NCBI RefSeq assembly: GCF_900114745.1
Contig: NZ_FOUB01000014.1
Span: forward strand, 1-64,000
DNA: 64,000 bases
Direction: 5' to 3'
Origin: Nitrosomonas communis
Lineage (GTDB): Bacteria > Pseudomonadota > Gammaproteobacteria > Burkholderiales > Nitrosomonadaceae
The notes below the pieces were generated by a model. It was not told the DNA's origin and did no database searches. It saw nothing but the letters and a program-made list of their open reading frames with translations. The position numbers and the translations under genes are program-made. Positions 1 through 64,000 of this stretch are shown one piece after another; the stretch's first letter is position 1; every line of letters starts with the position of its first letter.

Positions 1-69
1 GTGTGGGGATTACCGGGATCGCTAAACGGGGAAAGGAGTTGAAAGTGTTGGTGCAGTACAAAAAAGGAG

Positions 70-360
70 GTGGCATCAGGGTCGCGGGTATCGATTCGTG
101 TCATCGGTCATTCCATGACGGGTGCCCATATCCACGATGGCGATATGTTGGTGGTGGATCGCTCAGTCGAACCTAAACACGGGCATATTGTATTGGCAGT
201 GATTAACAATGAATATACTGTCAAGCGACTGTATGCCTGCAATGGCGTGATCGAACTGCACGCTGAGAATCCAGCTTATCCCCCCATCCGTTTTCGCGAA
301 CATGAGGAATTGCAGGTGTGGGGGGTGGTAGTGGGAACAGTAGCACGCTTTATCGTGTGA
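70..360 (+). pseudogene. umuD: Truncated UmuD (S24 peptidase core only)
   Basis: The 96-residue reading frame matches the C-terminal peptidase core of UmuD. It has the nucleophile region G-H-S-M (about residues 13-16) and the lysine of Y-T-V-K-R-L. UmuD is normally about 140 residues; the N-terminal part with the Ala-Gly self-cleavage site is missing, and the frame is closed by a TGA at 40-42. The first codon is a GTG at 70 after an AAAGGAGG run. It lies 2 nt upstream of the umuC remnant, as in umuDC operons. The product could resemble processed UmuD', but with umuC broken it is probably a relic. Homology is clear; loss of function is inferred. Confidence 0.75.
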
Positions 361-362
361 TC

Positions 363-1675
363 ATGTCAACTGACATCACTCTCGTCAGTAGACAACTATT
401 CGCTTTGGTAGACGTCAATAATTTTTATGTCAGTTGCGAGAGGGCTTTTAATCCGCATCTGATCAATCGACCGGTCGTAGTACTCTCCAATAACGATGGC
501 TGTGCAGTGGCTCGTTCCAATGAAGTCAAAGCGCTCGGCGTCAAAATGGGCATGCCCTGGTTCCAGCTCAAGGATTTGGTAAGACAGCATGGCATCATCG
601 CACTTTCATCCAACTATACGCTCTACGGCGATATGTCTGATCGGGTGATGACCATCCTGCGTGATTTTAGCCCCTATGTCGAGGTCTATTCCATCGACGA
701 ATGCTTCCTGGGTTTACAGGGGTTAGGCAAACTCTGGCCAACCGCTACGGACATGGGTCAGTCGATACGTAACCGTATCTATCAGTGGACCAGCTTGCCG
801 GTCTGTGTGGGCTTTGGCGCCACCAAGACATTAGCCAAACTGGCCAACCATATCGCCAAGAAGCAGCCCGAATTCAACGGAGTATGTGATCTCGCCATGA
901 TGCCTTCCAGCCAATTGGATGCGCTGCTATCGGCGATTGAAGTAGGAGAAGTATGGGGAGTAGGGCGCAGAATCAGCCAGCATTTGCATGCAGCGGGTAT
1001 TCACACCGTAAAAACGTTACGGATACGCCAACCGCTTGGTTGCGTGCCAGATTCGGCGTAATAATGGAACGCTTAGGTTATGAGCTACGCGGTATATCGT
1101 GTCTGGTACTGGAAGAAGTATCTGCGCCCCGGAAACAGATCATTTCCTCGCGCTCGTTTGGCCAACTCATCTATAACCTGCATGAACTCAGCGAATCCGT
1201 TGCGAGCTATATGAGCAGCGCGGCGGAAAAGTTGCGCAGTCAAAACTCGATCTGTCATGCCATCCAGGTGTTTATCCAGACCAATCCCTTCCGTGAGCAG
1301 GATAATCAATACAGTAACTGTATTACCGTACCCCTACCCAACGCCAGCAGCGATACACGCTTGTTGGTCAGGGCAGCACTATTTGGACTCAAGCGTATTT
1401 ACCGCAAAGGCTAGGCTTACAAGAAAGCCGGGGTGATTCTGACAGGCATCGATCCCGTCACGGTGTACCAGGATTCATTGCTGACACAATATGGCGTGGA
1501 TGAGAAATCAGCAAGACTGATGAGTGTGATGGATCAGTTGAATCAGAAGTATGGACGCAATACGGTATCGGTATTCTCTGTAGGAGGCCAGAAAACCTGG
1601 AGCATGCGACGGGAGATCATGTCGCCCTGTTACACTACAGAATGGAGTGATGTGCCTATTGCATATGCTTCATGA
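363..1675 (+). pseudogene. umuC: UmuC (DNA polymerase V subunit), frameshifted and interrupted
   Basis: A Y-family polymerase reading starts at ATG 363 with the conserved ALVDVNNFYVSCER block, followed by SNNDGCAVARS and YSIDECFL, which carries the catalytic Asp-Glu pair. Near position 1020 the homologous reading moves to another frame, consistent with one lost base, and continues with a C-terminal UmuC segment (WLRARFGVIMERL onward). At 1412-1414 a TAG stops that frame, but homology resumes in the same frame to the TGA at 1673-1675, where a Tyr-like codon would be expected. Two separate lesions make this a decaying translesion polymerase gene. A sequencing error could explain one lesion but hardly both. 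Confidence 0.85.
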
Positions 1676-1728
1676 TTGCATTAGGCTCAAATTACGATGA
1701 CATAGAAGGAGCAGTCCTGTATCGTTCG

Positions 1729-2070
1729 TCACATTTCTTTGTGAGTGGCTAATTTAGGGATTGCCAGCACTTTATCGATGCGCAAACCATCGAGATCGAT
1801 GATTTCAAAGGTCCAGTTTTCCCATTCAAATCGATCACCGGCTTGGGGAATTTTTCCCAAAAGCAGCATGATGATGCCACTTAACGTATGGTAGCGGCCG
1901 CGCTCTTCTTCTGGCACTGCATTCATCTCGAGCCGGTCTTTAAGCTCAGGAACCGGAATCAGGCCATCAAGTAACCATGAGCCGTCACGACGCGGTACTG
2001 CCCAAGATTCTTCAATTGTGTGCGGCTTGAATTCGTCAGTAATCGCTTCCATAACATCATAGAGTCTCAT
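1729..2070 (-). pseudogene. C-terminal fragment of CorC/HlyC-family protein
   Basis: The 113 residues match the end of the second CBS domain and the CorC_HlyC transporter-associated domain (LDGLIPVPELKDRL, then GRIDKVL-like ending). Complete relatives are several hundred residues and carry membrane segments and two CBS domains; these are absent. Homologous sequence (Y-G-E-I-Q) continues about seven codons upstream of the ATG until an in-frame TGA, which shows that the start is an accident of truncation. No ribosome-binding site is evident. Probably a relic left by rearrangement. Confidence 0.7.
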
Positions 2071-2198
2071 GATACTTTGTATTTCACCGTATCATACACA
2101 TGAGTGCGTCACCCTGTTTTTTTCCGGCCTCCCTCGCCCATAGGGCGCGTAAGAAGCGGGCCGCCAAGCTTACGATCCGCTGTTTTTAGATATATATG

Positions 2199-3314
2199 TT
2201 ATTCATTTTCCCTAGCTTTTCCCGGCTCCGCTTTTTCTGGATGTTCCATTTGATATTCTTTACCAATCTCTTGTAGACGTTTCTTGCGTTCGGATGGTAT
2301 TTGCTCCCTGCCGTGCTCTACTGCAGGGTATATCTGGTGTAATACTTTGCTGACGCGATATTCATCTCTTCTATCCGAAATTGGCACGCGAGTAACATAT
2401 ACAAAGATATAAGCAGGTTCAAGGAATGCTACAGCATCACGTTTTGAGGGATCAAAGTAAACTAAATCGTTGGCAATAACGTTGACTTGCGAACCGGGAG
2501 GCAACTTAATGGACCGTTCAAAACGATTTCTTGCATCATTCATTCCAAGTTGCAGCGGTAGCGTTTCCCGTTCTTGACGCAAATCACGCCAAAATAAATC
2601 TAGGCCGGCTACTCTTCCACTTTTGTCAAAGACAATATTGACGCCTTCTCCCGAGACCCCTAGGCCGTTGATAGTTCGCGGTACAAAAACACGCACATCT
2701 GCGAGCTTCATCTCACTTGGTGCGTATTTGCCTTTTTCGCCCTGTTGTGCTCCTGCGGCACTCCGCTCTTTGCGAAACGATACCCGAGTAGCATCGAACA
2801 ATAGCTGATCTTCTTCTATCAGCTTGGCGCTAATTAATTTGTTTAGCACATTTCTTGCCCATCTGCGCGCCTGATCTTCGGTCATTACTTTTCGATCAGC
2901 ATCCTTATCCGATAGCTCGTTGTACAGTCTTGTGTCGCGGAACTTAACCATACCGGAAGGGATATATAGTTTGAAACGATAGCGCTCGTCTTTTACACGT
3001 ATGATCTCCTTGTTTTCATCCGTTTTAACTATCATTTGATCATTGCTCATCTTTATATCAAGCGCAGTTCTTAAGCTCTCTATTTTTCGTTTACCGGCGA
3101 CCATTCTTTCGTGCTCGCTTTTATAGATCGGTACAACCATGTATATCTTATTTGATACTTCACCTAATGCTAGTGGTCGTTCATATTGATAGTTAAATTT
3201 AACTTCAGCTTTGCCCGGTTCTAGTGCAAATACGAAATTAGTGGAAGTTAAAACCAGCGTCACACCAAACGATATCAAGATTCGAGTCCAGTTCCTTAAT
3301 AATTGAGTTTTCAT
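2199..3314 (-). CDS. Exported protein of unknown function, operon partner of the caspase-like protein
   Basis: 371 residues beginning with a signal peptide (charged MKTQLLRNWTR, hydrophobic stretch to about residue 30, cleavage near V-F-A). The mature part is hydrophilic, with mixed beta/alpha character and a charged C-terminal tail ending KAEPGKARENE. It follows the upstream gene by only 19 nt on the same strand, so the two are almost certainly co-transcribed. I do not recognise the family. Because the partner looks like a secreted cysteine-peptidase fold, this could be a substrate, inhibitor or chaperone, but nothing in the sequence shows which. Confidence 0.75.
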   Translation of the reverse strand: MKTQLLRNWTRILISFGVTLVLTSTNFVFALEPGKAEVKFNYQYERPLALGEVSNKIYMVVPIYKSEHERMVAGKRKIESLRTALDIKMSNDQMIVKTDENKEIIRVKDERYRFKLYIPSGMVKFRDTRLYNELSDKDADRKVMTEDQARRWARNVLNKLISAKLIEEDQLLFDATRVSFRKERSAAGAQQGEKGKYAPSEMKLADVRVFVPRTINGLGVSGEGVNIVFDKSGRVAGLDLFWRDLRQERETLPLQLGMNDARNRFERSIKLPPGSQVNVIANDLVYFDPSKRDAVAFLEPAYIFVYVTRVPISDRRDEYRVSKVLHQIYPAVEHGREQIPSERKKRLQEIGKEYQMEHPEKAEPGKARENE

Positions 3315-3333
3315 GATAGTCCTCGGTACCTTA

Positions 3334-4206
3334 TTAACAAGAGCCGTTATCTATGAACGACCAGTGGTAATGGCCATCCCAGCCGGAAGGCGGATCAGCT
3401 CTTGGGCTGCGCATGGTTTCATTATTGTGACGGTCACTAGAGTCACTGGAGTTAGCGCCAAACGTAATTACCATTGGTGAGTTGCTACACCACCATAGAA
3501 AACAATTCTCTCCGGCATCAAGCCATGCGGATCGATTTGAGTCGCCATCATCGATGTTTTCAATGAACTCTTCGAGCCGATCATCGGCATCGTCCGGAGA
3601 ATTATGGAATGCCAATCCTTGATGCGAACGCATCAATATACCGGGGCCCCAGTTTTGCCAGACTTGAGCCAGTTCGCCTTCAATTGCGCTACAGCTTGCG
3701 TCCATCACCACGTATTCATTGTCTCCGTCATTGCCAAATCCATCGTTAGTTTGCTCGCCCATTTTGATGCTAGACGGGGAAGTTGCATTACAAACGTCGT
3801 TATGGCGGTGTCCCATTGCGATATCCCAGCTACCATTGGGTTCATTAGTGGCCCCAGTTCCGTGGCCGGACCAAACAGAAATATCTGCCTTACCAACCTT
3901 ATCCATATACGAAGAGTCTAGCCCACCGTTCACCGTAGCGGTTTCTTGCCAGTCCTGCGGCCAAGCGTTAGATCCTTTAAAATACCAACCTTGAACCCAA
4001 CCTCCTAACGAGTTCATCTCAGAAATCATCCCATCGGTGTTATCACAAGAGTTTGGCAAGTTACTCCCGCCACATTGACTATAATCTTCATCACATTCAA
4101 CGGCCCATTCACGAGCGGACGCATCATATGCGAGTAACGAGATGAGCACGACAGAACTTAGCAAGCGAACTACTGAGAAATTCTTGGTAGCGAGATTTAT
4201 TTTCAT
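3334..4206 (-). CDS. Secreted caspase/gingipain-like protein (DUF6345-like)
   Basis: 290 residues with a clear signal peptide (cleavage near A-S-A/R at about 31). The mature protein has a hydrophobic strand followed by W-S-G-H-G-T-G (His115-Gly116), and later V-V-M-D-A-S-C-S (Cys172). A His-Gly after one strand and an Asp-Ala-x-Cys after the next is the dyad layout of clan CD peptidases (caspase, gingipain, clostripain). The overall pattern resembles the DUF6345 family, which I recall rather than can search. Several further cysteines (about 39, 45, 54, 139, 235, 240, 290) suggest disulfides in the periplasm or outside the cell. First gene of a two-gene operon with the exported protein downstream. 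Confidence 0.65.
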   Translation of the reverse strand: MKINLATKNFSVVRLLSSVVLISLLAYDASAREWAVECDEDYSQCGGSNLPNSCDNTDGMISEMNSLGGWVQGWYFKGSNAWPQDWQETATVNGGLDSSYMDKVGKADISVWSGHGTGATNEPNGSWDIAMGHRHNDVCNATSPSSIKMGEQTNDGFGNDGDNEYVVMDASCSAIEGELAQVWQNWGPGILMRSHQGLAFHNSPDDADDRLEEFIENIDDGDSNRSAWLDAGENCFLWWCSNSPMVITFGANSSDSSDRHNNETMRSPRADPPSGWDGHYHWSFIDNGSC

Positions 4207-5371
4207 GATTTACTCCATCGTTAAATGATTACCAATACGTATAACATGCCTGGTTCAACTTAAAACTGAAGGAGAAGCTTTGATTGTTTCAGAAAAACTT
4301 ATAGTCTCAGAAAGAGCTATATAAGATAGTTCTAGAACGAATATACACCGAGTCAACCTAGATTTATATAGAATATTTACGAATTTCATAAGCATATCGA
4401 AACTTTATTAGCGGATGGCAATGCTCCGACACAAATCGATTAAATGGAAACAGATCGTTAATAAGAAAAAGGAGTATCTCTTCATCAGCATAGCGCAAGA
4501 GATGCGATCAAGAAAATTCTCCAAGAAGATTAATCCAGCAGAAATGACAGATGGAGTTTGAGCAGGGCTAAAACTGATGTGGCTTATATGGTTTGCTTTC
4601 GCACAAACTAGTATAGATCATCTTTGGAAAGAACGATTCGTTTGTTGAGAATCAAAAGGGCGGCCGACTCCCGGATATCGTGGTAGCACGCACACATTGA
4701 AACCGATGATGAGATACCACTTCCCACTCCATGAATCGAGCTGTTTCCTCCGCTTACCAATGCTGAAAATAAACCATTTGATTAGTCCACGCGTAATTCA
4801 TTGATTTATATGCTATAAAAATAAGAGCTTGTGGACTTCGTTCTCAAATGATGGGGAGGGTAGGAGAGAATAATAGGCAAAGAGAGAAAAATTGAGCTGA
4901 TTTAACGGATTTCTTGAAACCTCGAAGTCCGCAATAATCCGCAGGAACCCGCGCAAACACGCGAGAGTAGGCACAAAAAAACCAACCGGATGAAGGGTTG
5001 GTTTTTGGTATTGGTGGTGGGGTGGAAGCCTGCGTCAAACCATGTTATATCAACGCGTTCGGGGCAGCGCTAACTGCTGCGGAAAGATACATAAATCCCT
5101 TGGTTGGCCATTATCTAATTAGGAATTTGATCATTTTATTTCCATAAATTGAGTAAAAACTACCGCCAATAGACGGTGACCTTGACTTTAAATGTATGAT
5201 CCATGTTCTCTGGGTCTATCCCCGCAGGCGCGGCGGAACCTGCTCCGCCAATATATGAGGTATAAGTATCTGATAAATATGCATATAATAATTGATTGCT
5301 TTGCTCGGTTCTTGCTCCTGTTCTTACCCTAGAAAATTCTACTCACTCCAAAAAGCATTTTCCTAATCAAT
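4207..5371. other. Long intergenic stretch, no recognisable gene
   Basis: About 1.2 kb of AT-rich DNA without a convincing reading frame on either strand. It contains a short GC-richer patch around 4915-4975 and an intrinsic terminator at 4977-5006. Small open frames in it have no family resemblance and no good ribosome-binding site. It is likely decayed sequence at the edge of the insertion-sequence graveyard. Confidence 0.6.
4977..5006. terminator. Bidirectional intrinsic terminator
   Basis: A-tract plus CCAACC (4977-4987) pairs perfectly with GGTTGG plus T-tract (4996-5006) around an 8-nt loop, giving an 11-bp stem with a T run on each strand. No intact gene now ends here, so it may be left from a lost gene. 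Confidence 0.65.
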
Positions 5372-5387
5372 TTATGGAGAATGCATT

Positions 5388-5737
5388 ATGGAGGAAACCA
5401 TCACAGCAACACCAGCAAATGAATCAACCCATAAACCAATGACGCCAGTATAAGCAAAGGACATTGATAGCTTAATTAATTCCATCATGGAAGAGATTAG
5501 CCATGTTAGATAATTAAGCTTAGCATCGTTAATCAAACCATTTGCAGAAGCACAGCCGGCAGTAAAAATTGATTGTAATCTTGCCGAAGCACTGGATATG
5601 TTCACCAAGGAAATTTATTTTTAGGAATAAAAATTCTTCTGGAATGTACTAAAAAATCAAATACATGGCTTGCTGAGGCATTAGCAGAAAGAGAGGATTT
5701 TGATGAGATAATGGGACTTGCAGAAAGCAAAGATTAA
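5388..5737 (+). pseudogene. Decayed small gene, two fragments
   Basis: From ATG 5388 a frame with coding-like composition runs to TAG 5622-5624 but is broken by TAA at 5451-5453 and 5511-5513. A second frame (about 5630-5737) reads a helical, acidic peptide ending L-A-E-S-K-D before TAA. Together they look like one decayed gene with stops and a frameshift. I do not recognise the family, and the coding nature is inferred from amino-acid composition only. Confidence 0.3.
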
Positions 5738-5908
5738 ACAACAAGCCTGCCAGCCCTTAAAGGTGTGGTGCATGTCTTTTACTAGCTGTTCTCTCGAATA
5801 AATCGCACAATCTGAAACTTTGCAGGCACGTGAAACATTGCCAAGCTCGTCAGCCAGATTAAGCAGACCAAGCTTGTGTTTGATAACATTATGTTGAACA
5901 CTACTCAT
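5681..5908 (-). pseudogene. IS481-family transposase N-terminal remnant
   Basis: The N-terminal 30 or so residues (MSSVQHNVIKHKLGLLNLAD, then ELGNVSRACKV) match the helix-turn-helix start of IS481-family transposases. After that the reading degenerates and the catalytic DDE domain is absent. Homology is confined to about 5780-5908; the rest of the open frame overlaps the decayed plus-strand gene. A dead remnant. Confidence 0.6.
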
Positions 5909-6027
5909 GGGATTACTCCTTTACGCTTTCGCGTTTGATTGATAAAGATCTGCACCTTTATCAAACCGAGTATCCCCCTTTTGGCAAGACATTCTTGTCA
6001 GATCAAGTCTGAACTACTACAGATAAC

Positions 6028-6486
6028 TTACCCACGCGTCGTCCAATTAATCGCCGTGATATTGCCAGTGCCTAGGAATTTCTTGTTGTAGTATTTTGGT
6101 GATGAACTCATCAGGCTCAAGTCGTACTTTTCGCCGGAGCTTAAGTTGAAGGTCAGTTTAAGGCAGCCCGACCCCAGTCCCTGAGGTCCCCTTCCATAGA
6201 CATAAATCACTTTATTGCTTGCGATTCCCAGATAGTTCCTGAAGATAATCGACTGGACGTAAGCGCCATTTTTACCAACGATAATCTCGGACAGGTTTGC
6301 ATTACTGTTGATCGATACCTGAGAGTCTGGTGTCATGTGACCTTCGGCCATGCCAATCATTTCCCCTTCATCCTGAGTATTAAAGTTAGATACCGGTAAG
6401 TTACTGCTACCACAGCCGGTTAGATTGCTCATGATATGGCATAACCAGTTAAAAATGATTTGGCATGTAAAGAATATGGAGAACAT
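6028..6486 (-). CDS. Putative lipoprotein of unknown function
   Basis: 152 residues. A hydrophobic N-terminus ends in the lipobox L-T-G-C followed by G-S-S-N, which would make Cys about 25 the lipidated residue and send the protein to the inner or outer membrane. The mature part is about 127 residues, Ser/Asn-rich, probably beta-structured, with no family I recognise. No strong ribosome-binding site is seen upstream of either ATG (6486 or 6432). Neighbours are insertion-sequence relics, so it may be a stray or poorly expressed gene. Confidence 0.5.
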   Translation of the reverse strand: MFSIFFTCQIIFNWLCHIMSNLTGCGSSNLPVSNFNTQDEGEMIGMAEGHMTPDSQVSINSNANLSEIIVGKNGAYVQSIIFRNYLGIASNKVIYVYGRGPQGLGSGCLKLTFNLSSGEKYDLSLMSSSPKYYNKKFLGTGNITAINWTTRG

Positions 6487-6589
6487 ACCGACGGTTCGTT
6501 TTTATTGTTTACTCTTTGTTTTGGTTTACGCTTATTTGTGCTCGATGAAAAAATGAGAATAATCTTTGAATCATTTACAACCGGTTTGT

Positions 6590-6811
6590 CTATAGTGCAA
6601 ATAAAGCTTGGTTTGTAATTTCAATTAATGGCCCATTATCAGCAGCTTTTCTTATCATCAGGATACTTTTTACAATCTTATAGCTCTCTTCTTTAGTCCC
6701 TAACTTTGGGTGCAAATCAAGAAGGACGCGAAGAATAGCATTTACATCTGTAAATTGAATACTGAATGGATAGAACAGGAGACAAAGCCTGCCCAAGCGA
6801 ACGATTTCCAT
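6590..6811 (-). CDS. Short open frame, unknown, possibly a fragment
   Basis: 73 codons with plausible composition (hydrophobic start, Lys/Ile-rich middle, KIVKSILMIRKAADNGP) but no recognised family. It sits among transposon remnants and could be a truncated gene. There is no independent support beyond its length and composition. Confidence 0.3.
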   Translation of the reverse strand: MEIVRLGRLCLLFYPFSIQFTDVNAILRVLLDLHPKLGTKEESYKIVKSILMIRKAADNGPLIEITNQALFAL

Positions 6812-6873
6812 AGTAAAAAACCATAGATTTAACCTCTCCTAACTGAAATTGATACTAGCCATAAAAAAGAAAA

Positions 6874-6903
6874 CCCCACCGAATCAGCTAAAATCCGACG
6901 GGG
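6874..6903. terminator. Hairpin terminator
   Basis: CCCCACCGAA (6874-6883) pairs, with G-T pairs, to TCCGACGGGG (6894-6903). On the minus strand it is followed by a T-rich tract, and on the plus strand by CTTCTAGCAC and then a T6 run. It may act in both directions; no intact gene leads into it. Confidence 0.5.
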
Positions 6904-7064
6904 CTTCTAGCACTTTTTTAAATTTTAGAATGATTCATGACAAATGCATCATGAAATACTCTAAACGGCTTTTATTTTTGAAACTTTAGGAATAGAAAGA
7001 GGAGTGAAGTGGTACCCAAAAACTGTACAGGTTGTTAAGCTCTGGCAGAATTAAAAAGGAGCTT

Positions 7065-7687
7065 AATGAGGATGAGTAAAAAGCGCACACAATACTCGAG
7101 TGAATTCAAAGCAAAACTAGCGCTGGAAGCAATACGTGGCGATGAAACTGTCACAAATTAATTAGCAGCGCGCTATAATGTACATCCAACACAGATCAAT
7201 AGCTGAAAACGGCAGCTCATTGAGCAAGCTGCCGAGTTATTTTCTAAAGATAATACTGCCTCTAATAAGCAGCGACATACAACAGATGACCTGCACCGGG
7301 TTATTGGTCAATTGACGGTAGAACGCGATTTTTTAGCGAGAAAGCTCAATCATTAATTCTTGTAGAACGCAAAGAGATGATTGAGCCCCATGGAAGTCTT
7401 AGTCAGGTTCGTCAATGCCAATTGTTGAATCTGGCACGTTCTACCTATTACTATCAACCGCAACTGATCAGTAATGCTGATCTCGTTCTGTTGCGTATGA
7501 TGGATGAGCAATACCTGAAAACACTAAAATCAGGCTCACGCAGTTATGCTACCTGGTTTCAGCGCCAGGACATCATGTTAGGGCGCAAGAAAGCTTCTTC
7601 CTTAATGAAAACACTCGGTATTGTCAGCATAGCTCCAAAACCCAGGACCAGCATCTCAAGCAAACAGCATAAGGTTTATCTCTATTT
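7065..7687 (+). mobile_element. IS3-family remnant (orfA with stops, orfB truncated)
   Basis: From ATG 7065 an orfA-type reading (KRTQYSSEFKAKLALEAIRG) is typical of IS3 helix-turn-helix proteins. It carries in-frame stops: TAA within the helix-turn-helix region and TGA where Trp is expected in Q-I-N-S-W-K. The orfB reading starts at 7377 with the HTH_21-like block (CQLLNLARSTYYYQP) and breaks off at 7687, where an IS982 copy is inserted. The DDE domain is missing. Not functional. Confidence 0.75.
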
Positions 7688-8601
7688 AACGTGAGTTCGA
7701 CATAAAGATCACGCTACCACAGCTGGGAGAGCTTGAGGGAGTCTGATATTAAGCGAGGGTTTCTTCTCGCGAAAGGTGTAAGCCACCAGCCCGGCTATCA
7801 GATTAACAAAAAAAGTTAACTGGGCTGCGATGACGTGAATGCTCGATTTGCGAGATATTCTTCAATTGGTCATTGACGCTCTCAATGATCGTGCGTTTAC
7901 GTAACAGAATTTTGTCAAACAGCGGCAACAGCTTGTTTTTCATGTTCTTGCGTACCCTGGTAGCAAGCTGCTCGCTTTGCTCCCAAAGTTGCTCAAAGAG
8001 CGGCTGCGAGAGGTGGCTTCAGTCATTAAAGAGTTTCCCAAACGAAGAGCGCGCCAGTTCCGGTAACGAATCACGATCATCAATATTAGCCGCCGTGATT
8101 TTTTATTGCCAATAATTCCCCTTGATCATTGGTAACTAAGTGTAGCTTGAACCCATAAAACCAATCTGCACTGGCCGAGCAGCAAACTCTGCCATTACTT
8201 TATGCGACGCAATGCGGTGATTGTGACACATACTGATCTTGATTAAATCAATGAAGCTGATCCTACTGCATTGCCCAAAGCGGCTGATTAGAAAATTAGC
8301 ACAAAGGCACCAGATTACCTCGCAATAGCTCAACAAAGCGGTTGTAGCTCACCAGCCCTGGAAAATAACACCGCTGATACCTCAACACATAATTCAGGTA
8401 ATAATGTTGAAACGTCCCGTGACCGGACAGATGGAATCCCACCATGATGCTCATGACTTCACTTAGACACAGTTCCCCTTGTCAATTACGCCCTTTTAGT
8501 GATGACTCCGACCTCTTTAATGATGAAACTCTTTTTGAAAGTGCTTTCACCATGAAGAATTCAGATTTCTTTTGCTACCTTTCTTATGTCGAACTCACGT
8601 T
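7688..8601 (-). mobile_element. IS982-family insertion sequence, decayed transposase, intact ends
   Basis: The left end AACGTGAGTTCGACATAA (7688-7705) is repeated inverted at 8584-8601. Both ends are flanked by the direct repeat ATTT (7684-7687 and 8602-8605), a target duplication. The 914-bp length fits IS982. The minus strand carries an IS982 transposase reading in pieces, best near the end (frames reading [25 protein letters not shown]), broken by stops and frameshifts. It inserted into the IS3 orfB remnant. The transposase is dead, but the ends could still be mobilised in trans. Confidence 0.75.
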
Positions 8602-8623
8602 ATTTAAGTTTTGAATAAAATTC

Positions 8624-8644
8624 TGTCGAAAAATTTTACACTTT
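8624..8644 (-). repeat. Repeat motif, copy 1 (candidate activator site)
   Basis: Plus-strand TGTCGAAAAATTTTACACTT. It matches the second copy at 9249-9267 at all but one position of a 19-bp core. I see no -24/-12 promoter close downstream of this copy. Confidence 0.4.
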
Positions 8645-9248
8645 GATTAAGCGATATATTCAACAAATCGATATTTTTAATTCTCAACCTTTTTTTCTGT
8701 TTTTTATTTTCAGCTTTCTACATTATTGAGCAACTTAACCTAATTTTGGAATTTTCTGTCAGCACAAGAATGAGGAAGTAATGAAATTTTTTAACTATTT
8801 ATTTGCGTGATTGTGTTGGGATTGCATATTTTTAGCATCTCTGTTTTTCGTTTGGCTTTAGGGAGAATTGAAAAACTGTAGCCGATGATAGGTAAAAACG
8901 GGCGAAAAGCAAGTCTATACTTGATAAATAAGCATTTTGAATCTATTTTTAACACCTCAGCGGCAATGTAATTTTTTTACAGCCTACTAGTTAATGCGGA
9001 CACTTCTATTGACTGTCCGGCCGACTAGCTTCATCTGCTTAACTCGATCGCTCATATTGTGGTCATCCTACTACAGTAACATTCTCACAAGCACATTTTG
9101 CTGCTCACGCCAATGCATTAATACCAATGCATTATTACTTGATTCCTTGCTCTCCTTTACTCATTTACCCGGATTCACTTGTTATCCGAAACTCGATCTT
9201 TTGTGCCACATCGAGAATATTATTTCTTCCTGAGCACAGCAAAATTAT

Positions 9249-9267
9249 GTCGAAGAATTTTACACTT
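9249..9267 (-). promoter_or_regulatory. Repeat motif, copy 2, upstream of the sigma-54 promoter
   Basis: Plus-strand GTCGAAGAATTTTACACTT, lying about 60 bp upstream of the -24 element at 9327. This is the usual distance range for an enhancer-binding protein site. A shorter form, CGAATTTTACAC, occurs at 13551-13562, upstream of wecB. A binding role is inferred from position and recurrence only. Confidence 0.4.
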
Positions 9268-9326
9268 CAATCCGATGCTATCCTTTGTTTATTTGCAACT
9301 TAATGATTATTAATTAGTAATATGAG

Positions 9327-9343
9327 TTGGCATAGACCATGCT
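9327..9343 (+). promoter_or_regulatory. Candidate sigma-54 (-24/-12) promoter
   Basis: TTGGCATAGACCATGCT has GG at 9329-9330 and GC at 9341-9342, exactly 10 bp apart as RpoN requires. It matches the consensus TGGCAY-N6-TGCW apart from one base next to the -12 GC. It would start transcription around 9354, ahead of the short frame at 9467 and the first DUF2334 gene. Confidence 0.55.
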
Positions 9344-9466
9344 TTATATTTAACTAATCCAGTTTACGCCTTTGTTATCTTCGAAGGTAATGGAGGGGAT
9401 AAGAAATTGCAGAAATTAGGTGCTTCAACTTCATGGGATATTATGTGAGCTGAGAGGGGAGTATTT

Positions 9467-9667
9467 ATGACAGAGAATTGGAGATTAGCAGGGGATCTGT
9501 TTGTCACAGTGGCAATGTGGCTATCATTAATGATGGCGCCGCCTGCATTAGCCGATAATGCAGGCAAATTGAAAGTATTGCTTATTTCGACTAGAGATGA
9601 AACCCAAGAGCTGGGACTCAGCTATACCTCGCCTGCTTTAAACTTTTGCAGCCAAATAACTTCCTAA
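9467..9667 (+). CDS. Short exported open frame, probably a gene remnant
   Basis: 66 codons preceded by a strong GGGGAG ribosome-binding site. The N-terminus is a clear signal peptide (hydrophobic AMWLSLMMAPPALA, cleavage near A-L-A/D). The reading stops at TAA about 140 nt before the first DUF2334 gene; coding-like sequence (I-G-A-L-K-K-L-G-F) continues in the same frame beyond the stop. That suggests a truncated exported protein or a leader of the operon. The family is unknown. Confidence 0.45.
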   Translation: MTENWRLAGDLFVTVAMWLSLMMAPPALADNAGKLKVLLISTRDETQELGLSYTSPALNFCSQITS

Positions 9668-9803
9668 ATTGGAGCACTGAAGAAACTCGGTTTCAAAAAA
9701 ACAACAGCTTGTGGCAGTAAAAAAAGAAGAGTTGCGCAAGTTAATCGCAATCTCAAAATTAAGTTATTAGTCATCACATATATCACATATATTGGAGGTA
9801 ATG

Positions 9804-11660
9804 ATGAAAAAACACGATTCCCAGCATCACATAGGATTGTTTTGGGTGATTATGTTGAGCATTTTCTGGCTTGTGGCAGCCACTTCCATCAATGCTCAGA
9901 CCGTGACTAATCCTGGCCAAGGTCAAGGCAATGACATTAGTCAAGGTAAAAATGAGAATACTGCTCATCCAGGTAAAGGTAATAAAAATAGTAGCAAACA
10001 CGATTTGGAAAACATTCGGAATCTGGGAATAGTGCCTTCTCCTCCGCGGCCACCAAAAACAAAACCAGACGAACCTAAAAAACCTCAAAAAGTTGTGCCA
10101 GCTGAAGATACGATTAGAGGTGCTCAGTCTCTAGGCTTGGATTTACCAGGCAACCAGGCATCACTGATGACTACTCTTGCCGAAGTCCCAAACAACTCAG
10201 TTAACACCCTGATTCTCTATGACACCAGTGGACAGTGGGGTTTTCTAGGTGAGCTCTACGCTCAGATGGCTGCCAACCTTGTGTCCCATTTCGGGACCTG
10301 GCAGGCGCATCCGGTAGGCACGTACACGGCTGGTGAGATGAACAGCTATAGTGCGGTGATTTACATCGGATCAACCTATGATGAACCCCTGCCTGCTGCC
10401 TTCCTTACTGACACGCTGGCCGGAACGACCCCGGTTATGTGGATGTATGACAATATCTGGCAGCTAACGGCATATTCCAGCAACTTCGAAGCGGCCTACG
10501 GATGGAATTGGGCTGGGTTCGATTTCAATCCGGTGGGGGCCATCAAATATAAACTGACCGATCTGACCCGAAACACGACAAACCAGGGAGGGATGATGAC
10601 CTTTGCCAGTGCCGATCCAGCTCGGGTTCAGGTTCCAGCGCTGGCATTGAGAGCGGATGGAACCAGCTTTCCCTGGGCGGTGCGTTCCTTGAATTTAACT
10701 TATATCGGTGAGATTCCATTCGCATACATGGATCATAATGACCGCTATCTCGTTCTGGCTGACATGTTGTTCGATCTGTTGGCCCCTGCCACGGCCGAAC
10801 GGCATCGAGCATTGGTTAGAATCGAAGATGTGGGGCCTGATGCTGATCCCCAGGAGCTTAGACAGATTGCCCAGGCGCTGTCTAATCGCAAAGTTCCGTT
10901 TGCGGTGGCTGTGTATACCCGTTACGAAGACCCTCATGGCGTATTAAATAACGGCGTGCCTGAGGCCTTCAATCTTGCGGACAGGCCCGATGTGGTCGAT
11001 GCTTTGAAATTCATGCAATCCAAGGGTGGCACCCTGCTTATGCACGGCTATACCCATCAGTTTGAAAACTTGAATAATCCTTACGATGGCGTGAGTGGGA
11101 ACGACTTTGAATTCTACACCGCCCACGTGGATGCCAATAATTCGGTTATCTATGACGGACCGGTACCAGGCGATTCCCAGGCGTGGGCAGCTAACCGTAT
11201 CGCTCTGTCTGAAGCGGCATTTAAAGCGGCCGGGTTGGCAGTTCCAACAATCTTTGAGTTTCCGCATTATGCCGGTTCGGTGGCCGACTACACGGCGGTA
11301 CAGGAGCGGTTTGGGATACGTTACGATCGTGGTTTGTATTTCCCGGGTAATCTCAGCCACCAACCTATCGACTACAGCCGGCTTGCTGGGCAGTTTTTCC
11401 CTTATCCCGTGAAAGATATATATGGCAGTGTGGTCATGCCAGAGAACCTCGGAAATATTGAACCTGAACCATTTAACAATCATCCGGCTCGACTTCCGAC
11501 AGATCTGCTTGCTACCGGTCGAGCCAACCTTGTCATTCGTGATGGATTTGCCAGCTTCTTCTACCACCCATATTTGGGGCAGCAAATGCTTATCCAAGTG
11601 GTGGACGGGCTCAAGCAGCAAGGCTACACATTTGTCACCGTAGATAGCCTCAAGCCATAG
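9804..11660 (+). CDS. DUF2334 polysaccharide deacetylase-like exported protein, copy A
   Basis: About 618 residues from ATG 9804, 5 nt after GGAGG (9794-9798); ATG 9801 is an alternative. A signal peptide (cleavage after I-N-A) precedes a Lys/Gly/Pro-rich low-complexity linker (about 35-95). The rest is a DUF2334 domain: R-I-E-D-V-G-P near 340, H-G-Y-T-H-Q near 414 (metal-binding His pair of the deacetylase fold), F-P-H-Y-A, and F-F-Y-H-P near 585. DUF2334 proteins are relatives of NodB-type carbohydrate deacetylases. It precedes a very similar paralogue and the wecB-nfrB-nfrA genes, which points to periplasmic trimming or deacetylation of the exported glycan. The reaction is inferred. Confidence 0.8.
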   Translation: MKKHDSQHHIGLFWVIMLSIFWLVAATSINAQTVTNPGQGQGNDISQGKNENTAHPGKGNKNSSKHDLENIRNLGIVPSPPRPPKTKPDEPKKPQKVVPAEDTIRGAQSLGLDLPGNQASLMTTLAEVPNNSVNTLILYDTSGQWGFLGELYAQMAANLVSHFGTWQAHPVGTYTAGEMNSYSAVIYIGSTYDEPLPAAFLTDTLAGTTPVMWMYDNIWQLTAYSSNFEAAYGWNWAGFDFNPVGAIKYKLTDLTRNTTNQGGMMTFASADPARVQVPALALRADGTSFPWAVRSLNLTYIGEIPFAYMDHNDRYLVLADMLFDLLAPATAERHRALVRIEDVGPDADPQELRQIAQALSNRKVPFAVAVYTRYEDPHGVLNNGVPEAFNLADRPDVVDALKFMQSKGGTLLMHGYTHQFENLNNPYDGVSGNDFEFYTAHVDANNSVIYDGPVPGDSQAWAANRIALSEAAFKAAGLAVPTIFEFPHYAGSVADYTAVQERFGIRYDRGLYFPGNLSHQPIDYSRLAGQFFPYPVKDIYGSVVMPENLGNIEPEPFNNHPARLPTDLLATGRANLVIRDGFASFFYHPYLGQQMLIQVVDGLKQQGYTFVTVDSLKP

Positions 11661-11680
11661 GAGCCAAAATCTTTATATAA

Positions 11681-11788
11681 AGACCTCTGCATAACTATGT
11701 TTCTAAAGTTTTTTTGTGTATGTGCTACTCATAAAATAACTTACTTAAAAATACTTAACTATCCAAAAAGCCAGTTATGCAGGGGTCT
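11681..11788. mobile_element. MITE-like element with inverted terminal repeats
   Basis: GACCTCTGCATAACT (11682-11696) is repeated inverted as AGTTATGCAGGGGTC (11773-11787), 14 of 15 positions matching. The element spans about 108 bp and carries no gene. The ends resemble those of IS5-type elements, so it may be a non-autonomous derivative. A target duplication is not clear. It lies between the two DUF2334 paralogues, directly at the leader of the second. Confidence 0.6.
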
Positions 11789-11812
11789 CATATATCAAAT
11801 ATGATAGATTTA

Positions 11813-13507
11813 ATGATGAAAAAACAAAATTTTCTGTATCGCTCAGGGTTGTTTTGGATGGTTATGTTGAGCATTTTCTGGCTTGTGGTTGCCACTTCCA
11901 TCAATGCTCAGACTGTGATTAATCCTGATCAAGAAAAAGTTGTGCCGGCTGAAGATACGCTTAGAGGTGCTCAGTCTCTAGGTTTGGATTTACCAGGCCA
12001 CCATACATCACTGATGACCAGGCTTGCCGAAGCCCCGAACAATCCGGTAAACGTCCTGATTCTGTATGATACTAGCGGACCCGAGGGTTTCTTAGGTGAA
12101 CTATACGCTCAGATGACTGCCAACCTTGTGTCCCATTTCGGGACATGGCAGGCTCATCCGGTCGGTGCATACACGGCCGGAGAGATGAGCAGTTATAGCG
12201 CAGTGATTTATATCGGATCAACCTTAAACGAACCCCTGCCCGCTGCCTTTCTTACTGACACGCTGGCTGGCACGACCCAGGTTGTATGGATGTCTAACAA
12301 TATCTCGCAGTTATCGGCATATTCCAGTGATTTCCAGGGAGTCTACGGATGGAGCTGGGCCGGGTTCGACTTCGGTCCGGTCGGGACCGTCAAATATAAA
12401 CAGACCGATCTGACCCGAGACACGACAAATCCGAGGGGGATTATGACCTTCGCCAATGTTGATCCAACTCGGGTTCAAATTCTGGCCATGGCGTTTAGAA
12501 CGGATGGGAGCAGCTTTCCCTGGGCGGTACATTCCTTGAATTTAAGTTATATCGGAGAGATTCCATTCGCATTCATGGATCATAATGACCGCTATCTCGT
12601 TCTGGCCGACTTGTTGTTCGACCTGCTGGCCCCTGCTACGGTCGAACGGCATCGAGCACTTGTTAGAATCGAAGACGTGGGGCCTGATGCTGATCCCCAG
12701 GAACTAAGGACGATTGCCGAGGAGTTGTCTAATCGCAGCGTTCCGTTTGCGGTGGCCGTCTATCCTCGTTATGAAAACCCAAATGGCATAAATAACAATG
12801 GCGTGCCTGAAGCCTACAATCTTGCTGAAAAGCCCGATGTGGTCGATGCTTTGAAATTTATGTTATCCAAAGGCGGCATCCTGCTTATGCACGGCTATAC
12901 ACATCAGTTTGAACACCTAAACAATCCCTACGATGGCGTGAGTTCGAACGACTTTGAATTCTACACCGCCCACGTGGATGCCAATAATTCGGTTATTTAT
13001 GACGGACCAGTACCAGGTGATTCCCAGGCTTGGGCCGCTAACCGTATCGCTCTGGCTGAAGCTGCATTTGTAGCGGCCGGGTTGCCCGTTCCGGAAATCT
13101 TTGAGTTTCCGCATTATGCTGGTTCCGTGCCCGACTATACGGCAGTACAGGAGCGGTTTGGGATACGCTATGATCGCGGTTTGTACTTCCCGGGTTACCT
13201 CAGTCACCAGCCCATCGACTACAACCAGTTTGCTGGGCAGTTTTTCCCTTATGTAGTCAAAGATGTATATGGCAGTTGGGTTGCTCCAGAGAACCTCGGA
13301 AATATCCAATCTGAATCATATAATAATCACCCGACTCGATCTCCGGCAGATCTGCTTGCTACCGCTCGAGCCAATCTTGTCGTTCGCGATGGATTTGCCA
13401 GCTTCTTCTACCATCCAAAGCTGGGGAAGGATATGCTTATTGAAGTGGTGGACGGGATCAAGCAACTAGGCTACACATTTGTCACTCTAGCCAGCCTTAA
13501 ACCATAG
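11813..13507 (+). CDS. DUF2334 polysaccharide deacetylase-like exported protein, copy B
   Basis: About 564 residues, strongly similar to copy A throughout the DUF2334 domain (same R-I-E-D-V-G-P, H-G-Y-T-H-Q and F-F-Y-H-P blocks) but lacking the low-complexity linker after the signal peptide. The most likely start is the ATG pair at 11813/11816, matching M-M-K-K in copy A. The leader CATATATCA is shared with copy A, but the GGAGG present there is missing here and a MITE-like element ends about 25 nt upstream. Translation may therefore be weak or coupled. The pair looks like a tandem duplication followed by divergence. Confidence 0.75.
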   Translation: MMKKQNFLYRSGLFWMVMLSIFWLVVATSINAQTVINPDQEKVVPAEDTLRGAQSLGLDLPGHHTSLMTRLAEAPNNPVNVLILYDTSGPEGFLGELYAQMTANLVSHFGTWQAHPVGAYTAGEMSSYSAVIYIGSTLNEPLPAAFLTDTLAGTTQVVWMSNNISQLSAYSSDFQGVYGWSWAGFDFGPVGTVKYKQTDLTRDTTNPRGIMTFANVDPTRVQILAMAFRTDGSSFPWAVHSLNLSYIGEIPFAFMDHNDRYLVLADLLFDLLAPATVERHRALVRIEDVGPDADPQELRTIAEELSNRSVPFAVAVYPRYENPNGINNNGVPEAYNLAEKPDVVDALKFMLSKGGILLMHGYTHQFEHLNNPYDGVSSNDFEFYTAHVDANNSVIYDGPVPGDSQAWAANRIALAEAAFVAAGLPVPEIFEFPHYAGSVPDYTAVQERFGIRYDRGLYFPGYLSHQPIDYNQFAGQFFPYVVKDVYGSWVAPENLGNIQSESYNNHPTRSPADLLATARANLVVRDGFASFFYHPKLGKDMLIEVVDGIKQLGYTFVTLASLKP

Positions 13508-13640
13508 GGGCTCAGCCCTTATCTCTGCCTTCTTAATAATATTGCTCACACGAATTTTACACATAAGGGTTGAGGAACGACTTGCGTAAAGTTGCGAAGA
13601 TTTTTTAGGCAAGAATTAATTAAAATTATCTGGAGAATCA

Positions 13641-14801
13641 ATGGTTAAAAAGAAAATAGCATTAATTATGGGGACACGTCCTGAAGCCATCAAAATGGCT
13701 CCTATCGTATATGCTCTTAAACAGCGATCCAATGATATTGATACTGTGGTAATTGCAACAGCCCAGCATCGGCAGATGCTTGATCAGGTTTTATCTTTGT
13801 TTAATATTGTTCCGGACATAGATCTAGATTTGATGAGGCCCAATCAGAGTTTGAATGATTTGACCTGCAGCGTGCTGCAATTGATGCAAAAAACTCTTGA
13901 AGATGTAAAGCTGGATTTGTTGATGGTTCAAGGGGATACAACCACTGTCTTCGCAGCTTCAGTGGCAGCATTTTATCTAAAAATACCTGTTGCACATGTT
14001 GAAGCAGGATTGCGCAGTCATGATTTGTACAACCCATTTCCGGAGGAAGCAAATCGTCGGCTAACTTCTGTATTGGCTCAAATTCATTTAGCACCTACTC
14101 CATTAGCAAAAGAGAAATTATTGAATGAAGGTGCCAACGAAGAAAATATTTTTGTGACGGGGAATACAGTGGTTGATGCCATGTCAACACTGCTTGACGT
14201 ACCATTCTCCTTTCAAGGTTCTCCTATCGAAAATTTACCTCTGAGTCAGCACCGGGTCATTTTAGTAACGTCACATAGAAGAGAGTCGCACGGGGAAGAT
14301 CTCAAGAATACTTGCTTGGCGTTAAAAGAAATCGTTCAACGTTTTCAAGATGTCATGGTCATTTATCCCGTTCATTTAAACCCAAATGTCAGGAAAACGG
14401 TTATGGAAATTCTGTCTGATGTTGAACGTATCGCATTGACAGAACCGGTTGATTACCTGTGTTTCTTGAACTTGATGCGAAATGCTTATCTCATTGTTAC
14501 CGATTCTGGTGGTGTTCAGGAAGAGGCACCGACACTTAAAAAGCCGCTATTAGTATTAAGAAAACTGACAGAAAGACCAGAAGCTTTTAACGCAGGGTTA
14601 TCAAAAATTATCGGTACATCAACACAAAAAATTGTTGATGAAATCAGCCTGTTATTAACTGATGACAAGGCATATCAAGCAATGATTGGCATTAATCCAT
14701 TTGGTGATGGAAAAGCGTCCGAACGAATCGCTGAATTGGTCTGCAGATGGGCAAAAAATCAAAAGCCTCTATTGCCATCTGAGAATGAGTTTAAAGGCTG
14801 A
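13641..14801 (+). CDS. wecB: UDP-N-acetylglucosamine 2-epimerase (non-hydrolysing)
   Basis: 386 residues, normal length for WecB/MnaA. It starts with MGTRPEAIKMAP, followed by the QGDTTTV block, H-V-E-A-G-L-R-S, P-E-E-A-N-R-R and, near the end, D-S-G-G-V-Q-E-E-A-P; all are diagnostic of the family. It interconverts UDP-GlcNAc and UDP-ManNAc in the cytoplasm. A GGAG site precedes the ATG. The following glycosyltransferase begins 37 nt after its stop, so WecB most likely supplies UDP-ManNAc to the NfrB-like synthase. Confidence 0.92.
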   Translation: MVKKKIALIMGTRPEAIKMAPIVYALKQRSNDIDTVVIATAQHRQMLDQVLSLFNIVPDIDLDLMRPNQSLNDLTCSVLQLMQKTLEDVKLDLLMVQGDTTTVFAASVAAFYLKIPVAHVEAGLRSHDLYNPFPEEANRRLTSVLAQIHLAPTPLAKEKLLNEGANEENIFVTGNTVVDAMSTLLDVPFSFQGSPIENLPLSQHRVILVTSHRRESHGEDLKNTCLALKEIVQRFQDVMVIYPVHLNPNVRKTVMEILSDVERIALTEPVDYLCFLNLMRNAYLIVTDSGGVQEEAPTLKKPLLVLRKLTERPEAFNAGLSKIIGTSTQKIVDEISLLLTDDKAYQAMIGINPFGDGKASERIAELVCRWAKNQKPLLPSENEFKG

Positions 14802-14838
14802 ACTATAACATAATATTTATAAGAGGTTTTATATAAAA

Positions 14839-16458
14839 ATGGATAATATTCCTTATCTTCTCGTTGTCATGCAAATGTTGATGGCATTTGTATGTATTGT
14901 TTTTTTTATTAGTGGCCTTGATGATCTGTTCATTGATTTATATTTCTGGGTTAGGCGTTTTTATCGCAAATTTTTTGTGATGACAAAATATCAGCCATTA
15001 ACAGAACAGCAGATATTAGATAAGCCGGAACAATTTATTGCCATTATGCTGCCAGCCTGGGATGAGTCGGCAGTTATCGGTCAGATGCTTAGGAACACGA
15101 TCAAGTCCATCAACTACACTAATTATCATATTTTTGTTGGGGTTTACCCAAATGATCCGAAAACCAGAGCAGAAGTTGAGAAAGTCATGGTTGAAAGTGA
15201 ACATGTTCATCTTTGCATCACGGGAGATGATGGGCCGACCAACAAGGCGGATTGCCTTAACTGGATTTGTAATGGAATCAGAAAATTTGAGCAAAAAAAT
15301 AATATTGAATTTGCCTGCTATATCATGCAGGACTGTGAAGATGTAATACATCCATTATGTTACAAACTGTTTAATTATTTGTTCCCAAAAGCAGATATGG
15401 TGCAACTGCCAGTATTATCATTACCCCGTAAATGGTATGAATTTACTGGTGCACACTATCAAGACGAATTTGCTCAACTGCATTACAAAGATTTACCAGT
15501 GAGAGAATCTATTACTAGGAGCATTCCAGCGGCTGGCGTTGGTGTTGCTTTTAGCCGGAAAGCTATTAATGTTGTTGCCAATAATAATAATAATCAGATT
15601 TTTAGTACCAATTCTCTAACAGAGGACTATGATTTCGGATTCAAGCTCAGAGAATATAATTTAAAACAAATGTTTGTCCGTTTGTTTGTGGATAGAACCA
15701 TAACCAAGAAGTCTCTTATTACAGGAAAAAAGAAGCAAGTTAAAGTTAAGGAGTTGGTTTGTATCAAAGAATTCTTTCCAAACATTTTTTGGGCTTCAGT
15801 GCGGCAAAAATCACGGTGGGTGCTCGGTATAGGTTTGCAAGGCTGGGCGAATTTGGGATGGAAAGGACCATTATCCATCAAATATATTTTGTATCGGGAT
15901 CGGAAAGCTCTTATAACTAATTTAATTAATTTACTCGGTTATATTATTGTCTTGGTTGTTGTCTCAATCTGGATAATAATCAGTTTGGATCCCAATTCTT
16001 ACCAATACCCTCCCTTGGTCGAGGAAGGGACATTTTTATGGTACCTGATTGCAATCAATGCTTTTTTTCTGGTGCTTAGAATTTTTCACCGGGGCTACTG
16101 TGTTAAGCAACTTCATGGTTGGACTCAGGCTTTTCTTTCTTTTCCAAGAATGGTGTGGGGCAATGTGATTAATTTTTTTGCGACTACCAGGGCTTTGTCA
16201 CAATATATGACGTATTTAAGAACCAAAAAAACAATTGGCTGGGATAAAACTGATCATGTTTATCCAGAAGATAATGCTCTGAATGTATTTAAACCGAAAT
16301 TAGGAGAGTTCTTGGTTGGCGCAGGAATTATTACAAAAGAGCAGCTAGATAATGCGTTAACAAAGCAAATAGAACAGCCTCGCTTATTAGGTGACCTTTT
16401 GAGTGAGCTGGGATATGTACAAAAAGTTCAGCTGGAATCGATCATTGAAAATATGTAA
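14839..16458 (+). CDS. nfrB: NfrB-like processive glycosyltransferase with C-terminal MshEN domain
   Basis: 539 residues. An N-terminal membrane segment (about 5-30) is followed by a family-2 glycosyltransferase domain with all processive-synthase motifs: D-D near 130-134, Q-D-C-E-D (about 164-168), T-E-D (about 261) and Q-K-S-R-W (about 322). Further membrane segments lie at about 355-385 and 400-415. The last 53 residues (487-539) form two 24-residue repeats of the type L-G-x-x-L-x-x-x-G separated by five residues, the exact layout of the MshEN cyclic-di-GMP-binding domain. In E. coli NfrB is a cyclic-di-GMP-activated exopolysaccharide synthase needed for phage N4 adsorption. The protein is shorter than E. 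coli NfrB. Confidence 0.85.
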   Translation: MDNIPYLLVVMQMLMAFVCIVFFISGLDDLFIDLYFWVRRFYRKFFVMTKYQPLTEQQILDKPEQFIAIMLPAWDESAVIGQMLRNTIKSINYTNYHIFVGVYPNDPKTRAEVEKVMVESEHVHLCITGDDGPTNKADCLNWICNGIRKFEQKNNIEFACYIMQDCEDVIHPLCYKLFNYLFPKADMVQLPVLSLPRKWYEFTGAHYQDEFAQLHYKDLPVRESITRSIPAAGVGVAFSRKAINVVANNNNNQIFSTNSLTEDYDFGFKLREYNLKQMFVRLFVDRTITKKSLITGKKKQVKVKELVCIKEFFPNIFWASVRQKSRWVLGIGLQGWANLGWKGPLSIKYILYRDRKALITNLINLLGYIIVLVVVSIWIIISLDPNSYQYPPLVEEGTFLWYLIAINAFFLVLRIFHRGYCVKQLHGWTQAFLSFPRMVWGNVINFFATTRALSQYMTYLRTKKTIGWDKTDHVYPEDNALNVFKPKLGEFLVGAGIITKEQLDNALTKQIEQPRLLGDLLSELGYVQKVQLESIIENM

Positions 16459-16734
16459 CCAAATTTTATTACTCGTATTAAAGAAGATGATGCAAAGATA
16501 GGATTTATACTTGCTAAACCATAGAATGATGCGTTTGGTCTGATTTCAGTGAGAAGCATATTTACAAGTGCATGATATTTCATCTGGAAGGTGAAAGCGT
16601 GGCCCGACAAAATGATTTGTTGAGCATTGTCCTAAAACGCAGCAGTTCATGATAGCAACACGGAAGCAGGGAATATATAGCAATTTTTACTTGATCAAAT
16701 GTTGGCAACTAAAGATGTGAGAGAAGGATGAGGG

Positions 16735-19700
16735 ATGATATTGACATGGGTATTGAAATTAAAATTAAGGTTATTTTTAACTGCAATAGGAAGCTTGATG
16801 TTCATACTGGTGATATTTACCAGTCATGCTGCTGATCCAGCATTGAGTCAAAATAAACAAGATTATTATTTGGATAAAATAATCATACAACGATCTGAGC
16901 GTTATTTAGAACCAGCAATACGAAAATTTCGTAGTTTTCCACATTTGGATAAAGCCTATCGTTTAATGGATGAAAATAAATATCCTGAATCCAAGATCGA
17001 GTTTCAGAAATTCTTTGAAATCGATCCATTGGATATTAAAGCAAGAATGGCTTATGTCATTATGCTATATAGAATCAAAGAATATCAGGAGGTAATTCAA
17101 CAAGCGAGCCTAGCATTAAAACAAATTGGCAATAGTGTGCCATTCCTTCTATACCGTGCTTTAGCTCATAATGCCATTGGAAATAATGAGCAAGCGCTAA
17201 AGGATTTTAGCTCAATAATCACAAGTAATGATGTTCTGGAGGAAGATAAAATATTTGCACTGGATATGTCTTTAATTATCTCACTAGAGCAAAAAGCATA
17301 TCTACAATCTTTGACTTTTCTTGACCAATATCCAGTTGAAAAAAAAGACTTTAATTATTATATGCGCTATGCAATAGCAAGAGAAGGTTTAGGTGAATTT
17401 GATTTGGCTAGGGAAATGCTTGATAAGGCTTTACTACATTCAAAAGCAAAGAATGAATCTATAAAGGTCTATATGGCGTTAGGTAACCTTTATAAAAAAA
17501 GCAAAAGGCCTGATTTAGCAGAAAGCGCATATCAAGCTGCCTTAGCAATTGGCGGAGAAAAATCTGAGATATTGCGGCCATTAGCTTATATATATTATGA
17601 TTTGGGTCGTCTGGATAAAGCCATTGATATGATAAATGTGCTTTTAAAGCAGCGGTATAATAATAATGATCAAGAACTTCTGGCCAACCTTTTTTTTGCA
17701 AATAAAAATTATTTATCCTCAGCAAGAGCATATGAAACATTACTCTTGAATCAGACACAGGAATCAGATTTATATCGTACTTATAGGTTGATAGGTCATG
17801 CCTATAGTAATGCAAAGCAGTATGACATGGCAGCTAAAGCTTTCCAGCATGCTGCGGAAATAAAACAATCCGATGAAGTTATGCAATCTTTGGTCAATAC
17901 ACTAGAGAATAAAGGCGATGTTGGCAAAGCAATCAAGGTCTATCGCGAGTGGTTAAATAAAGAAAAAAGCGCAGAAGGATATATTAGATTAAGTAATCTT
18001 TATAGCAGTTCTGGCGATATCGATAAAGCTTTGCAGTCATTAGTGTTAGCACTTCAATCTGGCGCATCTAAAGAACAGCAGAAAACAGTGTACCGAACTC
18101 AAGGTGAATTGCTTTACCAGCAAAAAAAATATGCAGAGGCTAAAGTTGCATTTCAAAAAGCAGCAAAAATTGATTTAGCTGATACAGGATTAGCAGCAAA
18201 AATTGATTCAGCTGATCTGGAATTACTGAATTCATCGGCTATGACAAGTTTAAAAACAGGTCACTTAGAAGAAGCTTCAGACACTTTAAAGAAAAGTCTG
18301 AAAATAAAGGAATCGGTTCATACCTTGTTTATGCTGGCTGAAGTTGAAAAAAGTCTAGGAAACTGGGAGAAGTCAGCTGAAATATATCGCCATTTAATTC
18401 AGCTTAATGATTTAAATTCAAAACAAAAAAGCGATGTGTTAACAAATCTGGGGTTGTTGTATCTCGACCGAGGGCAAGAGCAACCGGCACTTGATTATCT
18501 AAGAGCAGCAGCTTCTATGGATGAGCAAAACTGGGTAAGCAACCGAATCCTGGGTAATGCGTATGCCCGTTTTGATCGGTGGGATGAAGCGCTTGTACAG
18601 TATCGGTCTGCATTATCAAAACAAAACAATTTGGAAAATCTGTTGAACTTTGCCCAAGCCAATGGCAAGCTGAATAAAAACGATATTGCTACTGATTATT
18701 TTCAGCGAGCAATGAAGCAAGCAGATAAAGATGGCGTTAACTCCGAGGATAAAAAAACAGTTCTTGATACATTTGGCTATTTTTTAGCGAATCAAAAGGA
18801 ATATGAACAGGCCGCAGAGAAATGGCGGCAATCTTTGCGAATCAAAGATGATCCGGTTATCAGAATGCGGCTGGCTATGCTGCTTGGTACTGAATTTGAT
18901 GATGATCAATCTTTAAGCGAATTAGAGACAATTGATAGCAATAGCTTATCTAAAGAGCTGAATGCTGAACGATATGATTTTATTGCTCAACAGTATGCAA
19001 AAAGAAAACAGTTTTCAAACGCAATTAGTGCTCAGATAAAAGCGCTTGATTTTATAGAAACAGCAGAGCGGCACTATATGTTGGGAAATTATTTTCAGTC
19101 AAATAAGCAGAATAAAGAAGCGCTTGAACAGTTTAAGCTTGCTGTTGATAAATCTCCAGATAATACATTCTTTGTAACTGCATTAGGCTATGCTTATTTA
19201 AATAATGATCAACCTGATCAGAGTATGCAGATGTTTGAAAATGTCGTAGAGAAAGATCCTAAAAACTTTGGCTTGCATAAAGAACTGGCTTACCTTAGTC
19301 TGAGAAATTCAGATAATGAAGCAAGTAAGTATTGGTTTAAACAAGCCATTGATGTCAAGACTGAACAATTAGGCGGTAGTCAGGTTGATGTAGTTAACAG
19401 AGATAATGAACTTGCCAATTTAAGAAGAGAAGTGAGGGAGTTAGAGGATAATTTTAATTTTACTGTTTATTCTGGCTATAGACAAAACAATAATACTGTA
19501 AACCCAACTGGAGCTGCGGGGACTCTTGGTGGGGTTATTCCTTCCCAAGGTGGGGTTGAACTGAATTATCGACCACCTGTTATCGGATTGCGTGACGGAC
19601 GAACCTTCACATTGTTTTCGCGTTTGCTCTGGTCTATGGAGCCTGATTCTTTTAAAGTCGATTCAGAAACTTTTCAGTCTACTGTTGGAATCAGGTATAA

Positions 19701-20169
19701 GCCTTTTATAACGCACAATTTTAATATAAGTGCAGAAAAACTAATCAAGATTGGAGATAGTTCCCAGAATAACTGGTTGATTAGAGGAATGTATGGCTGG
19801 ACAAATGGATTTGACATCAATTTCGGGAAACAATACTGGAACTACACCACTTTATTTGCCGACTTAGGTTATTTTGTTGAATCTCCTAGTATATTGAGTT
19901 TCTTTGGTGAGGCCCGCCAAGGAATCAGTTATAACTTATGGAACAACATCGTTTTAACACCACACGCAGTGATTGATGGTCGAATTCAGACAAAAGATCA
20001 GAGTAACGTGTCTTATTTAGAAGCTGGCGGTGGATTATCGTTGAAGTATTACTTTAATCAAACCAGATACTCAGCTCCTAAATCTTATATTGAATTTTTA
20101 TTTCAGTATAAAGCGGGTATTGTAAATATTGAAAGTGGTTTTAATGCGATGGGGATTTTCCGATATTAA
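16735..20169 (+). CDS. nfrA: NfrA-like outer-membrane TPR and beta-barrel protein
   Basis: 1144 residues with a signal peptide (cleavage near S-H-A-A/D, about 33). Residues of roughly 60-880 are tandem TPR helices (many copies of the pattern L-G-x-x-Y ... A-x-x-x-F-x-x-A). A short coiled coil (LRREVRELEDN) leads into about 240 C-terminal residues of alternating beta strands ending in Phe-Arg-Tyr, typical of an outer-membrane barrel and of the NfrA C-terminal domain. In E. coli NfrA is the outer-membrane partner of NfrB and the N4 receptor. Likely role: export of the glycan. It is 276 nt downstream of nfrB and may have its own promoter. Confidence 0.82.
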   Translation: MILTWVLKLKLRLFLTAIGSLMFILVIFTSHAADPALSQNKQDYYLDKIIIQRSERYLEPAIRKFRSFPHLDKAYRLMDENKYPESKIEFQKFFEIDPLDIKARMAYVIMLYRIKEYQEVIQQASLALKQIGNSVPFLLYRALAHNAIGNNEQALKDFSSIITSNDVLEEDKIFALDMSLIISLEQKAYLQSLTFLDQYPVEKKDFNYYMRYAIAREGLGEFDLAREMLDKALLHSKAKNESIKVYMALGNLYKKSKRPDLAESAYQAALAIGGEKSEILRPLAYIYYDLGRLDKAIDMINVLLKQRYNNNDQELLANLFFANKNYLSSARAYETLLLNQTQESDLYRTYRLIGHAYSNAKQYDMAAKAFQHAAEIKQSDEVMQSLVNTLENKGDVGKAIKVYREWLNKEKSAEGYIRLSNLYSSSGDIDKALQSLVLALQSGASKEQQKTVYRTQGELLYQQKKYAEAKVAFQKAAKIDLADTGLAAKIDSADLELLNSSAMTSLKTGHLEEASDTLKKSLKIKESVHTLFMLAEVEKSLGNWEKSAEIYRHLIQLNDLNSKQKSDVLTNLGLLYLDRGQEQPALDYLRAAASMDEQNWVSNRILGNAYARFDRWDEALVQYRSALSKQNNLENLLNFAQANGKLNKNDIATDYFQRAMKQADKDGVNSEDKKTVLDTFGYFLANQKEYEQAAEKWRQSLRIKDDPVIRMRLAMLLGTEFDDDQSLSELETIDSNSLSKELNAERYDFIAQQYAKRKQFSNAISAQIKALDFIETAERHYMLGNYFQSNKQNKEALEQFKLAVDKSPDNTFFVTALGYAYLNNDQPDQSMQMFENVVEKDPKNFGLHKELAYLSLRNSDNEASKYWFKQAIDVKTEQLGGSQVDVVNRDNELANLRREVRELEDNFNFTVYSGYRQNNNTVNPTGAAGTLGGVIPSQGGVELNYRPPVIGLRDGRTFTLFSRLLWSMEPDSFKVDSETFQSTVGIRYKPFITHNFNISAEKLIKIGDSSQNNWLIRGMYGWTNGFDINFGKQYWNYTTLFADLGYFVESPSILSFFGEARQGISYNLWNNIVLTPHAVIDGRIQTKDQSNVSYLEAGGGLSLKYYFNQTRYSAPKSYIEFLFQYKAGIVNIESGFNAMGIFRY

Positions 20170-20192
20170 TTCCTATATCTAGGAGTTATAGA

Positions 20193-21269
20193 ATGAAACG
20201 CTTTTCCTGGGTATGGATAGGTTGTTGGATGATAATAATGATTAGTAGCAGTCGGGCGCTTTTTTCAAAAGAACCCGAACCAATTCATCCAATTCGAGGG
20301 ACGTTTATTCAGCTTTATGAAGACTCACATGGACAATGGGATAAAAATGAGTGGGTAATTTTTTTTTCGTATCTGAAAAAGCTAAAGATATCTAATTTAT
20401 ACTTGCAATGGACGGTTGAAGAGACATACGCTTTTTTTCCCAGTAATTCGTTTCAGCCTGTCGAGTTTCCTCCATTGGAAACTATTTTAAAATTCGCCGA
20501 GCAGCTTGATATAAAAATTAATATCGGTTTAGTGTACGATGACAAATATTGGAATCAGATTACTAAAAATCCACATCGAGTGAAGGTCTATTTGGACGGG
20601 TTGTTGAATCGTTCTATATTAGCTGCTGAGCAAATCGCCCCAATCGCCAAAAAATATAAATCATTTAATGGTTGGTATATTACCGAAGAAGTCGATGATA
20701 TTAACTGGAGACATGGCAAAAGAAAACTTCTGTTTGCTTATTTAGGACAATTAAGTAGCGCGTTAGAGAAACTGACACCTGGCTATCAAATTGCAATTTC
20801 AGGATTTTGTAACGGGCAAATTAAGATGGCAGAATTTAAAAAATTTTGGGATCAATTGTTTGAGCGAACAAGAATTAATTTGGCTTTGTTTCAGGACGGG
20901 ATCGGGGTGAATAAATTGACTTTATCCGAGTTACCTGATTATCTTGCGGCTTTTAAGCAGTCTGCAATTGATAATCAGAGGGAAATAGGCGTGATTGTTG
21001 AAATTTTTCGTCAAACGGATGGTCATCCAATCAATGAAAATTCATTCCAAGCGGTTCCTGCAGATTTATCTAGAATCAACCAGCAGCGTCAACTAGCCAG
21101 TAAGTTTACACAGAATATAATTGCTTTTAGCATCCCATCTTACATGATGCCGATAGCTGGTGATGCCGGAGAAGCTTTATATAACGGTTATCTGGCTGAT
21201 ATTGAAGAAAATACCAATTCCGATTTAAGACTGGAGACTATTCAGAAAGACCCCACCCAACCTCAGTAA
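20193..21269 (+). CDS. DUF4434 glycoside hydrolase-like exported protein
   Basis: 358 residues with an N-terminal signal or anchor segment. The core reads like a TIM-barrel hydrolase of the DUF4434 type: R-G-T-F-I-Q-L-Y at the first strand, N-L-Y-L-Q-W-T-V-E-E, then G-W-Y-I-T-E-E-V-D-D, where the Glu pair is a plausible catalytic site. It starts 23 nt after nfrA with AGGAG ahead of the ATG, so it is in the same operon. E. coli places ybcH after nfrA, and this gene occupies the same slot. Likely a periplasmic enzyme that cuts or trims the exported polymer; substrate not shown. Confidence 0.72.
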   Translation: MKRFSWVWIGCWMIIMISSSRALFSKEPEPIHPIRGTFIQLYEDSHGQWDKNEWVIFFSYLKKLKISNLYLQWTVEETYAFFPSNSFQPVEFPPLETILKFAEQLDIKINIGLVYDDKYWNQITKNPHRVKVYLDGLLNRSILAAEQIAPIAKKYKSFNGWYITEEVDDINWRHGKRKLLFAYLGQLSSALEKLTPGYQIAISGFCNGQIKMAEFKKFWDQLFERTRINLALFQDGIGVNKLTLSELPDYLAAFKQSAIDNQREIGVIVEIFRQTDGHPINENSFQAVPADLSRINQQRQLASKFTQNIIAFSIPSYMMPIAGDAGEALYNGYLADIEENTNSDLRLETIQKDPTQPQ

Positions 21270-21475
21270 ATTAAAATGCGAATTAAGAGCTAACTCGTAA
21301 AAAATTCCAGTAAAACAGAGCCGCAGCCAGCCTTCCGAATACTTGCACCATAAGCCCTTTATAATTCCATTTCTATTTCATAAGTTAATTTATAATCCCA
21401 GGCCATGCAACGATGGAATAGACACATCGTCGCTAATTTATTTGGATAACAATTAAAGCTATTTATCGAAGGCGA

Positions 21476-22276
21476 ATGTTAAGACACCGTAAACGCTATA
21501 ATCAAACTCTAAGTCGCCCAATAATACTAATCAATAATCAATTAACTGAAGTAAAACTAATTGATATATGGCTACAGAGACTCAGCTATATCGCGCAGTT
21601 CGGTCTCTTTCTTCTGACAATCGGTACTATATATTTCACAGTAATACCCCTATATCAAAAAGCTCTTCTTGATGAAGCAATAGCCAAACAGGAGGTTAAG
21701 CTAAAGGAAACAAATGAAATACTTGAAAGAACATACGAGCGTCTTCGAACATATATTGTAAATAGTTTTGTTAGCTATGCCGGCATGAAATGTACCGGTC
21801 TTATCGATTCGTCAGATATTTTGCCAAATAAAACCGAAAAACCTAATACTAAAAAAATGCTTAATGAAGATAATTTATTTGAAATAGATATACCTACGTG
21901 TTTAATCAATGCTGCACATAATTTTTCCTCATTACAATATCTCCAGCCAGACGATCGAGTAACCCTTGAAGAAAAAATACATACATTAACTTTAAGTGGA
22001 GAATTGTCTTCTCTTAAACAACAAGTAATAACAGAATATGAAGAAGTTCCTAATCAAGCAGCTAAAAATTTTAGCGAGCTTAAACCACCTGATGGATTCC
22101 AGAAAAGAATGCTAGAAATTCTGGAAAAACTTCAATCACCTGAAGATTTTGATCGGAGTATCTACATTGCGACAATTGATTCTGAGAGACTTCGTATTAG
22201 AGCATCCTATCAAAAGAAAATTTTAGAATTGATTAATACATTAAGGATTTCTAAATTAGCAAAGGAAGAAAATTGA
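21476..22276 (+). CDS. Membrane protein with coiled coil, unknown function
   Basis: 266 residues. A single membrane segment (about 40-62) is followed by a long charged coiled coil (EAIAKQEVKLKETNEILERT) and a hydrophilic, mostly helical domain ending in K-L-A-K-E-E-N. The ATG at 21476 follows a GAAGGCGA site. It lies between the exopolysaccharide locus and the end of the prophage and belongs clearly to neither. No family is recognised. Confidence 0.65.
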   Translation: MLRHRKRYNQTLSRPIILINNQLTEVKLIDIWLQRLSYIAQFGLFLLTIGTIYFTVIPLYQKALLDEAIAKQEVKLKETNEILERTYERLRTYIVNSFVSYAGMKCTGLIDSSDILPNKTEKPNTKKMLNEDNLFEIDIPTCLINAAHNFSSLQYLQPDDRVTLEEKIHTLTLSGELSSLKQQVITEYEEVPNQAAKNFSELKPPDGFQKRMLEILEKLQSPEDFDRSIYIATIDSERLRIRASYQKKILELINTLRISKLAKEEN

Positions 22277-22468
22277 CACATCTGAAAATTGGTAATGCGA
22301 AAATTAAAGAAAATAGGAATCGAAGAGAAATGCAGCGTCGACGTTTGCAAATGTCCTGTCCCGAGGTTGAACGCGAAGTCCGCAATGAGTGCTAGCCATT
22401 CCCCTGGCTCAGCAGCGAGCACTAGAGAAGGTGAAGCTCAATATAAAAGAGCCACCAAAACGCAAAAA

Positions 22469-22486
22469 TTCCCCGATATCGGGGAA
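22469..22486 (-). terminator. Terminator of the prophage lysis module
   Basis: Perfect 18-bp palindrome TTCCCCGATATCGGGGAA. On the minus strand its GC stem is followed by AATTTTTGCG. It lies about 25 nt after the holin stop, where late transcription from the prophage would end. A palindromic operator is an alternative. Confidence 0.65.
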
Positions 22487-22511
22487 ATTATCATATCGGA
22501 TTGTCTGTGGG

Positions 22512-22940
22512 TTACCGTCCCGGCCCCCGCCACTTATCAAAACTCCTAGCCCCAGTATAACCGAGATAGCCAGCCCCAAACAGCCACCACAGACTCTCTG
22601 GCACTGCTCCCAACAGCTTATTTAAATTCTCCGCTGCCTGGAACACGTGCGCCGGCCACCAGATGCCAAGGATAGACCCGAGCACACACAGCAAGATTAC
22701 CCCGTAGATCACATACAGAAAAGTCGGCCTTGCCCGGCTCGTCCATGGGTCGGCGGAATTGGCCTCAGCCAGAATGGCAGATAGACTTGTCTGCATTTCC
22801 TGCAGTGCTTGCTGCCCCTCGGTTTGTAATAGGGCAAGCTTGGCCTTCTCACGTTCAGCCGGATCAGGAATCAAGCGATCAAGCAGACGGCTTCCGGCTT
22901 CAATGAGCCCTGGTGCTAAAGTGGTTAGAATTGGAATCAT
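22512..22940 (-). CDS. Holin of the 3TM family
   Basis: 142 residues from the ATG at 22940 (M-I-P-I-L-T-T), which overlaps the endolysin stop. A Pro-Asp-Pro-rich helical start is followed by two or three hydrophobic segments (about 66-90 and 113-130) and a basic tail (S-F-D-K-W-R-G). This is the pattern of the GTA-type 3TM holins. It would form the membrane lesion that releases endolysin. The overlap with the endolysin gene indicates translational coupling. Confidence 0.8.
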   Translation of the reverse strand: MIPILTTLAPGLIEAGSRLLDRLIPDPAEREKAKLALLQTEGQQALQEMQTSLSAILAEANSADPWTSRARPTFLYVIYGVILLCVLGSILGIWWPAHVFQAAENLNKLLGAVPESLWWLFGAGYLGYTGARSFDKWRGPGR

Positions 22941-23449
22941 ACGGTACCCTCCACAAATTCTGCCATACGATTCATCCAACCAGCCGCAAAGACTGATTGC
23001 TTTGGATCATTGGTAATTAATCGCCCCAAGTGGCGAACCCGTGATGCAAGCACTTTACTGTAGAGTTTATTTTGATCGGCAGCTGCTATAGCAGCAAGGG
23101 TCTTCGGACCAATTACTCTATCCGCGGCTACACCCACAGCTGTTTGCAGCCAATGCACTGCCGTTTTCGGATCAGAATGCACACCGCTATCTACCAAGAG
23201 CGCTTGCAATGCCGGGTGCGTAATTGCATCAAAACCTGGCTCTACAATATATTGCTGACGATAAATTTCCCGTGCTTCAGCTTCAGTAAGCGCTGCTACT
23301 TCATCACTAGTCGCTGCTCGCCCGAGACGGCGCCAACCTCCGAGTGTTTTGGCCGTGATGCCGTACTTGGTCGGGCCACCCCGATCAGCCGGGTGATTGA
23401 TAAAGCTGCCTTCACGGCGAATGATGTCATCGATAATAGTTTCAACCAT
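22937..23449 (-). CDS. Endolysin, glycoside hydrolase family 108
   Basis: 170 residues. The N-terminal R-R-E-G-S-F-I-N-H-P with D-R-G-G-P-T-K-Y-G-I-T is the GH108 signature, with the catalytic Glu at residue 13. The C-terminal half (G-V-A-A-D-R-V-I-G-P-K-T) is a peptidoglycan-binding domain. It cleaves the glycan strands of peptidoglycan at lysis. No signal peptide, so release depends on the holin just downstream. Confidence 0.9.
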   Translation of the reverse strand: MVETIIDDIIRREGSFINHPADRGGPTKYGITAKTLGGWRRLGRAATSDEVAALTEAEAREIYRQQYIVEPGFDAITHPALQALLVDSGVHSDPKTAVHWLQTAVGVAADRVIGPKTLAAIAAADQNKLYSKVLASRVRHLGRLITNDPKQSVFAAGWMNRMAEFVEGTV

Positions 23450-23736
23450 TACTGACCTCCAAATAATTCAATTTTCAAAAGTGCTCCAGCTAACAACGCC
23501 AACACAAAGCCGGTGGTGATGATCTTGATTACCGTCTGCCAGGCGGTACGTTTGGCAGTATTAAAGGCATCAAGTAGATCACGTAGCTCACGAATGTCGT
23601 GGGCAGCGTCCTCGCCTTCAAGGCCGACATCGGCTAATGCGCGCTTGGCACCGCGCGCGGCTGCTTGTTCGAGCAACTGTTCGAATTCGTCTTGCGGCAT
23701 GGCGACCATACCGTTATACAGAGTGGGTAGATTCAT
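23449..23736 (-). CDS. Small membrane protein of the lysis module (DUF6127-like)
   Basis: 95 residues: a soluble, acidic helical part (E-F-E-Q-L-L-E-Q-A-A, R-E-L-R-D-L-L-D-A-F) and a single C-terminal membrane segment (about 65-88). Its stop shares bases with the endolysin start. The pattern matches DUF6127, small phage and gene-transfer-agent proteins next to lysis genes. A role in spanin or holin control is possible but not shown. Confidence 0.6.
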   Translation of the reverse strand: MNLPTLYNGMVAMPQDEFEQLLEQAAARGAKRALADVGLEGEDAAHDIRELRDLLDAFNTAKRTAWQTVIKIITTGFVLALLAGALLKIELFGGQ

Positions 23737-23753
23737 TTATATGCTCCAGAAAT

Positions 23754-23773
23754 AAAAAAACCGCCAGAGGCGG
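23754..23773 (-). terminator. Intrinsic terminator between tail and lysis modules
   Basis: On the minus strand CCGCC-TCT-GGCGG is followed by seven T. It lies between the tail-tip gene ending at 23815 and the lysis gene starting at 23736. It should reduce read-through and so set lysis gene dosage. Confidence 0.75.
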
Positions 23774-23814
23774 AGTAGGGGTGGGGTGAAACAGGATGAG
23801 AAGCGAAGGCGATG

Positions 23815-24228
23815 TTAAGCAAAAATGAATTTCAATGCGCCCGCCGGAAAATTCGGTGCTGGATCGCCCGCCACGATATTTCTGGCCGTGTCGAGATTGG
23901 CTACCGCTAGTAGGGTGCCACCGGTAGACGCATCATAGATCCCTGCGCCGACTACGTTGCCCCAATTGGCGTTAGGAGCGCCGTACACAATCGCAGCGGC
24001 ATTCGAGAACTCGCCATTTCCGCCAGTAGGCGCATTCCAGGCGGTATCACTAGGGCCATTCTGCACTCTGGCGTAGTTACCGCCTGACACCTCTACGCCA
24101 CCGGTGCCATCTTCGAGCGGAAGCGTAGTAAAAAGCGCAATATAAATGCCTGCTGGTTTTGGCCATGTAGCCGTGCGCAGCAGATGGTTACCGATGGATT
24201 CTTCCAGAACATTCGTAGCTGAACTCAT
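23815..24228 (-). CDS. Tail fibre-associated protein
   Basis: 137 residues opening with S-x-A-T-N-V-L-E-x-x-x-x-N-H-L-L-R and followed by P-A-G-I-Y-I-A-L-F-T-T, a Gly/Asn-rich middle and S-G-G-N-Y-A-R-V. This pattern recurs in small phage tail-fibre proteins placed last in the tail module. Probably a structural tail-tip protein. Confidence 0.65.
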   Translation of the reverse strand: MSSATNVLEESIGNHLLRTATWPKPAGIYIALFTTLPLEDGTGGVEVSGGNYARVQNGPSDTAWNAPTGGNGEFSNAAAIVYGAPNANWGNVVGAGIYDASTGGTLLAVANLDTARNIVAGDPAPNFPAGALKFIFA

Positions 24229-24240
24229 AATGCCTCCTGA

Positions 24241-24900
24241 TTAAAACAATAAGAAAAACCCGCTCACGGATTCGGGATAAACCTTTGAGCTAGCTCGTTG
24301 TTTGAACGTAATGGGTAGATTGACCGACAATTCAGAACCCTGCTGCAAGCCTGCTTGCATAGAAGTATTGATAGGAAAGAGAGCCGATAATCTTGACTCA
24401 GACTGCAACGCGGCTTGCATCTCGAGGGATATGGGGTATTGAGTGAAAGCCAACTCAGTGCCAAGCTCAAGATTGCTTTCGGTATCAAAGGTTGCGGTAA
24501 AGATTGACCCTAGGGCAAAACCAGACACCAGATCAGCCTGGAGTGTAACGCCGAGCGGCAAGACCGCATTCAAGGTTCGCTCTGCGCTAATTACTTCGGA
24601 TACCACCTGGCTAACCTGCGCAGTAATGATCGACGGCCTCAATGTCTCTGCGGTTAATTGGCTTACCTGAATATTGGGTGGCGTCACCTCCTTGCGTAAA
24701 ATAGACGCGATAAGCTGGTGTGCTTGGGCTTTGACCGCTGTATTTTGCCGCAATACGCCAGCAATGGCATGACTCGCCTGGACATTGACGCCCGTATTTT
24801 TGCGTAAAACTGCGGCGGTCGCTTGACTTGCCTGAGTTTTGACCGCGGTGTTACTACGCAGTATCTCCGCAACAACCTGACTTGATCGAGCTGCCGTCAT
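24241..24900 (-). CDS. Repeat-rich tail protein
   Basis: 219 residues. The first half holds about six copies of an 18-residue repeat of the form A-S-Q-x-x-A-x-V-L-R-x-N-T-x-V-x-x-Q (about 5-115). The second half has a looser repeat of L-x-x-x-L-Q-x-x-S-x-L-x-x-x-L-P-I. Such V-S-Q-x-x-V-E-V-L-R repeats are common in phage tail-tip proteins. It starts at the base where the preceding gene stops. Likely a virion fibre or adaptor component. Confidence 0.6.
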   Translation of the reverse strand: MTAARSSQVVAEILRSNTAVKTQASQATAAVLRKNTGVNVQASHAIAGVLRQNTAVKAQAHQLIASILRKEVTPPNIQVSQLTAETLRPSIITAQVSQVVSEVISAERTLNAVLPLGVTLQADLVSGFALGSIFTATFDTESNLELGTELAFTQYPISLEMQAALQSESRLSALFPINTSMQAGLQQGSELSVNLPITFKQRASSKVYPESVSGFFLLF

Positions 24901-25922
24901 TATGCCGACTCGATGACCACTTCCATCGCGTTGACCGCAGCCGGTGTCCAGGCTGCACCGGTATTCGGATCCACCTCATGAATGCTCGAATAATAAATTT
25001 GCGACGTCGATAACGCCTGGGCAGCGCCAAGGCTATCGGTAGTGCCCGATCGAATGCCGACTTTAAGCGAGCGAGAGCCGGCATCATCTTTGAGCGCGGC
25101 TACTTTAACCCTGACCCCATAAATGATCTGACTGGCTAATGATGGCGGATCGCCCATCACGTAGCTATCTTTCTGCCCGATCACATTGCTCGCATTGTAA
25201 TCGGTGGTGTTGGGCGTGGGATCATCCACCAACGCATAATGGCTGGTCCCAGTACTTGGCGTCCAATCGGTGTAATTGCCATCCGCGCTAGGATAAACCG
25301 CATCGATGCGTACATCGCCCAGAAAATCATTGTTGGGCGCAGGCCCCGTCGTATCGAGCAAATAGAAATCATCATACTTGAATATCGTGGAGAGGCCGGT
25401 ATTGCCTGGTACACCCAAAGCCACCTGATTGACAAAAGCATTGGCGGTATTTTTAGTGTCGACATTCGAGGCAGATAGGATATTGATCCCGTTCAATCTC
25501 ACATCAAAGGCACCGGTGGTATCATGCATCGTGGCTTTCAATTCCAGATACTGCTCAGCTGCTGCAAGCACGGCAGTGCTGGTACCTAGAACCGTGCCGT
25601 TGCGACTCACAAAGACATTACCCGCTGGGTTAACGCCTAATTCTAATTGTTGAGTTCCACCATCCATCAGGCGCAGAATGGAATTGGATAAAGAAGGCAT
25701 AGTGCTTGGGTTAAATGAGAATCCCACGATCAGGGTAGAGTAATTTCCGGGCAGCGTCTTGGATGCCCAACCAAAGGAGGAGGAATTAGGTGCCAATAAA
25801 GCACCTCCGCCCCGTCTTCCCCCTGTGGCACTGATCGAAAATAGACCAGTTGTGCTGTTCCATTCTTTCAAAATATCAGCGGTAGCATAGGTCTCAAATC
25901 CATCAAAAAAAATTAAACTCAT
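24900..25922 (-). CDS. Tail-tip protein with lectin-like domain
   Basis: 340 residues. The first 190 or so (F-F-D-G-F-E-T-Y at the start, then strand-rich segments with L-E-L-K-A-T-M-H-D and D-D-F-Y-L-L-D) have the pattern of a concanavalin/LamG-like jelly roll. The rest is a second beta domain. No signal peptide. Position among tail-tip genes and one-base junctions with both neighbours point to receptor binding on the virion. Confidence 0.6.
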   Translation of the reverse strand: MSLIFFDGFETYATADILKEWNSTTGLFSISATGGRRGGGALLAPNSSSFGWASKTLPGNYSTLIVGFSFNPSTMPSLSNSILRLMDGGTQQLELGVNPAGNVFVSRNGTVLGTSTAVLAAAEQYLELKATMHDTTGAFDVRLNGINILSASNVDTKNTANAFVNQVALGVPGNTGLSTIFKYDDFYLLDTTGPAPNNDFLGDVRIDAVYPSADGNYTDWTPSTGTSHYALVDDPTPNTTDYNASNVIGQKDSYVMGDPPSLASQIIYGVRVKVAALKDDAGSRSLKVGIRSGTTDSLGAAQALSTSQIYYSSIHEVDPNTGAAWTPAAVNAMEVVIESA

Positions 25923-27094
25923 TAGAATCCCCTCATCAAAGCGACCACGTCAAATTTGGCTGCGGCCGCGTCATAAATAAAACCGATCTTGTCTGTCAAC
26001 CCCGGCCCGGTAGATAACGTTATATTGGTTAAATCCGAACCGAAGCGATGATTTACCAGCGTTATAGTTCTACCTCCCACGCTATCTTGCGTTAATTCCA
26101 GCATGCATTTCTGCCGGTCCTCTGCTCCTGTGAGCGTAATGGTGGCATTGCCGCCGAGCGTGACCTTGATGGTATGCGCCTGCGAGAAATCCGCAGTTAT
26201 GCTGGTATTAAAGGGAAGGGCGAGAACGGCCGCTTTGGGTAGGGTCAGAATATTGGTGCCATCGTGATACACCCAGATGGCTACATTTGGCGGCAAAGCT
26301 ACACCGGTGCCACTCAGCCCTTTTAGGGTAAGCTTATAGCCGCCAGTGGTATTATTGATTACAAGCCAGGAGCGCGGCGCATTGCTGAGCGGTACCGAGA
26401 TGTTGATCTCGCCCGATACTGCACCGGTGAATACCAGCTCCAGGTTATTCGCCTCATCGGCAGTCAAAGTAACATTGCTATTACCTGCTACAGATTTGCT
26501 CAGTCTGCCTAATAGATAGGTTCTCGCCAGATCGCCCGCCACCGCCTTGTTTTCACTCGCTTCCAATCTGCTGTCGAGGCTGGTAAAGCTTGTACCAAGC
26601 ACGGTACTACTCTGTGCTGCTACATCATCGGCCGCACCCCACACCACATTGAGCAGTTTGGTAATGGTGCCAAAGGCTGAGCCGGTCCACACTACGCTAT
26701 AAGCCGCCTCAGCGATGCTATTGGTGCGGATGGGAGTGCCGCTCGAATCGATGGTAATGTACCAGGTGCTCGCAGAGACACCAGAGAAGCTGATGGTGGT
26801 AGGGGTCGTTTTGGACACTACTGCATTCAGACTAGGCCGCCAGCAAAAGCCAGGCTGCACCGTTAGGATATTACCTGAACCAGTGCATTTATAACTATAC
26901 GCACCGATCAGGCTCGCGCTTACCCCAAACAACGCCTGAAATGCCTTGGCGACATTGGCGCTGCTCGCTGCCGTACTGTTGCCGGCTAGCAATTCCAGTG
27001 CAGCAATCGCTGCCTCGATCAAATCGAGGTTGCTGTTGTGTTTCGTGATGTAATTGGTATCGCCATTAATGAAGCGTTGCAGCTGTAATGTCAC
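25922..27094 (-). CDS. Tail fibre or tip protein, unknown domain
   Basis: 390 residues. The N-terminal helical part (N-L-D-L-I-E-A-A-I-A-A-L-E-L-L-A) likely attaches to the virion. The remainder is Ser/Thr/Val/Gly-rich and strand-predicting, typical of trimeric fibres. Its start overlaps the stop of the upstream gene by 4 nt. The receptor and family are not recognisable. Confidence 0.55.
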   Translation of the reverse strand: MTLQLQRFINGDTNYITKHNSNLDLIEAAIAALELLAGNSTAASSANVAKAFQALFGVSASLIGAYSYKCTGSGNILTVQPGFCWRPSLNAVVSKTTPTTISFSGVSASTWYITIDSSGTPIRTNSIAEAAYSVVWTGSAFGTITKLLNVVWGAADDVAAQSSTVLGTSFTSLDSRLEASENKAVAGDLARTYLLGRLSKSVAGNSNVTLTADEANNLELVFTGAVSGEINISVPLSNAPRSWLVINNTTGGYKLTLKGLSGTGVALPPNVAIWVYHDGTNILTLPKAAVLALPFNTSITADFSQAHTIKVTLGGNATITLTGAEDRQKCMLELTQDSVGGRTITLVNHRFGSDLTNITLSTGPGLTDKIGFIYDAAAAKFDVVALMRGF

Positions 27095-27624
27095 GAATAA
27101 ATCTCCTGTAATACGCCGCCTTTAAATATCCCGGTTGCTCCGTAGGGCGTTAGGCCATATATGCCGAGTTGAGAAAATTCCTCATATGTTAAAGGTCTGC
27201 CTACGAGGGAATTATCAATGGGTGTGCCGATCACAATCCCACCGGACTGAAATACAGATGGCGTTGATGCCGGGTTTATACCGGTGATAATGCCTGCGTT
27301 ACCAAAAGTGAAGGAGGGGAAAGTGACGGGTATCCGAAAAAAGCTTCCCGGTTGCTCCTGAGAAAAGCCCACCACCTCATAGCGTCCAGATTCGCTCCGC
27401 CTGAGTCTGACTGCCGCGCCTACTTCGGCATAAAGTAGATTACGGTTGGCGCGTGCAATCGGCACATTCTTGAGCGGATTTATCTGGCCAATATCGACGT
27501 CGACCGCGTAGAGCATTGCCAAGCCATCCGTCACTAATAGCGCAGGTCGGGTCAATACTTTGCCGTCTAACTCTTTGGCCGCATTCTTTATTTCCGCTTG
27601 CGTGATATAAGTCAGTGTGCTCAT
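27091..27624 (-). CDS. Tail protein, unknown
   Basis: 177 residues, no membrane segment. An N-terminal T-Y-I-T-Q-A-E-I-K-N-A-A block is followed by mixed alpha/beta and a Gly/Pro/Ser-rich C-terminus. Four-base overlaps with the tail hub gene upstream and the fibre gene downstream place it in the tail-tip operon. Function not recognised. Confidence 0.55.
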   Translation of the reverse strand: MSTLTYITQAEIKNAAKELDGKVLTRPALLVTDGLAMLYAVDVDIGQINPLKNVPIARANRNLLYAEVGAAVRLRRSESGRYEVVGFSQEQPGSFFRIPVTFPSFTFGNAGIITGINPASTPSVFQSGGIVIGTPIDNSLVGRPLTYEEFSQLGIYGLTPYGATGIFKGGVLQEIYS

Positions 27625-29069
27625 ACGCGAAAACCCTCCACTTCCAGTACTGCAGCGCTGCCCGGCGAAACATCGCGCTGGTAGTTGGTTACATACAGTC
27701 TCGATTGATCGGGTAATTGCAGAATATCTCCTGGCTCGATTCTGGGATCATCGACAATCGACACGTTGAAACTGGATACCTCGTGTGCTCTGTAAAGCAG
27801 TTCACGTACCGCATAGGCTTGTGCCATCGGTTCATCCATGATGAAATCGTTTTCGATCTCGACTTCATTACTCATCCATTCTGGTGCGTTTTGGTCATAG
27901 GCTTCGGTGGTGTTGTGCGTGTGTACATAGTCGTAGGGCGTGCCCCAGATCTCATACATGCCGGTACCAATCGAGGCTAATGTCAGCAATACCGCAATCT
28001 CGGCACTTGCCTGAATGGGCCTGCCTAACGGAATGGTTTCCGTGGGAGTTACTCCGTCGGGAATAAGTGAACTGGACAGAATCGCTGCCATGCCGGCGGT
28101 TACCAGCGCAGGCACCCAGGCATAAGTGGTGAGCACGATTTCGCCACCGGTTTGAGTTTTTTGCGAGTAAGCTTCTTCGCATACCGGCAGCAGTCCCGAA
28201 TTGGCCGATTGGCGAATGACCAGGTAAGTATTTTCTGCGCGCTGCGTTTCGTCCTCAGAAAAACTCACACGTTTTGTCTGCTTGAGTTGGAAAAAGCCTG
28301 CGGTGATATTGATACTGGCCAATATCTGGTCCTGTTGGGAAACCTTGGTCAGGTTTGGGTCCAGCCATCGTACTTTGACAGCGGTCAGTAGCGGCCTGGA
28401 TTTGGCTGCGGTCACGCTGATGATGCGTTCGGTGGTTAAAACAATATCGGCTGGCCGCGTGATATCGCGGGAAATGGTTTTCAACACGCCACGTGCATCG
28501 ACAAAAGGCTGCACGCCGAGAGGCTCAGCCAATTTCTCCAGCATTTCCCAGGCAGTAAGGTCTGCCAGTTGGGTATTTGAATGGACGGTAGTGACGGATG
28601 TCTCACCAAATCCGATCTCGGCATCGGTCAATCCGAGCGTATAGGCAATATCTCTGGCAATGACTGACAGGGGCGTGGCCACCGGGTAAATCTCTGTCAC
28701 GCGGCGAACGTTGCGCCAATGGGACGAGGCATCGCGTGATCGCAGTGTCAACGTCAAAGAGCGCACGCCGGAGCTCAAACGGTAATCGTTCAGTGATTCG
28801 ATCATTCCCCACCACAGCAATTGACCATCCAGTCTGCACTCGATGATCTGGCCTGGTTGTGGCTGATCAATCTCGTATAACTCCAAATGCCAGGTGACGG
28901 TCACATTGCCCTCACGAGCGCTGTGTGAGGCACGAGTAACAAAAGCGCGGATATCCACCCCGTCCGCATGCGTGCCTGCTACCAGCTGCAATGGGGTGGC
29001 TGTTGGGTGCCAGATGATGGCGACGTTTTTGACGCCATCCTGAGCAATTGGCTGCCAGCGGTGATCCAT
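27621..29069 (-). CDS. Tail hub / baseplate-like protein
   Basis: 482 residues, mainly beta. Segments such as D-I-R-A-F-V-T-R-A, P-G-Q-I-I-E-C-R-L-D-G near the start and P-G-D-I-L-Q-L-P-D-Q-S-R-L-Y-V-T-N near the end are typical of phage hub proteins, which form the central ring at the tail tip. It lies between the tape measure group and the fibres, as expected for a siphovirus. One-base junction with the upstream gene. Confidence 0.6.
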   Translation of the reverse strand: MDHRWQPIAQDGVKNVAIIWHPTATPLQLVAGTHADGVDIRAFVTRASHSAREGNVTVTWHLELYEIDQPQPGQIIECRLDGQLLWWGMIESLNDYRLSSGVRSLTLTLRSRDASSHWRNVRRVTEIYPVATPLSVIARDIAYTLGLTDAEIGFGETSVTTVHSNTQLADLTAWEMLEKLAEPLGVQPFVDARGVLKTISRDITRPADIVLTTERIISVTAAKSRPLLTAVKVRWLDPNLTKVSQQDQILASINITAGFFQLKQTKRVSFSEDETQRAENTYLVIRQSANSGLLPVCEEAYSQKTQTGGEIVLTTYAWVPALVTAGMAAILSSSLIPDGVTPTETIPLGRPIQASAEIAVLLTLASIGTGMYEIWGTPYDYVHTHNTTEAYDQNAPEWMSNEVEIENDFIMDEPMAQAYAVRELLYRAHEVSSFNVSIVDDPRIEPGDILQLPDQSRLYVTNYQRDVSPGSAAVLEVEGFRV

Positions 29070-29599
29070 TACACTCTGCCCGCGATGCGCATACGTAACA
29101 CCAACGTTCCTGTCACATAACCCTGGCGTGAAATGAAATCAAAATTCAGTCCTTGCCCATTCAGCTCTAAATCCGTGAGGATGACTTTATAGCCGTTAGC
29201 GTTGACATAATTGGGATACCACTTAACGTAGTCAATGGCAGGATCGGGCGGATTCTGCCAAAAAGCAGCCAATATGCGAACCATCTCCAGAGAGGTGGAC
29301 AACCCACCGGTCCAGCGTTCCTCTACCACCACATCGCGAATGTTGCCCATCATCAGGGTATTGGAGGTGCCATTTAGAGTTTTGCTGCTGGTCCAGATTG
29401 GGGTAATGATGGCATCGCCATCGATGTTGCTCCATTCATCCGGGCAGTACTCATAATCATAAGTACCTAAGGTAGGATGGATCAACCGTCCCTTACCGGT
29501 AGCCGCACCAATCGCAGGCAGGATGGTGATATTAACGGATACGGCTTCGGTTGAGGCCTCGCCTACGGTAAAGGTCGTCTGGCTGGCCAGAATAGTCAT
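29069..29599 (-). CDS. Tail protein, unknown
   Basis: 176 residues, predicted beta-rich (T-I-L-A-S-Q-T-T-F-T-V-G at the start, G-T-L-V-L-R-M-R-I-A-G near the end). Overlaps the upstream Ig-like gene by 4 nt and abuts the hub gene. Probably a distal-tail or hub accessory protein; no family recognised. Confidence 0.5.
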   Translation of the reverse strand: MTILASQTTFTVGEASTEAVSVNITILPAIGAATGKGRLIHPTLGTYDYEYCPDEWSNIDGDAIITPIWTSSKTLNGTSNTLMMGNIRDVVVEERWTGGLSTSLEMVRILAAFWQNPPDPAIDYVKWYPNYVNANGYKVILTDLELNGQGLNFDFISRQGYVTGTLVLRMRIAGRV

Positions 29600-30705
29600 G
29601 TTGTCACGGCCTCCGCACTGACGGTGAGAGTAGCGCTACCGGCGACAGTGGCTGTGCCCTGTACGAGCGCATAGCCATTGTTATCGGTAATACCCGGTGC
29701 TATCGTGGCGTTCACGCTGCTGATTGCACCTTGTACATGCACCCCTGCCACTGGCTCGCCCGCATCGCCAAATAGTCGGGTGAGATAGGGCACAGTCCTA
29801 CCCGCGCGTGGTGCAATGAGCGGTATCGGCTGCATGATCCTGACCGGCAAGGGCACTGGATACCACCCTTTGATGGTTGATGCGCTCGATCCGTCCGCAT
29901 TGTTGGCGATCATCTGAAATGCGAGCAGACGTCGATGGAAACGATCATAGGCAAATTTCTGCGAGCCGATCTGTGTCAAATATTGTGTGTTGGTCGGCGT
30001 TGGTGCTCTCAATGCCGACAACACGCGCCCATCAACATAATTGATTAAATTAATGATGCCGTTGTGGCAGTAGACATAGGCGTGTTTGTTGCTCTCCGGC
30101 ATGATCTGCGCGGGTGGTCCGGATACCTCGATATCGCGTATCCACGTACCGGTAGTGAAGTTATAAATCTTGATTCTGGCAACACCACTACTTTCTGCAC
30201 GCACAAGGATATTGTTGGCGCGGTCTACTAAAGGTGTTTCAATCAATGCGGGATTGCCGTATTTAGTCTTGTCCAACGTGCTGCCAGAGACAGCGACCAT
30301 TGTCATGGGATTTAATTCGATCCACCCGCCCGTCCAGGCGGTATACATCCAGATCGAGCCATCGGCGCCTTCCACCAGATCGCCTCCGAGCGCCAGTGGC
30401 GGGATGGCTGGATCGTCACGCAGAAACTTTCCCGTGATGCCGTCGAACACCCAGTGACGGGTATCCCAGCTCGGCCAGCGGATAATTTGCGTAAAGCCTA
30501 CCAGATGGATGGTATGGTTGGTGCTTGCGGTTTGCTCACGCCGCACAAACAAGCCGGCAAGCAAATACATTTCCTCGCCGTATAGCCTCGGCGGCTCCAC
30601 TAAGTAAGCGTTATATAAAAACGCGCCAATACCCGTTCCCACGACCGGAAAATCCTCATGGGTACGATAGGGCGGCGGCACCGACTCAAAAACCTGCCTG
30701 AGCAT
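29596..30705 (-). CDS. Virion protein with C-terminal Ig-like (Big-1-type) domain
   Basis: 369 residues. The first 280 have repeated W-x-x-x-T-R/W-I-E-L-N strand patterns, possibly a propeller. The last 65 begin G-D-A-G-E-P-V-A-G-V and contain D-N-N-G-Y-A-L-V-Q-G, the invasin-type Ig-like pattern. It shares its first base with the last base of the preceding gene, which ends in the same type of domain. Likely exposed on the tail and involved in adhesion. Confidence 0.6.
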   Translation of the reverse strand: MLRQVFESVPPPYRTHEDFPVVGTGIGAFLYNAYLVEPPRLYGEEMYLLAGLFVRREQTASTNHTIHLVGFTQIIRWPSWDTRHWVFDGITGKFLRDDPAIPPLALGGDLVEGADGSIWMYTAWTGGWIELNPMTMVAVSGSTLDKTKYGNPALIETPLVDRANNILVRAESSGVARIKIYNFTTGTWIRDIEVSGPPAQIMPESNKHAYVYCHNGIINLINYVDGRVLSALRAPTPTNTQYLTQIGSQKFAYDRFHRRLLAFQMIANNADGSSASTIKGWYPVPLPVRIMQPIPLIAPRAGRTVPYLTRLFGDAGEPVAGVHVQGAISSVNATIAPGITDNNGYALVQGTATVAGSATLTVSAEAVTT

Positions 30706-31649
30706 CAGAATCTCAGCTCCGCTTTGATGTTGACATTGCCGAGCATTCCCACGACCGGAGCCAGATAATCAACCGTGGCATAGCCATTGGCGTCGGTGCA
30801 CGATTGCATATTTTTAAGCTGGCCTACGCTGCCGGTTTCCAATGACCAATCGATCAACTCATCCGGACACGGCTCGCCCGCATCACCTGTCAGCTGCACG
30901 GTATAAGTGGTCACCTTCCCCCTGACGGGTACCGATCCGGTTGGATTAGATAACGCGTACGGCCGAGGCTTGGAGGCATGCACATAAAGTTTGCGATCAC
31001 TGGTTAGTCGCAGCCAGATATCATACTTGGAACTGTACCAGGCATCCTTGTTCGTACCAATATAAGCTGCCCCTGGCGCTTGTGTTTTGCTGACGTGGTC
31101 GTAGTAGATGATATTGCCGTTTTCATAAGCGAGCGCCAGCACATCGGGATGGCGTGTCCTGGACCAGACCGGATTGATCGATAGCCCCGTTAAATCGCCT
31201 ACATCCGTTAACGTTGCCTCGGTTACAGCACTCGCACTTAAATCGAGGGGTCGCCATTTCACCAGGTCTTGGCTCGCAAACAAGAAGCGATCTTGGGTGC
31301 GCACTTGAATATCCCCCATGGCATTGGTACCGCCGGATAACAGCAACGCTTCCCTGGTGGCGGCGCGCTTGTTGTACTGATATAACTTGTCCTTGAACAG
31401 CGCATCGATCAGCAGGTATTCATTTTGTGGTGCTTGCTGCAAATCCACCACGTAAATGCCATAACTGTCGCTGCGAATGCAGGCCGTGCCGTCCAATTGG
31501 ATTACCCAGTTTTTGCCGAGAGTGCGGCCTTCTGAGAACATCAAGCCCACGTCATCGTCGTAATAGCGCGCCTGCTGTAATGAATCATCAGTGACTAAAT
31601 TGCCCTCCAGATCGAGCAAGTCATAAGGACCAGCCAGAATTTCAAGCAC
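30705..31649 (-). CDS. Virion protein with C-terminal Ig-like (Big-1-type) domain
   Basis: 314 residues. The N-terminal 225 are strand-rich with W-x-x-x-T/S-D-R-K-L-Y-V blocks. The C-terminal part (G-D-A-G-E-P-C-P-D-E-L, then D-A-N-G-Y-A-T-V-D-Y) is a bacterial Ig-like domain of the invasin type. It overlaps the small Ig-like gene upstream by 8 nt. Paralogy with the next gene is suggested by the same architecture. Confidence 0.6.
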   Translation of the reverse strand: MLEILAGPYDLLDLEGNLVTDDSLQQARYYDDDVGLMFSEGRTLGKNWVIQLDGTACIRSDSYGIYVVDLQQAPQNEYLLIDALFKDKLYQYNKRAATREALLLSGGTNAMGDIQVRTQDRFLFASQDLVKWRPLDLSASAVTEATLTDVGDLTGLSINPVWSRTRHPDVLALAYENGNIIYYDHVSKTQAPGAAYIGTNKDAWYSSKYDIWLRLTSDRKLYVHASKPRPYALSNPTGSVPVRGKVTTYTVQLTGDAGEPCPDELIDWSLETGSVGQLKNMQSCTDANGYATVDYLAPVVGMLGNVNIKAELRF

Positions 31650-31866
31650 CGGCTGTCACCTCCACCGTGACGGTATCGCCTATTGTTCCCGGCTGGTATA
31701 AGGCGCCGGCTTTACCGGTTACATCGGTGTAGTTTGACAAGGGCATTACGGAGCCTGAACCGATCAGATTCCAGCTCACCGTTCGATTGGGCTGTCCCTG
31801 ATAAACGAGCAATGCCGTGGCGTCAGCGTGCACTTGCGCGGAATAAACGGTGAGCGTCGTAATCAT
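31642..31866 (-). CDS. Small single-domain Ig-like virion protein
   Basis: 74 residues that read as one Ig-like domain (V-S-W-N-L-I-G-S-G-S-V, then D-V-T-G-K-A-G-A-L-Y-Q-P-G, then T-V-E-V-T-A-G). It overlaps the tape measure gene by 4 nt and the next Ig-like gene by 8 nt, so translation is coupled. Probably decorates the tail tip. Confidence 0.55.
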   Translation of the reverse strand: MITTLTVYSAQVHADATALLVYQGQPNRTVSWNLIGSGSVMPLSNYTDVTGKAGALYQPGTIGDTVTVEVTAGA

Positions 31867-34436
31867 CTGCTTCCCACAGCAATGCGCGCGAGCTCACCCT
31901 CAAGCCAATCGCGCAGCGTGATATGAAGCGCCTCAGGATGCAGTTGCAAGTTCAAATTAACGGAAGTAGCAGAATTTCTAGTGGAAGAGCCGCTGGTAGA
32001 CACGAGCCCACCTTCAGCAAAATTCAGCCGGGTAGGTGAGTGGCTTGGTGCTAACGCTAGATAATGCATATTGTTGATCGCATCGAGGAAGCCCACGCCG
32101 AACCGCTTGACCGCGGCGGCACGAATGACATATTCCCCATTGGAAAGACGAGCCGGAATGGAGTCCGACGTATTGGTGCCAGGACCCGATATCAAACCAC
32201 CTGTGGCTTTCTTGATAGGAGTAGTGCTTCCGGTTATTGCACCAAATAGGGATCCCACTATTGAACCGGCGCCTCTCAATCCACCGAAAAGGGAATCAAC
32301 CAGCCGGGCGGCCAGTGCTTCTGCTACCATGTTGGCTATGGCCACCTTGAATGTTTGCACCATGTTGTCGAAGGCATCTTTGGAGCCCAATGCGATATCG
32401 CTGAAGAATCCCTGTAGTGCATTGCGTGTGGCGCCTTCAAAGCGAAGAACGTATTGATCGGTATCTATGCGCATCCGTGCTACTTCATTTCTCAGTTTAG
32501 CAACACGGTTGACCGCTTCACCTCCGGCGCTATCTGCCAAGGCCTGCATCTTCGGTAGCAGTACATCCAGGTCGGTGGCAGTCTGTTGTAAAAGCGTATT
32601 GATCTGACTGCGCGCCTGTGATTCCGTCAATAAACCGGCTTGACGTTTGATGTTGATGCTGTCCTGCTGAGTGTGCATGCGCGCGAGTGTTGCCTGGAAT
32701 TCTGTTTCAAGCTTTGAGAGAGAGGCCAGATCCGACTGGACATCAATCAGTTGCAGCACATCTCTTTCGCCCTGCTCATCCTTGGCGGCACGTAATTGCT
32801 CGAGCAAGGGCTGGTATTCGAGTTGTAAGCGCTCGCGTGATACTTGGCTATCAGCTTCACCACGAATTTCGATCAGGCGCTCGCGCACTTTTGCAAGCTC
32901 GTCAGCCAATGCTTTCTCGGCTTTGGCAGCAGCATGTGCGTTGGCGATTTCAATTTCCGTGCGTTTCTGATTGAGTATTGTCAGTTCGCCTTCCAGTTTT
33001 TTGATATCAGCCATGGCGCGCAGGCGCTCGTTTTCATCACGTCCTCGAATAGCGAGATTCGATTGTGTTGATAGCTCTTGCTGTATCGTATTGATTTGCG
33101 CATCAATCGCTTGCTGATCGATGGCCGTCTTGGCAGCATAAAAGTCACGGATGGAAATGAGGCGCTCATCAAGTGCCCGATCATAAGCTTTTTGTGCTAA
33201 TTCCAGACCCTGCTTGATCAGCTTGAGTTCAGTCTCTGATTCTGCCTTGAGCAGGTTCATGCGAGCAGAGAGAGTATTTTGCTCCTGGATACGCCCAGTC
33301 GATTTTTTGATGCATTGGCTGTTGACCCATCGGCCACCGGAGACGATACACGCGATGCGCTGCATATCCTTGGTCGGGCTTGCTGCTGGTTTTGGCTCCG
33401 TTTGCTCCGAACGGGTGAGGTTATCCAGGCGTTTTTTGGCCTGAGCCAGTTCTTGCTCATACTTCACGAGATTGCGCCGCAGTGTCGACAGTGCCTGATC
33501 GTTGAATTGCACATCAAAGGGCAAGAAGGGTATCTTGGTTTTACCGGTTGCGACTCTCTGCCGGGTGGAATTGACTAACTCTTGCAGCCGCTGAACTTCG
33601 TTTTGTGCTTGTTTGATTTCGCTGCCATTGAAGATGAGGTTACCGATGCCACCCAATCCTACCCACAAGGATTTAAGTACTCCCGCTTCATTGGCAGCCA
33701 TGCGCATGGCGTTGGTAATATTGGTGAGTTCTGGCAGGAAATCCCCAGCGAGGGTTATGCCCAAAGAGGAGGCAGAAGCTTTGAGAGCTGCCAAATTGTC
33801 ATTGAAGGTTTCAGCCGATCGTGCCGTTTCAGAGTCAAGTTTGAGTCCCAGCCGCTCTGCTTCCAGCCGTAGTTGTTCGATGCCAGCTTTGCCTTGATTC
33901 AACAGCGGAATCATGTCCTGGCCTGTTTTGCCGAACAGTTCGACGGCGAGTGTGGTCTTGACAGTGCCATCTTCCAATGTGGTAAACACATCGGCTACTT
34001 CCAGCAGTACCTGTTCGGCTGACTTGAGGGTGCCGTCCGCATTTTTGACAGAAATACCGAGCGCATCAAATATTTGTGCGCCTCTGCCTGCACCGCTATT
34101 TGCTTCGACTATATTTTGCGAGAGCGCCTTGATACCTTTCTGTAATGCTTCGAGGCTCACATCGGATAACTCAGCAGCAAAACGCAGTGTCGAAAGGGCC
34201 TCGACCGAAACACCTATCTTTTGCGACAGTTTGTTGAGCTGATCAGCAGTATCAATGGCATCCTTAATGAAAGCAACGAATCCACCTGCAGAAAGTGTCA
34301 CCCCCAGGCTTGCGAGCAGGGTTTGCAACTGACTGGATTCGTCACCCACGCGTCTCAGATTACTACGGATCGAATCAAAGGCAAATTTAGTTTGATCAAC
34401 CGCGGTGATCAATATTTGCGCACGATCATTGGGCAT
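31863..34436 (-). CDS. Tail tape measure protein
   Basis: 857 residues, the longest tail gene. Starts with a helical T-A-V-D-Q-T-K-F-A-F-D-S-I segment, contains L-N-K-L-S-Q-K-I-G-V-S-V-E-A-L, long coiled coils (about 400-680) and a Gly-rich hydrophobic stretch near 725-770. These are features of tape measure proteins that set tail length and help DNA entry. It follows the tail assembly genes as in other siphophages. Confidence 0.88.
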   Translation of the reverse strand: MPNDRAQILITAVDQTKFAFDSIRSNLRRVGDESSQLQTLLASLGVTLSAGGFVAFIKDAIDTADQLNKLSQKIGVSVEALSTLRFAAELSDVSLEALQKGIKALSQNIVEANSGAGRGAQIFDALGISVKNADGTLKSAEQVLLEVADVFTTLEDGTVKTTLAVELFGKTGQDMIPLLNQGKAGIEQLRLEAERLGLKLDSETARSAETFNDNLAALKASASSLGITLAGDFLPELTNITNAMRMAANEAGVLKSLWVGLGGIGNLIFNGSEIKQAQNEVQRLQELVNSTRQRVATGKTKIPFLPFDVQFNDQALSTLRRNLVKYEQELAQAKKRLDNLTRSEQTEPKPAASPTKDMQRIACIVSGGRWVNSQCIKKSTGRIQEQNTLSARMNLLKAESETELKLIKQGLELAQKAYDRALDERLISIRDFYAAKTAIDQQAIDAQINTIQQELSTQSNLAIRGRDENERLRAMADIKKLEGELTILNQKRTEIEIANAHAAAKAEKALADELAKVRERLIEIRGEADSQVSRERLQLEYQPLLEQLRAAKDEQGERDVLQLIDVQSDLASLSKLETEFQATLARMHTQQDSINIKRQAGLLTESQARSQINTLLQQTATDLDVLLPKMQALADSAGGEAVNRVAKLRNEVARMRIDTDQYVLRFEGATRNALQGFFSDIALGSKDAFDNMVQTFKVAIANMVAEALAARLVDSLFGGLRGAGSIVGSLFGAITGSTTPIKKATGGLISGPGTNTSDSIPARLSNGEYVIRAAAVKRFGVGFLDAINNMHYLALAPSHSPTRLNFAEGGLVSTSGSSTRNSATSVNLNLQLHPEALHITLRDWLEGELARIAVGSR

Positions 34437-34437
34437 A

Positions 34438-35088
34438 TCAGATGGTTTTCAGTTTCATTTCTATACTATGAGCAAGATTCGGTAGTTGCCGCTGCACTGC
34501 TTGGGCCAGATTGAAACGCGCAGACAGGCTTACGCGTGGTACCAGCACAGCAATAGGTATTTCCTGGCCACGTTTGATGGATTTAGTGCCGGCGCGAGCT
34601 CTTTCAGCACGCTTGAAACGGCGAAGCTGTTGTTGATTCTCTCTGATGTTCTCGGCCATCAGAATGGCCATGCCATCTTTCTGGATGAAATAGGCATTAC
34701 CGGAAGAAATGAGGGCGTCGATTATTCGTTTGAATGCACGTCGCCCGATACGGCGGCCTTCTTCTGTGAGCGGAATCAGCATGCGCCCCGCAATGGTTCC
34801 TCCGCGCATATGTACACCTAGCCAGGAAATTTTGGAACCGATGAGCAATGCGGGTAACTTGTTTGGGTTACGATTAAATACTTGAGCACGCACCGATCTG
34901 AGGAATCTTTGCTGCTTGACGGTGAAGTCAGCCTTCATCTGGTTACGCACGCTCTCGACCAATTGCCTGCTTTCCGCACGCATTCCAGTCGTGACTGCTT
35001 TGCGAATGTTGACCTGTTTTGATAGCGACCATGAGGACAACTTGGCAGGGTCGAGCAAGCCTGCGCGGCTTAACGAGATTTTTAGCAC
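34438..35088 (-). CDS. Tail protein (DUF6441-like)
   Basis: 216 residues from a GTG start at 35088 that overlaps the end of the putative GT frame. Basic, helical, with H-M-R-G-G-T-I-A-G-R-M-L-I-P-L, the pattern of DUF6441 proteins found between chaperones and tape measure in lambda-like phages. Ends one base before the tape measure gene starts. A minor tail or assembly role is likely. Confidence 0.6.
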   Translation of the reverse strand: MLKISLSRAGLLDPAKLSSWSLSKQVNIRKAVTTGMRAESRQLVESVRNQMKADFTVKQQRFLRSVRAQVFNRNPNKLPALLIGSKISWLGVHMRGGTIAGRMLIPLTEEGRRIGRRAFKRIIDALISSGNAYFIQKDGMAILMAENIRENQQQLRRFKRAERARAGTKSIKRGQEIPIAVLVPRVSLSARFNLAQAVQRQLPNLAHSIEMKLKTI

Positions 35089-35300
35089 GACAATTGCTTC
35101 ATTATTTTGTTGATGGTGTCGTTGGTGCCTTGGCTGCTGGCAGTGAATATCGTGAGTAGATTAGCAAGAGATCTTGCTTCCTGCCGATCGATGGCAGCCA
35201 AGAATGCAGATACCTGCGTCACGGTGTAATCCATGATGCTCTCGTACGAGTGACCCGCGCTGATCAGTCGCTGGATGGCACCCGCCCAGCCATCCGTGCT
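35082..35300 (-). CDS. Tail assembly chaperone extension (GT-type, -1 frame)
   Basis: In the -1 frame relative to the chaperone gene ending at 35264, an open frame reads G-W-A-G-A-I-Q-R-L-I-S-A-G-H-S, then D-Y-T-V-T-Q-V-S-A-F-L-A-A-I-D-R, and runs to TAA at 35082-35084. This is the characteristic second part of the tail chaperone pair, made by a programmed frameshift in lambda and many relatives. The upper boundary is approximate. No canonical slippery heptamer is obvious in the overlap. The alternative is separate translation from the internal ATG (M-D-Y-T-V). Confidence 0.6.
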   Translation of the reverse strand, partial: STDGWAGAIQRLISAGHSYESIMDYTVTQVSAFLAAIDRQEARSLANLLTIFTASSQGTNDTINKIMKQLSC

Positions 35301-35653
35301 TCGAGCCTGGCTGCCGCTTCGGTTACGCTTGGCAGCAGGCGCTGGATAAAAAAATCGGCATTGACCTCGAACACGGTCGATGCCAACTTGATCGCATCAT
35401 CCAATTCAAGTCCGGCGATCCACTCGCGGGAGCGACGAGTAGCAATGGTCAAGGCATTGATGAGGGGCTCGCCATGTTCAGCGACGAGGGCCAGCCAATC
35501 AGGGGAGGCAGATAGATGAGCGACAATCGGTTGTACGGCACGACTGAATGCAGGTAGCTCGCCAATCTTGATGGGAGTGATGTCGATTGTTTCATCATTA
35601 ATGACGATAGAGGTTGCAACCGGTGGTAGAGCTGAGAAATTATTATCACTCAT
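35264..35653 (-). CDS. Tail assembly chaperone (gpG-like)
   Basis: 129 residues: an N-terminal strand part (I-V-I-N-D-E-T-I-D-I-T-P-I-K-I-G-E-L-P) and a helical remainder. This is the standard layout of the first tail chaperone. It lies between the tail tube gene and the tape measure and overlaps a -1 open frame at its 3' end, as expected for a G/GT pair that shepherds the tape measure during tail assembly. Confidence 0.7.
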   Translation of the reverse strand: MSDNNFSALPPVATSIVINDETIDITPIKIGELPAFSRAVQPIVAHLSASPDWLALVAEHGEPLINALTIATRRSREWIAGLELDDAIKLASTVFEVNADFFIQRLLPSVTEAAARLEARMAGRVPSSD

Positions 35654-36402
35654 AACAGAATGACTCGACCGAATTGCCCAAACTGTCCTGTAGCTGATTT
35701 GGTGAGATCAGCTAGCACTTGACCTGAAAGCTCGAACTTCATCAGATCGTTGCCGATCACTGACAATTCCTTGGCCGGGTTGATTGCCACTCGGTATAAA
35801 TCGATGACGACCTCATGATTAGAATCAGCAGTATTCAATCCTTCAAAGCGCACCCAACGTTCCGGCAGCGGTTGAGTGAACATAGCCGTGACATTGGCCG
35901 CACCATAGCTATAGTCGACCTTGAATGGTTCGATGTAAGGCCCGCCCGCAGTCTTATCGTTGATGATGAGGGAGCCGTGTTTTGCGTTTACTGTGTATTG
36001 TGTTGAAGGTAAAGTTAACGGTGTGCCACTCGAATCCTTGACTACCACGCTCGATACATTCTGCTTGGAGAGAAGATTGAGACTGCCAAGGGTGACCGGA
36101 TTGGGCAATAGCTCGCTCGTTACAGTGCCACTCGCCACAATCGTGGTCGAGCCATACAGTGCCAGTTCCAGATTAGACTGGATCCATTCTTCCAAGGTGC
36201 AGGCGAACTCGCCTTTCTTAGTTCGGATCAGTTGCAAATCGGTCAAACGCTGCCCAGATTGGGATTCCTGGTGTTCAAGCGTATCGACCGAAATCGATAC
36301 CTTCAGATCGGGCACATTACCCACGAAAGTGAGCCCTGCAGGATTACCATTGGTATCGCGACTGCCGATAAAGACACGTCCTTGTCCAGAGAAATAAGCC
36401 AT
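35650..36402 (-). CDS. Major tail tube protein
   Basis: 250 residues. S-V-D-T-L-E-H-Q-E-S near 40 and the beta-rich pattern with G-S-L-N-L-L-S-K and Y-G-A-A-N-V-T are typical of siphophage tube proteins. Overlaps the chaperone gene by 4 nt. It should polymerise into the tail tube. Confidence 0.75.
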   Translation of the reverse strand: MAYFSGQGRVFIGSRDTNGNPAGLTFVGNVPDLKVSISVDTLEHQESQSGQRLTDLQLIRTKKGEFACTLEEWIQSNLELALYGSTTIVASGTVTSELLPNPVTLGSLNLLSKQNVSSVVVKDSSGTPLTLPSTQYTVNAKHGSLIINDKTAGGPYIEPFKVDYSYGAANVTAMFTQPLPERWVRFEGLNTADSNHEVVIDLYRVAINPAKELSVIGNDLMKFELSGQVLADLTKSATGQFGQFGRVILL

Positions 36403-36405
36403 GGA

Positions 36406-36624
36406 TTATTCCTTTATTTTGCGGTTGGGTTTGGTTTTAGCTGGAGCTTCTACACTTGATGAGGCTTGCTCTTCAGAAGGTGAGCTGGCAATCTCATCGG
36501 CTACTTTGCCAACATTGTGCTTGATCAACCAGGAAGCGGTCATTTCATCGACTTCGAGCACATGGCCCGCGAAATGCACCTGGCCTTCATGCGTGTGAGT
36601 TTTGAGAAGTTTGATGCGATACAT
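36406..36624 (-). CDS. Small structural or assembly protein (DUF7210-like)
   Basis: 72 residues. K-L-L-K-T-H-T-H-E-G and A-S-W-L-I-K-H-N-V-G-K match small phage proteins between head-tail and tail genes. The C-terminal half is Ser/Glu/Lys-rich and probably disordered. The exact role is not known. Confidence 0.5.
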   Translation of the reverse strand: MYRIKLLKTHTHEGQVHFAGHVLEVDEMTASWLIKHNVGKVADEIASSPSEEQASSSVEAPAKTKPNRKIKE

Positions 36625-36629
36625 GGCTT

Positions 36630-37067
36630 TTATCCTTTTTGCGTTAAATCATGGGTGAGCGTGCGATAGGTGATCCGGTAGCGGGCGGGCATGGCCGCCA
36701 ACGCCATATCGGCGTCATCTTGCTGCCACTCACAATCGAGTTCCTCTAAACTTTGTGCTAGACCATCAAGATTGGCATCCGTCATCAGTACACTATGGGC
36801 AGCGGCTAACAATCGATCGGCAATTGGCTCTGGCTCTTCCAGCACGGTGCCACAAGCCAGCGCCACGATGCGGAGCACCAATTCACGCTCGCTGCGTTCA
36901 TTGATACGCAGCACGGTTTCCATCTCTGGAAATACCAGCAAGGCGGGGAGCCTAGACCGATCCGTCGGTATAGTAGGTTGGCGTTGAATGGTCGCACTCT
37001 GAAGCGTAGCTACTGGAGTAAGCTTGGCGACGATTTTCTGGATGATTTGCTCGCGGATACTTTGCAT
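36630..37067 (-). CDS. Tail terminator / minor tail protein (gpU-like)
   Basis: 145 residues. I-R-E-Q-I-I-Q-K-I-V-A-K-L at the start, R-L-P-A-L-L-V-F-P-E and a C-terminal strand-helix (R-Y-R-I-T-Y-R-T-L) fit the tail-completion proteins in this slot. One-base junction with the upstream head-tail gene. Assigned mainly by position and overall pattern. Confidence 0.6.
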   Translation of the reverse strand: MQSIREQIIQKIVAKLTPVATLQSATIQRQPTIPTDRSRLPALLVFPEMETVLRINERSERELVLRIVALACGTVLEEPEPIADRLLAAAHSVLMTDANLDGLAQSLEELDCEWQQDDADMALAAMPARYRITYRTLTHDLTQKG

Positions 37068-37345
37068 TACAGTTTTGAGAGAGTGGTTCTTGATTCGCTT
37101 CCATCGCGTATTTGACGCACTTCGCGTACCTTATAAGATTCACCTTTAATCACTACCACGTCACTGATGGACAAGGTGAGCCAAGAAGTGGGGTACTCGA
37201 TATGGTAATCACGCGAGAGCACTAACCCATCAAGTACGGCTTCATCAGGTGCGCGAAAGGCACATTGGATGGTCACCGTACCTACTGTGACCGGTGTTAA
37301 AAGTTGATTGCGGGCAGCCGCTTCATATAGATCGGTAACGTTCAT
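37067..37345 (-). CDS. Head-tail joining protein
   Basis: 93 residues from the ATG at 37345, which overlaps the capsid stop (TAATG). A small beta-rich protein (G-T-V-T-I-Q-C-A-F-R, S-D-V-V-V-I-K-G-E-S-Y-K-V) in the place of lambda FII-type joining proteins between major capsid and tail terminator. A longer frame upstream of this ATG would run into the capsid gene and is not needed. Confidence 0.6.
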   Translation of the reverse strand: MNVTDLYEAAARNQLLTPVTVGTVTIQCAFRAPDEAVLDGLVLSRDYHIEYPTSWLTLSISDVVVIKGESYKVREVRQIRDGSESRTTLSKL

Positions 37346-38349
37346 TAGGAAGCCGTGAGTTTCAGCAGTACGCCGGGACGGTGGCACATCGGCAGCGGAT
37401 TACTCTGCGTGTGCAGATCAGTGCCGCGCTCAAACTTGCGTGGCTCTTGCTTGGCATACAACTCTTGACCCAAGGTATTGACCGTTTCATTGAAATCCGC
37501 TGGGGAAAAATAAGTAGCAAAGGTATCGAGCGTTCCTTCAGGAAAAGCGATCGCTTCATTGTCCGGAATGAATTTGCGAATAGTGCCGGCTGCATCAGTG
37601 GCAAAACCGACATATTCCTCAAATACGAGTCCGCCGAAGCGAAACCCGGCGCGGGTGTCATCGACCAGCGCTGCGCCCTGTTGGTAGAAGGCAAAAGCCT
37701 TCTCGACATTGTCGTGAGAGGTGAGCACATCGAAGAATTGAGGTGAGCATAAAACGCGCACGCCGGTAGCCACTTCGCCGAGCAAATTCTTCTCGATGGT
37801 GCGCAGCACTTCATTGCATTTGACTTTGACCTTGGTCGTGCTGCTGCTTAGTTGGAAGTTGATCGTGGACTGCGTAACGTTGAATTCAGCAAACAGATTA
37901 TAGATCACGCTACCATCGGCATCGAGGATCTGTCCCTTGAGTGCGCCCATGCGCAGATGCTCCAAGGTGATCGCATGTTTGTTGCGCATGGTAGCAAGTT
38001 TGCGTGCCATCACGCCGGCGATGGCTTCCAACTGGTTTTCTGAACCAAAAGCACGGATACCCTGGACTTCCTCCGGTAACACCACATCATCGTGCGGAAT
38101 GTGGGGCACGATGAAAGAACGCACTTTACGTTTGCCCTGGGTGCCGACCGTTCCAGGTGAGCCGGGAGGCAGGGTAGGCAGCAGATTCAGAATGCCATGC
38201 ATTTCCTCTACCACGATGTTGCGTTGGATAACGGGTTTGGCATTAAATAAATTTAACTCACCAATACGCCCATAGCGATTGGGAATAAGGTTGATGGCTG
38301 CTGTGAGGCTCGCCATCGAGAAAGCGGGATTGAGAAAGGGGTTCTGCAT
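37345..38349 (-). CDS. Major capsid protein (lambda gpE family)
   Basis: 334 residues, close to lambda E (341). N-P-F-L-N-P-A-F-S-M-A-S-L at the start, R-S-F-I-V-P-H-I-P-H-D-D near 80, and V-L-L-K-L-T-A near the end are family features. It forms the HK97-fold shell and follows the decoration protein, as in lambda. Confidence 0.9.
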   Translation of the reverse strand: MQNPFLNPAFSMASLTAAINLIPNRYGRIGELNLFNAKPVIQRNIVVEEMHGILNLLPTLPPGSPGTVGTQGKRKVRSFIVPHIPHDDVVLPEEVQGIRAFGSENQLEAIAGVMARKLATMRNKHAITLEHLRMGALKGQILDADGSVIYNLFAEFNVTQSTINFQLSSSTTKVKVKCNEVLRTIEKNLLGEVATGVRVLCSPQFFDVLTSHDNVEKAFAFYQQGAALVDDTRAGFRFGGLVFEEYVGFATDAAGTIRKFIPDNEAIAFPEGTLDTFATYFSPADFNETVNTLGQELYAKQEPRKFERGTDLHTQSNPLPMCHRPGVLLKLTAS

Positions 38350-38367
38350 AAATGTTCTCCAAGTAGG

Positions 38368-38742
38368 CTAAGCGCTTTGGTAAACCAGGATGCCGCTAGC
38401 TTCAAGTTGGGTGAGGGCGGTGATCTTTTGCGGATTGGTGATGCCGGCAGGCCACACCAAGGCTTTATCTGCGACGATGGCATGGCGCGCGAGAATGAGG
38501 CCGTCTTTATCAAGCAGCGTGGCATCGACTGCTTCGATCAGAACGCCTACTGCAGTTTCTGTCCCATCAGTGGCAGCAGGATTCAAGGCATAAATCTTGC
38601 CATCGGCAGTTTTGCGCCCAACAACGGTGCCTAAACCCAGGTTCTGACCAGACGCGATTGTTTCCTGTTTGCGCGAATAGCGGTGGCTTTCTTCGAATTT
38701 GACGAGGTCGCCAAGATAAGCGGATTCATTAATGACAGCCAT
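38368..38742 (-). CDS. Head decoration protein (lambda gpD family)
   Basis: 124 residues, near the length of lambda D. Y-S-R-K-Q-E-T-I-A-S-G-Q-N-L-G-L-G-T-V-V-G and G-V-L-I-E-A-V-D are the usual gpD blocks. It trimerises on the expanded capsid. Sits between the S49 protease and the major capsid gene in lambda order. Confidence 0.88.
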   Translation of the reverse strand: MAVINESAYLGDLVKFEESHRYSRKQETIASGQNLGLGTVVGRKTADGKIYALNPAATDGTETAVGVLIEAVDATLLDKDGLILARHAIVADKALVWPAGITNPQKITALTQLEASGILVYQSA

Positions 38743-38748
38743 AATGCG

Positions 38749-40005
38749 TTACTCCTTGACAGAAATTTTTTTGACTGCGGCAATCAGCGGGTTATGGACA
38801 GATGCAGCCGGTTCCTGAATTGCAGTCTTATCCGGATCAATGGTAGAAAGAATCTCCGCTGACTGATGGGTTGCTTTCATCGTGAGCAGTAATTGGCGCA
38901 CTTGAGCTTCATTCAAACCCTGCGCAATAAACTCAGCCGCTTTGGCGGGGTAGCCCGCGATGAGGCATAGCTCTGCGATCGCTTGCGTCTCGCGGCGTAC
39001 TTCCTCGCGAACATCTGTAACCGTTGCGGTGGCCTCAAGAGTCGAATTGGTTTCGGCATTGGGATCACGTTCGTGTGTCTGTTCATCGGATGTTTCATGA
39101 TTTTCTGGCATGTTGAATTCCTTGTGATGGGTTGCACAGTCGACCTGAGATTGCGCCCGGGCCGGACTGCGCGAACGGCCCTGCGGGATGAGAAAGGTGT
39201 TAAATTCGGTGAGCACTTCATCAAAACTCATGAGGCTGTCTGCAAGACCGGCCTGGATCGCTTCTGGACCAAAGTAGAGGCCTGCTTCTGTTGCGCGCAC
39301 CGCATCTTCTGAAACAGCACGCATGGTAGCGACATGAGTCACAAACAAGTCATACAGGCGATTGACTTCTGCCTGAAGTCGCGCCTGCGCCTCGCTTGAC
39401 AATGGCTCGTGCGGCGAATAGTCGCTCTTGTGTGCACCTGCCGTGATGGCGGTGTAGTGAAGACCGTTTTTGCTGTCGGCTACCGATTGATCAACGTGTA
39501 AAGCGATGACGCCGATACTGCCTACGCCACCCGTGCGCGTGATCATGACGCGGGAAGCTGCGCTGCTGATGGCATACGCAGCAGAAAAAGCATTATCGTT
39601 AGAGATCGCCCAGATGGGTTTAACCATTGAGGCTGTACGGATAAATTCAGCCAACTCGAACACGCCGCCCGTTTCACCTCCGGGTGAGTCCACATCGAGC
39701 AAAATGCCTCGTATCGATGTATCGCTAACTGCTGCAGCCAGCAGGGCTTGTATCTCACCGTAACTAGTAAGGCCTGAGGCTGCTTCCAGCCCTAGTGTGC
39801 GCTTAACGAGCGTACCTTGCACTGGAATGACGGCGATACCGGGGTTATTCGTTGGCTGGCTGCGAGGAGCAGGCATTGGGATAGCCAGATCGGTATTTGG
39901 CCAGTCGATGCGATTGCCAAGTACCGACATAATCACATCCAGTTTGGCACGATTGATAAGTAACGGCGTGCCGTAAAGACGCGCTGCAATATGGGGTAGC
40001 TGCAT
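38749..40005 (-). CDS. Head maturation protease, S49 (ClpP-like) family
   Basis: 418 residues. A signal-peptide-peptidase-like core includes V-D-S-P-G-G, N-D-N-A-F-S-A-A-Y-A-I (Ser of S-A-A-Y is the likely nucleophile) and G-G-V-G-S-I-G-V. The C-terminal part (after about 280) is acidic and helical, like the scaffold part fused to lambda C, and would release scaffold on cleavage. It starts immediately after the portal gene. Confidence 0.88.
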   Translation of the reverse strand: MQLPHIAARLYGTPLLINRAKLDVIMSVLGNRIDWPNTDLAIPMPAPRSQPTNNPGIAVIPVQGTLVKRTLGLEAASGLTSYGEIQALLAAAVSDTSIRGILLDVDSPGGETGGVFELAEFIRTASMVKPIWAISNDNAFSAAYAISSAASRVMITRTGGVGSIGVIALHVDQSVADSKNGLHYTAITAGAHKSDYSPHEPLSSEAQARLQAEVNRLYDLFVTHVATMRAVSEDAVRATEAGLYFGPEAIQAGLADSLMSFDEVLTEFNTFLIPQGRSRSPARAQSQVDCATHHKEFNMPENHETSDEQTHERDPNAETNSTLEATATVTDVREEVRRETQAIAELCLIAGYPAKAAEFIAQGLNEAQVRQLLLTMKATHQSAEILSTIDPDKTAIQEPAASVHNPLIAAVKKISVKE

Positions 40006-40007
40006 AT

Positions 40008-41489
40008 TTATTCCTGAGAAGGTTGTGGGGGCGTGGATGGCAATTCATTTGCTTTGCCATACCTTGGATCGGAATCGAATATCAATCCCAGGCTATCTGC
40101 TCGTGCGTTGTCGGCAGCAATTTCCCGATCAACATCTTCTGCGTCATAACCATTGGCGGAAATCGCTTCAGATCGGCTCATGAGACCGGAGCGAATCGCT
40201 GATTTCATCGCTTCGGTTTCCTTCAACGGGTCGACCCATTGCCAGCCTTGTGGAATCCACTTGACCGATTGATAGTCACGGCGGCGGGTTGCGTAACCAG
40301 GCAAAGTCAGTGCGCCTGCCAATACCGCTTGTTCCATCCAAGCGCGAAAGACTGGGCGACAAAGCTGATGCACGATCACACTGTGTTGGATCGCCTCACA
40401 GCGACGGCGGAATTCCAGTAATCCTGCACGGATACTGGAGTAATTCACTTGGGTCAAATCACCGGTAAGCATCTCATAGGTAATCCCCATGGCTGCGGCT
40501 ACCGCTCTAAATTGCTGGCGCATGAACTCCGAGTAGCTCGATCCCACATCCGCTGGTTGGCTGAATTTGATATCCTCACCGGGTTCAAGAATCTGCAAGG
40601 TGCCAGGCTCTAATCCTGCCAGTGCTACTCCATTGGCATCGGTCATGCCTTCGCCCATCAGATTATCTTCTGGACTCAGGCGGGTGATGAAGCCTGCGAA
40701 CATGGCAGCGGTCTTTTTACGCACGAGTTCGGCATCATCGTATTGGTCGAGTTCATGCAATTTGATCAGTGCACGTGCGAGCCACGGCTCACCGCGAATC
40801 TGACCAGGGCGCAAGGGGCGAAACAGATGGATGACTTCTGTAGCCGGTACCCGCACCGGTATGAGATCGCCGCCCGATCCACTCATGGGAGCCAAAAGTG
40901 CATCATCCGGGTGCGAGCGATACATCCAATACGCCACACGTCGCCCGAGGCTGTCGAACTCGATACCGCAGCGAATGCTGTTACCATTGTTGGCTACCGT
41001 GTTGTAAGTGATAGGCACATGTTCGGGTTCCAATACCTGCAATTGCAGCGGCACGCTAAGATCATCTTCTGGTCGACGCAGCCGGATTCGGATGAACGCT
41101 TCACCGCCTTCCAGCATCGCCCTGACACTGAGTGACTGCAGGCCATAAAAATCAGTAAGGCCGGCCGTATCCGCTTCCTCCACCCAGTCCCACCACAGCG
41201 CATGAATCGCTTCGCGTATCGCCTGGTCTTTGACCATCGACTGCGGCTTGATACCTGTACCGATGGCATTGGCTACGAAAGCTTCCACACCTGCAGCGGC
41301 CCAGGCATTACGTCGCACCAGATCACGGCTCTTGGCGCGCAGATCGCTTTGTGCATAAGCCAGAGCACTGACTGCTCCCAGGTTGACTGGCATCCAGGCA
41401 AGGCTGCGGTGGCCTGAGCCCACGCCATCATAGATAAGTGTGCCGTTGGTTCCGAACAAGCGACGGCGAATAGCAGAGAAAAAACTCAT
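40008..41489 (-). CDS. Portal protein, lambda family
   Basis: 493 residues. R-D-L-V-R-R-N-A-W-A, I-G-T-G-I-K-P, G-E-A-F-I-R-I-R-L-R and L-L-E-F-R-R-R-C-E-A are lambda-portal features. It forms the dodecamer through which DNA enters. It meets the gpW-like gene at a shared base (41489) and the protease gene with a 2-nt gap. Confidence 0.92.
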   Translation of the reverse strand: MSFFSAIRRRLFGTNGTLIYDGVGSGHRSLAWMPVNLGAVSALAYAQSDLRAKSRDLVRRNAWAAAGVEAFVANAIGTGIKPQSMVKDQAIREAIHALWWDWVEEADTAGLTDFYGLQSLSVRAMLEGGEAFIRIRLRRPEDDLSVPLQLQVLEPEHVPITYNTVANNGNSIRCGIEFDSLGRRVAYWMYRSHPDDALLAPMSGSGGDLIPVRVPATEVIHLFRPLRPGQIRGEPWLARALIKLHELDQYDDAELVRKKTAAMFAGFITRLSPEDNLMGEGMTDANGVALAGLEPGTLQILEPGEDIKFSQPADVGSSYSEFMRQQFRAVAAAMGITYEMLTGDLTQVNYSSIRAGLLEFRRRCEAIQHSVIVHQLCRPVFRAWMEQAVLAGALTLPGYATRRRDYQSVKWIPQGWQWVDPLKETEAMKSAIRSGLMSRSEAISANGYDAEDVDREIAADNARADSLGLIFDSDPRYGKANELPSTPPQPSQE

Positions 41490-41686
41490 CAGAACCCTTT
41501 GTTGCTGGTTACGCGAATTTGACGGGGTGAGTTTGTAATCTTCAATCCACGCTTGACTTCGCGGATTGCTGCTTTGAGGTCCTCCACCGAGCGATATTCC
41601 ATTGTTTTGTCGGCAAATGTGACGCGATGTTCACCGCGTGCCAGCGCTATTTCCAGAGCAGTCAGTTGATCTTGGGTGTAGGCCAT
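41489..41686 (-). CDS. gpW-like head-tail joining protein
   Basis: 65 residues: A-Y-T-Q-D-Q-L-T-A-L-E-I-A-L-A-R-G, then E-Y-R-S-V-E-D-L-K-A-A-I. A small protein in this slot between terminase large subunit and portal is the lambda W equivalent and seals the portal before tail joining. Confidence 0.85.
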   Translation of the reverse strand: MAYTQDQLTALEIALARGEHRVTFADKTMEYRSVEDLKAAIREVKRGLKITNSPRQIRVTSNKGF

Positions 41687-41723
41687 GAATGGTTATAACT
41701 TTGGAGTAAAATTGCGTTGTGCC

Positions 41724-43688
41724 TTATGTCATCCAGCGGCTACGAATCAACCGCCTGCTTCGTTTTGTTTCTTTGGAAGCGGTGGGTTCACTGGCTGTAG
41801 TGTCGTTGTGATGGTTGATGGTCATCGGTTGTGGTGCGGATGGCGATTCAAAAATACCGAGCTGCTTTTCCAGTTCGCGCCAATGGCGTTCTTCGAATCG
41901 GTCTAGCCCTGCCAGACTCGATGCTGCCCGGGCATACACATAGCAGTCGAGCGCTTCGTTGCGTTCGCGCATCTTCTGCCATTCGCGAATGGCGAAACCA
42001 TGACGGTTGCGTCTGGTGATGAGCTGCTCGGCACATAACTGCTGCACGAATTCGGCATCCACTTTGGGTAGATGCACGAAACCGGCGGGATAGCTAATGC
42101 TCCCATTCTCACTGGTGTCGATGTGCTTGCGTAAATTGTTATAAAGCTCCTGCTTGGCGATGCCGCCCGTTACAGAAAAAACCTTGATCCCTCGGCGTAG
42201 TTTCTTGCCGCGAGTAGTGGCATCCACCGCAGTGGGTGTGCCCACTAGCGCAGCGCCACGTGCTACTCCCTTGACCGCCATGATTCTGGAGTCTTTTACT
42301 GAGCGCACAAAAGCATAGGCTTCTTGGGTGGCAAAACCGGTGTCGATGGCAAAACGTGCCAGCGGCATAGCAGCCCCCGTTTCATGCGTCCATGTCTCTG
42401 CGATCATGTGCGCCAAGCTTTGCCACACGCTATCGCGTGCCGTGTCCCCCATCAGCACACGATGTTCGATCAGCCAGGATTCCTTGCCACGTCCAAAGGC
42501 CCAGATCGATACTTCGATTCGGTCTTTTTGAATATCAGCGCCGCCAGTAAGAAGCAGGCCACCGATAGGGATCGTGCCGATCTGGTAATCCTCACGTCGT
42601 TCGAGCAGACGTTGCCAATCCGGTGCTTCGCCTTCTTCCAGCCAGGTCTCACCCAGTTCGGTGTTCTTAAAGGTTTTGATGGCGGAAGCCGAGCCTGATT
42701 CTTTGTTGATGGCGCTTTCCCAGGCGGCAGCAATGTCTCGCCAGCTACGCCAACCTATGGGACTATAGAGACTGGATAGATGAAAACCCGCCGTTTTGTT
42801 CCCACTCTCCGGCACCATGGCGCGCCACTCACCGCATTCCAGCATCCAGGTTTTGTGATGCTCGGCGATTGGCTGGTCACAAGATTCGCAAACGTAAGCT
42901 ACTGTTTCTGGTTGCCCTTTTTGCCAGCGCAATTGTTCGAAACGCAACCACTGGCGGTGCGAGCAATGCGGGCAGGGCACAAAGTAGCGGCGCTGGTCAC
43001 TCGCTTCATACTCGCGTTCGATAGCGCTCGCGCCCGAGATAGTTGGCGTTGATACGATAAAAATCTTGCGGCGTGCAAAGGTACGCGTGCGCGCTTCGGC
43101 CAGTGAAATGGCATCACCTTCACCTTCGACGTCTAGTGGATAACCGTCCACTTCGTCTAGAAACAGATAGCGCACCGGCATCGAGCGCAAGCCTACCGCA
43201 CTGTTGGCACCGGTCATCACGAGCACTCCACCGCGGAATTCCTTGGCGAGGATGGTATTGCCTGCATCGCGGCTTCTCGCGGGCGCGATCAGCTCCGCTA
43301 ATGCCGGAGATTCCTCGATCAACGGGTCGATGCGCTGCTTGGAGTTGCGCTTGGCCATCTCCACGGTGGGCGACACGGCCATCATTGGGCCTGGAGCATG
43401 ATGAATTACGTAGCCAATCCAGTTATTGCCCATTTCGGTCGCTCCGAGCTGAGCCGCCTTCATGAACACCACACGCTCGGTCGGTGACATCGGCGACAGG
43501 CAATCCATGATCGCCTTCAAATAAGGTGTACGGCTGGTGCGCCAACGTCCGGGTTCAGCTGAGGCTTTGCTCGACAATATCCGGTGGCGATCAGCCCATT
43601 CGGACACAGTGAGTAACGGATCAGGTGTTAGTCCCTCTCGCCAGGCGCGCTCGATCTCGAGAGCCCCTTCGTAATTCTCAATCTGCAT
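41724..43688 (-). CDS. Terminase large subunit (GpA family)
   Basis: 654 residues, the size of lambda A. The ATPase region has V-V-F-M-K-A-A-Q-L-G-A-T-E and Y-L-F-L-D-E-V-D-G-Y-P (Walker B). A zinc-like C-P-H-C-S-H-R ... C-E-S-C and a nuclease region with D-T-G-F-A-T follow. It packages and cuts phage DNA. Shares its first base with the small subunit stop. Confidence 0.93.
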   Translation of the reverse strand: MQIENYEGALEIERAWREGLTPDPLLTVSEWADRHRILSSKASAEPGRWRTSRTPYLKAIMDCLSPMSPTERVVFMKAAQLGATEMGNNWIGYVIHHAPGPMMAVSPTVEMAKRNSKQRIDPLIEESPALAELIAPARSRDAGNTILAKEFRGGVLVMTGANSAVGLRSMPVRYLFLDEVDGYPLDVEGEGDAISLAEARTRTFARRKIFIVSTPTISGASAIEREYEASDQRRYFVPCPHCSHRQWLRFEQLRWQKGQPETVAYVCESCDQPIAEHHKTWMLECGEWRAMVPESGNKTAGFHLSSLYSPIGWRSWRDIAAAWESAINKESGSASAIKTFKNTELGETWLEEGEAPDWQRLLERREDYQIGTIPIGGLLLTGGADIQKDRIEVSIWAFGRGKESWLIEHRVLMGDTARDSVWQSLAHMIAETWTHETGAAMPLARFAIDTGFATQEAYAFVRSVKDSRIMAVKGVARGAALVGTPTAVDATTRGKKLRRGIKVFSVTGGIAKQELYNNLRKHIDTSENGSISYPAGFVHLPKVDAEFVQQLCAEQLITRRNRHGFAIREWQKMRERNEALDCYVYARAASSLAGLDRFEERHWRELEKQLGIFESPSAPQPMTINHHNDTTASEPTASKETKRSRRLIRSRWMT

Positions 43689-44200
43689 CAGTCTACCCGT
43701 GGTCGCAGTTCGCCTAGTTCCTGCAAGTGTTCACGCACAGCCGCTTCCAACGCGACATGCATTGCATGCGGGTCGACGTCGAGCTTGGCGGCGAGCTGCG
43801 CCGAGATGCGCGCAGGCCAATTGAGCCAGGCATCGCGCTCGGTACGGGCCAGTTGGAACACATGCGCAATAGCCTGTGGTCGATCGACGAGTTCGCCCTT
43901 GAGTTGGGCGAGCCGTACTTTGTTGGTCTGTGCCTTGACGACTTCGTTGACCGTGCGCGCCTGCAATAGTGAGGTGCCATTAGCAGAACTCGTTGAGGAA
44001 ATCGACTCTGCGGCTGTGTGATTTTGCATGGAAATCTTCTTGCGTGGATAGGCGGTGTTCTGCTCCCACTCTCGGTCTGCCTGCTCAGGATCAAGGGTGC
44101 CATCGGCTTGCTGCGTGATCCGTCCAGCTTCGATTGCCTTGATCACGGCAACATGGGAGACACCGCGATGACGCGCGTAGGCGCGAATCGATAATCCCAT
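43688..44200 (-). CDS. Terminase small subunit-like (DNA-binding)
   Basis: About 170 residues from the ATG at 44200 (M-G-L-S-I-R-A-Y-A-R-H-R-G); a TTG at 44212 is possible. The N-terminus is a helix-turn-helix (R-G-V-S-H-V-A-V-I-K-A-I), the middle is low-complexity, and the C-terminal part has R-T-E-R-D-A-W-L-N-W-P-A-R typical of Nu1-like proteins. It recognises the packaging site. Confidence 0.8.
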   Translation of the reverse strand: MGLSIRAYARHRGVSHVAVIKAIEAGRITQQADGTLDPEQADREWEQNTAYPRKKISMQNHTAAESISSTSSANGTSLLQARTVNEVVKAQTNKVRLAQLKGELVDRPQAIAHVFQLARTERDAWLNWPARISAQLAAKLDVDPHAMHVALEAAVREHLQELGELRPRVD

Positions 44201-44305
44201 GATCTGGATCAATCATTTGGTTGAAGAAAGTGCATGTTCTGCTTGTCTTTATGCTTAAAGGAAGCGTTCATGTAATCGTCATCAACAAACAACAGGAGAA
44301 GGAAA

Positions 44306-44503
44306 ATGAGTTACACCACAAATGGTTTCACGGTTGACGAAATCGGTTTCATCCAGACTGCGCTGACCAAGGTGCTCGTTGCAGCGGCACGCGGTGAATT
44401 GGATCTGAATCGCTTGGCGCGCGAAGAGTTAGCCTCACGTGGCCTAGATCAGAATGATGCCTGGGTTGGGTTCGAGCAAGCCGCAAAGATTCACAACGTT
44501 TAA
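44306..44503 (+). CDS. Small phage protein, unknown
   Basis: 65 residues starting 12 nt after AGGAGAAGG. V-D-E-I-G-F-I-Q-T-A-L-T-K-V-L and A-S-R-G-L-D-Q-N-D-A-W-V-G-F suggest a compact helical protein of the kind encoded with DUF3489 genes. Opposite strand to the late operon. Role unknown; possibly regulation or host takeover. Confidence 0.6.
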   Translation: MSYTTNGFTVDEIGFIQTALTKVLVAAARGELDLNRLAREELASRGLDQNDAWVGFEQAAKIHNV

Positions 44504-44514
44504 GGAGAAGCTAC

Positions 44515-45000
44515 ATGACCATCAAGCTGAGTCCCGCACAACAACAAATTATTAGCCATGCTGCAGCACATACGGGCGGCAAACTGATCTGGTTTCCCGA
44601 TAACATCAAGGGCGGAGCCAGAATAAAAGTGATCGATAGCCTTTCGAAGCGGGGCTTGATCACTCCTGATGAAACTGGCTGGCTTGTTTCAGAACAAGGC
44701 TATAGAGCCTTGGGTTTACCGCATCAAGAATCGATTGCCCCCACAGCGCCCGATTCGGTGAAAGAAGCACAAGCAAGTCAATTCCAAAAACCTCGCTCGC
44801 GCGATAACAGCAAGCAGGCACAAGTGATTGCCATGCTCAAGCGTCCTGAAGGAGCGACCATCCATCAGATTTGCCAAGTAACGAATTGGCAATCGCACAC
44901 TACAAGAGGATTTTTCGCAGGTGCATTAAAGAAAAAATTCGCATTTACCATCACTTCAGAAAAAGCAGAGAAAGGTGAGCGTGTGTATCATATCGGGTAA
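44515..45000 (+). CDS. DUF3489-like protein
   Basis: 161 residues. The N-terminal winged-helix-like part reads K-L-S-P-A-Q-Q-Q-I-I-S-H-A-A, and the C-terminal part has the DUF3489 block (S-K-Q-A-Q-V-I-A-M-L-K-R-P-E-G-A-T-I and W-Q-S-H-T-T-R-G-F). Probably binds DNA. It follows the 65-residue gene by 11 nt with a GGAGA site, so the two form an operon ending in a hairpin. Confidence 0.8.
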   Translation: MTIKLSPAQQQIISHAAAHTGGKLIWFPDNIKGGARIKVIDSLSKRGLITPDETGWLVSEQGYRALGLPHQESIAPTAPDSVKEAQASQFQKPRSRDNSKQAQVIAMLKRPEGATIHQICQVTNWQSHTTRGFFAGALKKKFAFTITSEKAEKGERVYHIG

Positions 45001-45013
45001 GTTATAAATGCAA

Positions 45014-45033
45014 AGAGCGGCAAATGCCGCTCT
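45014..45033. terminator. Hairpin between convergent genes
   Basis: AGAGCGGC-AAAT-GCCGCTCT forms a perfect 8-bp stem between the DUF3489-like gene and the HU gene. The T tract is weak on the plus strand, so termination may be partial. Confidence 0.6.
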
Positions 45034-45050
45034 CTGCTCATTCTTGTTTA

Positions 45051-45350
45051 TCAAGATGACTTCTTTTTTTTCTTTGGGGTAGCGAGCGCTTTCTTGAAAG
45101 TGCTTCCTGCCGTAAATCTAGGCACCGTGCTCGCGGCGATCTTCAATGCTTCACCTGTTTGTGGATGTCGGCCGGTGCGAGCTGCACGCTTGGTGGATTT
45201 GAAAGTACCAAAGCCAGGCAGCACGACGGTATCGCCTTTGGCCACTGTTGCGACTACGCTGTCGATCATGGCATTCAATGCCTTGGCTGCGGTGGCTTTA
45301 GATATCTCTGCCTGGGCGGCGATTAGGTCAATCAGTTCTGACTTGAACAT
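45051..45350 (-). CDS. HU/IHF-family DNA-binding protein
   Basis: 99 residues, slightly longer than HU. K-S-E-L-I-D-L-I-A-A-Q-A at the start, L-P-G-F-G-T-F in the middle and R-T-G-R-H-P-Q-T-G-E replace the usual arm region R-x-G-R-N-P-x-T-G. The tail is Lys-rich (K-K-K-K-K-S-S). It bends DNA and could help packaging or recombination of the prophage. Confidence 0.9.
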   Translation of the reverse strand: MFKSELIDLIAAQAEISKATAAKALNAMIDSVVATVAKGDTVVLPGFGTFKSTKRAARTGRHPQTGEALKIAASTVPRFTAGSTFKKALATPKKKKKSS

Positions 45351-45492
45351 GCTTAAAATGCTCCTGTTGGTTGAGAAGCCCGCAGTATAACCGGATAGGC
45401 TTTATTTTATTACAACCGAATAAAATCAAAAAAGCTTGGCTTCTTGATCGAACAGAGCGTTACTAGGAGTGTCGCAACCACAGGAGTTAAAG

Positions 45493-45861
45493 ATGAACAC
45501 AACCAGACAAATCCCTTCCTCTCAAAACGAAAGCTGGGGTTTTTGGCACACGCTGGAGAACCAGGCCAGTAAAGCATGGCCTCTTGCCATGACTGCCATC
45601 GCAGACGCCACCAACCAACCACTTGAATCAGTACGGCTTTTCTTGGATAGCCGATTTGGGCGCCATTTTGCAGACGACGTGCTGAACCAACTGTATACAG
45701 GTCATACGCTGCCTGATGCGATTAGCGCAGCCACACAGAAGTGGATGACTTGGAAGATCGGACGTCAAACCAGCAAGGGCTACGGCATCCCACGCGGGCT
45801 TCCTTATCTGACAGGTTTTGTGATTCACTGTGAGATTGTAGAAGAATCGTGCGCTGCCTGA
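45493..45861 (+). CDS. Small phage protein, unknown
   Basis: 122 residues from the ATG at 45493, after AGGAGTTAAAG. Mixed helical protein (W-P-L-A-M-T-A-I-A-D-A-T, V-R-L-F-L-D-S-R-F-G-R-H-F-A-D-D-V) that overlaps the 3' end of the methyltransferase gene on the other strand by 37 nt. No family recognised. It probably acts early. Confidence 0.6.
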   Translation: MNTTRQIPSSQNESWGFWHTLENQASKAWPLAMTAIADATNQPLESVRLFLDSRFGRHFADDVLNQLYTGHTLPDAISAATQKWMTWKIGRQTSKGYGIPRGLPYLTGFVIHCEIVEESCAA

Positions 45862-47090
45862 TTATCAAACAACACGCCATCCGACTCACGGGTGGCTTGT
45901 TTTCCGCTCCAATCCTGCCAACGGCGCACAATCACATCGACATACTTTGGATCGAGCTCTATCAGTCGGGCCTGACGTCCCGATTTCTCAGCGGCGATCA
46001 GCGTCGCTCCTGAACCACCGAATGGATCAAGCACGATGTCGCGACTTTTGCTGGAATTAAGTATGGCGCGCTCCACCAGTTCCACAGGCTTCATGGTGGG
46101 ATGGAGATCATTCTTTATTGGCTTGTTGATGTGCCACACATCGCCTTGGTCGCGCGCGCCGCACCAGAAATGGTCAGCACCTTCGCGCCAACCGTACAGG
46201 ATGGGCTCATATTGGCGTTGATAATCAGAGCGGCCGAGTGTAAAGGTATTCTTTGCCCAAATGATGAAGGTCGACCATTTGCCACCGGCGGACCGGAAAG
46301 CAGCTTGTAGCGTGTCAAGCTCAGATGAACTCATGGCGATGTAAACCGCACCCTTGGTAACCGAGAGGATGTTACTGCAAGCAGCTTCGAGAAAAGGTCT
46401 AAACTCGCTACCGAGATTATCATTCAAAATCGGGCGATGTTTGCCGCGCAGTTTGTCTTTTGCGTTGTTGGCATAATTGACCCCATAGGGTGGATCGCAA
46501 AAAGTCATGTCTGCCAGTTCAGACCCAAGCAATAGTTTATAACTTTCGGCTTCAGTGGCATCGCCACAGAGCAGGCGGTGGTTTCCCATCAGCCACACAT
46601 CGCCCATGCGGGAGACGGAATGCTCGGTAGGCTCAGGTACCGCATCCTCGTCGGTCATGCCTTCCTTGTCGGCAGGGTTCATCAGTAACTGGTCGAGTTC
46701 ATCGTCGCTGAACCCTGTGAGGGTTAGGTCATACCCAAGCTCTTCTAACTCGGACAATTCCAGCGATAATAATTGATCGTCCCATTCGGCCCAGGTAGCT
46801 GAGCGGTTTGCCATGATGCGAAAAGCTTTTATCTGCGCATCACTGAGCTCATCGGCCAGTGTCACCGGAACTGTTTCCAGTCCGAGCTTCTGTGCACCTT
46901 TTAGCCTGAGGTGTCCATCAACGATCTCGCCAGTACTGCGCGCTACAATTGGAATGCGAAAGCCAAATTCAGCGATGACGGAAGCCATCTGATCTACGGC
47001 GTGATCATTTTTGCGAGGGTTTCTGGCATAAGGCAGTAATCGGCTAATTGGCCAGTACTCGATCTTTAAGCTGGATGTTTCCATAGACAA
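45825..47090 (-). CDS. ParB-like nuclease domain plus DNA N6/N4 methyltransferase
   Basis: 421 residues. The first 100 form a ParB/Srx-like domain (L-L-P-Y-A-R-N-P-R-K-N-D, G-H-L-R-L-K-G-A). The methyltransferase follows, with motif IV C-D-P-P-Y-G (near 200) before motif I D-P-F-G-G-S-G-A-T (near 357), the order of the beta class (N6-adenine or N4-cytosine). No partner restriction enzyme is near, so it is an orphan phage methylase, likely protecting phage DNA. A terminator-like hairpin sits in its leader. Confidence 0.9.
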   Translation of the reverse strand: MSMETSSLKIEYWPISRLLPYARNPRKNDHAVDQMASVIAEFGFRIPIVARSTGEIVDGHLRLKGAQKLGLETVPVTLADELSDAQIKAFRIMANRSATWAEWDDQLLSLELSELEELGYDLTLTGFSDDELDQLLMNPADKEGMTDEDAVPEPTEHSVSRMGDVWLMGNHRLLCGDATEAESYKLLLGSELADMTFCDPPYGVNYANNAKDKLRGKHRPILNDNLGSEFRPFLEAACSNILSVTKGAVYIAMSSSELDTLQAAFRSAGGKWSTFIIWAKNTFTLGRSDYQRQYEPILYGWREGADHFWCGARDQGDVWHINKPIKNDLHPTMKPVELVERAILNSSKSRDIVLDPFGGSGATLIAAEKSGRQARLIELDPKYVDVIVRRWQDWSGKQATRESDGVLFDNQAAHDSSTISQ

Positions 47091-47095
47091 TAAAA

Positions 47096-47116
47096 AACCC
47101 GCTACATGAGCGGGTT
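47096..47116 (-). terminator. Hairpin in the methyltransferase leader
   Basis: On the minus strand AACCCGCT-CATGT-AGCGGGTT is followed by a T tract, ending a few bases before the methyltransferase ATG (47090). This would stop transcripts from upstream or act as an attenuator. Confidence 0.65.
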
Positions 47117-47540
47117 CGAAATGGTGATAAAAACGAAGCAGTAACTGGGGTGGTAACTGGTAACTCTGGTAACCTGATTTTTTGATCTGTCGCTAGCGCG
47201 ATGTCGGGCGCGCGCCCCCCGCATGCCATCCTGGGCAGGAAGGACCCATCAGATTTTGGCAAGTGTTTGCAGGAGCAATTATTGGTTGGGGCTTAGCAGA
47301 ATGTCTTGATCTATCAGTGTCTATTCCATTGTTATTTCTACGATGAAACAGATTTTACACGAAATTTTAGGAAATGCGACACCTCTGAAAGCCCCTGAAT
47401 TGGCGATTCTCCGCAGCTTTCCGCACCCGTTAGCAATCATACGAAAAATTGCTAAAAATATTTTGTATCAACTGAAATATCGTTGAGGTGATCATGATCT
47501 GTAGCGCATATTACTCTGTATTGTGCAGGCATTTGAAAGG
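47117..47540. other. Intergenic stretch with GGTAAC repeats
   Basis: About 420 bp without a supported gene. Four close copies of GGTAAC or GTAACTGG lie at 47141-47175. A GC-rich patch near 47200 follows. Nothing else is recognisable. Confidence 0.5.
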
Positions 47541-47877
47541 TCAGAGGACGGCTTCCAGTCCTTTGCGCTCGATGAGATTCAATAGCTTCAAGGAAGGGCT
47601 ACTGGGCTTCTTGTCGCCGATCTCCCACTTCTGTACCGTCGAAAGGCTGGTGTTCAGCACCGCGGCAAAAACGGCTTGGCTGAGGTGTGCTTTCTCACGC
47701 AATGACTTGATCTTTTGCGGGACATCTCTACCACATCGAGATGACACAGGGCGTCGAACTCGCACATACGACGCTTGCTGATCAAGCCAGCATCGTGCAC
47801 AGTCCGCGCGCAGTTTCATGCATCTCGTCCAGAATACGGCTCTTACGTTTTGCGTTGTCATCATTTATCTCCATCAT
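47541..47877 (-). pseudogene. NadS/HigA-like antitoxin, frameshifted
   Basis: The C-terminal 60 residues (K-I-K-S-L-R-E-K-A-H-L-S-Q-A-V-F-A-A-V-L-N-T-S, V-Q-K-W-E-I-G-D-K-K-P) are a typical XRE antitoxin. The expected N-terminal part (S-R-I-L-D-E-M-H-E-T-A-R-G-L, then L-I-S-K-R-R-M-C-E-F-D-A-L) is present but in two other frames, so at least two frameshifts have occurred. No RelE/HigB toxin is found upstream, where an IS unit begins 57 nt away. Orphan relic. Confidence 0.65.
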
Positions 47878-48273
47878 CTCACACCTAGACAGAGGTTAGA
47901 AATACTCTTCTCATCAACAAAACATATCACTTAGAAACTGTTTGGAAATTCTGAGAGCTAGCTGATGTGGCGATTATTGCTGTTTGTTAACATGCGCCAT
48001 TATGAGTCTTCTTCAAGTGAGCATAAAGGATTTTGCTTAAAATACGTCCAGTTTATATGCTATATTCGACGCCAACCCCGAGGTTTACGGCTTACTGCTT
48101 AGAAAACTCGATACCAATCCGGAGGTAAAAGCACAGTACCCTAGTTCCAAATTACTGATAATTTGCCTCAGCATGCTGAGTATGGCTTGAGCAGTGATGA
48201 ATAGTCGTGAACGCGCGGGCGTCTCTCCCGATCCTTTTTGTTCTTATCTTGAGCCAAAGAAGTGCAGGTGAAT

Positions 48274-49617
48274 ATGCGATTAGCTGATTTTATTCGGGCA
48301 GAAATTGAGCCAATTCTTCGGGATTGGGAAGAATTTGCCAAAACCATTTTTCATCCCAAGAATATGGACAGTCCCAAGTTGCGCGACCACGCCAGAGGCA
48401 TGCTTCTGACGATTGCCGAAGACCTTGATACATATCAGAGTCAACTAGAAAGAGTCAACAAATCGAAAGGCTTAGGTCTGAAGAAGAAGGGTGTATCTTA
48501 CGCAGAAGTGCACGGTGGCGATCGACTGGCCAGCGGCTTCAGCGTCAATGAAACAGTTTCCGAATTTCGGGCCCTGCGTGCGAGCGTGGTGTCGCACTGG
48601 ACTAAAGCTTATCCAATGACTGCCGGCCATCAGCTTGAAGACCTCACCAGGTTCCATGAAGCGATAGACCAGGCCATCGCCGAATCGCTGGATCAATATG
48701 CGACCGTTAAAGAGATGGAAACCCGGCTGTTCGGCGCTATTCTGGTCGCATCACCTGATCCGATTTATGTGCTGGATCTCGAAGGCAGATTTGTTTATGC
48801 AAACAAAGCCACCTCTGCTCTTTTCGCTCTGGAGCCCAGTGCGATCATTGGAAAATCCACCTTTGACCTCGGGTTTTCGTTCGCCTCCGACTTACAGCAC
48901 AATCTGGAAAAAGTAATTGCTGACCAGTCCACCCACCGAGGCAAATTCGTCCACACTTTTGCTTCTGGCCAAGGTGAAAGGTTCGAGTATTTGCTTGCAC
49001 CCGTGCTGGACGAGCATCGAAACACCGAAGCGATTGTCTGCATTTCCCGAGATATTACTGCACAGGCGCTCGCCGAAGAAAAAATATGGCACAACGCCCA
49101 CCATGACCCTCTGACAGGGCTGCCGAATCGACGTCTTTTCCTGGACCGCCTGGAACAGGAGGTCAAACATGCAAAGCGCAGTGGCCTAGCTTTTGCTCTG
49201 CTTTTCCTAGATCTTGATGGCTTCAAGAAAATTAATGATTCGCTAGGCCATGAAAAGGGGGATCGCCTACTTTTTGACGTGGCAGAGCGCCTTAGTGATT
49301 GTGGCCGGCAGGCAGATACGATTGCCCGTCTCGGCGGCGATGAATTTACCGTGATTCTCACCGGTGCTAAGCAGCTTAAGGATGTTGAGCGTGTGGCCCA
49401 GACTATTATTGATGCACTCGCGAAGCCCTTCCACATTGCGCAACAACCTGTCCAGATTTCCGTCAGCATTGGGATCGCGCTCTATCCCCAAGATGCATCC
49501 TCCTCTGTCGCTCTGCTTGAAGCCGCGGATCAGGCCATGTATAAAGCCAAAAGATCCGGTTCTAATCGGATGTGTTTATACGACACATCCGATAAAACAA
49601 ACACATATTCGGCCTAA
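48274..49617 (+). CDS. Diguanylate cyclase with sensory and PAS domains
   Basis: 447 residues from ATG 48274 (GTG 48262 is an alternative). Residues 1-130 form an RsbRD-like helical sensor domain (M-R-L-A-D-F-I-R-A-E-I-E-P-I-L); 145-270 are a PAS domain (S-P-D-P-I-Y-V-L-D-L-E-G-R); the last 165 are a GGDEF domain with D-P-L-T-G-L-P-N-R-R and intact R-L-G-G-D-E-F. R-Q-A-D five residues before GGDEF forms the product-inhibition I-site. It should make cyclic-di-GMP from two GTP. It lies between two IS ends inside the prophage and is the only host-type signalling gene there. Confidence 0.92.
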   Translation: MRLADFIRAEIEPILRDWEEFAKTIFHPKNMDSPKLRDHARGMLLTIAEDLDTYQSQLERVNKSKGLGLKKKGVSYAEVHGGDRLASGFSVNETVSEFRALRASVVSHWTKAYPMTAGHQLEDLTRFHEAIDQAIAESLDQYATVKEMETRLFGAILVASPDPIYVLDLEGRFVYANKATSALFALEPSAIIGKSTFDLGFSFASDLQHNLEKVIADQSTHRGKFVHTFASGQGERFEYLLAPVLDEHRNTEAIVCISRDITAQALAEEKIWHNAHHDPLTGLPNRRLFLDRLEQEVKHAKRSGLAFALLFLDLDGFKKINDSLGHEKGDRLLFDVAERLSDCGRQADTIARLGGDEFTVILTGAKQLKDVERVAQTIIDALAKPFHIAQQPVQISVSIGIALYPQDASSSVALLEAADQAMYKAKRSGSNRMCLYDTSDKTNTYSA

Positions 49618-49693
49618 GCTTAGTCAAGACGTTCCACTCACCAATTACTGCACCGGACGCGAATTATGGGAAAAAGGCAACGTTCCATTGTAA

Positions 49694-50132
49694 GCAACTG
49701 TTTGGAATCTGTGAGTTCTGGATTAATGTAGCGTCTTTTTGCTATCAGCAGACAATATGATGAATCTACAAAAAGACGGAAGAAACGCTATCCGAGCAAC
49801 CTGAGCGATGGCGCGTAGCGTTATTTGAAACCACATCTGCCAGTATCAGCCGTGGGGAGGCCACGAGAGTTGAGTATGCGTCAGGTAGTCAATGCAATTT
49901 TGTATATTCTGAAGTCTGGAGGTGGGATTGCGCCCCAGGGAAACCAGGAAATTTGTGCTACTACCTCGTCGCCGGGTGGTCGAGCGCACTTTTGGTTGGC
50001 TGAACCATTCACACAGACTGAGTAAAAGGGCTATGAGCGCCTCCCCCGGACGGATGAGACGTGGATTTACATCGCCATGACCCGCATTATGTTGAGGCAC
50101 TTGACATAAAACAGGAGTTTCCAAACAGTTTC
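49694..50132 (+). pseudogene. IS5/IS1031-type transposase remnant
   Basis: The first part reads G-R-P-R-E-L-S-M-R-Q-V-V-N-A-I-L-Y-I-L-K-S-G, the usual transposase N-terminal block. After an internal deletion the C-terminal block follows in other frames (L-L-P-R-R-R-V-V-E-R-T-F-G-W-L-N). At about 440 bp it is half the usual length. Inactive. Confidence 0.7.
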
Positions 50133-50257
50133 TTAGTACAGTATATTGCCAATTGTGCTCCGAACGATCCGGTTTGCGATATCTTATTCCGACAGACCTA
50201 AATCATCCGTGAGAGGTGAGCTTTCCCAATGCTCACTCTCTCTTTAGAGAGCAAAAT

Positions 50258-50430
50258 CCGGGAAACCGGGAAAGTGGCGTAAATTCTAGGTTTAAACCCT
50301 TCCCACCCTGACCGGGAAAAGTTTTGGCCGGGAAAGGTTTTCACCCGCGCCAGTACTGGGCTTAACCTTTCCCACCCCAGTTGCATTCCCGGTGGGAAAC
50401 CGGGAAGGCGGGAAGGGTTTACAGGTTCGG
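50258..50430. repeat. Cluster of GGGAAA-type short repeats
   Basis: CCGGGAAA occurs at 50258, 50266, 50312 and 50328 (approximate starts), with CCGGGAAG near 50400 and reverse forms TTCCCACC near 50310 and 50370. Direct and inverted copies alternate. It lies next to the replication genes of the prophage. It could be an iteron-like origin or a regulator array. A short frame on the minus strand through it (50198-50440) is probably not a gene. Confidence 0.5.
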
Positions 50431-50436
50431 GAACGC

Positions 50437-50871
50437 TCATTCATGGGTTGGTCGTCCACCGCTGGCACGACTCAGATGGCCTGTGACAAACTCTGCCTGG
50501 CCTTGATTGAGGTGATCAGCCACGGCCAACAAAGCACGTTGCCAGCGACGCTGTGCAGTTCGGGTACAATAGCCGAAGCGTTTCGCAATCTTCTGCCACT
50601 CGTAGCGCTTGGCGCGCATCCAGATCAGATGTCGCTGCTCCTCTTCCAGCCATTGCACCCAACGCATGGTTTCATGCATTCGGTCGATCGCGGCCGGCTC
50701 GGGTGGGAAGCGATACACCGGTGGTTCGGTACCGAGCTTCTCCCACGCCATGCGCTGAATGTCCGGCCAGCAGTTGAAGTAACCCTGGACACGCATCGGC
50801 GGAAGACGTTCTGCTGTTTGCGCAGCCTCCGAGAAACGTTCTGCCACGAGTTCGGCTGTCCATTTAATCAT
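50437..50871 (-). CDS. DUF6362-like phage protein
   Basis: 144 residues. A-E-R-L-P-P-M-R-V-Q-G-Y-F-N-C-W-P-D-I, then M-R-W-V-Q-W-L-E-E-E-Q-R-H-L-I-W-M-R-A and a C-terminal helix-turn-helix (W-Q-K-I-A-K-R-F-G-Y-C-T-R-T-A-Q-R-R-W). This is the DUF6362 pattern of phage early regions. Probably binds DNA, perhaps the adjacent repeat cluster. Overlaps the upstream gene by 8 nt. Confidence 0.75.
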   Translation of the reverse strand: MIKWTAELVAERFSEAAQTAERLPPMRVQGYFNCWPDIQRMAWEKLGTEPPVYRFPPEPAAIDRMHETMRWVQWLEEEQRHLIWMRAKRYEWQKIAKRFGYCTRTAQRRWQRALLAVADHLNQGQAEFVTGHLSRASGGRPTHE

Positions 50872-51073
50872 TGCTCACTCCTTTCTCACCGTAGAGGCGT
50901 TCTCCAATGCGCTTGAGCAGCTCTCGTTCCATCCAATCGAGACGATCATCGTCTGCTGACACGACCAGGATGTACTGGTCGCGCCAGCCGCTTTGTTTGA
51001 TTGCTTCCAGGTTGGTAGCTCTCGGCTGAAGACGTCCGAGTGGGCAGCGGTAGTGTTGTTGTGGAATTTTCAT
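50864..51073 (-). CDS. Small early protein, unknown
   Basis: 69 residues from the ATG at 51073, which overlaps the resolvase stop. K-I-P-Q-Q-H-Y-R-C-P-L at the start and W-M-E-R-E-L-L-K-R-I-G near the end; no family recognised. Coupled to both neighbours by short overlaps, so it belongs to the replication operon. Confidence 0.6.
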   Translation of the reverse strand: MKIPQQHYRCPLGRLQPRATNLEAIKQSGWRDQYILVVSADDDRLDWMERELLKRIGERLYGEKGVSND

Positions 51074-51537
51074 CTTGCACCTCCATGTTGCAGTGCCCAA
51101 TGCAGCAGTGCCAGCGCATCAGCTTCATTATCATCAACAGGCGCATAGCCAAGCAACTGAACGGATGCGATCATTTGCTCCTTGCTCGCATTGCCTTTGC
51201 CAGTCACGTGCTTTTTGATCGTGCCCACCGGCACACCCTGGTAGGGGATGTTGTGATGCTCACACCACGCGGTGAGTGTGGCCAGGAAGCCACCATAGGC
51301 ATGTGCTGCATCCATACCCACGTGCCGTCTAACCTCTTCCAAGAACACCGAGTCAATGCCATCGGCACATTGTTTCATCTCAGTCAGCCATCGCTTGAAA
51401 CGGAGATAACGCATACCTCCACCTTCAAATCGTTGGGGTTTAAACTGCTCGGTGCCGCTGGTGATGGTGCCGTTCAGGTGGTGTAGTGCCCAACCTGTGT
51501 TTGTGCCTAGATCAAGGGCTAGAAGTGTTGTTGTCAT
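51070..51537 (-). CDS. RuvC-like Holliday junction resolvase
   Basis: 155 residues from ATG 51537, after a GGAG site. L-A-L-D-L-G-T-N-T-G carries the first catalytic Asp, F-L-E-E-V the Glu, and D-D-N-E-A-D-A-L-A-L the terminal acidic residues of the RNase H-like fold. It should cut branched DNA in phage recombination or before packaging. Confidence 0.88.
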   Translation of the reverse strand: MTTTLLALDLGTNTGWALHHLNGTITSGTEQFKPQRFEGGGMRYLRFKRWLTEMKQCADGIDSVFLEEVRRHVGMDAAHAYGGFLATLTAWCEHHNIPYQGVPVGTIKKHVTGKGNASKEQMIASVQLLGYAPVDDNEADALALLHWALQHGGAR

Positions 51538-51585
51538 GATCAAAATCTCCTTCTTGACTGAATCTGACTGTCCGACGGATAACTT

Positions 51586-51605
51586 CTTACGCGCCCGCGC
51601 GTAAG
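51586..51605. repeat. GC-rich hairpin between resolvase and primase genes
   Basis: CTTACGCG-CCCG-CGCGTAAG forms an 8-bp stem in the 138-bp gap. There is no T tract after it on either strand, so it is not a standard terminator. It may be a processing site or part of an origin. Confidence 0.5.
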
Positions 51606-51675
51606 GGGTAAATCCATGGCTCAGTCAGCATTAGTCAAATATATTAAAAATCAAATACTTTTACAAAATACCAGC

Positions 51676-53982
51676 TCAGTCATCGCGATAAGGCAAACGG
51701 CTGCTGGAATCCCTAGGTTTGAGCGATAATCCCATCAGTGCTTTAGCGCCGGTGGCCGTGCGGGCACGGTGAAAACCACGCCTAAGCAACTGTTGCACCA
51801 ACCAGCGGCTGGTGCCGATGTATTCGCTTCGTTTTTCCGCGCGCTGTCGCCAACGCTCGAATACATCAGCTATAGCTACTCTGGCGTGCGGATGCTGCAG
51901 ACACTCTTCCTCGAGGAATTCTCCGATGGTGTCTTCCTCGTCGAAGTACTCGTCGGTGGCATCCACGACACATTGGGGCGGTGTAAGACTGATTTGCTGC
52001 CAGGCGAGACATCCTTCCAGTGCCCAGGCCAGGATGCCGTCACGTTCCACGAGCAGTTTTTCCTGCAACTGTTTGTCGCGCTTCTCCGGTGGTACGGTGA
52101 TCGTGAATGGAATAAGATGCAGTCGCCGGCGCATCGCCTCATCAATGTTGCGGATCGCTGGCTTGTGATTGCCGGCGATCACCAGCTTGAACTGCGGCAC
52201 GTAGGTGAAGAAATCCTGGCGCATGAAACGTGCCGATACCCGATCACCGCCGGTGATTTCTTTGATCTTGGATTCATTCCAGCGGCGCCCCTGTTCAGTC
52301 TCGGTGGCTCCCACAAAGCGTGCACCGCGCAGGCCTGCCAGATCGGTTGGATGCCGGTCGCCTCGTGCCTCCATGAAGGTGTCCATCGGTGCATTGGCCG
52401 CGTAGTCTCCCAACAGCGTGAAGAGCGTATTGACGAATACCGATTTGCCGTTGGCTCCGGTGCCGTATAAAAAGAAAAGCGCATGCTCTTGCGTGCTGCC
52501 CGCCAGACAATAACCGGCAAAGCGCTGCAGATAGGCGGCGTATTGCTGATCACCCTGGGTCACTTGTGCGATGAAGTTCAACCAGATCGGGCAAGTTCCG
52601 CGTGGAGTGGCTGCTGCGATCTTGGTCATACGATCACGGCGATCATGCGCACGTATCCGACCGGTATGCAGATCCACGACACCGCCAGGCGTGTTGAGCA
52701 ACCAAATGTTCTCATCCCACTCATCGGTGGTCGCAGCGTGCTTGCGATCCGAGCGTGCGAGCCGCTCGACACCGCCAACCGTGCTGCTGGCAGCAAGCTT
52801 CGCGGCTACCTTGATGCTGTTGGCTTGCACGGCTGCGTGGCGACAAACATGACGGATCAGATTGCTGGCTGCCAAGGTCTCTTCTGTGCGCCAACGCTGA
52901 CCGTCCCACATCAGCCATTTGCCCCATGCTGCGACATAGCGCCAATCGAGCTGGTAGCGTCGGGTAAAATTCAAGGCCAAGGCATCTTCAGTGCCCCATA
53001 CGGAGGTTTCGCTTTCACCGATGCTATTCTGATCAGAGTCGTTGGAATCTCCTTCTGCAGGAGGTTGCACGGTTATACGCGGGCCATTGATGATAAAATC
53101 TTCAACATTGGATCCATCGTCGATCGCATCAGCTGCATCCCAGCCATCAGAGCGATCATCAGGTGGCAGTAGAATGGCCACCGACAGCGCACCAGCTTGC
53201 AAGATTGCCTGCGCGGCCCGGTCAGCATAATCCCAGCCGGGCTTATCGTTATCGGGCCAGATCAATACCGCTTTTCCTGCAAGTGGCGACCAATCGGTTT
53301 TATCCACCGGCGCATTGGCACCATGCATTGCGGTGGTCGCAGCTATGCCGATATCAATTAATGCTTGTGCACATTTCTCACCTTCGACCAGAATGACTTG
53401 TTCAGCTTCAAGAATGCCTGGCTGATTGTAGAGCGGGCGTGGCTCAGGTGGCGCATTCTTGCGTCGTCTCGCATCCCACGGACGGAATTCCTTCTTCCGT
53501 CCAGGTGGATCATAGCGATAGACGACTGCGATCAGTTTGCCACTAGCGTCCAGATAATCCCATTTGGCAGTGGCAGGGCCGAGATCATCGATCGGGGCCT
53601 CCTTAATAGGCTTGGGTGCGGGCACCAGATGGGATCGACCCAACAGATCGGCTCCTTGAGCCAGCACTCGTGGGAAATCGGTGTGGACATTGATACCATA
53701 GTGTCCCCCGATCAAGGCAAATATATCGCCGCCGGAGTTATTAGCACGATCAGTCCATAAGCCTGCTTTGCTACCTTCAAGCACGACTTCCAGGCTGTCA
53801 CCGGGGCTGCCAAGAATGTCACCGATCAGAAACTTATCTCGGCGTTTCTTCCCTGCCGGGTATAGGGTAAACAGCACCGATTCCAGATGCGCCAACAACT
53901 CGGCACGAATGGTAGCACGCTGCTGGTCAAAATTACCGCTCAAGAAGTTTGTTAAGGGTGGTTCGTTATTAAAATCAAGCAT
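51676..53982 (-). CDS. Primase-helicase (TOPRIM plus SF3 helicase)
   Basis: 768 residues. The TOPRIM region has I-L-V-E-G-E-K-C-A-Q-A-L (near 195) and I-W-P-D-N-D-K-P-G (near 240). The C-terminal half is a D5/P4-type helicase with Walker A G-T-G-A-N-G-K-S-V-F (near 505) and A-T-E-T-E-Q-G-R-R-W. It primes and unwinds phage DNA at the origin. It ends the early replication block. Confidence 0.92.
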   Translation of the reverse strand: MLDFNNEPPLTNFLSGNFDQQRATIRAELLAHLESVLFTLYPAGKKRRDKFLIGDILGSPGDSLEVVLEGSKAGLWTDRANNSGGDIFALIGGHYGINVHTDFPRVLAQGADLLGRSHLVPAPKPIKEAPIDDLGPATAKWDYLDASGKLIAVVYRYDPPGRKKEFRPWDARRRKNAPPEPRPLYNQPGILEAEQVILVEGEKCAQALIDIGIAATTAMHGANAPVDKTDWSPLAGKAVLIWPDNDKPGWDYADRAAQAILQAGALSVAILLPPDDRSDGWDAADAIDDGSNVEDFIINGPRITVQPPAEGDSNDSDQNSIGESETSVWGTEDALALNFTRRYQLDWRYVAAWGKWLMWDGQRWRTEETLAASNLIRHVCRHAAVQANSIKVAAKLAASSTVGGVERLARSDRKHAATTDEWDENIWLLNTPGGVVDLHTGRIRAHDRRDRMTKIAAATPRGTCPIWLNFIAQVTQGDQQYAAYLQRFAGYCLAGSTQEHALFFLYGTGANGKSVFVNTLFTLLGDYAANAPMDTFMEARGDRHPTDLAGLRGARFVGATETEQGRRWNESKIKEITGGDRVSARFMRQDFFTYVPQFKLVIAGNHKPAIRNIDEAMRRRLHLIPFTITVPPEKRDKQLQEKLLVERDGILAWALEGCLAWQQISLTPPQCVVDATDEYFDEEDTIGEFLEEECLQHPHARVAIADVFERWRQRAEKRSEYIGTSRWLVQQLLRRGFHRARTATGAKALMGLSLKPRDSSSRLPYRDD

Positions 53983-53998
53983 AATAATGTCCTCTGCT

Positions 53999-54424
53999 TC
54001 AGTGACAGATAATGGGAGGGATGGGAGATTTGCTAGCGTTGTCCTCCGACTTAGTCAGCATGGGAACCTTGGCGGAGACACGCTGCCAATGCCGCTCTTC
54101 TGAAGCGAGATAGCCCGCTTTCCTGGCGATGGCGCGAACGAAATCTGGATGTAGGCCGATCAGATCGCACCAGTATTGAAGATGCGACCCCATAATGAAG
54201 CGCCGTGCCTCTTGGCGCTGCTTTGAGTCGGATCTGTCCAGGCAATCCTGGATGGCAAGCACAATGACTGCCACTACCAGGCGTGATTCAGGACACGCCA
54301 CTTGTACGTGGCGGTTCAGAATTTTTTCCAGGACTTCCAAGCCAGCCAGGGGTCGGGGCGGGCACCAGTGCTTGACCCATTCCTTGCGGGTGGCTGATTT
54401 GCGCAGTTTGGGAGTTGATTTCAT
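53999..54424 (-). CDS. Early phage protein, unknown
   Basis: 141 residues with a basic N-terminus (K-S-T-P-K-L-R-K-S-A-T-R-K-E-W) and a helical middle (L-E-V-L-E-K-I-L-N-R-H-V). It begins after GGAGG and ends 16 nt before the primase gene. No recognised family. Possibly a DNA-binding replication accessory. Confidence 0.6.
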   Translation of the reverse strand: MKSTPKLRKSATRKEWVKHWCPPRPLAGLEVLEKILNRHVQVACPESRLVVAVIVLAIQDCLDRSDSKQRQEARRFIMGSHLQYWCDLIGLHPDFVRAIARKAGYLASEERHWQRVSAKVPMLTKSEDNASKSPIPPIICH

Positions 54425-54474
54425 AAACTACCTCCAGGCTTGCTATATATAGGCCAATGAACTACACTGAGGCC

Positions 54475-54756
54475 ATGAATTTCGAATGGGATGAGGCCAA
54501 GAGCGAAGCCTGTTTTCGTGAGCGTGGGTTCGATTTTGCTTATGCTGCCCACGCTTTTTTCGATCCCAATCGTGTGATTCAGCTGGATGCTCGCTACAGC
54601 TACAATGAAGAGCGATATCAGCTGATGGGCAAAATTGAACAGCGCCTGTTTGTCCTGGTCTACACACCCAGAAGCGATGTGATGCGCATTATCTCCGCGC
54701 GCAAAGCCAACCAACGAGAGATCCGCTACTATGAAAACCATACGCGTGAAGATTGA
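54475..54756 (+). CDS. brnT: BrnT-family ribonuclease toxin
   Basis: 93 residues from ATG 54475 (CTGAGG site 4 nt upstream). F-E-W-D-E-A-K-S-E-A-C-F-R-E-R-G-F-D-F, then Y-N-E-E-R-Y-Q-L-M-G, V-Y-T-P and R-I-I-S-A-R-K-A-N-Q-R-E are the BrnT blocks. BrnT toxins cleave mRNA. Its 3' end overlaps the antitoxin gene by 26 nt. On the opposite strand to the phage operon around it, so it is a separate cargo unit. Confidence 0.9.
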   Translation: MNFEWDEAKSEACFRERGFDFAYAAHAFFDPNRVIQLDARYSYNEERYQLMGKIEQRLFVLVYTPRSDVMRIISARKANQREIRYYENHTRED

Positions 54757-55066
54757 CCCTGACGATTCCGCCTCGATGAAGCTGGGATGTATTGACCGTG
54801 CCCGGGTAGATGCCACTAGCGAACAGGACATTGCTACCCAACAGGCGGCCGATGAAATGGAAGCGATGCAGGATACAGCCAAATTCGCGCGCCGAGTACG
54901 GAAGCGCCTGGGATTGAGCCAGGTTGAGTTTTCCGAGCGTATCGGTGTCTCGCTTGACACCATCCGCAACTGGGAGCAAGGCAAACGCTGTCCAACCGGG
55001 GCTGCCAAGGCCCTGCTCAAGATACTGGATAAGGCGCCCGAAGCAGCGCTCGCTGCGCTTGATTGA
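54731..55066 (+). CDS. XRE-family antitoxin of BrnT
   Basis: 111 residues. After an acidic N-terminal part (about 1-50, likely toxin-binding), an XRE helix-turn-helix reads F-A-R-R-V-R-K-R-L-G-L-S-Q-V-E-F-S-E-R-I and S-L-D-T-I-R-N-W-E-Q-G-K. Classical BrnA antitoxins are ribbon-helix-helix proteins; this one is the HTH type also seen with BrnT. It should neutralise the toxin and repress the operon. Confidence 0.85.
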   Translation: MKTIRVKIDPDDSASMKLGCIDRARVDATSEQDIATQQAADEMEAMQDTAKFARRVRKRLGLSQVEFSERIGVSLDTIRNWEQGKRCPTGAAKALLKILDKAPEAALAALD

Positions 55067-55082
55067 AACTCAAGAGGGATAC

Positions 55083-55826
55083 TCATTGCCTACCTCCTTC
55101 CTGCCAGCAGCGCTTGGCATAAGGGCAGAACTTACACTCGAAATGAGTGGGATCATTAAATGAGCGCGGTAACAGTTCGCCTGCCTCGGTTGCCGTGATG
55201 ACCTTGGCCGCCCGGTCGGACATGCGCTGCGCCAGTGCAGCGTCAAATGGCACAAGTTCGGAATATATTTCCATCGTGTCAGCGTTGAGTGCCGTGAACA
55301 GTGCCGGATGCTCATGTAGCTCGAGATAGGCCTGGTAAAGTGCAATCTGTGCCGCATAGACTGGTTTTGCCACAGCAAGTCGCTTCTTCTCCAGCTCACG
55401 CCAGGATTTGTTACCCAAGCACTTATTCTCCCAAAGGGCAGGGTAGGCAAAGCCTTCGGGGCCATCCATGATGACGCCGTCGATATGCCCTTGCAAACGG
55501 CCATCGACCACGGAAAAACCGAGCTGCTTCCCGTTGGGTTTACGGGTGCGTAGGTCAAAGCCAGCGGTGCGCAACCACTGCACCATACAATCCTCCATGA
55601 CATGGCCACGCTCGAAAATGCGCAGCATCTGGCCTTGGGTTTCACGCCCAGAGTCGACCGGTGCTTGCGCATATTCGTATTGCAGCGCACGTTCGCAAGC
55701 GATCCCTAGACGCGATGCGCCCAGATACTGTCGTGTAGCTTGCTGAGCATGTTTGTCTTTCATGCCAGCATCGATCAGTGCCGTTACTTGCCCAGAGATA
55801 CTCGAAATGGAATTGAAATCCATCAT
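55083..55826 (-). CDS. Cas4-like PD-(D/E)XK exonuclease with Fe-S cluster motif
   Basis: 247 residues from ATG 55826, after GGGAGGAG. Catalytic residues are Asp116 (G-H-I-D-G) and Glu133-x-Lys135 (W-E-N-K), with a following Q-I-A-L-Y-Q. Cys44 and C-K-F-C-P-Y-A-K-R-C near the C-terminus make a four-cysteine set as in Cas4/AddB-type iron-sulfur nucleases. It likely resects DNA ends for the phage recombination system. ATGA overlap with the previous gene. Confidence 0.85.
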   Translation of the reverse strand: MMDFNSISSISGQVTALIDAGMKDKHAQQATRQYLGASRLGIACERALQYEYAQAPVDSGRETQGQMLRIFERGHVMEDCMVQWLRTAGFDLRTRKPNGKQLGFSVVDGRLQGHIDGVIMDGPEGFAYPALWENKCLGNKSWRELEKKRLAVAKPVYAAQIALYQAYLELHEHPALFTALNADTMEIYSELVPFDAALAQRMSDRAAKVITATEAGELLPRSFNDPTHFECKFCPYAKRCWQEGGRQ

Positions 55827-56281
55827 GTTTGCTCCTCCCATGGCAGATCATTTTGGAGATCAGCAAAGGGATCACCGACCGACTTGGATAGCCCTTGCAT
55901 CGGTGGAAACTTGGCAGCCTCATGCGCATCGGTCATTGCCTCGGTGTAACAGCTTACGATGGCATCGATCACCTGCAAGGCTTCGTCTTGCGAATAAGCC
56001 CCGAGGGGCTTATCGAAACCGATCATTTCCGCTGTCTGGCCGAAGGCCTTAAGGCATTGCTTCATAGCAACGATTTCCATATCAGAGGCATCGATCATCA
56101 CGATCTCCTTGCCAAACTGGGTGGCGTCGGCCCAATTGGCATACAGCTTGTGGAAGATGTCCTGGCAGCGACGGCTGCAGAACACCCAATCGAGCGGATA
56201 GCGCCGGGGATCGCCGGTTTTGTGGCGGCCATCGGTATGCCAGTAGCCACGTGCTTGTCGTTTGCAGATCCAACATTTCAT
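55823..56281 (-). CDS. DUF6511-like zinc-finger protein
   Basis: 152 residues. M-K-C-W-I-C-K-R-Q-A-R-G-Y and V-F-C-S-R-R-C-Q-D-I-F form a zinc-binding Cys pair set. The C-terminal part is acidic (P-F-A-D-L-Q-N-D-L-P-W-E-E). Pattern and context match DUF6511 in phage recombination modules. Role unknown. Confidence 0.7.
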   Translation of the reverse strand: MKCWICKRQARGYWHTDGRHKTGDPRRYPLDWVFCSRRCQDIFHKLYANWADATQFGKEIVMIDASDMEIVAMKQCLKAFGQTAEMIGFDKPLGAYSQDEALQVIDAIVSCYTEAMTDAHEAAKFPPMQGLSKSVGDPFADLQNDLPWEEQT

Positions 56282-56293
56282 TGATCCTCCTCA

Positions 56294-56926
56294 TTACTGT
56301 GCCCAAGCTGGTTTGCTCGTAGCAGATGGGCGCTGCTGAGTAGCTGAGGGGTAAGCTGGCGCAGCCTGGGCTGGAGCGCTGGAGCCGCTGCCACCGGTAT
56401 TGGTTTTGGGTAGCACATTCATCAGCTTGGCGTAGTCAGAGTGGTCAGGTTCGATAACATGTTTCACCACATTGCGATCTTCGCCCTTGGCATCCTTTTC
56501 GATATCTACTCGCACCAGAAACTCCAAGCCATCGAGTTCACTGAAACTATCGATACGGCGCGCGCTAGCCGCTTGCGGAGAATGGTCCTGCGGATGAACA
56601 TTGCGGGCGCTGTTGAGTACGGCGCGAATGAAGCTTCGCCCCATCTGCCCCCAAGTCGGCCCTTTTCTCGATTGCAAACCGATGTTTGACCATAGTTTGC
56701 GTTTGGCGTAAGGCCCTTCCAGTACGATAAATTCGCAGGCGAGATAGACACTGCCAGTCTCGAAGCTTTCGCTGGCATAACCGCCTATCCAGCCTAGTTC
56801 TGGGTTGTCATAACCACCTGGTTTGATCGTCATGCGCACCTGTACCACTGTGCCTTTGGGGATCAGATCGAAGCCGCTTTGCTGTGCTTCGGCATCGTTA
56901 AAGTCTTGCCAGTTGTTCTGGTTCAT
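56294..56926 (-). CDS. ssDNA-binding-like recombination protein
   Basis: 210 residues. The N-terminal OB-like part (K-G-T-V-V-Q-V-R-M-T-I-K-P-G-G-Y, K-L-W-S-N-I-G-L) and a Gly/Ser/Pro/Ala-rich tail ending in Trp-Ala-Gln resemble single-strand DNA-binding proteins. It sits between the ATPase and the nuclease, the usual location of an annealing or SSB function. Confidence 0.6.
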   Translation of the reverse strand: MNQNNWQDFNDAEAQQSGFDLIPKGTVVQVRMTIKPGGYDNPELGWIGGYASESFETGSVYLACEFIVLEGPYAKRKLWSNIGLQSRKGPTWGQMGRSFIRAVLNSARNVHPQDHSPQAASARRIDSFSELDGLEFLVRVDIEKDAKGEDRNVVKHVIEPDHSDYAKLMNVLPKTNTGGSGSSAPAQAAPAYPSATQQRPSATSKPAWAQ

Positions 56927-56944
56927 AATTTTTTTCCTTAAATG

Positions 56945-57751
56945 TTAGAGTTGGGGAGTGGGGCAGAGGCATTTCTGGATGAGCCGGCCCAAATGAGGTT
57001 CTTCGATGGCATCGAGCCGACCACTGCGGTCTTTGCTGGGGTAACCGTATGGATTGTCAGCACGCGTGATGAAAGCCCGATACGGGCTGCCGTCATCGGC
57101 TTTGAGGATGGCAAGCGTCACTACTTCATCGAGGATGCCCGGCAATTCAAGCGCGGTCTTGCTACCTTCTAATTGCAATTGGTAGTAGCGCCGGTTGAAG
57201 TCATCCATTTTTTCTTCGAGAATGGCGACATAAATGACGTGCTTGTCGCGCACATGTTGCAAGTGGGTCAGTGCAGCAATCATTTCCTGACCCAACAGAC
57301 CATAAGCGCCACGGGTGTCAGGTTTGCCGTTTTTCTCGGAATAGGCCTGCGGCTGGGTTTTGCACCAGGCAAAGCAAAGACGCGAGAGCACGGTCAGTGA
57401 ATCGACGAAGTAATATTCATACTTGGCCAGTTGCGCAGGATCCCCATACTTCTCACAGACGTGGCGGTAGTGCGCTTCCGAGAATGACTGGTCGACTGTC
57501 GCGGTAGGCAAGGGGCCGGCGAGAAAGACCACCAGATCGCGAAATTCACTCCAGCTGCGCGGCCTTACCGTATCGCCTGACCAGTCCTTGACCGACAAAT
57601 CGCCTGCCTCCAGATCGACAAATAAAGTTTTGTCGGCCGGCAACGTTTTGAGCTGGGTGGTTTTTCCTGTACCGGGAAAGCCGATCAAACCGATCTTGGC
57701 GCTGTGCCGTTCTTTGAGCCGTTCTTCGGCAGAGATGATGGGTAATGCCAC
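56945..57751 (-). CDS. AAA/RecA-like phage ATPase
   Basis: 268 residues. Walker A G-F-P-G-T-G-K-T-T (24-32), a Walker B-like Y-Y-F-V-D-S-L-T and D-F-N-R-R-Y-Y-Q-L identify the phage nucleotide-binding (AAA_24-type) family used with exonuclease and SSB in recombination. It starts on the base where the upstream gene ends. Confidence 0.85.
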   Translation of the reverse strand: MALPIISAEERLKERHSAKIGLIGFPGTGKTTQLKTLPADKTLFVDLEAGDLSVKDWSGDTVRPRSWSEFRDLVVFLAGPLPTATVDQSFSEAHYRHVCEKYGDPAQLAKYEYYFVDSLTVLSRLCFAWCKTQPQAYSEKNGKPDTRGAYGLLGQEMIAALTHLQHVRDKHVIYVAILEEKMDDFNRRYYQLQLEGSKTALELPGILDEVVTLAILKADDGSPYRAFITRADNPYGYPSKDRSGRLDAIEEPHLGRLIQKCLCPTPQL

Positions 57752-58257
57752 TATGCTTCTCCTTTAGTTTGAGTAAGGGCAAGGCGGTAGCTGGTCTTAC
57801 CGGGCTTTACTGTGCGTGCGGAATTGAACAGCCCTTGCAAGGAAACAGGCCAGTGGTTATAGCGAGTTTCCGTAATCGAATACTCGATATCAATGTAATC
57901 ACTGACGTTTTCACCAGCCTCTGCGATACGTTGGGCAAGGATGGACAACTGTGCTTGATCCCATGACACGCGCTTGGGTAGATCGACCGTGACGCGCAGT
58001 GGCCCATCCGTGAGGTGGCATACGCCGAAGTCCTTGCCGGTATGAAGACGCATGGCAGAAGCTTGCTCGCCGTAGCGCTGATCCAGAGCGGCATGGACGC
58101 GATCGAGTACTGTTTTGATGTTGGCCTGCATCGTCAGCAAGTTGCTGTGCAGTTCTTGCAGTTGTGCCGGGGGCAGGGCCGCGATTTCTGAAACGCTCAG
58201 CTCAGTGATGTTGATTTTGGGACTTTGTGCAAAATCGTATGGGATTAACTCGTTCAT
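57751..58257 (-). CDS. Early phage protein, unknown
   Basis: 168 residues, predicted helix (L-S-V-S-E-I-A-A-L-P-P-A-Q-L-Q-E-L-H) then mixed alpha/beta (V-T-V-D-L-P-K-R-V-S-W-D-Q). Overlaps the upstream regulator by 4 nt. It accompanies the AAA ATPase and may act with it. No family recognised. Confidence 0.6.
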   Translation of the reverse strand: MNELIPYDFAQSPKINITELSVSEIAALPPAQLQELHSNLLTMQANIKTVLDRVHAALDQRYGEQASAMRLHTGKDFGVCHLTDGPLRVTVDLPKRVSWDQAQLSILAQRIAEAGENVSDYIDIEYSITETRYNHWPVSLQGLFNSARTVKPGKTSYRLALTQTKGEA

Positions 58258-58472
58258 GCTGCACCTCCGGCATTGATGCGTTCAGTGGTGCTTTTACATA
58301 GACTTTCAGCCTCAAAAGCTTCGATGTCCTCGAGGCGATAGAGCACACGTCCTTGCAGTTTTAGAAAGACAGGTCCCATACCTTCAGAACGCCAACGTTC
58401 CAGCGTTGCTTCGCTGATATTCCAGCGCTCAGCCAGTTCACCCTGACTAAGGTGTTTAATTTTTTGTTGCAT
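58254..58472 (-). CDS. AlpA/excisionase-like DNA-binding protein
   Basis: 72 residues. L-S-Q-G-E-L-A-E-R-W-N-I-S-E-A-T-L-E-R-W and F-L-K-L-Q-G-R-V-L-Y-R-L-E-D-I-E-A are the winged-helix pattern of AlpA/MerR-like excisionases. First gene of the leftward early operon, preceded by AGGAG. Four TGAGTAA repeats lie about 90-130 nt upstream and may be its binding sites. Confidence 0.82.
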   Translation of the reverse strand: MQQKIKHLSQGELAERWNISEATLERWRSEGMGPVFLKLQGRVLYRLEDIEAFEAESLCKSTTERINAGGAA

Positions 58473-58559
58473 TTGAGAATCTCCTAGATAGTTTCGATAT
58501 CACCGGATTCAGGCACTTGATGAGTGCCGTCAACGGTGAATGAAATATCTCAAATGGGA

Positions 58560-58600
58560 TTACTCAAACCATTACTCAGATTACTCAGAATCGTTACTCA
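58560..58600 (-). promoter_or_regulatory. Four direct TGAGTAA repeats (candidate operator)
   Basis: TTACTCA on the plus strand starts at 58560, 58572, 58581 and 58594 (spacing 12, 9, 13), all in one orientation. They lie upstream of the AlpA-like gene. The arrangement resembles excisionase or repressor sites. Confidence 0.5.
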
Positions 58601-58633
58601 AATCTGATTCGTGAAAAATGGGTAATGAAAAAC

Positions 58634-58659
58634 CCAACCTGAGTTAGTTCAAGCTGGGC
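58634..58659 (-). terminator. Hairpin with T tract upstream of the early operon
   Basis: On the minus strand CCCAGCTTGA, a 6-nt loop and TCAGGTTGGG form an imperfect 10-bp stem followed by TTTTTC. It would stop leftward transcripts before the early promoter. Confidence 0.55.
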
Positions 58660-58948
58660 GTAGGGAGCTTTTGCAGATAAGGGGTTGTTGATGATATTTA
58701 AATGACTGCTTTCGACCAAAATCGCCAGCCAGTTTCTTTCTATAAATCATTGAATAACATGAGCTAATAGTATGGGGAAGTCAGTGCCGTCATAATCTAC
58801 AGAAGCGTATATCGTGCTAATAGGTTAATATGCCGATAGCAAACCTGATAAATATGATAATTTTGTTGCTGTTGATGCCAAAAATGTGGAAGGTATACAG
58901 AAACTATATAATTAATTGCTAGCCATCAAACTCAAACGGAGAAAACAG

Positions 58949-59737
58949 ATGCAAGTAATTACCTATTCCGAGCGTCGTCTGGTGAAGCGGCATCGTGGAA
59001 CGATGCCTGTGATACTGACATGTCCTCACGATGGTTCAGAATCGCCGCCTAGGGTTCGGGAACGTACGAAAGATGCGACACCGGATGGCTGTACTTTCAG
59101 AACTGGGAGAGACGCCGAAACCGCACTTATTACAGAATCGGTGGCTCAGAAGATTCTTGATATCACAGGCGTCTCTCCTTATGTCGTGATCGCCCGTTTT
59201 CACCGAAAGTTTATCGATGCAAATCGTGGGAATACCTGCGCGTTTGTAGACTCTGACGCACGACCCTTCTACGATGAGTATCACAACCGAATTACTGGCT
59301 ACGTTAATCAAATTCTTCAGCAGAACGGAGGTCGAGGGTTTCTATTTGATATTCACGGTACCGGCGAGATTGAAGATGACCCGGCGGACATTTACTTAGG
59401 CACAGCAAACGGCGCGACTTTACTGCCTGGATTTAATCGCCGAGACATCTTTATGCAGCACGGCCTTCACGGGCTTCTGAAGTGGGCGCGGCATAAGAGT
59501 GGAATAGGAGGACTTGGACCAGTATTCAGATACCGCGTCTCTCCTGCTGATGAAACGGCCACCGAAACGAGTGAAGTGAATGGAGGCTTCACAATTAGGA
59601 GATATGGGGCCTCAATCAACAGCATTCAGATTGAGATTGCAAATACGATTAGAAACGACGGGGAGAAACGCGATTTCTTGGTGGAGGATCTCGCGTTCGC
59701 CATGATCAATTTCTCCCGCCGCCACTCGCCCTTCTGA
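58949..59737 (+). CDS. N-formylglutamate amidohydrolase-like protein
   Basis: 262 residues from ATG 58949 (CGGAG site). L-T-C-P-H-D-G (His27), F-H-R-K-F-I-D-A-N-R, F-D-I-H-G-T-G (His136) and I-Q-I-E-I match the FGase family, zinc-dependent hydrolases of N-formylglutamate and related amides. The gene ends only 14 nt before an attC-like site, the usual arrangement of a cassette. The substrate here is unknown; cassette relatives may act on other acyl groups. Confidence 0.8.
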   Translation: MQVITYSERRLVKRHRGTMPVILTCPHDGSESPPRVRERTKDATPDGCTFRTGRDAETALITESVAQKILDITGVSPYVVIARFHRKFIDANRGNTCAFVDSDARPFYDEYHNRITGYVNQILQQNGGRGFLFDIHGTGEIEDDPADIYLGTANGATLLPGFNRRDIFMQHGLHGLLKWARHKSGIGGLGPVFRYRVSPADETATETSEVNGGFTIRRYGASINSIQIEIANTIRNDGEKRDFLVEDLAFAMINFSRRHSPF

Positions 59738-59750
59738 GAGAAGCCGAGCA

Positions 59751-59823
59751 GGCTAACAAGGCCATACACTGGGCAAGCAGCGCTGCGCTTGCTTGCCACA
59801 GCAAGTGATGGCCGACATTAGTT
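59751..59823 (+). repeat. attC-like recombination site 1
   Basis: Outer parts GGCTAAC and ATTAGTT, then AAGGCCAT pairing with ATGGCC (59761-59766 with 59808-59813), and an inner stem GGCAAGC/GCTTGCC. The length is 73 bp. The 3' core has A where G is usual. The next start codon follows 6 nt later. Confidence 0.6.
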
Positions 59824-59829
59824 GTACTC

Positions 59830-60340
59830 ATGAGTCGAAGCATTTACATAATTGGAACGAATCATCGGTATCAACATCTCAGTAAGGATTTGAGTGAAGA
59901 ATCTCACAATGGTTTTCGAGGGCTGATTAAATCCGTAATCTCTGCAAATCGTATTTTAATAATTGCAGAAGAGAGCAATTTAGAAGCACTGAATGAAAAT
60001 GGTATCTGAAAATCAGCTCTACAATTGATTGCAGAAGAGGTTGGCATGGGCCACTTGTTCACTGAAGCAGAACGCAGCTACAGAAATTCAAATGGCATGG
60101 AACACGAAAATGGCATTCGTGCATTTGGGTTTATAAATGGTTTAGATAAGAGTGCGATTTATCAGATAATACAAGAGTCTTATAGGGCCAGAGAGCGTTA
60201 TTGGCTTACCCAAATATTAAAAGAAGAACATATGGCTAGTTTTAGTCATATGCGGAGCTAATCATGCAATTTACTTTCGTAATCTGGCTGAAGATGAGGG
60301 ATTGGAACCATTCTTTTATATGAAGACTGAAACAACTAAC
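59830..60340 (+). pseudogene. Cassette gene, broken by a stop and a frameshift
   Basis: ATG 59830 begins M-S-R-S-I-Y-I-I-G-T-N-H-R-Y-Q-H-L. TGA at 60007-60009 interrupts it, and reading resumes in the same frame (S-A-L-Q-L-I-A-E-E-V-G-M-G) to TAA at 60259. Near 60235 another frame takes over with V-I-C-G-A-N-H-A-I-Y-F, which continues the domain. I do not know the family. The end is approximate, since it runs into attC site 2. Confidence 0.6.
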
Positions 60341-60433
60341 AAATCAATCTACTTCGCGCGCAAAAGGCGCCCGCCGGACCTCCTACACTCCACTCCACTG
60401 CATTTCGGTGGTCGGTAATTGAAGCGTTAGATT
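60335..60433 (+). repeat. attC-like recombination site 2
   Basis: AACTAAC at the left and GTTAGAT at the right (matching GTTRRRY) pair, followed by TCAAT/ATTGA. About 99 bp. The next gene starts 8 nt downstream. The best-formed of the three sites. Confidence 0.65.
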
Positions 60434-60441
60434 GCAGAAAC

Positions 60442-61194
60442 ATGAGGAAGCATGAACTCGATTTGCTTGCGAACGCTGTCGACAGCTTCAATGAAGCTTT
60501 GGCGAAATATCGTGTTGCCGAAGGTGGGGACGTTACCGCGTACAAGTTCGCTATTATTCATTTCGCTCACTTCCTCGAACTTCTTTTCAAGTATTATGTT
60601 ACTCAATCTCATCCCCTCCTCATCTACAAGAATCCTTTCGCGAAAGATGTTGAGCGGCAGCAAACTATCGGCCTTTGGGAAGCGGTTCAGTTTCTTCGCA
60701 ATGAAGGGCATGTAATCGCGCCGGAGTTTCAAAAGGACCTAGAATGGTTAAAAAAACTACGAAATAGCATAGAGCACTACAAGTTCACGATGGAGCTACG
60801 CGAGGTGAGGTTCACTTTGGGCCGCCTTACTCAGGCACTCTTGGAGTTCAACGATTACATCGCAGATTTTGACATTCGCGATCACATTGACTCTAATAAT
60901 CTCGGGGTTTTCGAGACTTTGTCGGATGAGTACAAAGCAGAGGTCGCTGCAGCTCAAAAACAGGCTGAAGAAGAATCGGAAACAGACCAGGCTGAGTCGT
61001 GTCTTTACTGTGGGAACGATACTGCTGCCTTGATAGAGAAGACCTACAAGTGCTTCTACTGCCAAGAAGAGGATCCGATTCTCGAATGTTGTGTATGCGG
61101 TTGCGATGAACGCCGATACAACATGTCTCTCTGGAATGACGAACATGAGGACTATATCTGTGAAGGTTGTGAGGACAGAATCAGCAACATGTAA
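60442..61194 (+). CDS. Cassette protein: HEPN-like domain plus zinc fingers
   Basis: 250 residues. The first 145 are helical, with L-K-K-L-R-N-S-I-E-H-Y: Arg107 to His112 fits the Rx4-6H motif of HEPN ribonucleases. After an acidic linker, the last 60 residues have repeated C-x-x-C (C-L-Y-C-G, C-F-Y-C, C-C-V-C-G-C, C-E-G-C), probably two zinc ribbons. Starts just after attC site 2. A defence or toxin role is plausible. The RNase activity is inferred from a short motif. Confidence 0.7.
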   Translation: MRKHELDLLANAVDSFNEALAKYRVAEGGDVTAYKFAIIHFAHFLELLFKYYVTQSHPLLIYKNPFAKDVERQQTIGLWEAVQFLRNEGHVIAPEFQKDLEWLKKLRNSIEHYKFTMELREVRFTLGRLTQALLEFNDYIADFDIRDHIDSNNLGVFETLSDEYKAEVAAAQKQAEEESETDQAESCLYCGNDTAALIEKTYKCFYCQEEDPILECCVCGCDERRYNMSLWNDEHEDYICEGCEDRISNM

Positions 61195-61241
61195 TCTGCA
61201 ATTTGTCAATGACGGAGCAAGAATGCACCGGATAGTACGTC

Positions 61242-61349
61242 AAAAGTAATGTAATAGAAGGCCCACTATCTAAACGGCATCGAAGTGCCAAAGTAGTGGT
61301 GCAATAAAGCCCACTAAACAAGAGAGGAGCGGTCCATTACATTACTTTT
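61242..61349. repeat. 14-bp inverted repeat element
   Basis: AAAAGTAATGTAAT (61242-61255) is repeated inverted exactly at 61336-61349. Between them CCCACTA recurs (about 61261 and 61309). A small non-autonomous element or a long RNA stem are both possible. No target duplication seen. Confidence 0.55.
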
Positions 61350-61485
61350 ATTCCACGATCTCAGCGAAAATTTGCGCACTTCAATGGTGCAAGTATTACT
61401 CCGCTATTTACACGCTCCCGCATAGTATTCAGCAGTACCGAGAACGCGGGAAGAAAGATAGCTGAAAACTTTCGCATAACCCTGC

Positions 61486-61540
61486 ACTCAACACGGACGC
61501 CTTCCAGCAAGCTTCGCTTGCTTCTGGTCGCCTGTTAGCT
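61486..61540 (+). repeat. attC-like recombination site 3 (short)
   Basis: ACTCAAC on the left and GTTAGCT on the right, with an inner stem CCAGCAAGC/GCTTGCTTCTGG. At 55 bp it is at the short limit, and the core pairing is imperfect. Supported mainly by resemblance to site 1 in the central part. Confidence 0.45.
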
Positions 61541-61672
61541 CTACGTTATCTCCGGTAAAAATGAATTTTGCACTATCTACTGTTTAGCTTGGGGCAAATT
61601 CAGCCAGTCAATATCAGATTCAATTCAATTTGATCTTTAAAGATGGAGGATTCAAGCTTGAGCTAGTAAAGA

Positions 61673-62638
61673 TCAGTACAGCCACTGCCGATCCTCGTCA
61701 TGAATATTCAACGCATAACGTTCATCGCCACGCTGGTAACGGATGAAGGTCTGATAAACCATGCGGTTGCGCATGAACTCCTTGCTCGGTGAAAACATCT
61801 GCGCCTGGGAACCACTTGCTGATTTGAGCGCGCTTTTATCCATTTCATGATCCAAGTCACGAATCAGCGCTAGTAAAATGGATTGTTGCCGTGGCTCCAG
61901 ATCATATGCTTGCCCCTCAATGAATACTTTGCTTTGGCTCTCCACATATAGCAAAGTAGTACCGGGGGCAGCCTCCTCAATCATTTGTGGTCCAGGTAAA
62001 TGAAGCCTATCTGCGAAAAACTCAAACTTGCTTTGGCTGATACGAGCCAATGAGGCGAGGTTAGAAACATCCATCCCAGTAACAGGAGATCCTACTGGCA
62101 AAGGCAACTCACTGCTGGTAAGGATGCGACAGGATTTGAGGGTTTTTTCGAGCATGATCTGTTCCCGCAGCCGGTATGCAATTTCTGGCTCGCGCAGCCA
62201 ACGGGCGAAATACCAGGTCAGTGCCTTGCCACGTTTTTCTTCGGTGGTGCCCAGTCGCCAAATAAGATCAGGCTCGATTTGTCTCATGCCGTTGATCGAG
62301 AGATTGAGTCCGTTCAACAGCCGGTGAATGAATTTCTGCAGCGGGACTTTGTGCGTTTCGCGATAATAGCGGGGGACCTCGAAATCCTCACATTCCGGGC
62401 AGAACAGTAAAATTTGATCTGGTGAGGTTTCGCGCACGACCCGCGCAGATTCAATCCAGCATTCCGGGCAAGTGATCCAGTCAAGGGAATGGCTTGAAAC
62501 GAGCATACGCTCTTGAAGTAAAAGCTCGGCAGCTCTTTTCCTTTCACCTTCTCTGAGAGTAGAAGCGCTGATCTCCGTATCATTGCGCTCAAGTAACCAG
62601 CACAGCAAGGCGGTGGCATTGATTTGTTGTTGGCTCAT
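61673..62638 (-). CDS. Zinc-ribbon protein, unknown, second gene of S24-headed operon
   Basis: 321 residues. A helical start (A-L-L-C-W-L-L-E-R), then C-P-E-C (57-60) and C-P-E-C (80-83), a zinc ribbon, and a long alpha-helical remainder with D-L-E-P-R-Q-Q-S-I-L-L-A-L-I-R-D. Starts by ATGA overlap with the 416-residue gene. Not recognised. The pair could be a defence or prophage control unit, but no catalytic motif is evident. Confidence 0.65.
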   Translation of the reverse strand: MSQQQINATALLCWLLERNDTEISASTLREGERKRAAELLLQERMLVSSHSLDWITCPECWIESARVVRETSPDQILLFCPECEDFEVPRYYRETHKVPLQKFIHRLLNGLNLSINGMRQIEPDLIWRLGTTEEKRGKALTWYFARWLREPEIAYRLREQIMLEKTLKSCRILTSSELPLPVGSPVTGMDVSNLASLARISQSKFEFFADRLHLPGPQMIEEAAPGTTLLYVESQSKVFIEGQAYDLEPRQQSILLALIRDLDHEMDKSALKSASGSQAQMFSPSKEFMRNRMVYQTFIRYQRGDERYALNIHDEDRQWLY

Positions 62639-63885
62639 CTTGTTTGTACCTCATCGATTTGTTCTTCCATCTCGATCACGTTCAAGGCACGCAACACGGC
62701 GTTCGCAATCGGCTGATTGCGCGCAGAAAGGTTTTTGATGGTGGAGGATCCGGAAGAATACAGATCAAAGCTGAAGTGCTGCGGTTTGTTTGCTGTGGTC
62801 GTAGTGATATAGACGATGATGCTGGCTCCATCCAAGTGATACTCTGCCTCAAAAGCCTGATTTGTTTTAAATGTTTGCAGCGCTAGTCGCACGGCATCAG
62901 CATGTTCTTTGCTTGAGTCAGCTTCGACTTGATAACTCACACCAGCCATTCCAACTGGACAAAAGCGGGCACGACGCAGCCGCACTTTTTCAACGCCATA
63001 CCTTGACCAGTCCTCAAACGGCTGCATCAATCCATCGAGCAATGCATTCAATTTGTAACGCTTCTTCTCGATGGCTTCAGGGGTGATTGGATTCTCGACT
63101 ACGTGCTTGCCAAATAGTTCGAGCACGGCGGTGTGGTTTTTAGCACCCCCTTTGACCACGGTTTCGACTATGCCAGAACCTGGGTGATAAACCAACGCTG
63201 TTTCTAAAGCAATGCGAGTAGTGATGCGCTTAAATTGGTTGTCAGCGAATTGCGCCATAGCCGTCACCGGCCCTTCCACATAGATGGTCAGCTGAATACT
63301 GCCATCCATCGCGCGTTGACTCAACTCGATGTGGGTACTTTTCCCTGCGCCTACTTTCTTGTAAAGCTTGGCTACTTCCTGGCAGAAGGCTTCCAATTTT
63401 TCGCGATCACGGCTAAGACTGAGTCCCGGTTGGATTCGGTGCTTTTTCCAATATTTGCCATTGGCTTTCGCCTGAAACGCGAGGTGCAACTCGGTATCGC
63501 GGAAGATCTTGTCTCTGAATGCGAGCATCCATAGCGCTGTTTCGCGATCATCACGCGTGGCAAAGGCTTGTTCGACGAGCGCATCGCCCTGGCACGCCAA
63601 TTGAAACTCTTTGATCGCAAGCTCATGGGACATCTTATGCGCCCGCTGGAGATCGTCATACCACAGGCCTATATGGTACTCGACTATTCCGCGCTCTTCC
63701 GACAACAGGTGTGGCAGAGAGGCATGGAGCGCATCGATGGCATCCGCCAGGGCCGTTGGCAACGTATCAGCCGGTTGCTCCCAATCGATGTCTAAATTCG
63801 CATTGAGCACATGCGCTTCAGTGAATTCGCGCAAGGTCGGCATGGAAATATGCCGCAGGAAATGGCGTGGATTGAAGACTTTCAT
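62635..63885 (-). CDS. 416-residue protein, unknown, first gene after S24 repressor
   Basis: 416 residues, no signal or membrane segment. The N-terminal helical part (S-M-P-T-L-R-E-F-T-E-A-H) is followed by alpha/beta segments with repeated charged strands (H-I-E-L-S-Q-R-A-M, G-S-I-Q-L-T-I-Y-V-E-G) and a second similar set near 320-385. ATG 63885 follows AAGGAG and is 8 nt after the repressor stop. No family recognised; it is coupled to the 321-residue partner. Confidence 0.65.
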   Translation of the reverse strand: MKVFNPRHFLRHISMPTLREFTEAHVLNANLDIDWEQPADTLPTALADAIDALHASLPHLLSEERGIVEYHIGLWYDDLQRAHKMSHELAIKEFQLACQGDALVEQAFATRDDRETALWMLAFRDKIFRDTELHLAFQAKANGKYWKKHRIQPGLSLSRDREKLEAFCQEVAKLYKKVGAGKSTHIELSQRAMDGSIQLTIYVEGPVTAMAQFADNQFKRITTRIALETALVYHPGSGIVETVVKGGAKNHTAVLELFGKHVVENPITPEAIEKKRYKLNALLDGLMQPFEDWSRYGVEKVRLRRARFCPVGMAGVSYQVEADSSKEHADAVRLALQTFKTNQAFEAEYHLDGASIIVYITTTTANKPQHFSFDLYSSGSSTIKNLSARNQPIANAVLRALNVIEMEEQIDEVQTR

Positions 63886-63893
63886 TTTTCTCC

Positions 63894-64000
63894 TTATGGA
63901 TATTTACGTACCAGGCCGACCACGACACCAAATATCTCCAGTTTTCCTTGTGGCCGAATGATGGGGTAGTGTGGATTGGCGGGAATAAGATGGAATCCTT
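63894..64000 (-). CDS. S24 (LexA/CI-like) repressor, C-terminal part
   Basis: The visible 34 codons end in a pattern diagnostic of S24 peptidases: H-L-I-P-A-N-P-H-Y-P-I-I, then L-E-I-F-G-V-V-V-G-L-V-R-K-Y-P and TAA. The rest of the gene lies beyond the window. It is probably a self-cleaving repressor that would link the following two genes to the SOS response. Only the C-terminus is seen, so the DNA-binding part is unknown. Confidence 0.85.
   Translation of the reverse strand, partial: GFHLIPANPHYPIIRPQGKLEIFGVVVGLVRKYP

Follow-up and report, generated by a model that had tools for sequence, protein, structure and literature searches.

A putative DUF2334 deacetylase associated with the Nfr-type exopolysaccharide genes of Nitrosomonas communis

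The presence of two DUF2334 genes in front of a set of Nfr exopolysaccharide genes raises the question of which polymer such a locus could make, and what the DUF2334 proteins could do to it. The Nfr gene set is thought to make the receptor polymer of phage N4. This polymer is known by genetics in Escherichia coli only, where WecB and NfrB are needed. The locus analysed here lies in a window of 64,000 nucleotides from Nitrosomonas communis. From sequence comparison and structure prediction we consider it probable that it is an Nfr-type exopolysaccharide operon, in which a secreted DUF2334 protein acts as the deacetylase of a ManNAc-based, c-di-GMP-controlled polymer. This view is founded on gene content, gene order, recurrence, a predicted fold and invariant residues. 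The original prediction, which read the locus as a deacetylated and trimmed poly-ManNAc-type system, is partly supported.

Gene content of the locus

Six genes, all on the forward strand, occupy positions 9804-21269. Gene calls and family profiles agree with the claimed arrangement of wecB, an nfrB-like gene, nfrA and a DUF4434 gene in one locus behind two tandem DUF2334 genes:

9804-11660, forward strand: DUF2334 copy A, 618 residues (PF10096, 3.2e-51, residues 335-602)
11777-13507, forward strand: DUF2334 copy B, 576 residues (PF10096, 2e-51)
13641-14801, forward strand: wecB, non-hydrolysing UDP-GlcNAc 2-epimerase, for UDP-ManNAc supply (TIGR00236)
14839-16458, forward strand: nfrB-like membrane GT2 synthase, 539 residues, with a terminal minimal MshEN-type c-di-GMP motif (NF012033, NF053729)
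16735-20169, forward strand: nfrA, 1144 residues, TPR repeats and NfrA C-terminal outer-membrane domain (PF13283)
20193-21269, forward strand: DUF4434 gene, ybcH counterpart, 358 residues (PF14488, 4.6e-50)

The intergenic gaps are, from 5' to 3', 116, 133, 37, 276 and 23 bases. The gene unk266 (21476-22276) was rejected as a member of the cassette, since no relative of it adjoins DUF4434 at other Nitrosomonas loci.

WecB scores 467.7 bits on TIGR00236 (cut-off 210.15) and is the sole wecB match in the genome assembly. The NfrB-like synthase exceeds the cut-off of NF012033 (638 bits against 537) and stays below that of the NfrB equivalog model NF008411 (574.9 bits against 1170). It carries the active-site motifs of processive glycosyltransferases (DxD, TED and QxxRW), and D165, E167-D168, T261-E262-D263, Q323 and R326-W327 are invariant in 10 of 10 aligned NfrBs. 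The complete MshEN domain claimed for this protein must be scaled down: residues 487-537 match a minimal c-di-GMP motif (NF053729, 48.6 bits against a cut-off of 38), but because the Pfam MshEN model has no match to the synthase at E <= 0.01, the module is described here as the minimal motif only. The chain stops directly after this motif, at 539 residues, compared with 745 for E. coli K-12 nfrB (590941-593178).

NfrA matches NfrA_C (PF13283) at residues 977-1132 (1.6e-25) together with many TPR models, and falls under the cut-off of the full-length NCBIfam model NF007302 (77.8 bits against 1223). The DUF4434 protein likewise falls under that of NF007404 (96.5 bits against 344), and its position 3' of nfrA is the same as that of E. 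coli ybcH. There is little behind the claim that the polymer is trimmed: the DUF4434 protein has one weak relative in the PDB, a putative alpha-L-fucosidase (2.7e-6), and E. coli YbcH is not needed for N4 infection according to PMC8669469.

Overall, the locus shares with the E. coli N4 glycan receptor (NGR) system the four functions, the GT2 motifs and MshEN-type motif on NfrB, and a ybcH counterpart behind nfrA. It differs from NGR in that one or two DUF2334 genes precede the set in Nitrosomonas, NfrB is shorter and stops just past the c-di-GMP motif, and wecB is part of the operon, with no second wecB in the assembly. The inclusion of wecB was set aside as a novelty: the joining of wecB to nfrB in other species, and an nfrBA-ybcH operon, are already published (PMC8669469), the DUF4434 gene being the ybcH counterpart. 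The claim of an undescribed form of the system narrows to the DUF2334 part. No linkage of DUF2334 to nfr or wecB was found in the literature searched, where DUF2334 surfaced as a table row only and papers using other names may have been missed.

Sequence and predicted fold of the DUF2334 proteins

The two copies score 174.2 and 174.9 bits on PF10096, for a curated cut-off of 26 bits. Copy A is composed of an N-terminal hydrophobic stretch, judged by eye to be a putative signal peptide, a Pro/Lys-rich linker, a Rossmann/ThuA-like half and the DUF2334 half, whose motifs are intact. In the alignment copy B is 82% identical to it across the shared part and is devoid of the linker. Neither copy contains a glycosidase domain recognised by Pfam, unlike bifunctional enzymes of the PgaB/PelA type.

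Conserved residues were read from an alignment (A3) of eight Nitrosomonas rows and 47 rows from 43 of 75 non-Nitrosomonas loci. Seven ordinary DUF2334 loci of the host's order were dropped from this comparison, the long-form profile having recognised only one of them (13.5 bits). E299, D300, H372, H376, P445, H446, D496 and H546 (copy B numbering) are identical in 55 of 55 proteins. By sequence pattern, rather than by measured superposition, D300, H372 and H376 are placed as a putative metal-binding Asp-His-His of CE4 type, together with an equally invariant motif-5 His, and Glu299 stands at the position of the CE4 catalytic-base Asp in all 55 proteins, which counts against a CE4 reading. CE4 Pfam models match none of the 55, in which PF10096 alone was found, and by sequence family the proteins are not filed as CE4. 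A profile search gives no more than a weak match to solved CE4 enzymes (7ax7, E 0.017), and a single-sequence search of solved structures returned nothing useful (best E 1).

A structure model of copy B residues 52-576 (m85678eaa0151) was predicted from 55 diverse rows with a pLDDT of 89.5; an earlier model from eight close sequences was discarded (pLDDT 48.3). The model shows a deacetylase (beta/alpha) barrel fold, and its top PDB matches in Foldseek are CE4 deacetylases (7fbw, 2.6e-7; 3rxz, 1.1e-6; PgdA, 1.7e-6; ArnD, 1.5e-5), the match being limited to the deacetylase half (TM by query 0.23-0.34). Some matches are other barrel-type folds, KDO8P synthase and a viral turret protein. DUF2334 proteins thus resemble CE4 enzymes in predicted fold, Asp-His-His and motif-5 His, and differ from them by their Pfam family, the Glu in place of the base Asp and an extra N-terminal Rossmann/ThuA-like half. 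The predicted fold and conserved residues agree with the original description of these proteins as deacetylase-like, and are consistent with a deacetylase.

Another role on the same polymer is unlikely: DUF2334 would then be an esterase of O-acetyl groups, a hydrolase or lyase built on a deacetylase-like barrel, or a protein that binds the polymer and aids its export or anchoring. Acetyl-xylan esterases account for several of the best fold matches (7fbw, 2c71), and the Glu replacement of the CE4 base fits such a role. Moreover, an acetyltransferase cluster is reported within an nfr locus of Simplicispira suum (PMC8669469), and polymers of this type may accordingly carry O-acetyl groups. That locus resembles ours in having added genes that bear on polymer acetylation, but its alginate-type acetyltransferase complex would add acetyl groups, where a deacetylase-like protein is found here instead (same source). 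However, gene calls and family profiles show no acetyltransferase gene between the genes of the window, N-acetyl groups are built into any ManNAc chain, and the strict conservation of the putative metal ligands and motif-5 His is unlike that of a decayed enzyme.

Distribution and history of the DUF2334-nfrB pairing

Within Nitrosomonas, nfrB and DUF2334 are confined to the same 7 of 85 genomes, a co-occurrence beyond chance, and in all seven they are neighbours, in the order DUF2334-wecB-nfrB. The tandem DUF2334 pair highlighted originally is real in the window genome and absent from the six others, where the usual state is one copy. It was rejected as a key feature on this count (1/7), and other tandem pairs stand at five actinobacterial loci (L069, L081, L090, L098 and L102). 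Linkage to nfrB is not general, and DUF2334 is an optional part of nfr loci. It was found beside nfrB at none of 14 nfrB loci or genomes from other genera of the host's order, nor in E. coli K-12 within the stretch read. Of 349 genomes drawn from across the host's phylum, only one carries the long form.

A lack of linkage in other genomes had been set beforehand as the result that would refute the prediction; linkage was found in Acidobacteriota, in Myxococcota and on a Comamonadaceae plasmid, and DUF2334 is also linked to wecB and another GT2 in Actinobacteria. DUF2334 lies directly upstream of nfrB, on the same strand and with gaps of 7-159 bases, at 3 of 3 nfrB loci in Acidobacteriota (two nfrB-bearing genomes among 149 searched) and at 9 of 12 in Myxococcota (ten nfrB-bearing genomes among 188 searched). 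With both samples centred on genomes found via DUF2334 (G473, G475 and G476), the counts by genome are 2/2 and 7/10 when these seeds are included, and 1/1 and 5/8 without them. The three remaining Myxococcota nfrB loci have no DUF2334, and 4 of 13 Myxococcota DUF2334 loci adjoin neither nfrB nor wecB. The Comamonadaceae plasmid has the order wecB-nfrB-hyp-DUF2334-nfrA-DUF4434 with a divergent DUF2334 (33% identical), and a copy on a Burkholderia vietnamiensis plasmid is away from nfrB and wecB.

A total of 310 long-form DUF2334 relatives were found, of which 80 were viewed. At 54 of the 75 non-Nitrosomonas loci, all actinobacterial, DUF2334 directly follows a wecB of the same orientation, and another GT2 takes the place of NfrB: in 39 it immediately precedes wecB, and in a further 14 a homologous GT2 is encoded on the other strand. 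Neither wecB nor nfrB is present at 13 of the 75. DUF2334 had no match among 50,697 phage records at E 0.01, and no relative of NfrB was confirmed in viral contigs. The recurrence of the DUF2334-nfr pairing in distant bacteria suggests a chemical modification of the polymer once it has been exported.

This distribution also bears on the possibility, which we regard as improbable, that the target of DUF2334 is another structure close to the export complex, peptidoglycan for instance, so that the complex can pass through the wall. The fold matches do include the peptidoglycan deacetylases PgdA (2c1i) and PdaC (6h8l), but a role of this kind would leave unexplained both the strong wecB link in Actinobacteria without NfrA (54 of 75 loci) and the absence of DUF2334 from most nfr loci of the host's order.

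The DUF2334 tree (63 rows: A3 plus eight Myxococcota/Acidobacteriota rows) places Nitrosomonas as sister to Acidobacteriota with support 99/94. In the NfrB tree (35 rows) a supported branch separates the two; left out of this tree were G007 (divided between two contigs), Sorangium L106 (internal TGA), L108 and L109 (duplicates of L120 and L119), and the partial L129 and L142. A single clade of Nitrosomonas and Acidobacteriota NfrB was rejected (AU p 0.0044), as was one of all DUF2334-linked NfrBs (AU p 0.0115), these p values being only indicative because the clades were picked after the trees and the letter make-up of Nitrosomonas NfrB is odd. Given this conflict between the trees, a repeated origin of the pairing is probable. 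It is very improbable that DUF2334 is a chance or purely historical neighbour of unrelated function on a mobile island: its G+C differs from that of nfrB (46-52% against 36-39% at 6 of 6 loci measured) and the Nitrosomonas flanks vary between species and contain transposase-like genes, but the pairing is repeated in four phyla, with different gene orders and two GT2 lineages, and the conflict of the trees speaks against it as well.

Proposed mechanism and related systems

Deacetylation of the Nfr polymer by DUF2334 would proceed as follows. WecB would provide UDP-ManNAc, which NfrB would polymerise across the inner membrane once c-di-GMP occupies its terminal MshEN-type motif, if such control operates in Nitrosomonas communis. 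The chain would cross the outer membrane via NfrA, and the ybcH-like DUF4434 protein may be a periplasmic helper. Secreted DUF2334, presumably a CE4-like, metal-dependent catalyst located outside the cytoplasm, would take the finished chain as its substrate and strip part of its N-acetyl, rather than O-acetyl, groups. The outcome would be a partly cationic, surface-clinging polymannosamine.

Listeria PssB and Bacillus subtilis YdaL are, we presume, DUF2334 proteins themselves. According to PMC4817252 and PMC4125290, the Listeria exopolysaccharide is a c-di-GMP-controlled beta-1,4-ManNAc chain that needs PssB, termed there a CE4-domain protein. The Pss system (pssA-E) is thus similar in its c-di-GMP control, ManNAc chain and deacetylase-type PssB (PMC4817252, PMC6307706, PMC4125290); unlike the present locus, it has an IcaA-like GT2, a BcsB-like partner and the GGDEF receptor PssE, and is Gram-positive. 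The proposed action is analogous to that of PgaB on PNAG, PelA on Pel and Agd3 on GAG, where extracytoplasmic deacetylation of a hexosamine polymer gives cationic, cell-bound material (PMC6307706). These enzymes differ from DUF2334 in their sugars and sequence family; furthermore, PgaB and PelA combine deacetylase and hydrolase in one protein, while DUF2334 and DUF4434 are separate genes.

From a deacetylase-like partner that tracks WecB and NfrB through several phyla, one would expect the mannosamine chain to be N-acetylated and in part deacetylated; the uncharacterised family DUF2334 of Pfam thereby gains a defined candidate substrate that can be tested. Actinobacteria with the GT2-wecB-DUF2334 set are likewise candidate makers of a related polymer. 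We offer, tentatively, a broader conjecture that is rather unlikely to hold as a whole: long-form DUF2334 may form, with WecB and a processive GT2, a single portable module that is common to Actinobacteria, Acidobacteriota, Myxococcota and Betaproteobacteria and makes a partly de-N-acetylated poly-mannosamine, a cationic class beside PNAG, Pel and GAG. In nfr operons DUF2334 might also rewrite the glycan bound by N4-like phages with deacetylase tailspikes, and so hide the receptor. Deacetylase tailspikes exist in phages attacking the N4-type glycan (PMC8669472), and masking of the glycan by deacetylation, if it occurs, would offer a way round such phages.

DUF2334 in an nfr locus

The cassette comprises six plus-strand genes within 9804-21269, identified by gene calls and family searches and separated, in order, by 116, 133, 37, 276 and 23 bases.

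Genes of the cassette, in order (all within 9804-21269)
+ strand, DUF2334 copy A, 618 aa, over the curated cut-off
+ strand, DUF2334 copy B, 576 aa, over the curated cut-off
+ strand, WecB, 386 aa, over the curated cut-off
+ strand, NfrB-like synthase, 539 aa, with the GT2 models, NF012033 and the c-di-GMP motif NF053729 all over cut-off
+ strand, NfrA, 1144 aa, NfrA_C over the curated cut-off
+ strand, DUF4434 protein, 358 aa, over the curated cut-off

The strict E. coli-type models of NfrB, NfrA (NF007302) and YbcH (NF007404) were also matched, each below its own cut-off. The window NfrB stops directly after the c-di-GMP motif and is some 200 residues shorter than that of E. coli.

A structure model of DUF2334 residues 52-576 (copy B numbering), built from a 55-row alignment, has a mean pLDDT of 89.5. 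Its top PDB matches are the CE4 enzymes 7fbw, 3rxz, PgdA and ArnD; a haloviral turret protein ranks second, and other barrels score lower. The ThuA-like protein 4e5v is also matched (4.5e-4), which we take to reflect the N-terminal half of the protein. Residues E299, D300, H372, H376, P445, H446, D496 and H546 are invariant in all 55 rows, and the two distant betaproteobacterial plasmid copies still have the E-D pair, HGYTHQ, PHY and the late His. The catalytic base of CE4 enzymes is an Asp, whereas DUF2334 has a Glu at that position; it is therefore called CE4-like, not CE4.

WecB would supply UDP-ManNAc, NfrB would polymerise it under c-di-GMP, and NfrA would export the polymer. DUF2334 would deacetylate it outside the cytoplasm, judging from fold, residues, a signal sequence recognised by eye and gene company. 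The nearest functional precedent is the c-di-GMP-controlled Listeria EPS, a beta-1,4-ManNAc chain, where PssB, described as a CE4-domain protein, is required for the surface-bound polymer (PMC4817252, PMC4125290, PMC6307706).

The nfrBA-ybcH operon and the linkage of wecB have already been published, together with an acetyltransferase cluster at the Simplicispira nfr locus (PMC8669469); "deacetylase" does not occur in the main text of that paper. The single deacetyl- mention in PMC8669472 concerns phage tailspikes, and in the literature searched DUF2334 appears by name only as a table entry. Nfr is thus a known system, to which DUF2334 would be a new enzymatic add-on that recurs across phyla.

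Distribution of the pairing

Close relatives of the window DUF2334 genes (assembly of 4.42 Mb, 195 contigs) occur in N. communis (MAG), N. mobilis, N. ureae Nm13, Nitrosomonas sp. Nm84 and NMNS01. The long form is present in 7 of 85 genomes of the genus, and nfrB in the same seven. All seven loci have the order DUF2334-wecB-nfrB, then nfrA (the cassette of genome G007 being divided between two contigs), with DUF4434 following nfrA in six. Among these seven genomes, tandem DUF2334 is limited to the window genome. The nfrB-nfrA gap (16459-16734 in the window) is long and highly variable across the genus, from 276 to 1166 bases.

Of 399 Burkholderiales genomes, 16 have nfrB and 27 have a DUF2334 of any kind; only the two Nitrosomonas have both. 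Fetched stretches around 14 nfrB loci of other Burkholderiales contained wecB in 12 and DUF2334 in none. Across the phylum, the long form was found in the window genome alone (1/349).

NfrB is present in 2/149 Acidobacteriota and 10/188 Myxococcota genomes. DUF2334 lies directly upstream of nfrB, on the same strand and 7-159 bases away, at 3/3 and 9/12 of their nfrB loci, respectively; at the three Myxococcota loci lacking it, the NfrB frame is exceptionally long (935-1066 aa). Conversely, nfrB adjoins 9 of 13 Myxococcota DUF2334 loci; of the remaining four, L154 no longer has the metal-site residues.

DUF2334 relatives were found on 3 of 72,556 plasmid records. A Comamonadaceae plasmid carries wecB-nfrB-hypothetical-DUF2334-nfrA-DUF4434, and on a Streptomyces plasmid wecB and GT2 are divergent from DUF2334. 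The stretch from a Burkholderia vietnamiensis plasmid (L155) contains neither nfrB nor wecB around DUF2334, and has diguanylate cyclase genes on both sides (6582-7880 and 16143-17375).

The DUF2334 alignment was also searched against 84,980 species genomes. Classed by record title, the best 80 of 310 relatives comprise 5 Nitrosomonas, 3 Holophagaceae, 3 Myxococcota and 69 Actinobacteria, with wecB in 66 and nfrB in 11 of the 80 fetched stretches. Within this best 80, wecB is directly upstream of DUF2334 on the same strand at 54 of 75 non-Nitrosomonas loci; a GT2 immediately precedes wecB in 39 of the 54, 14 more have a homologous GT2 on the other strand, and 13 of the 75 lack both wecB and nfrB. 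This GT2 resembles PgaC/IcaA and the XrtP-associated glycosyltransferase, both below cut-off; NfrB itself was not found in any of the seven actinobacterial genomes searched.

Often downstream of the actinobacterial GT2-wecB-DUF2334 genes is a CBM2 protein with a GH18-like match below cut-off (cluster 5; L062 12664-14229 and 16 other loci), a candidate chain-cutting partner. Second DUF2334 copies without wecB (cluster 31; L094 6866-8935 and seven other loci, e.g. Dactylosporangium) lie close to a gene encoding collagen triple-helix repeats.

Gene trees and surroundings of the cassette

The DUF2334 tree places Acidobacteriota as sister to Nitrosomonas (99/94), with Frankia next. The NfrB tree groups Nitrosomonas with E. 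coli and part of the Burkholderiales; a supported branch (99/97) divides them from the Acidobacteriota and from those Myxococcota whose nfrB is linked to DUF2334. Constraining Nitrosomonas and Acidobacteriota NfrB together was rejected (p 0.0044), as was a single clade of all DUF2334-linked NfrBs (p 0.0115), in tests that included sequences of unusual residue composition and used groups chosen once the trees had been seen. From these conflicting trees and rejected clades, DUF2334 and nfrB probably came together more than once, which, tempered by the same caveats, argues for a common task over drift.

G+C is 46-52% for DUF2334 versus 36-39% for nfrB at the six loci measured, and the genes flanking the cassette vary between Nitrosomonas species; the cassette thus looks assembled piecemeal and mobile.

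An IS3-type transposase fragment lies upstream (7377-7694), and transposase-like genes flank the cassette in other species too. After DUF4434, 21476-22276 encodes a protein of 266 aa that has a single hydrophobic stretch and looks coiled-coil-like; a Pfam search assigned it no family, and it was not seen next to the cassette in other species. Beyond the cassette, the minus-strand genes from 22512 to about 58000 look phage-like (lysis and tail-like proteins) when the ORF list and their composition are inspected by eye; their G+C is above that of the nfr genes. Near the start of the window, a UmuC-like gene (318-1675) appears by eye to be broken over three frames, adjoining a UmuD-like ORF (70-360).
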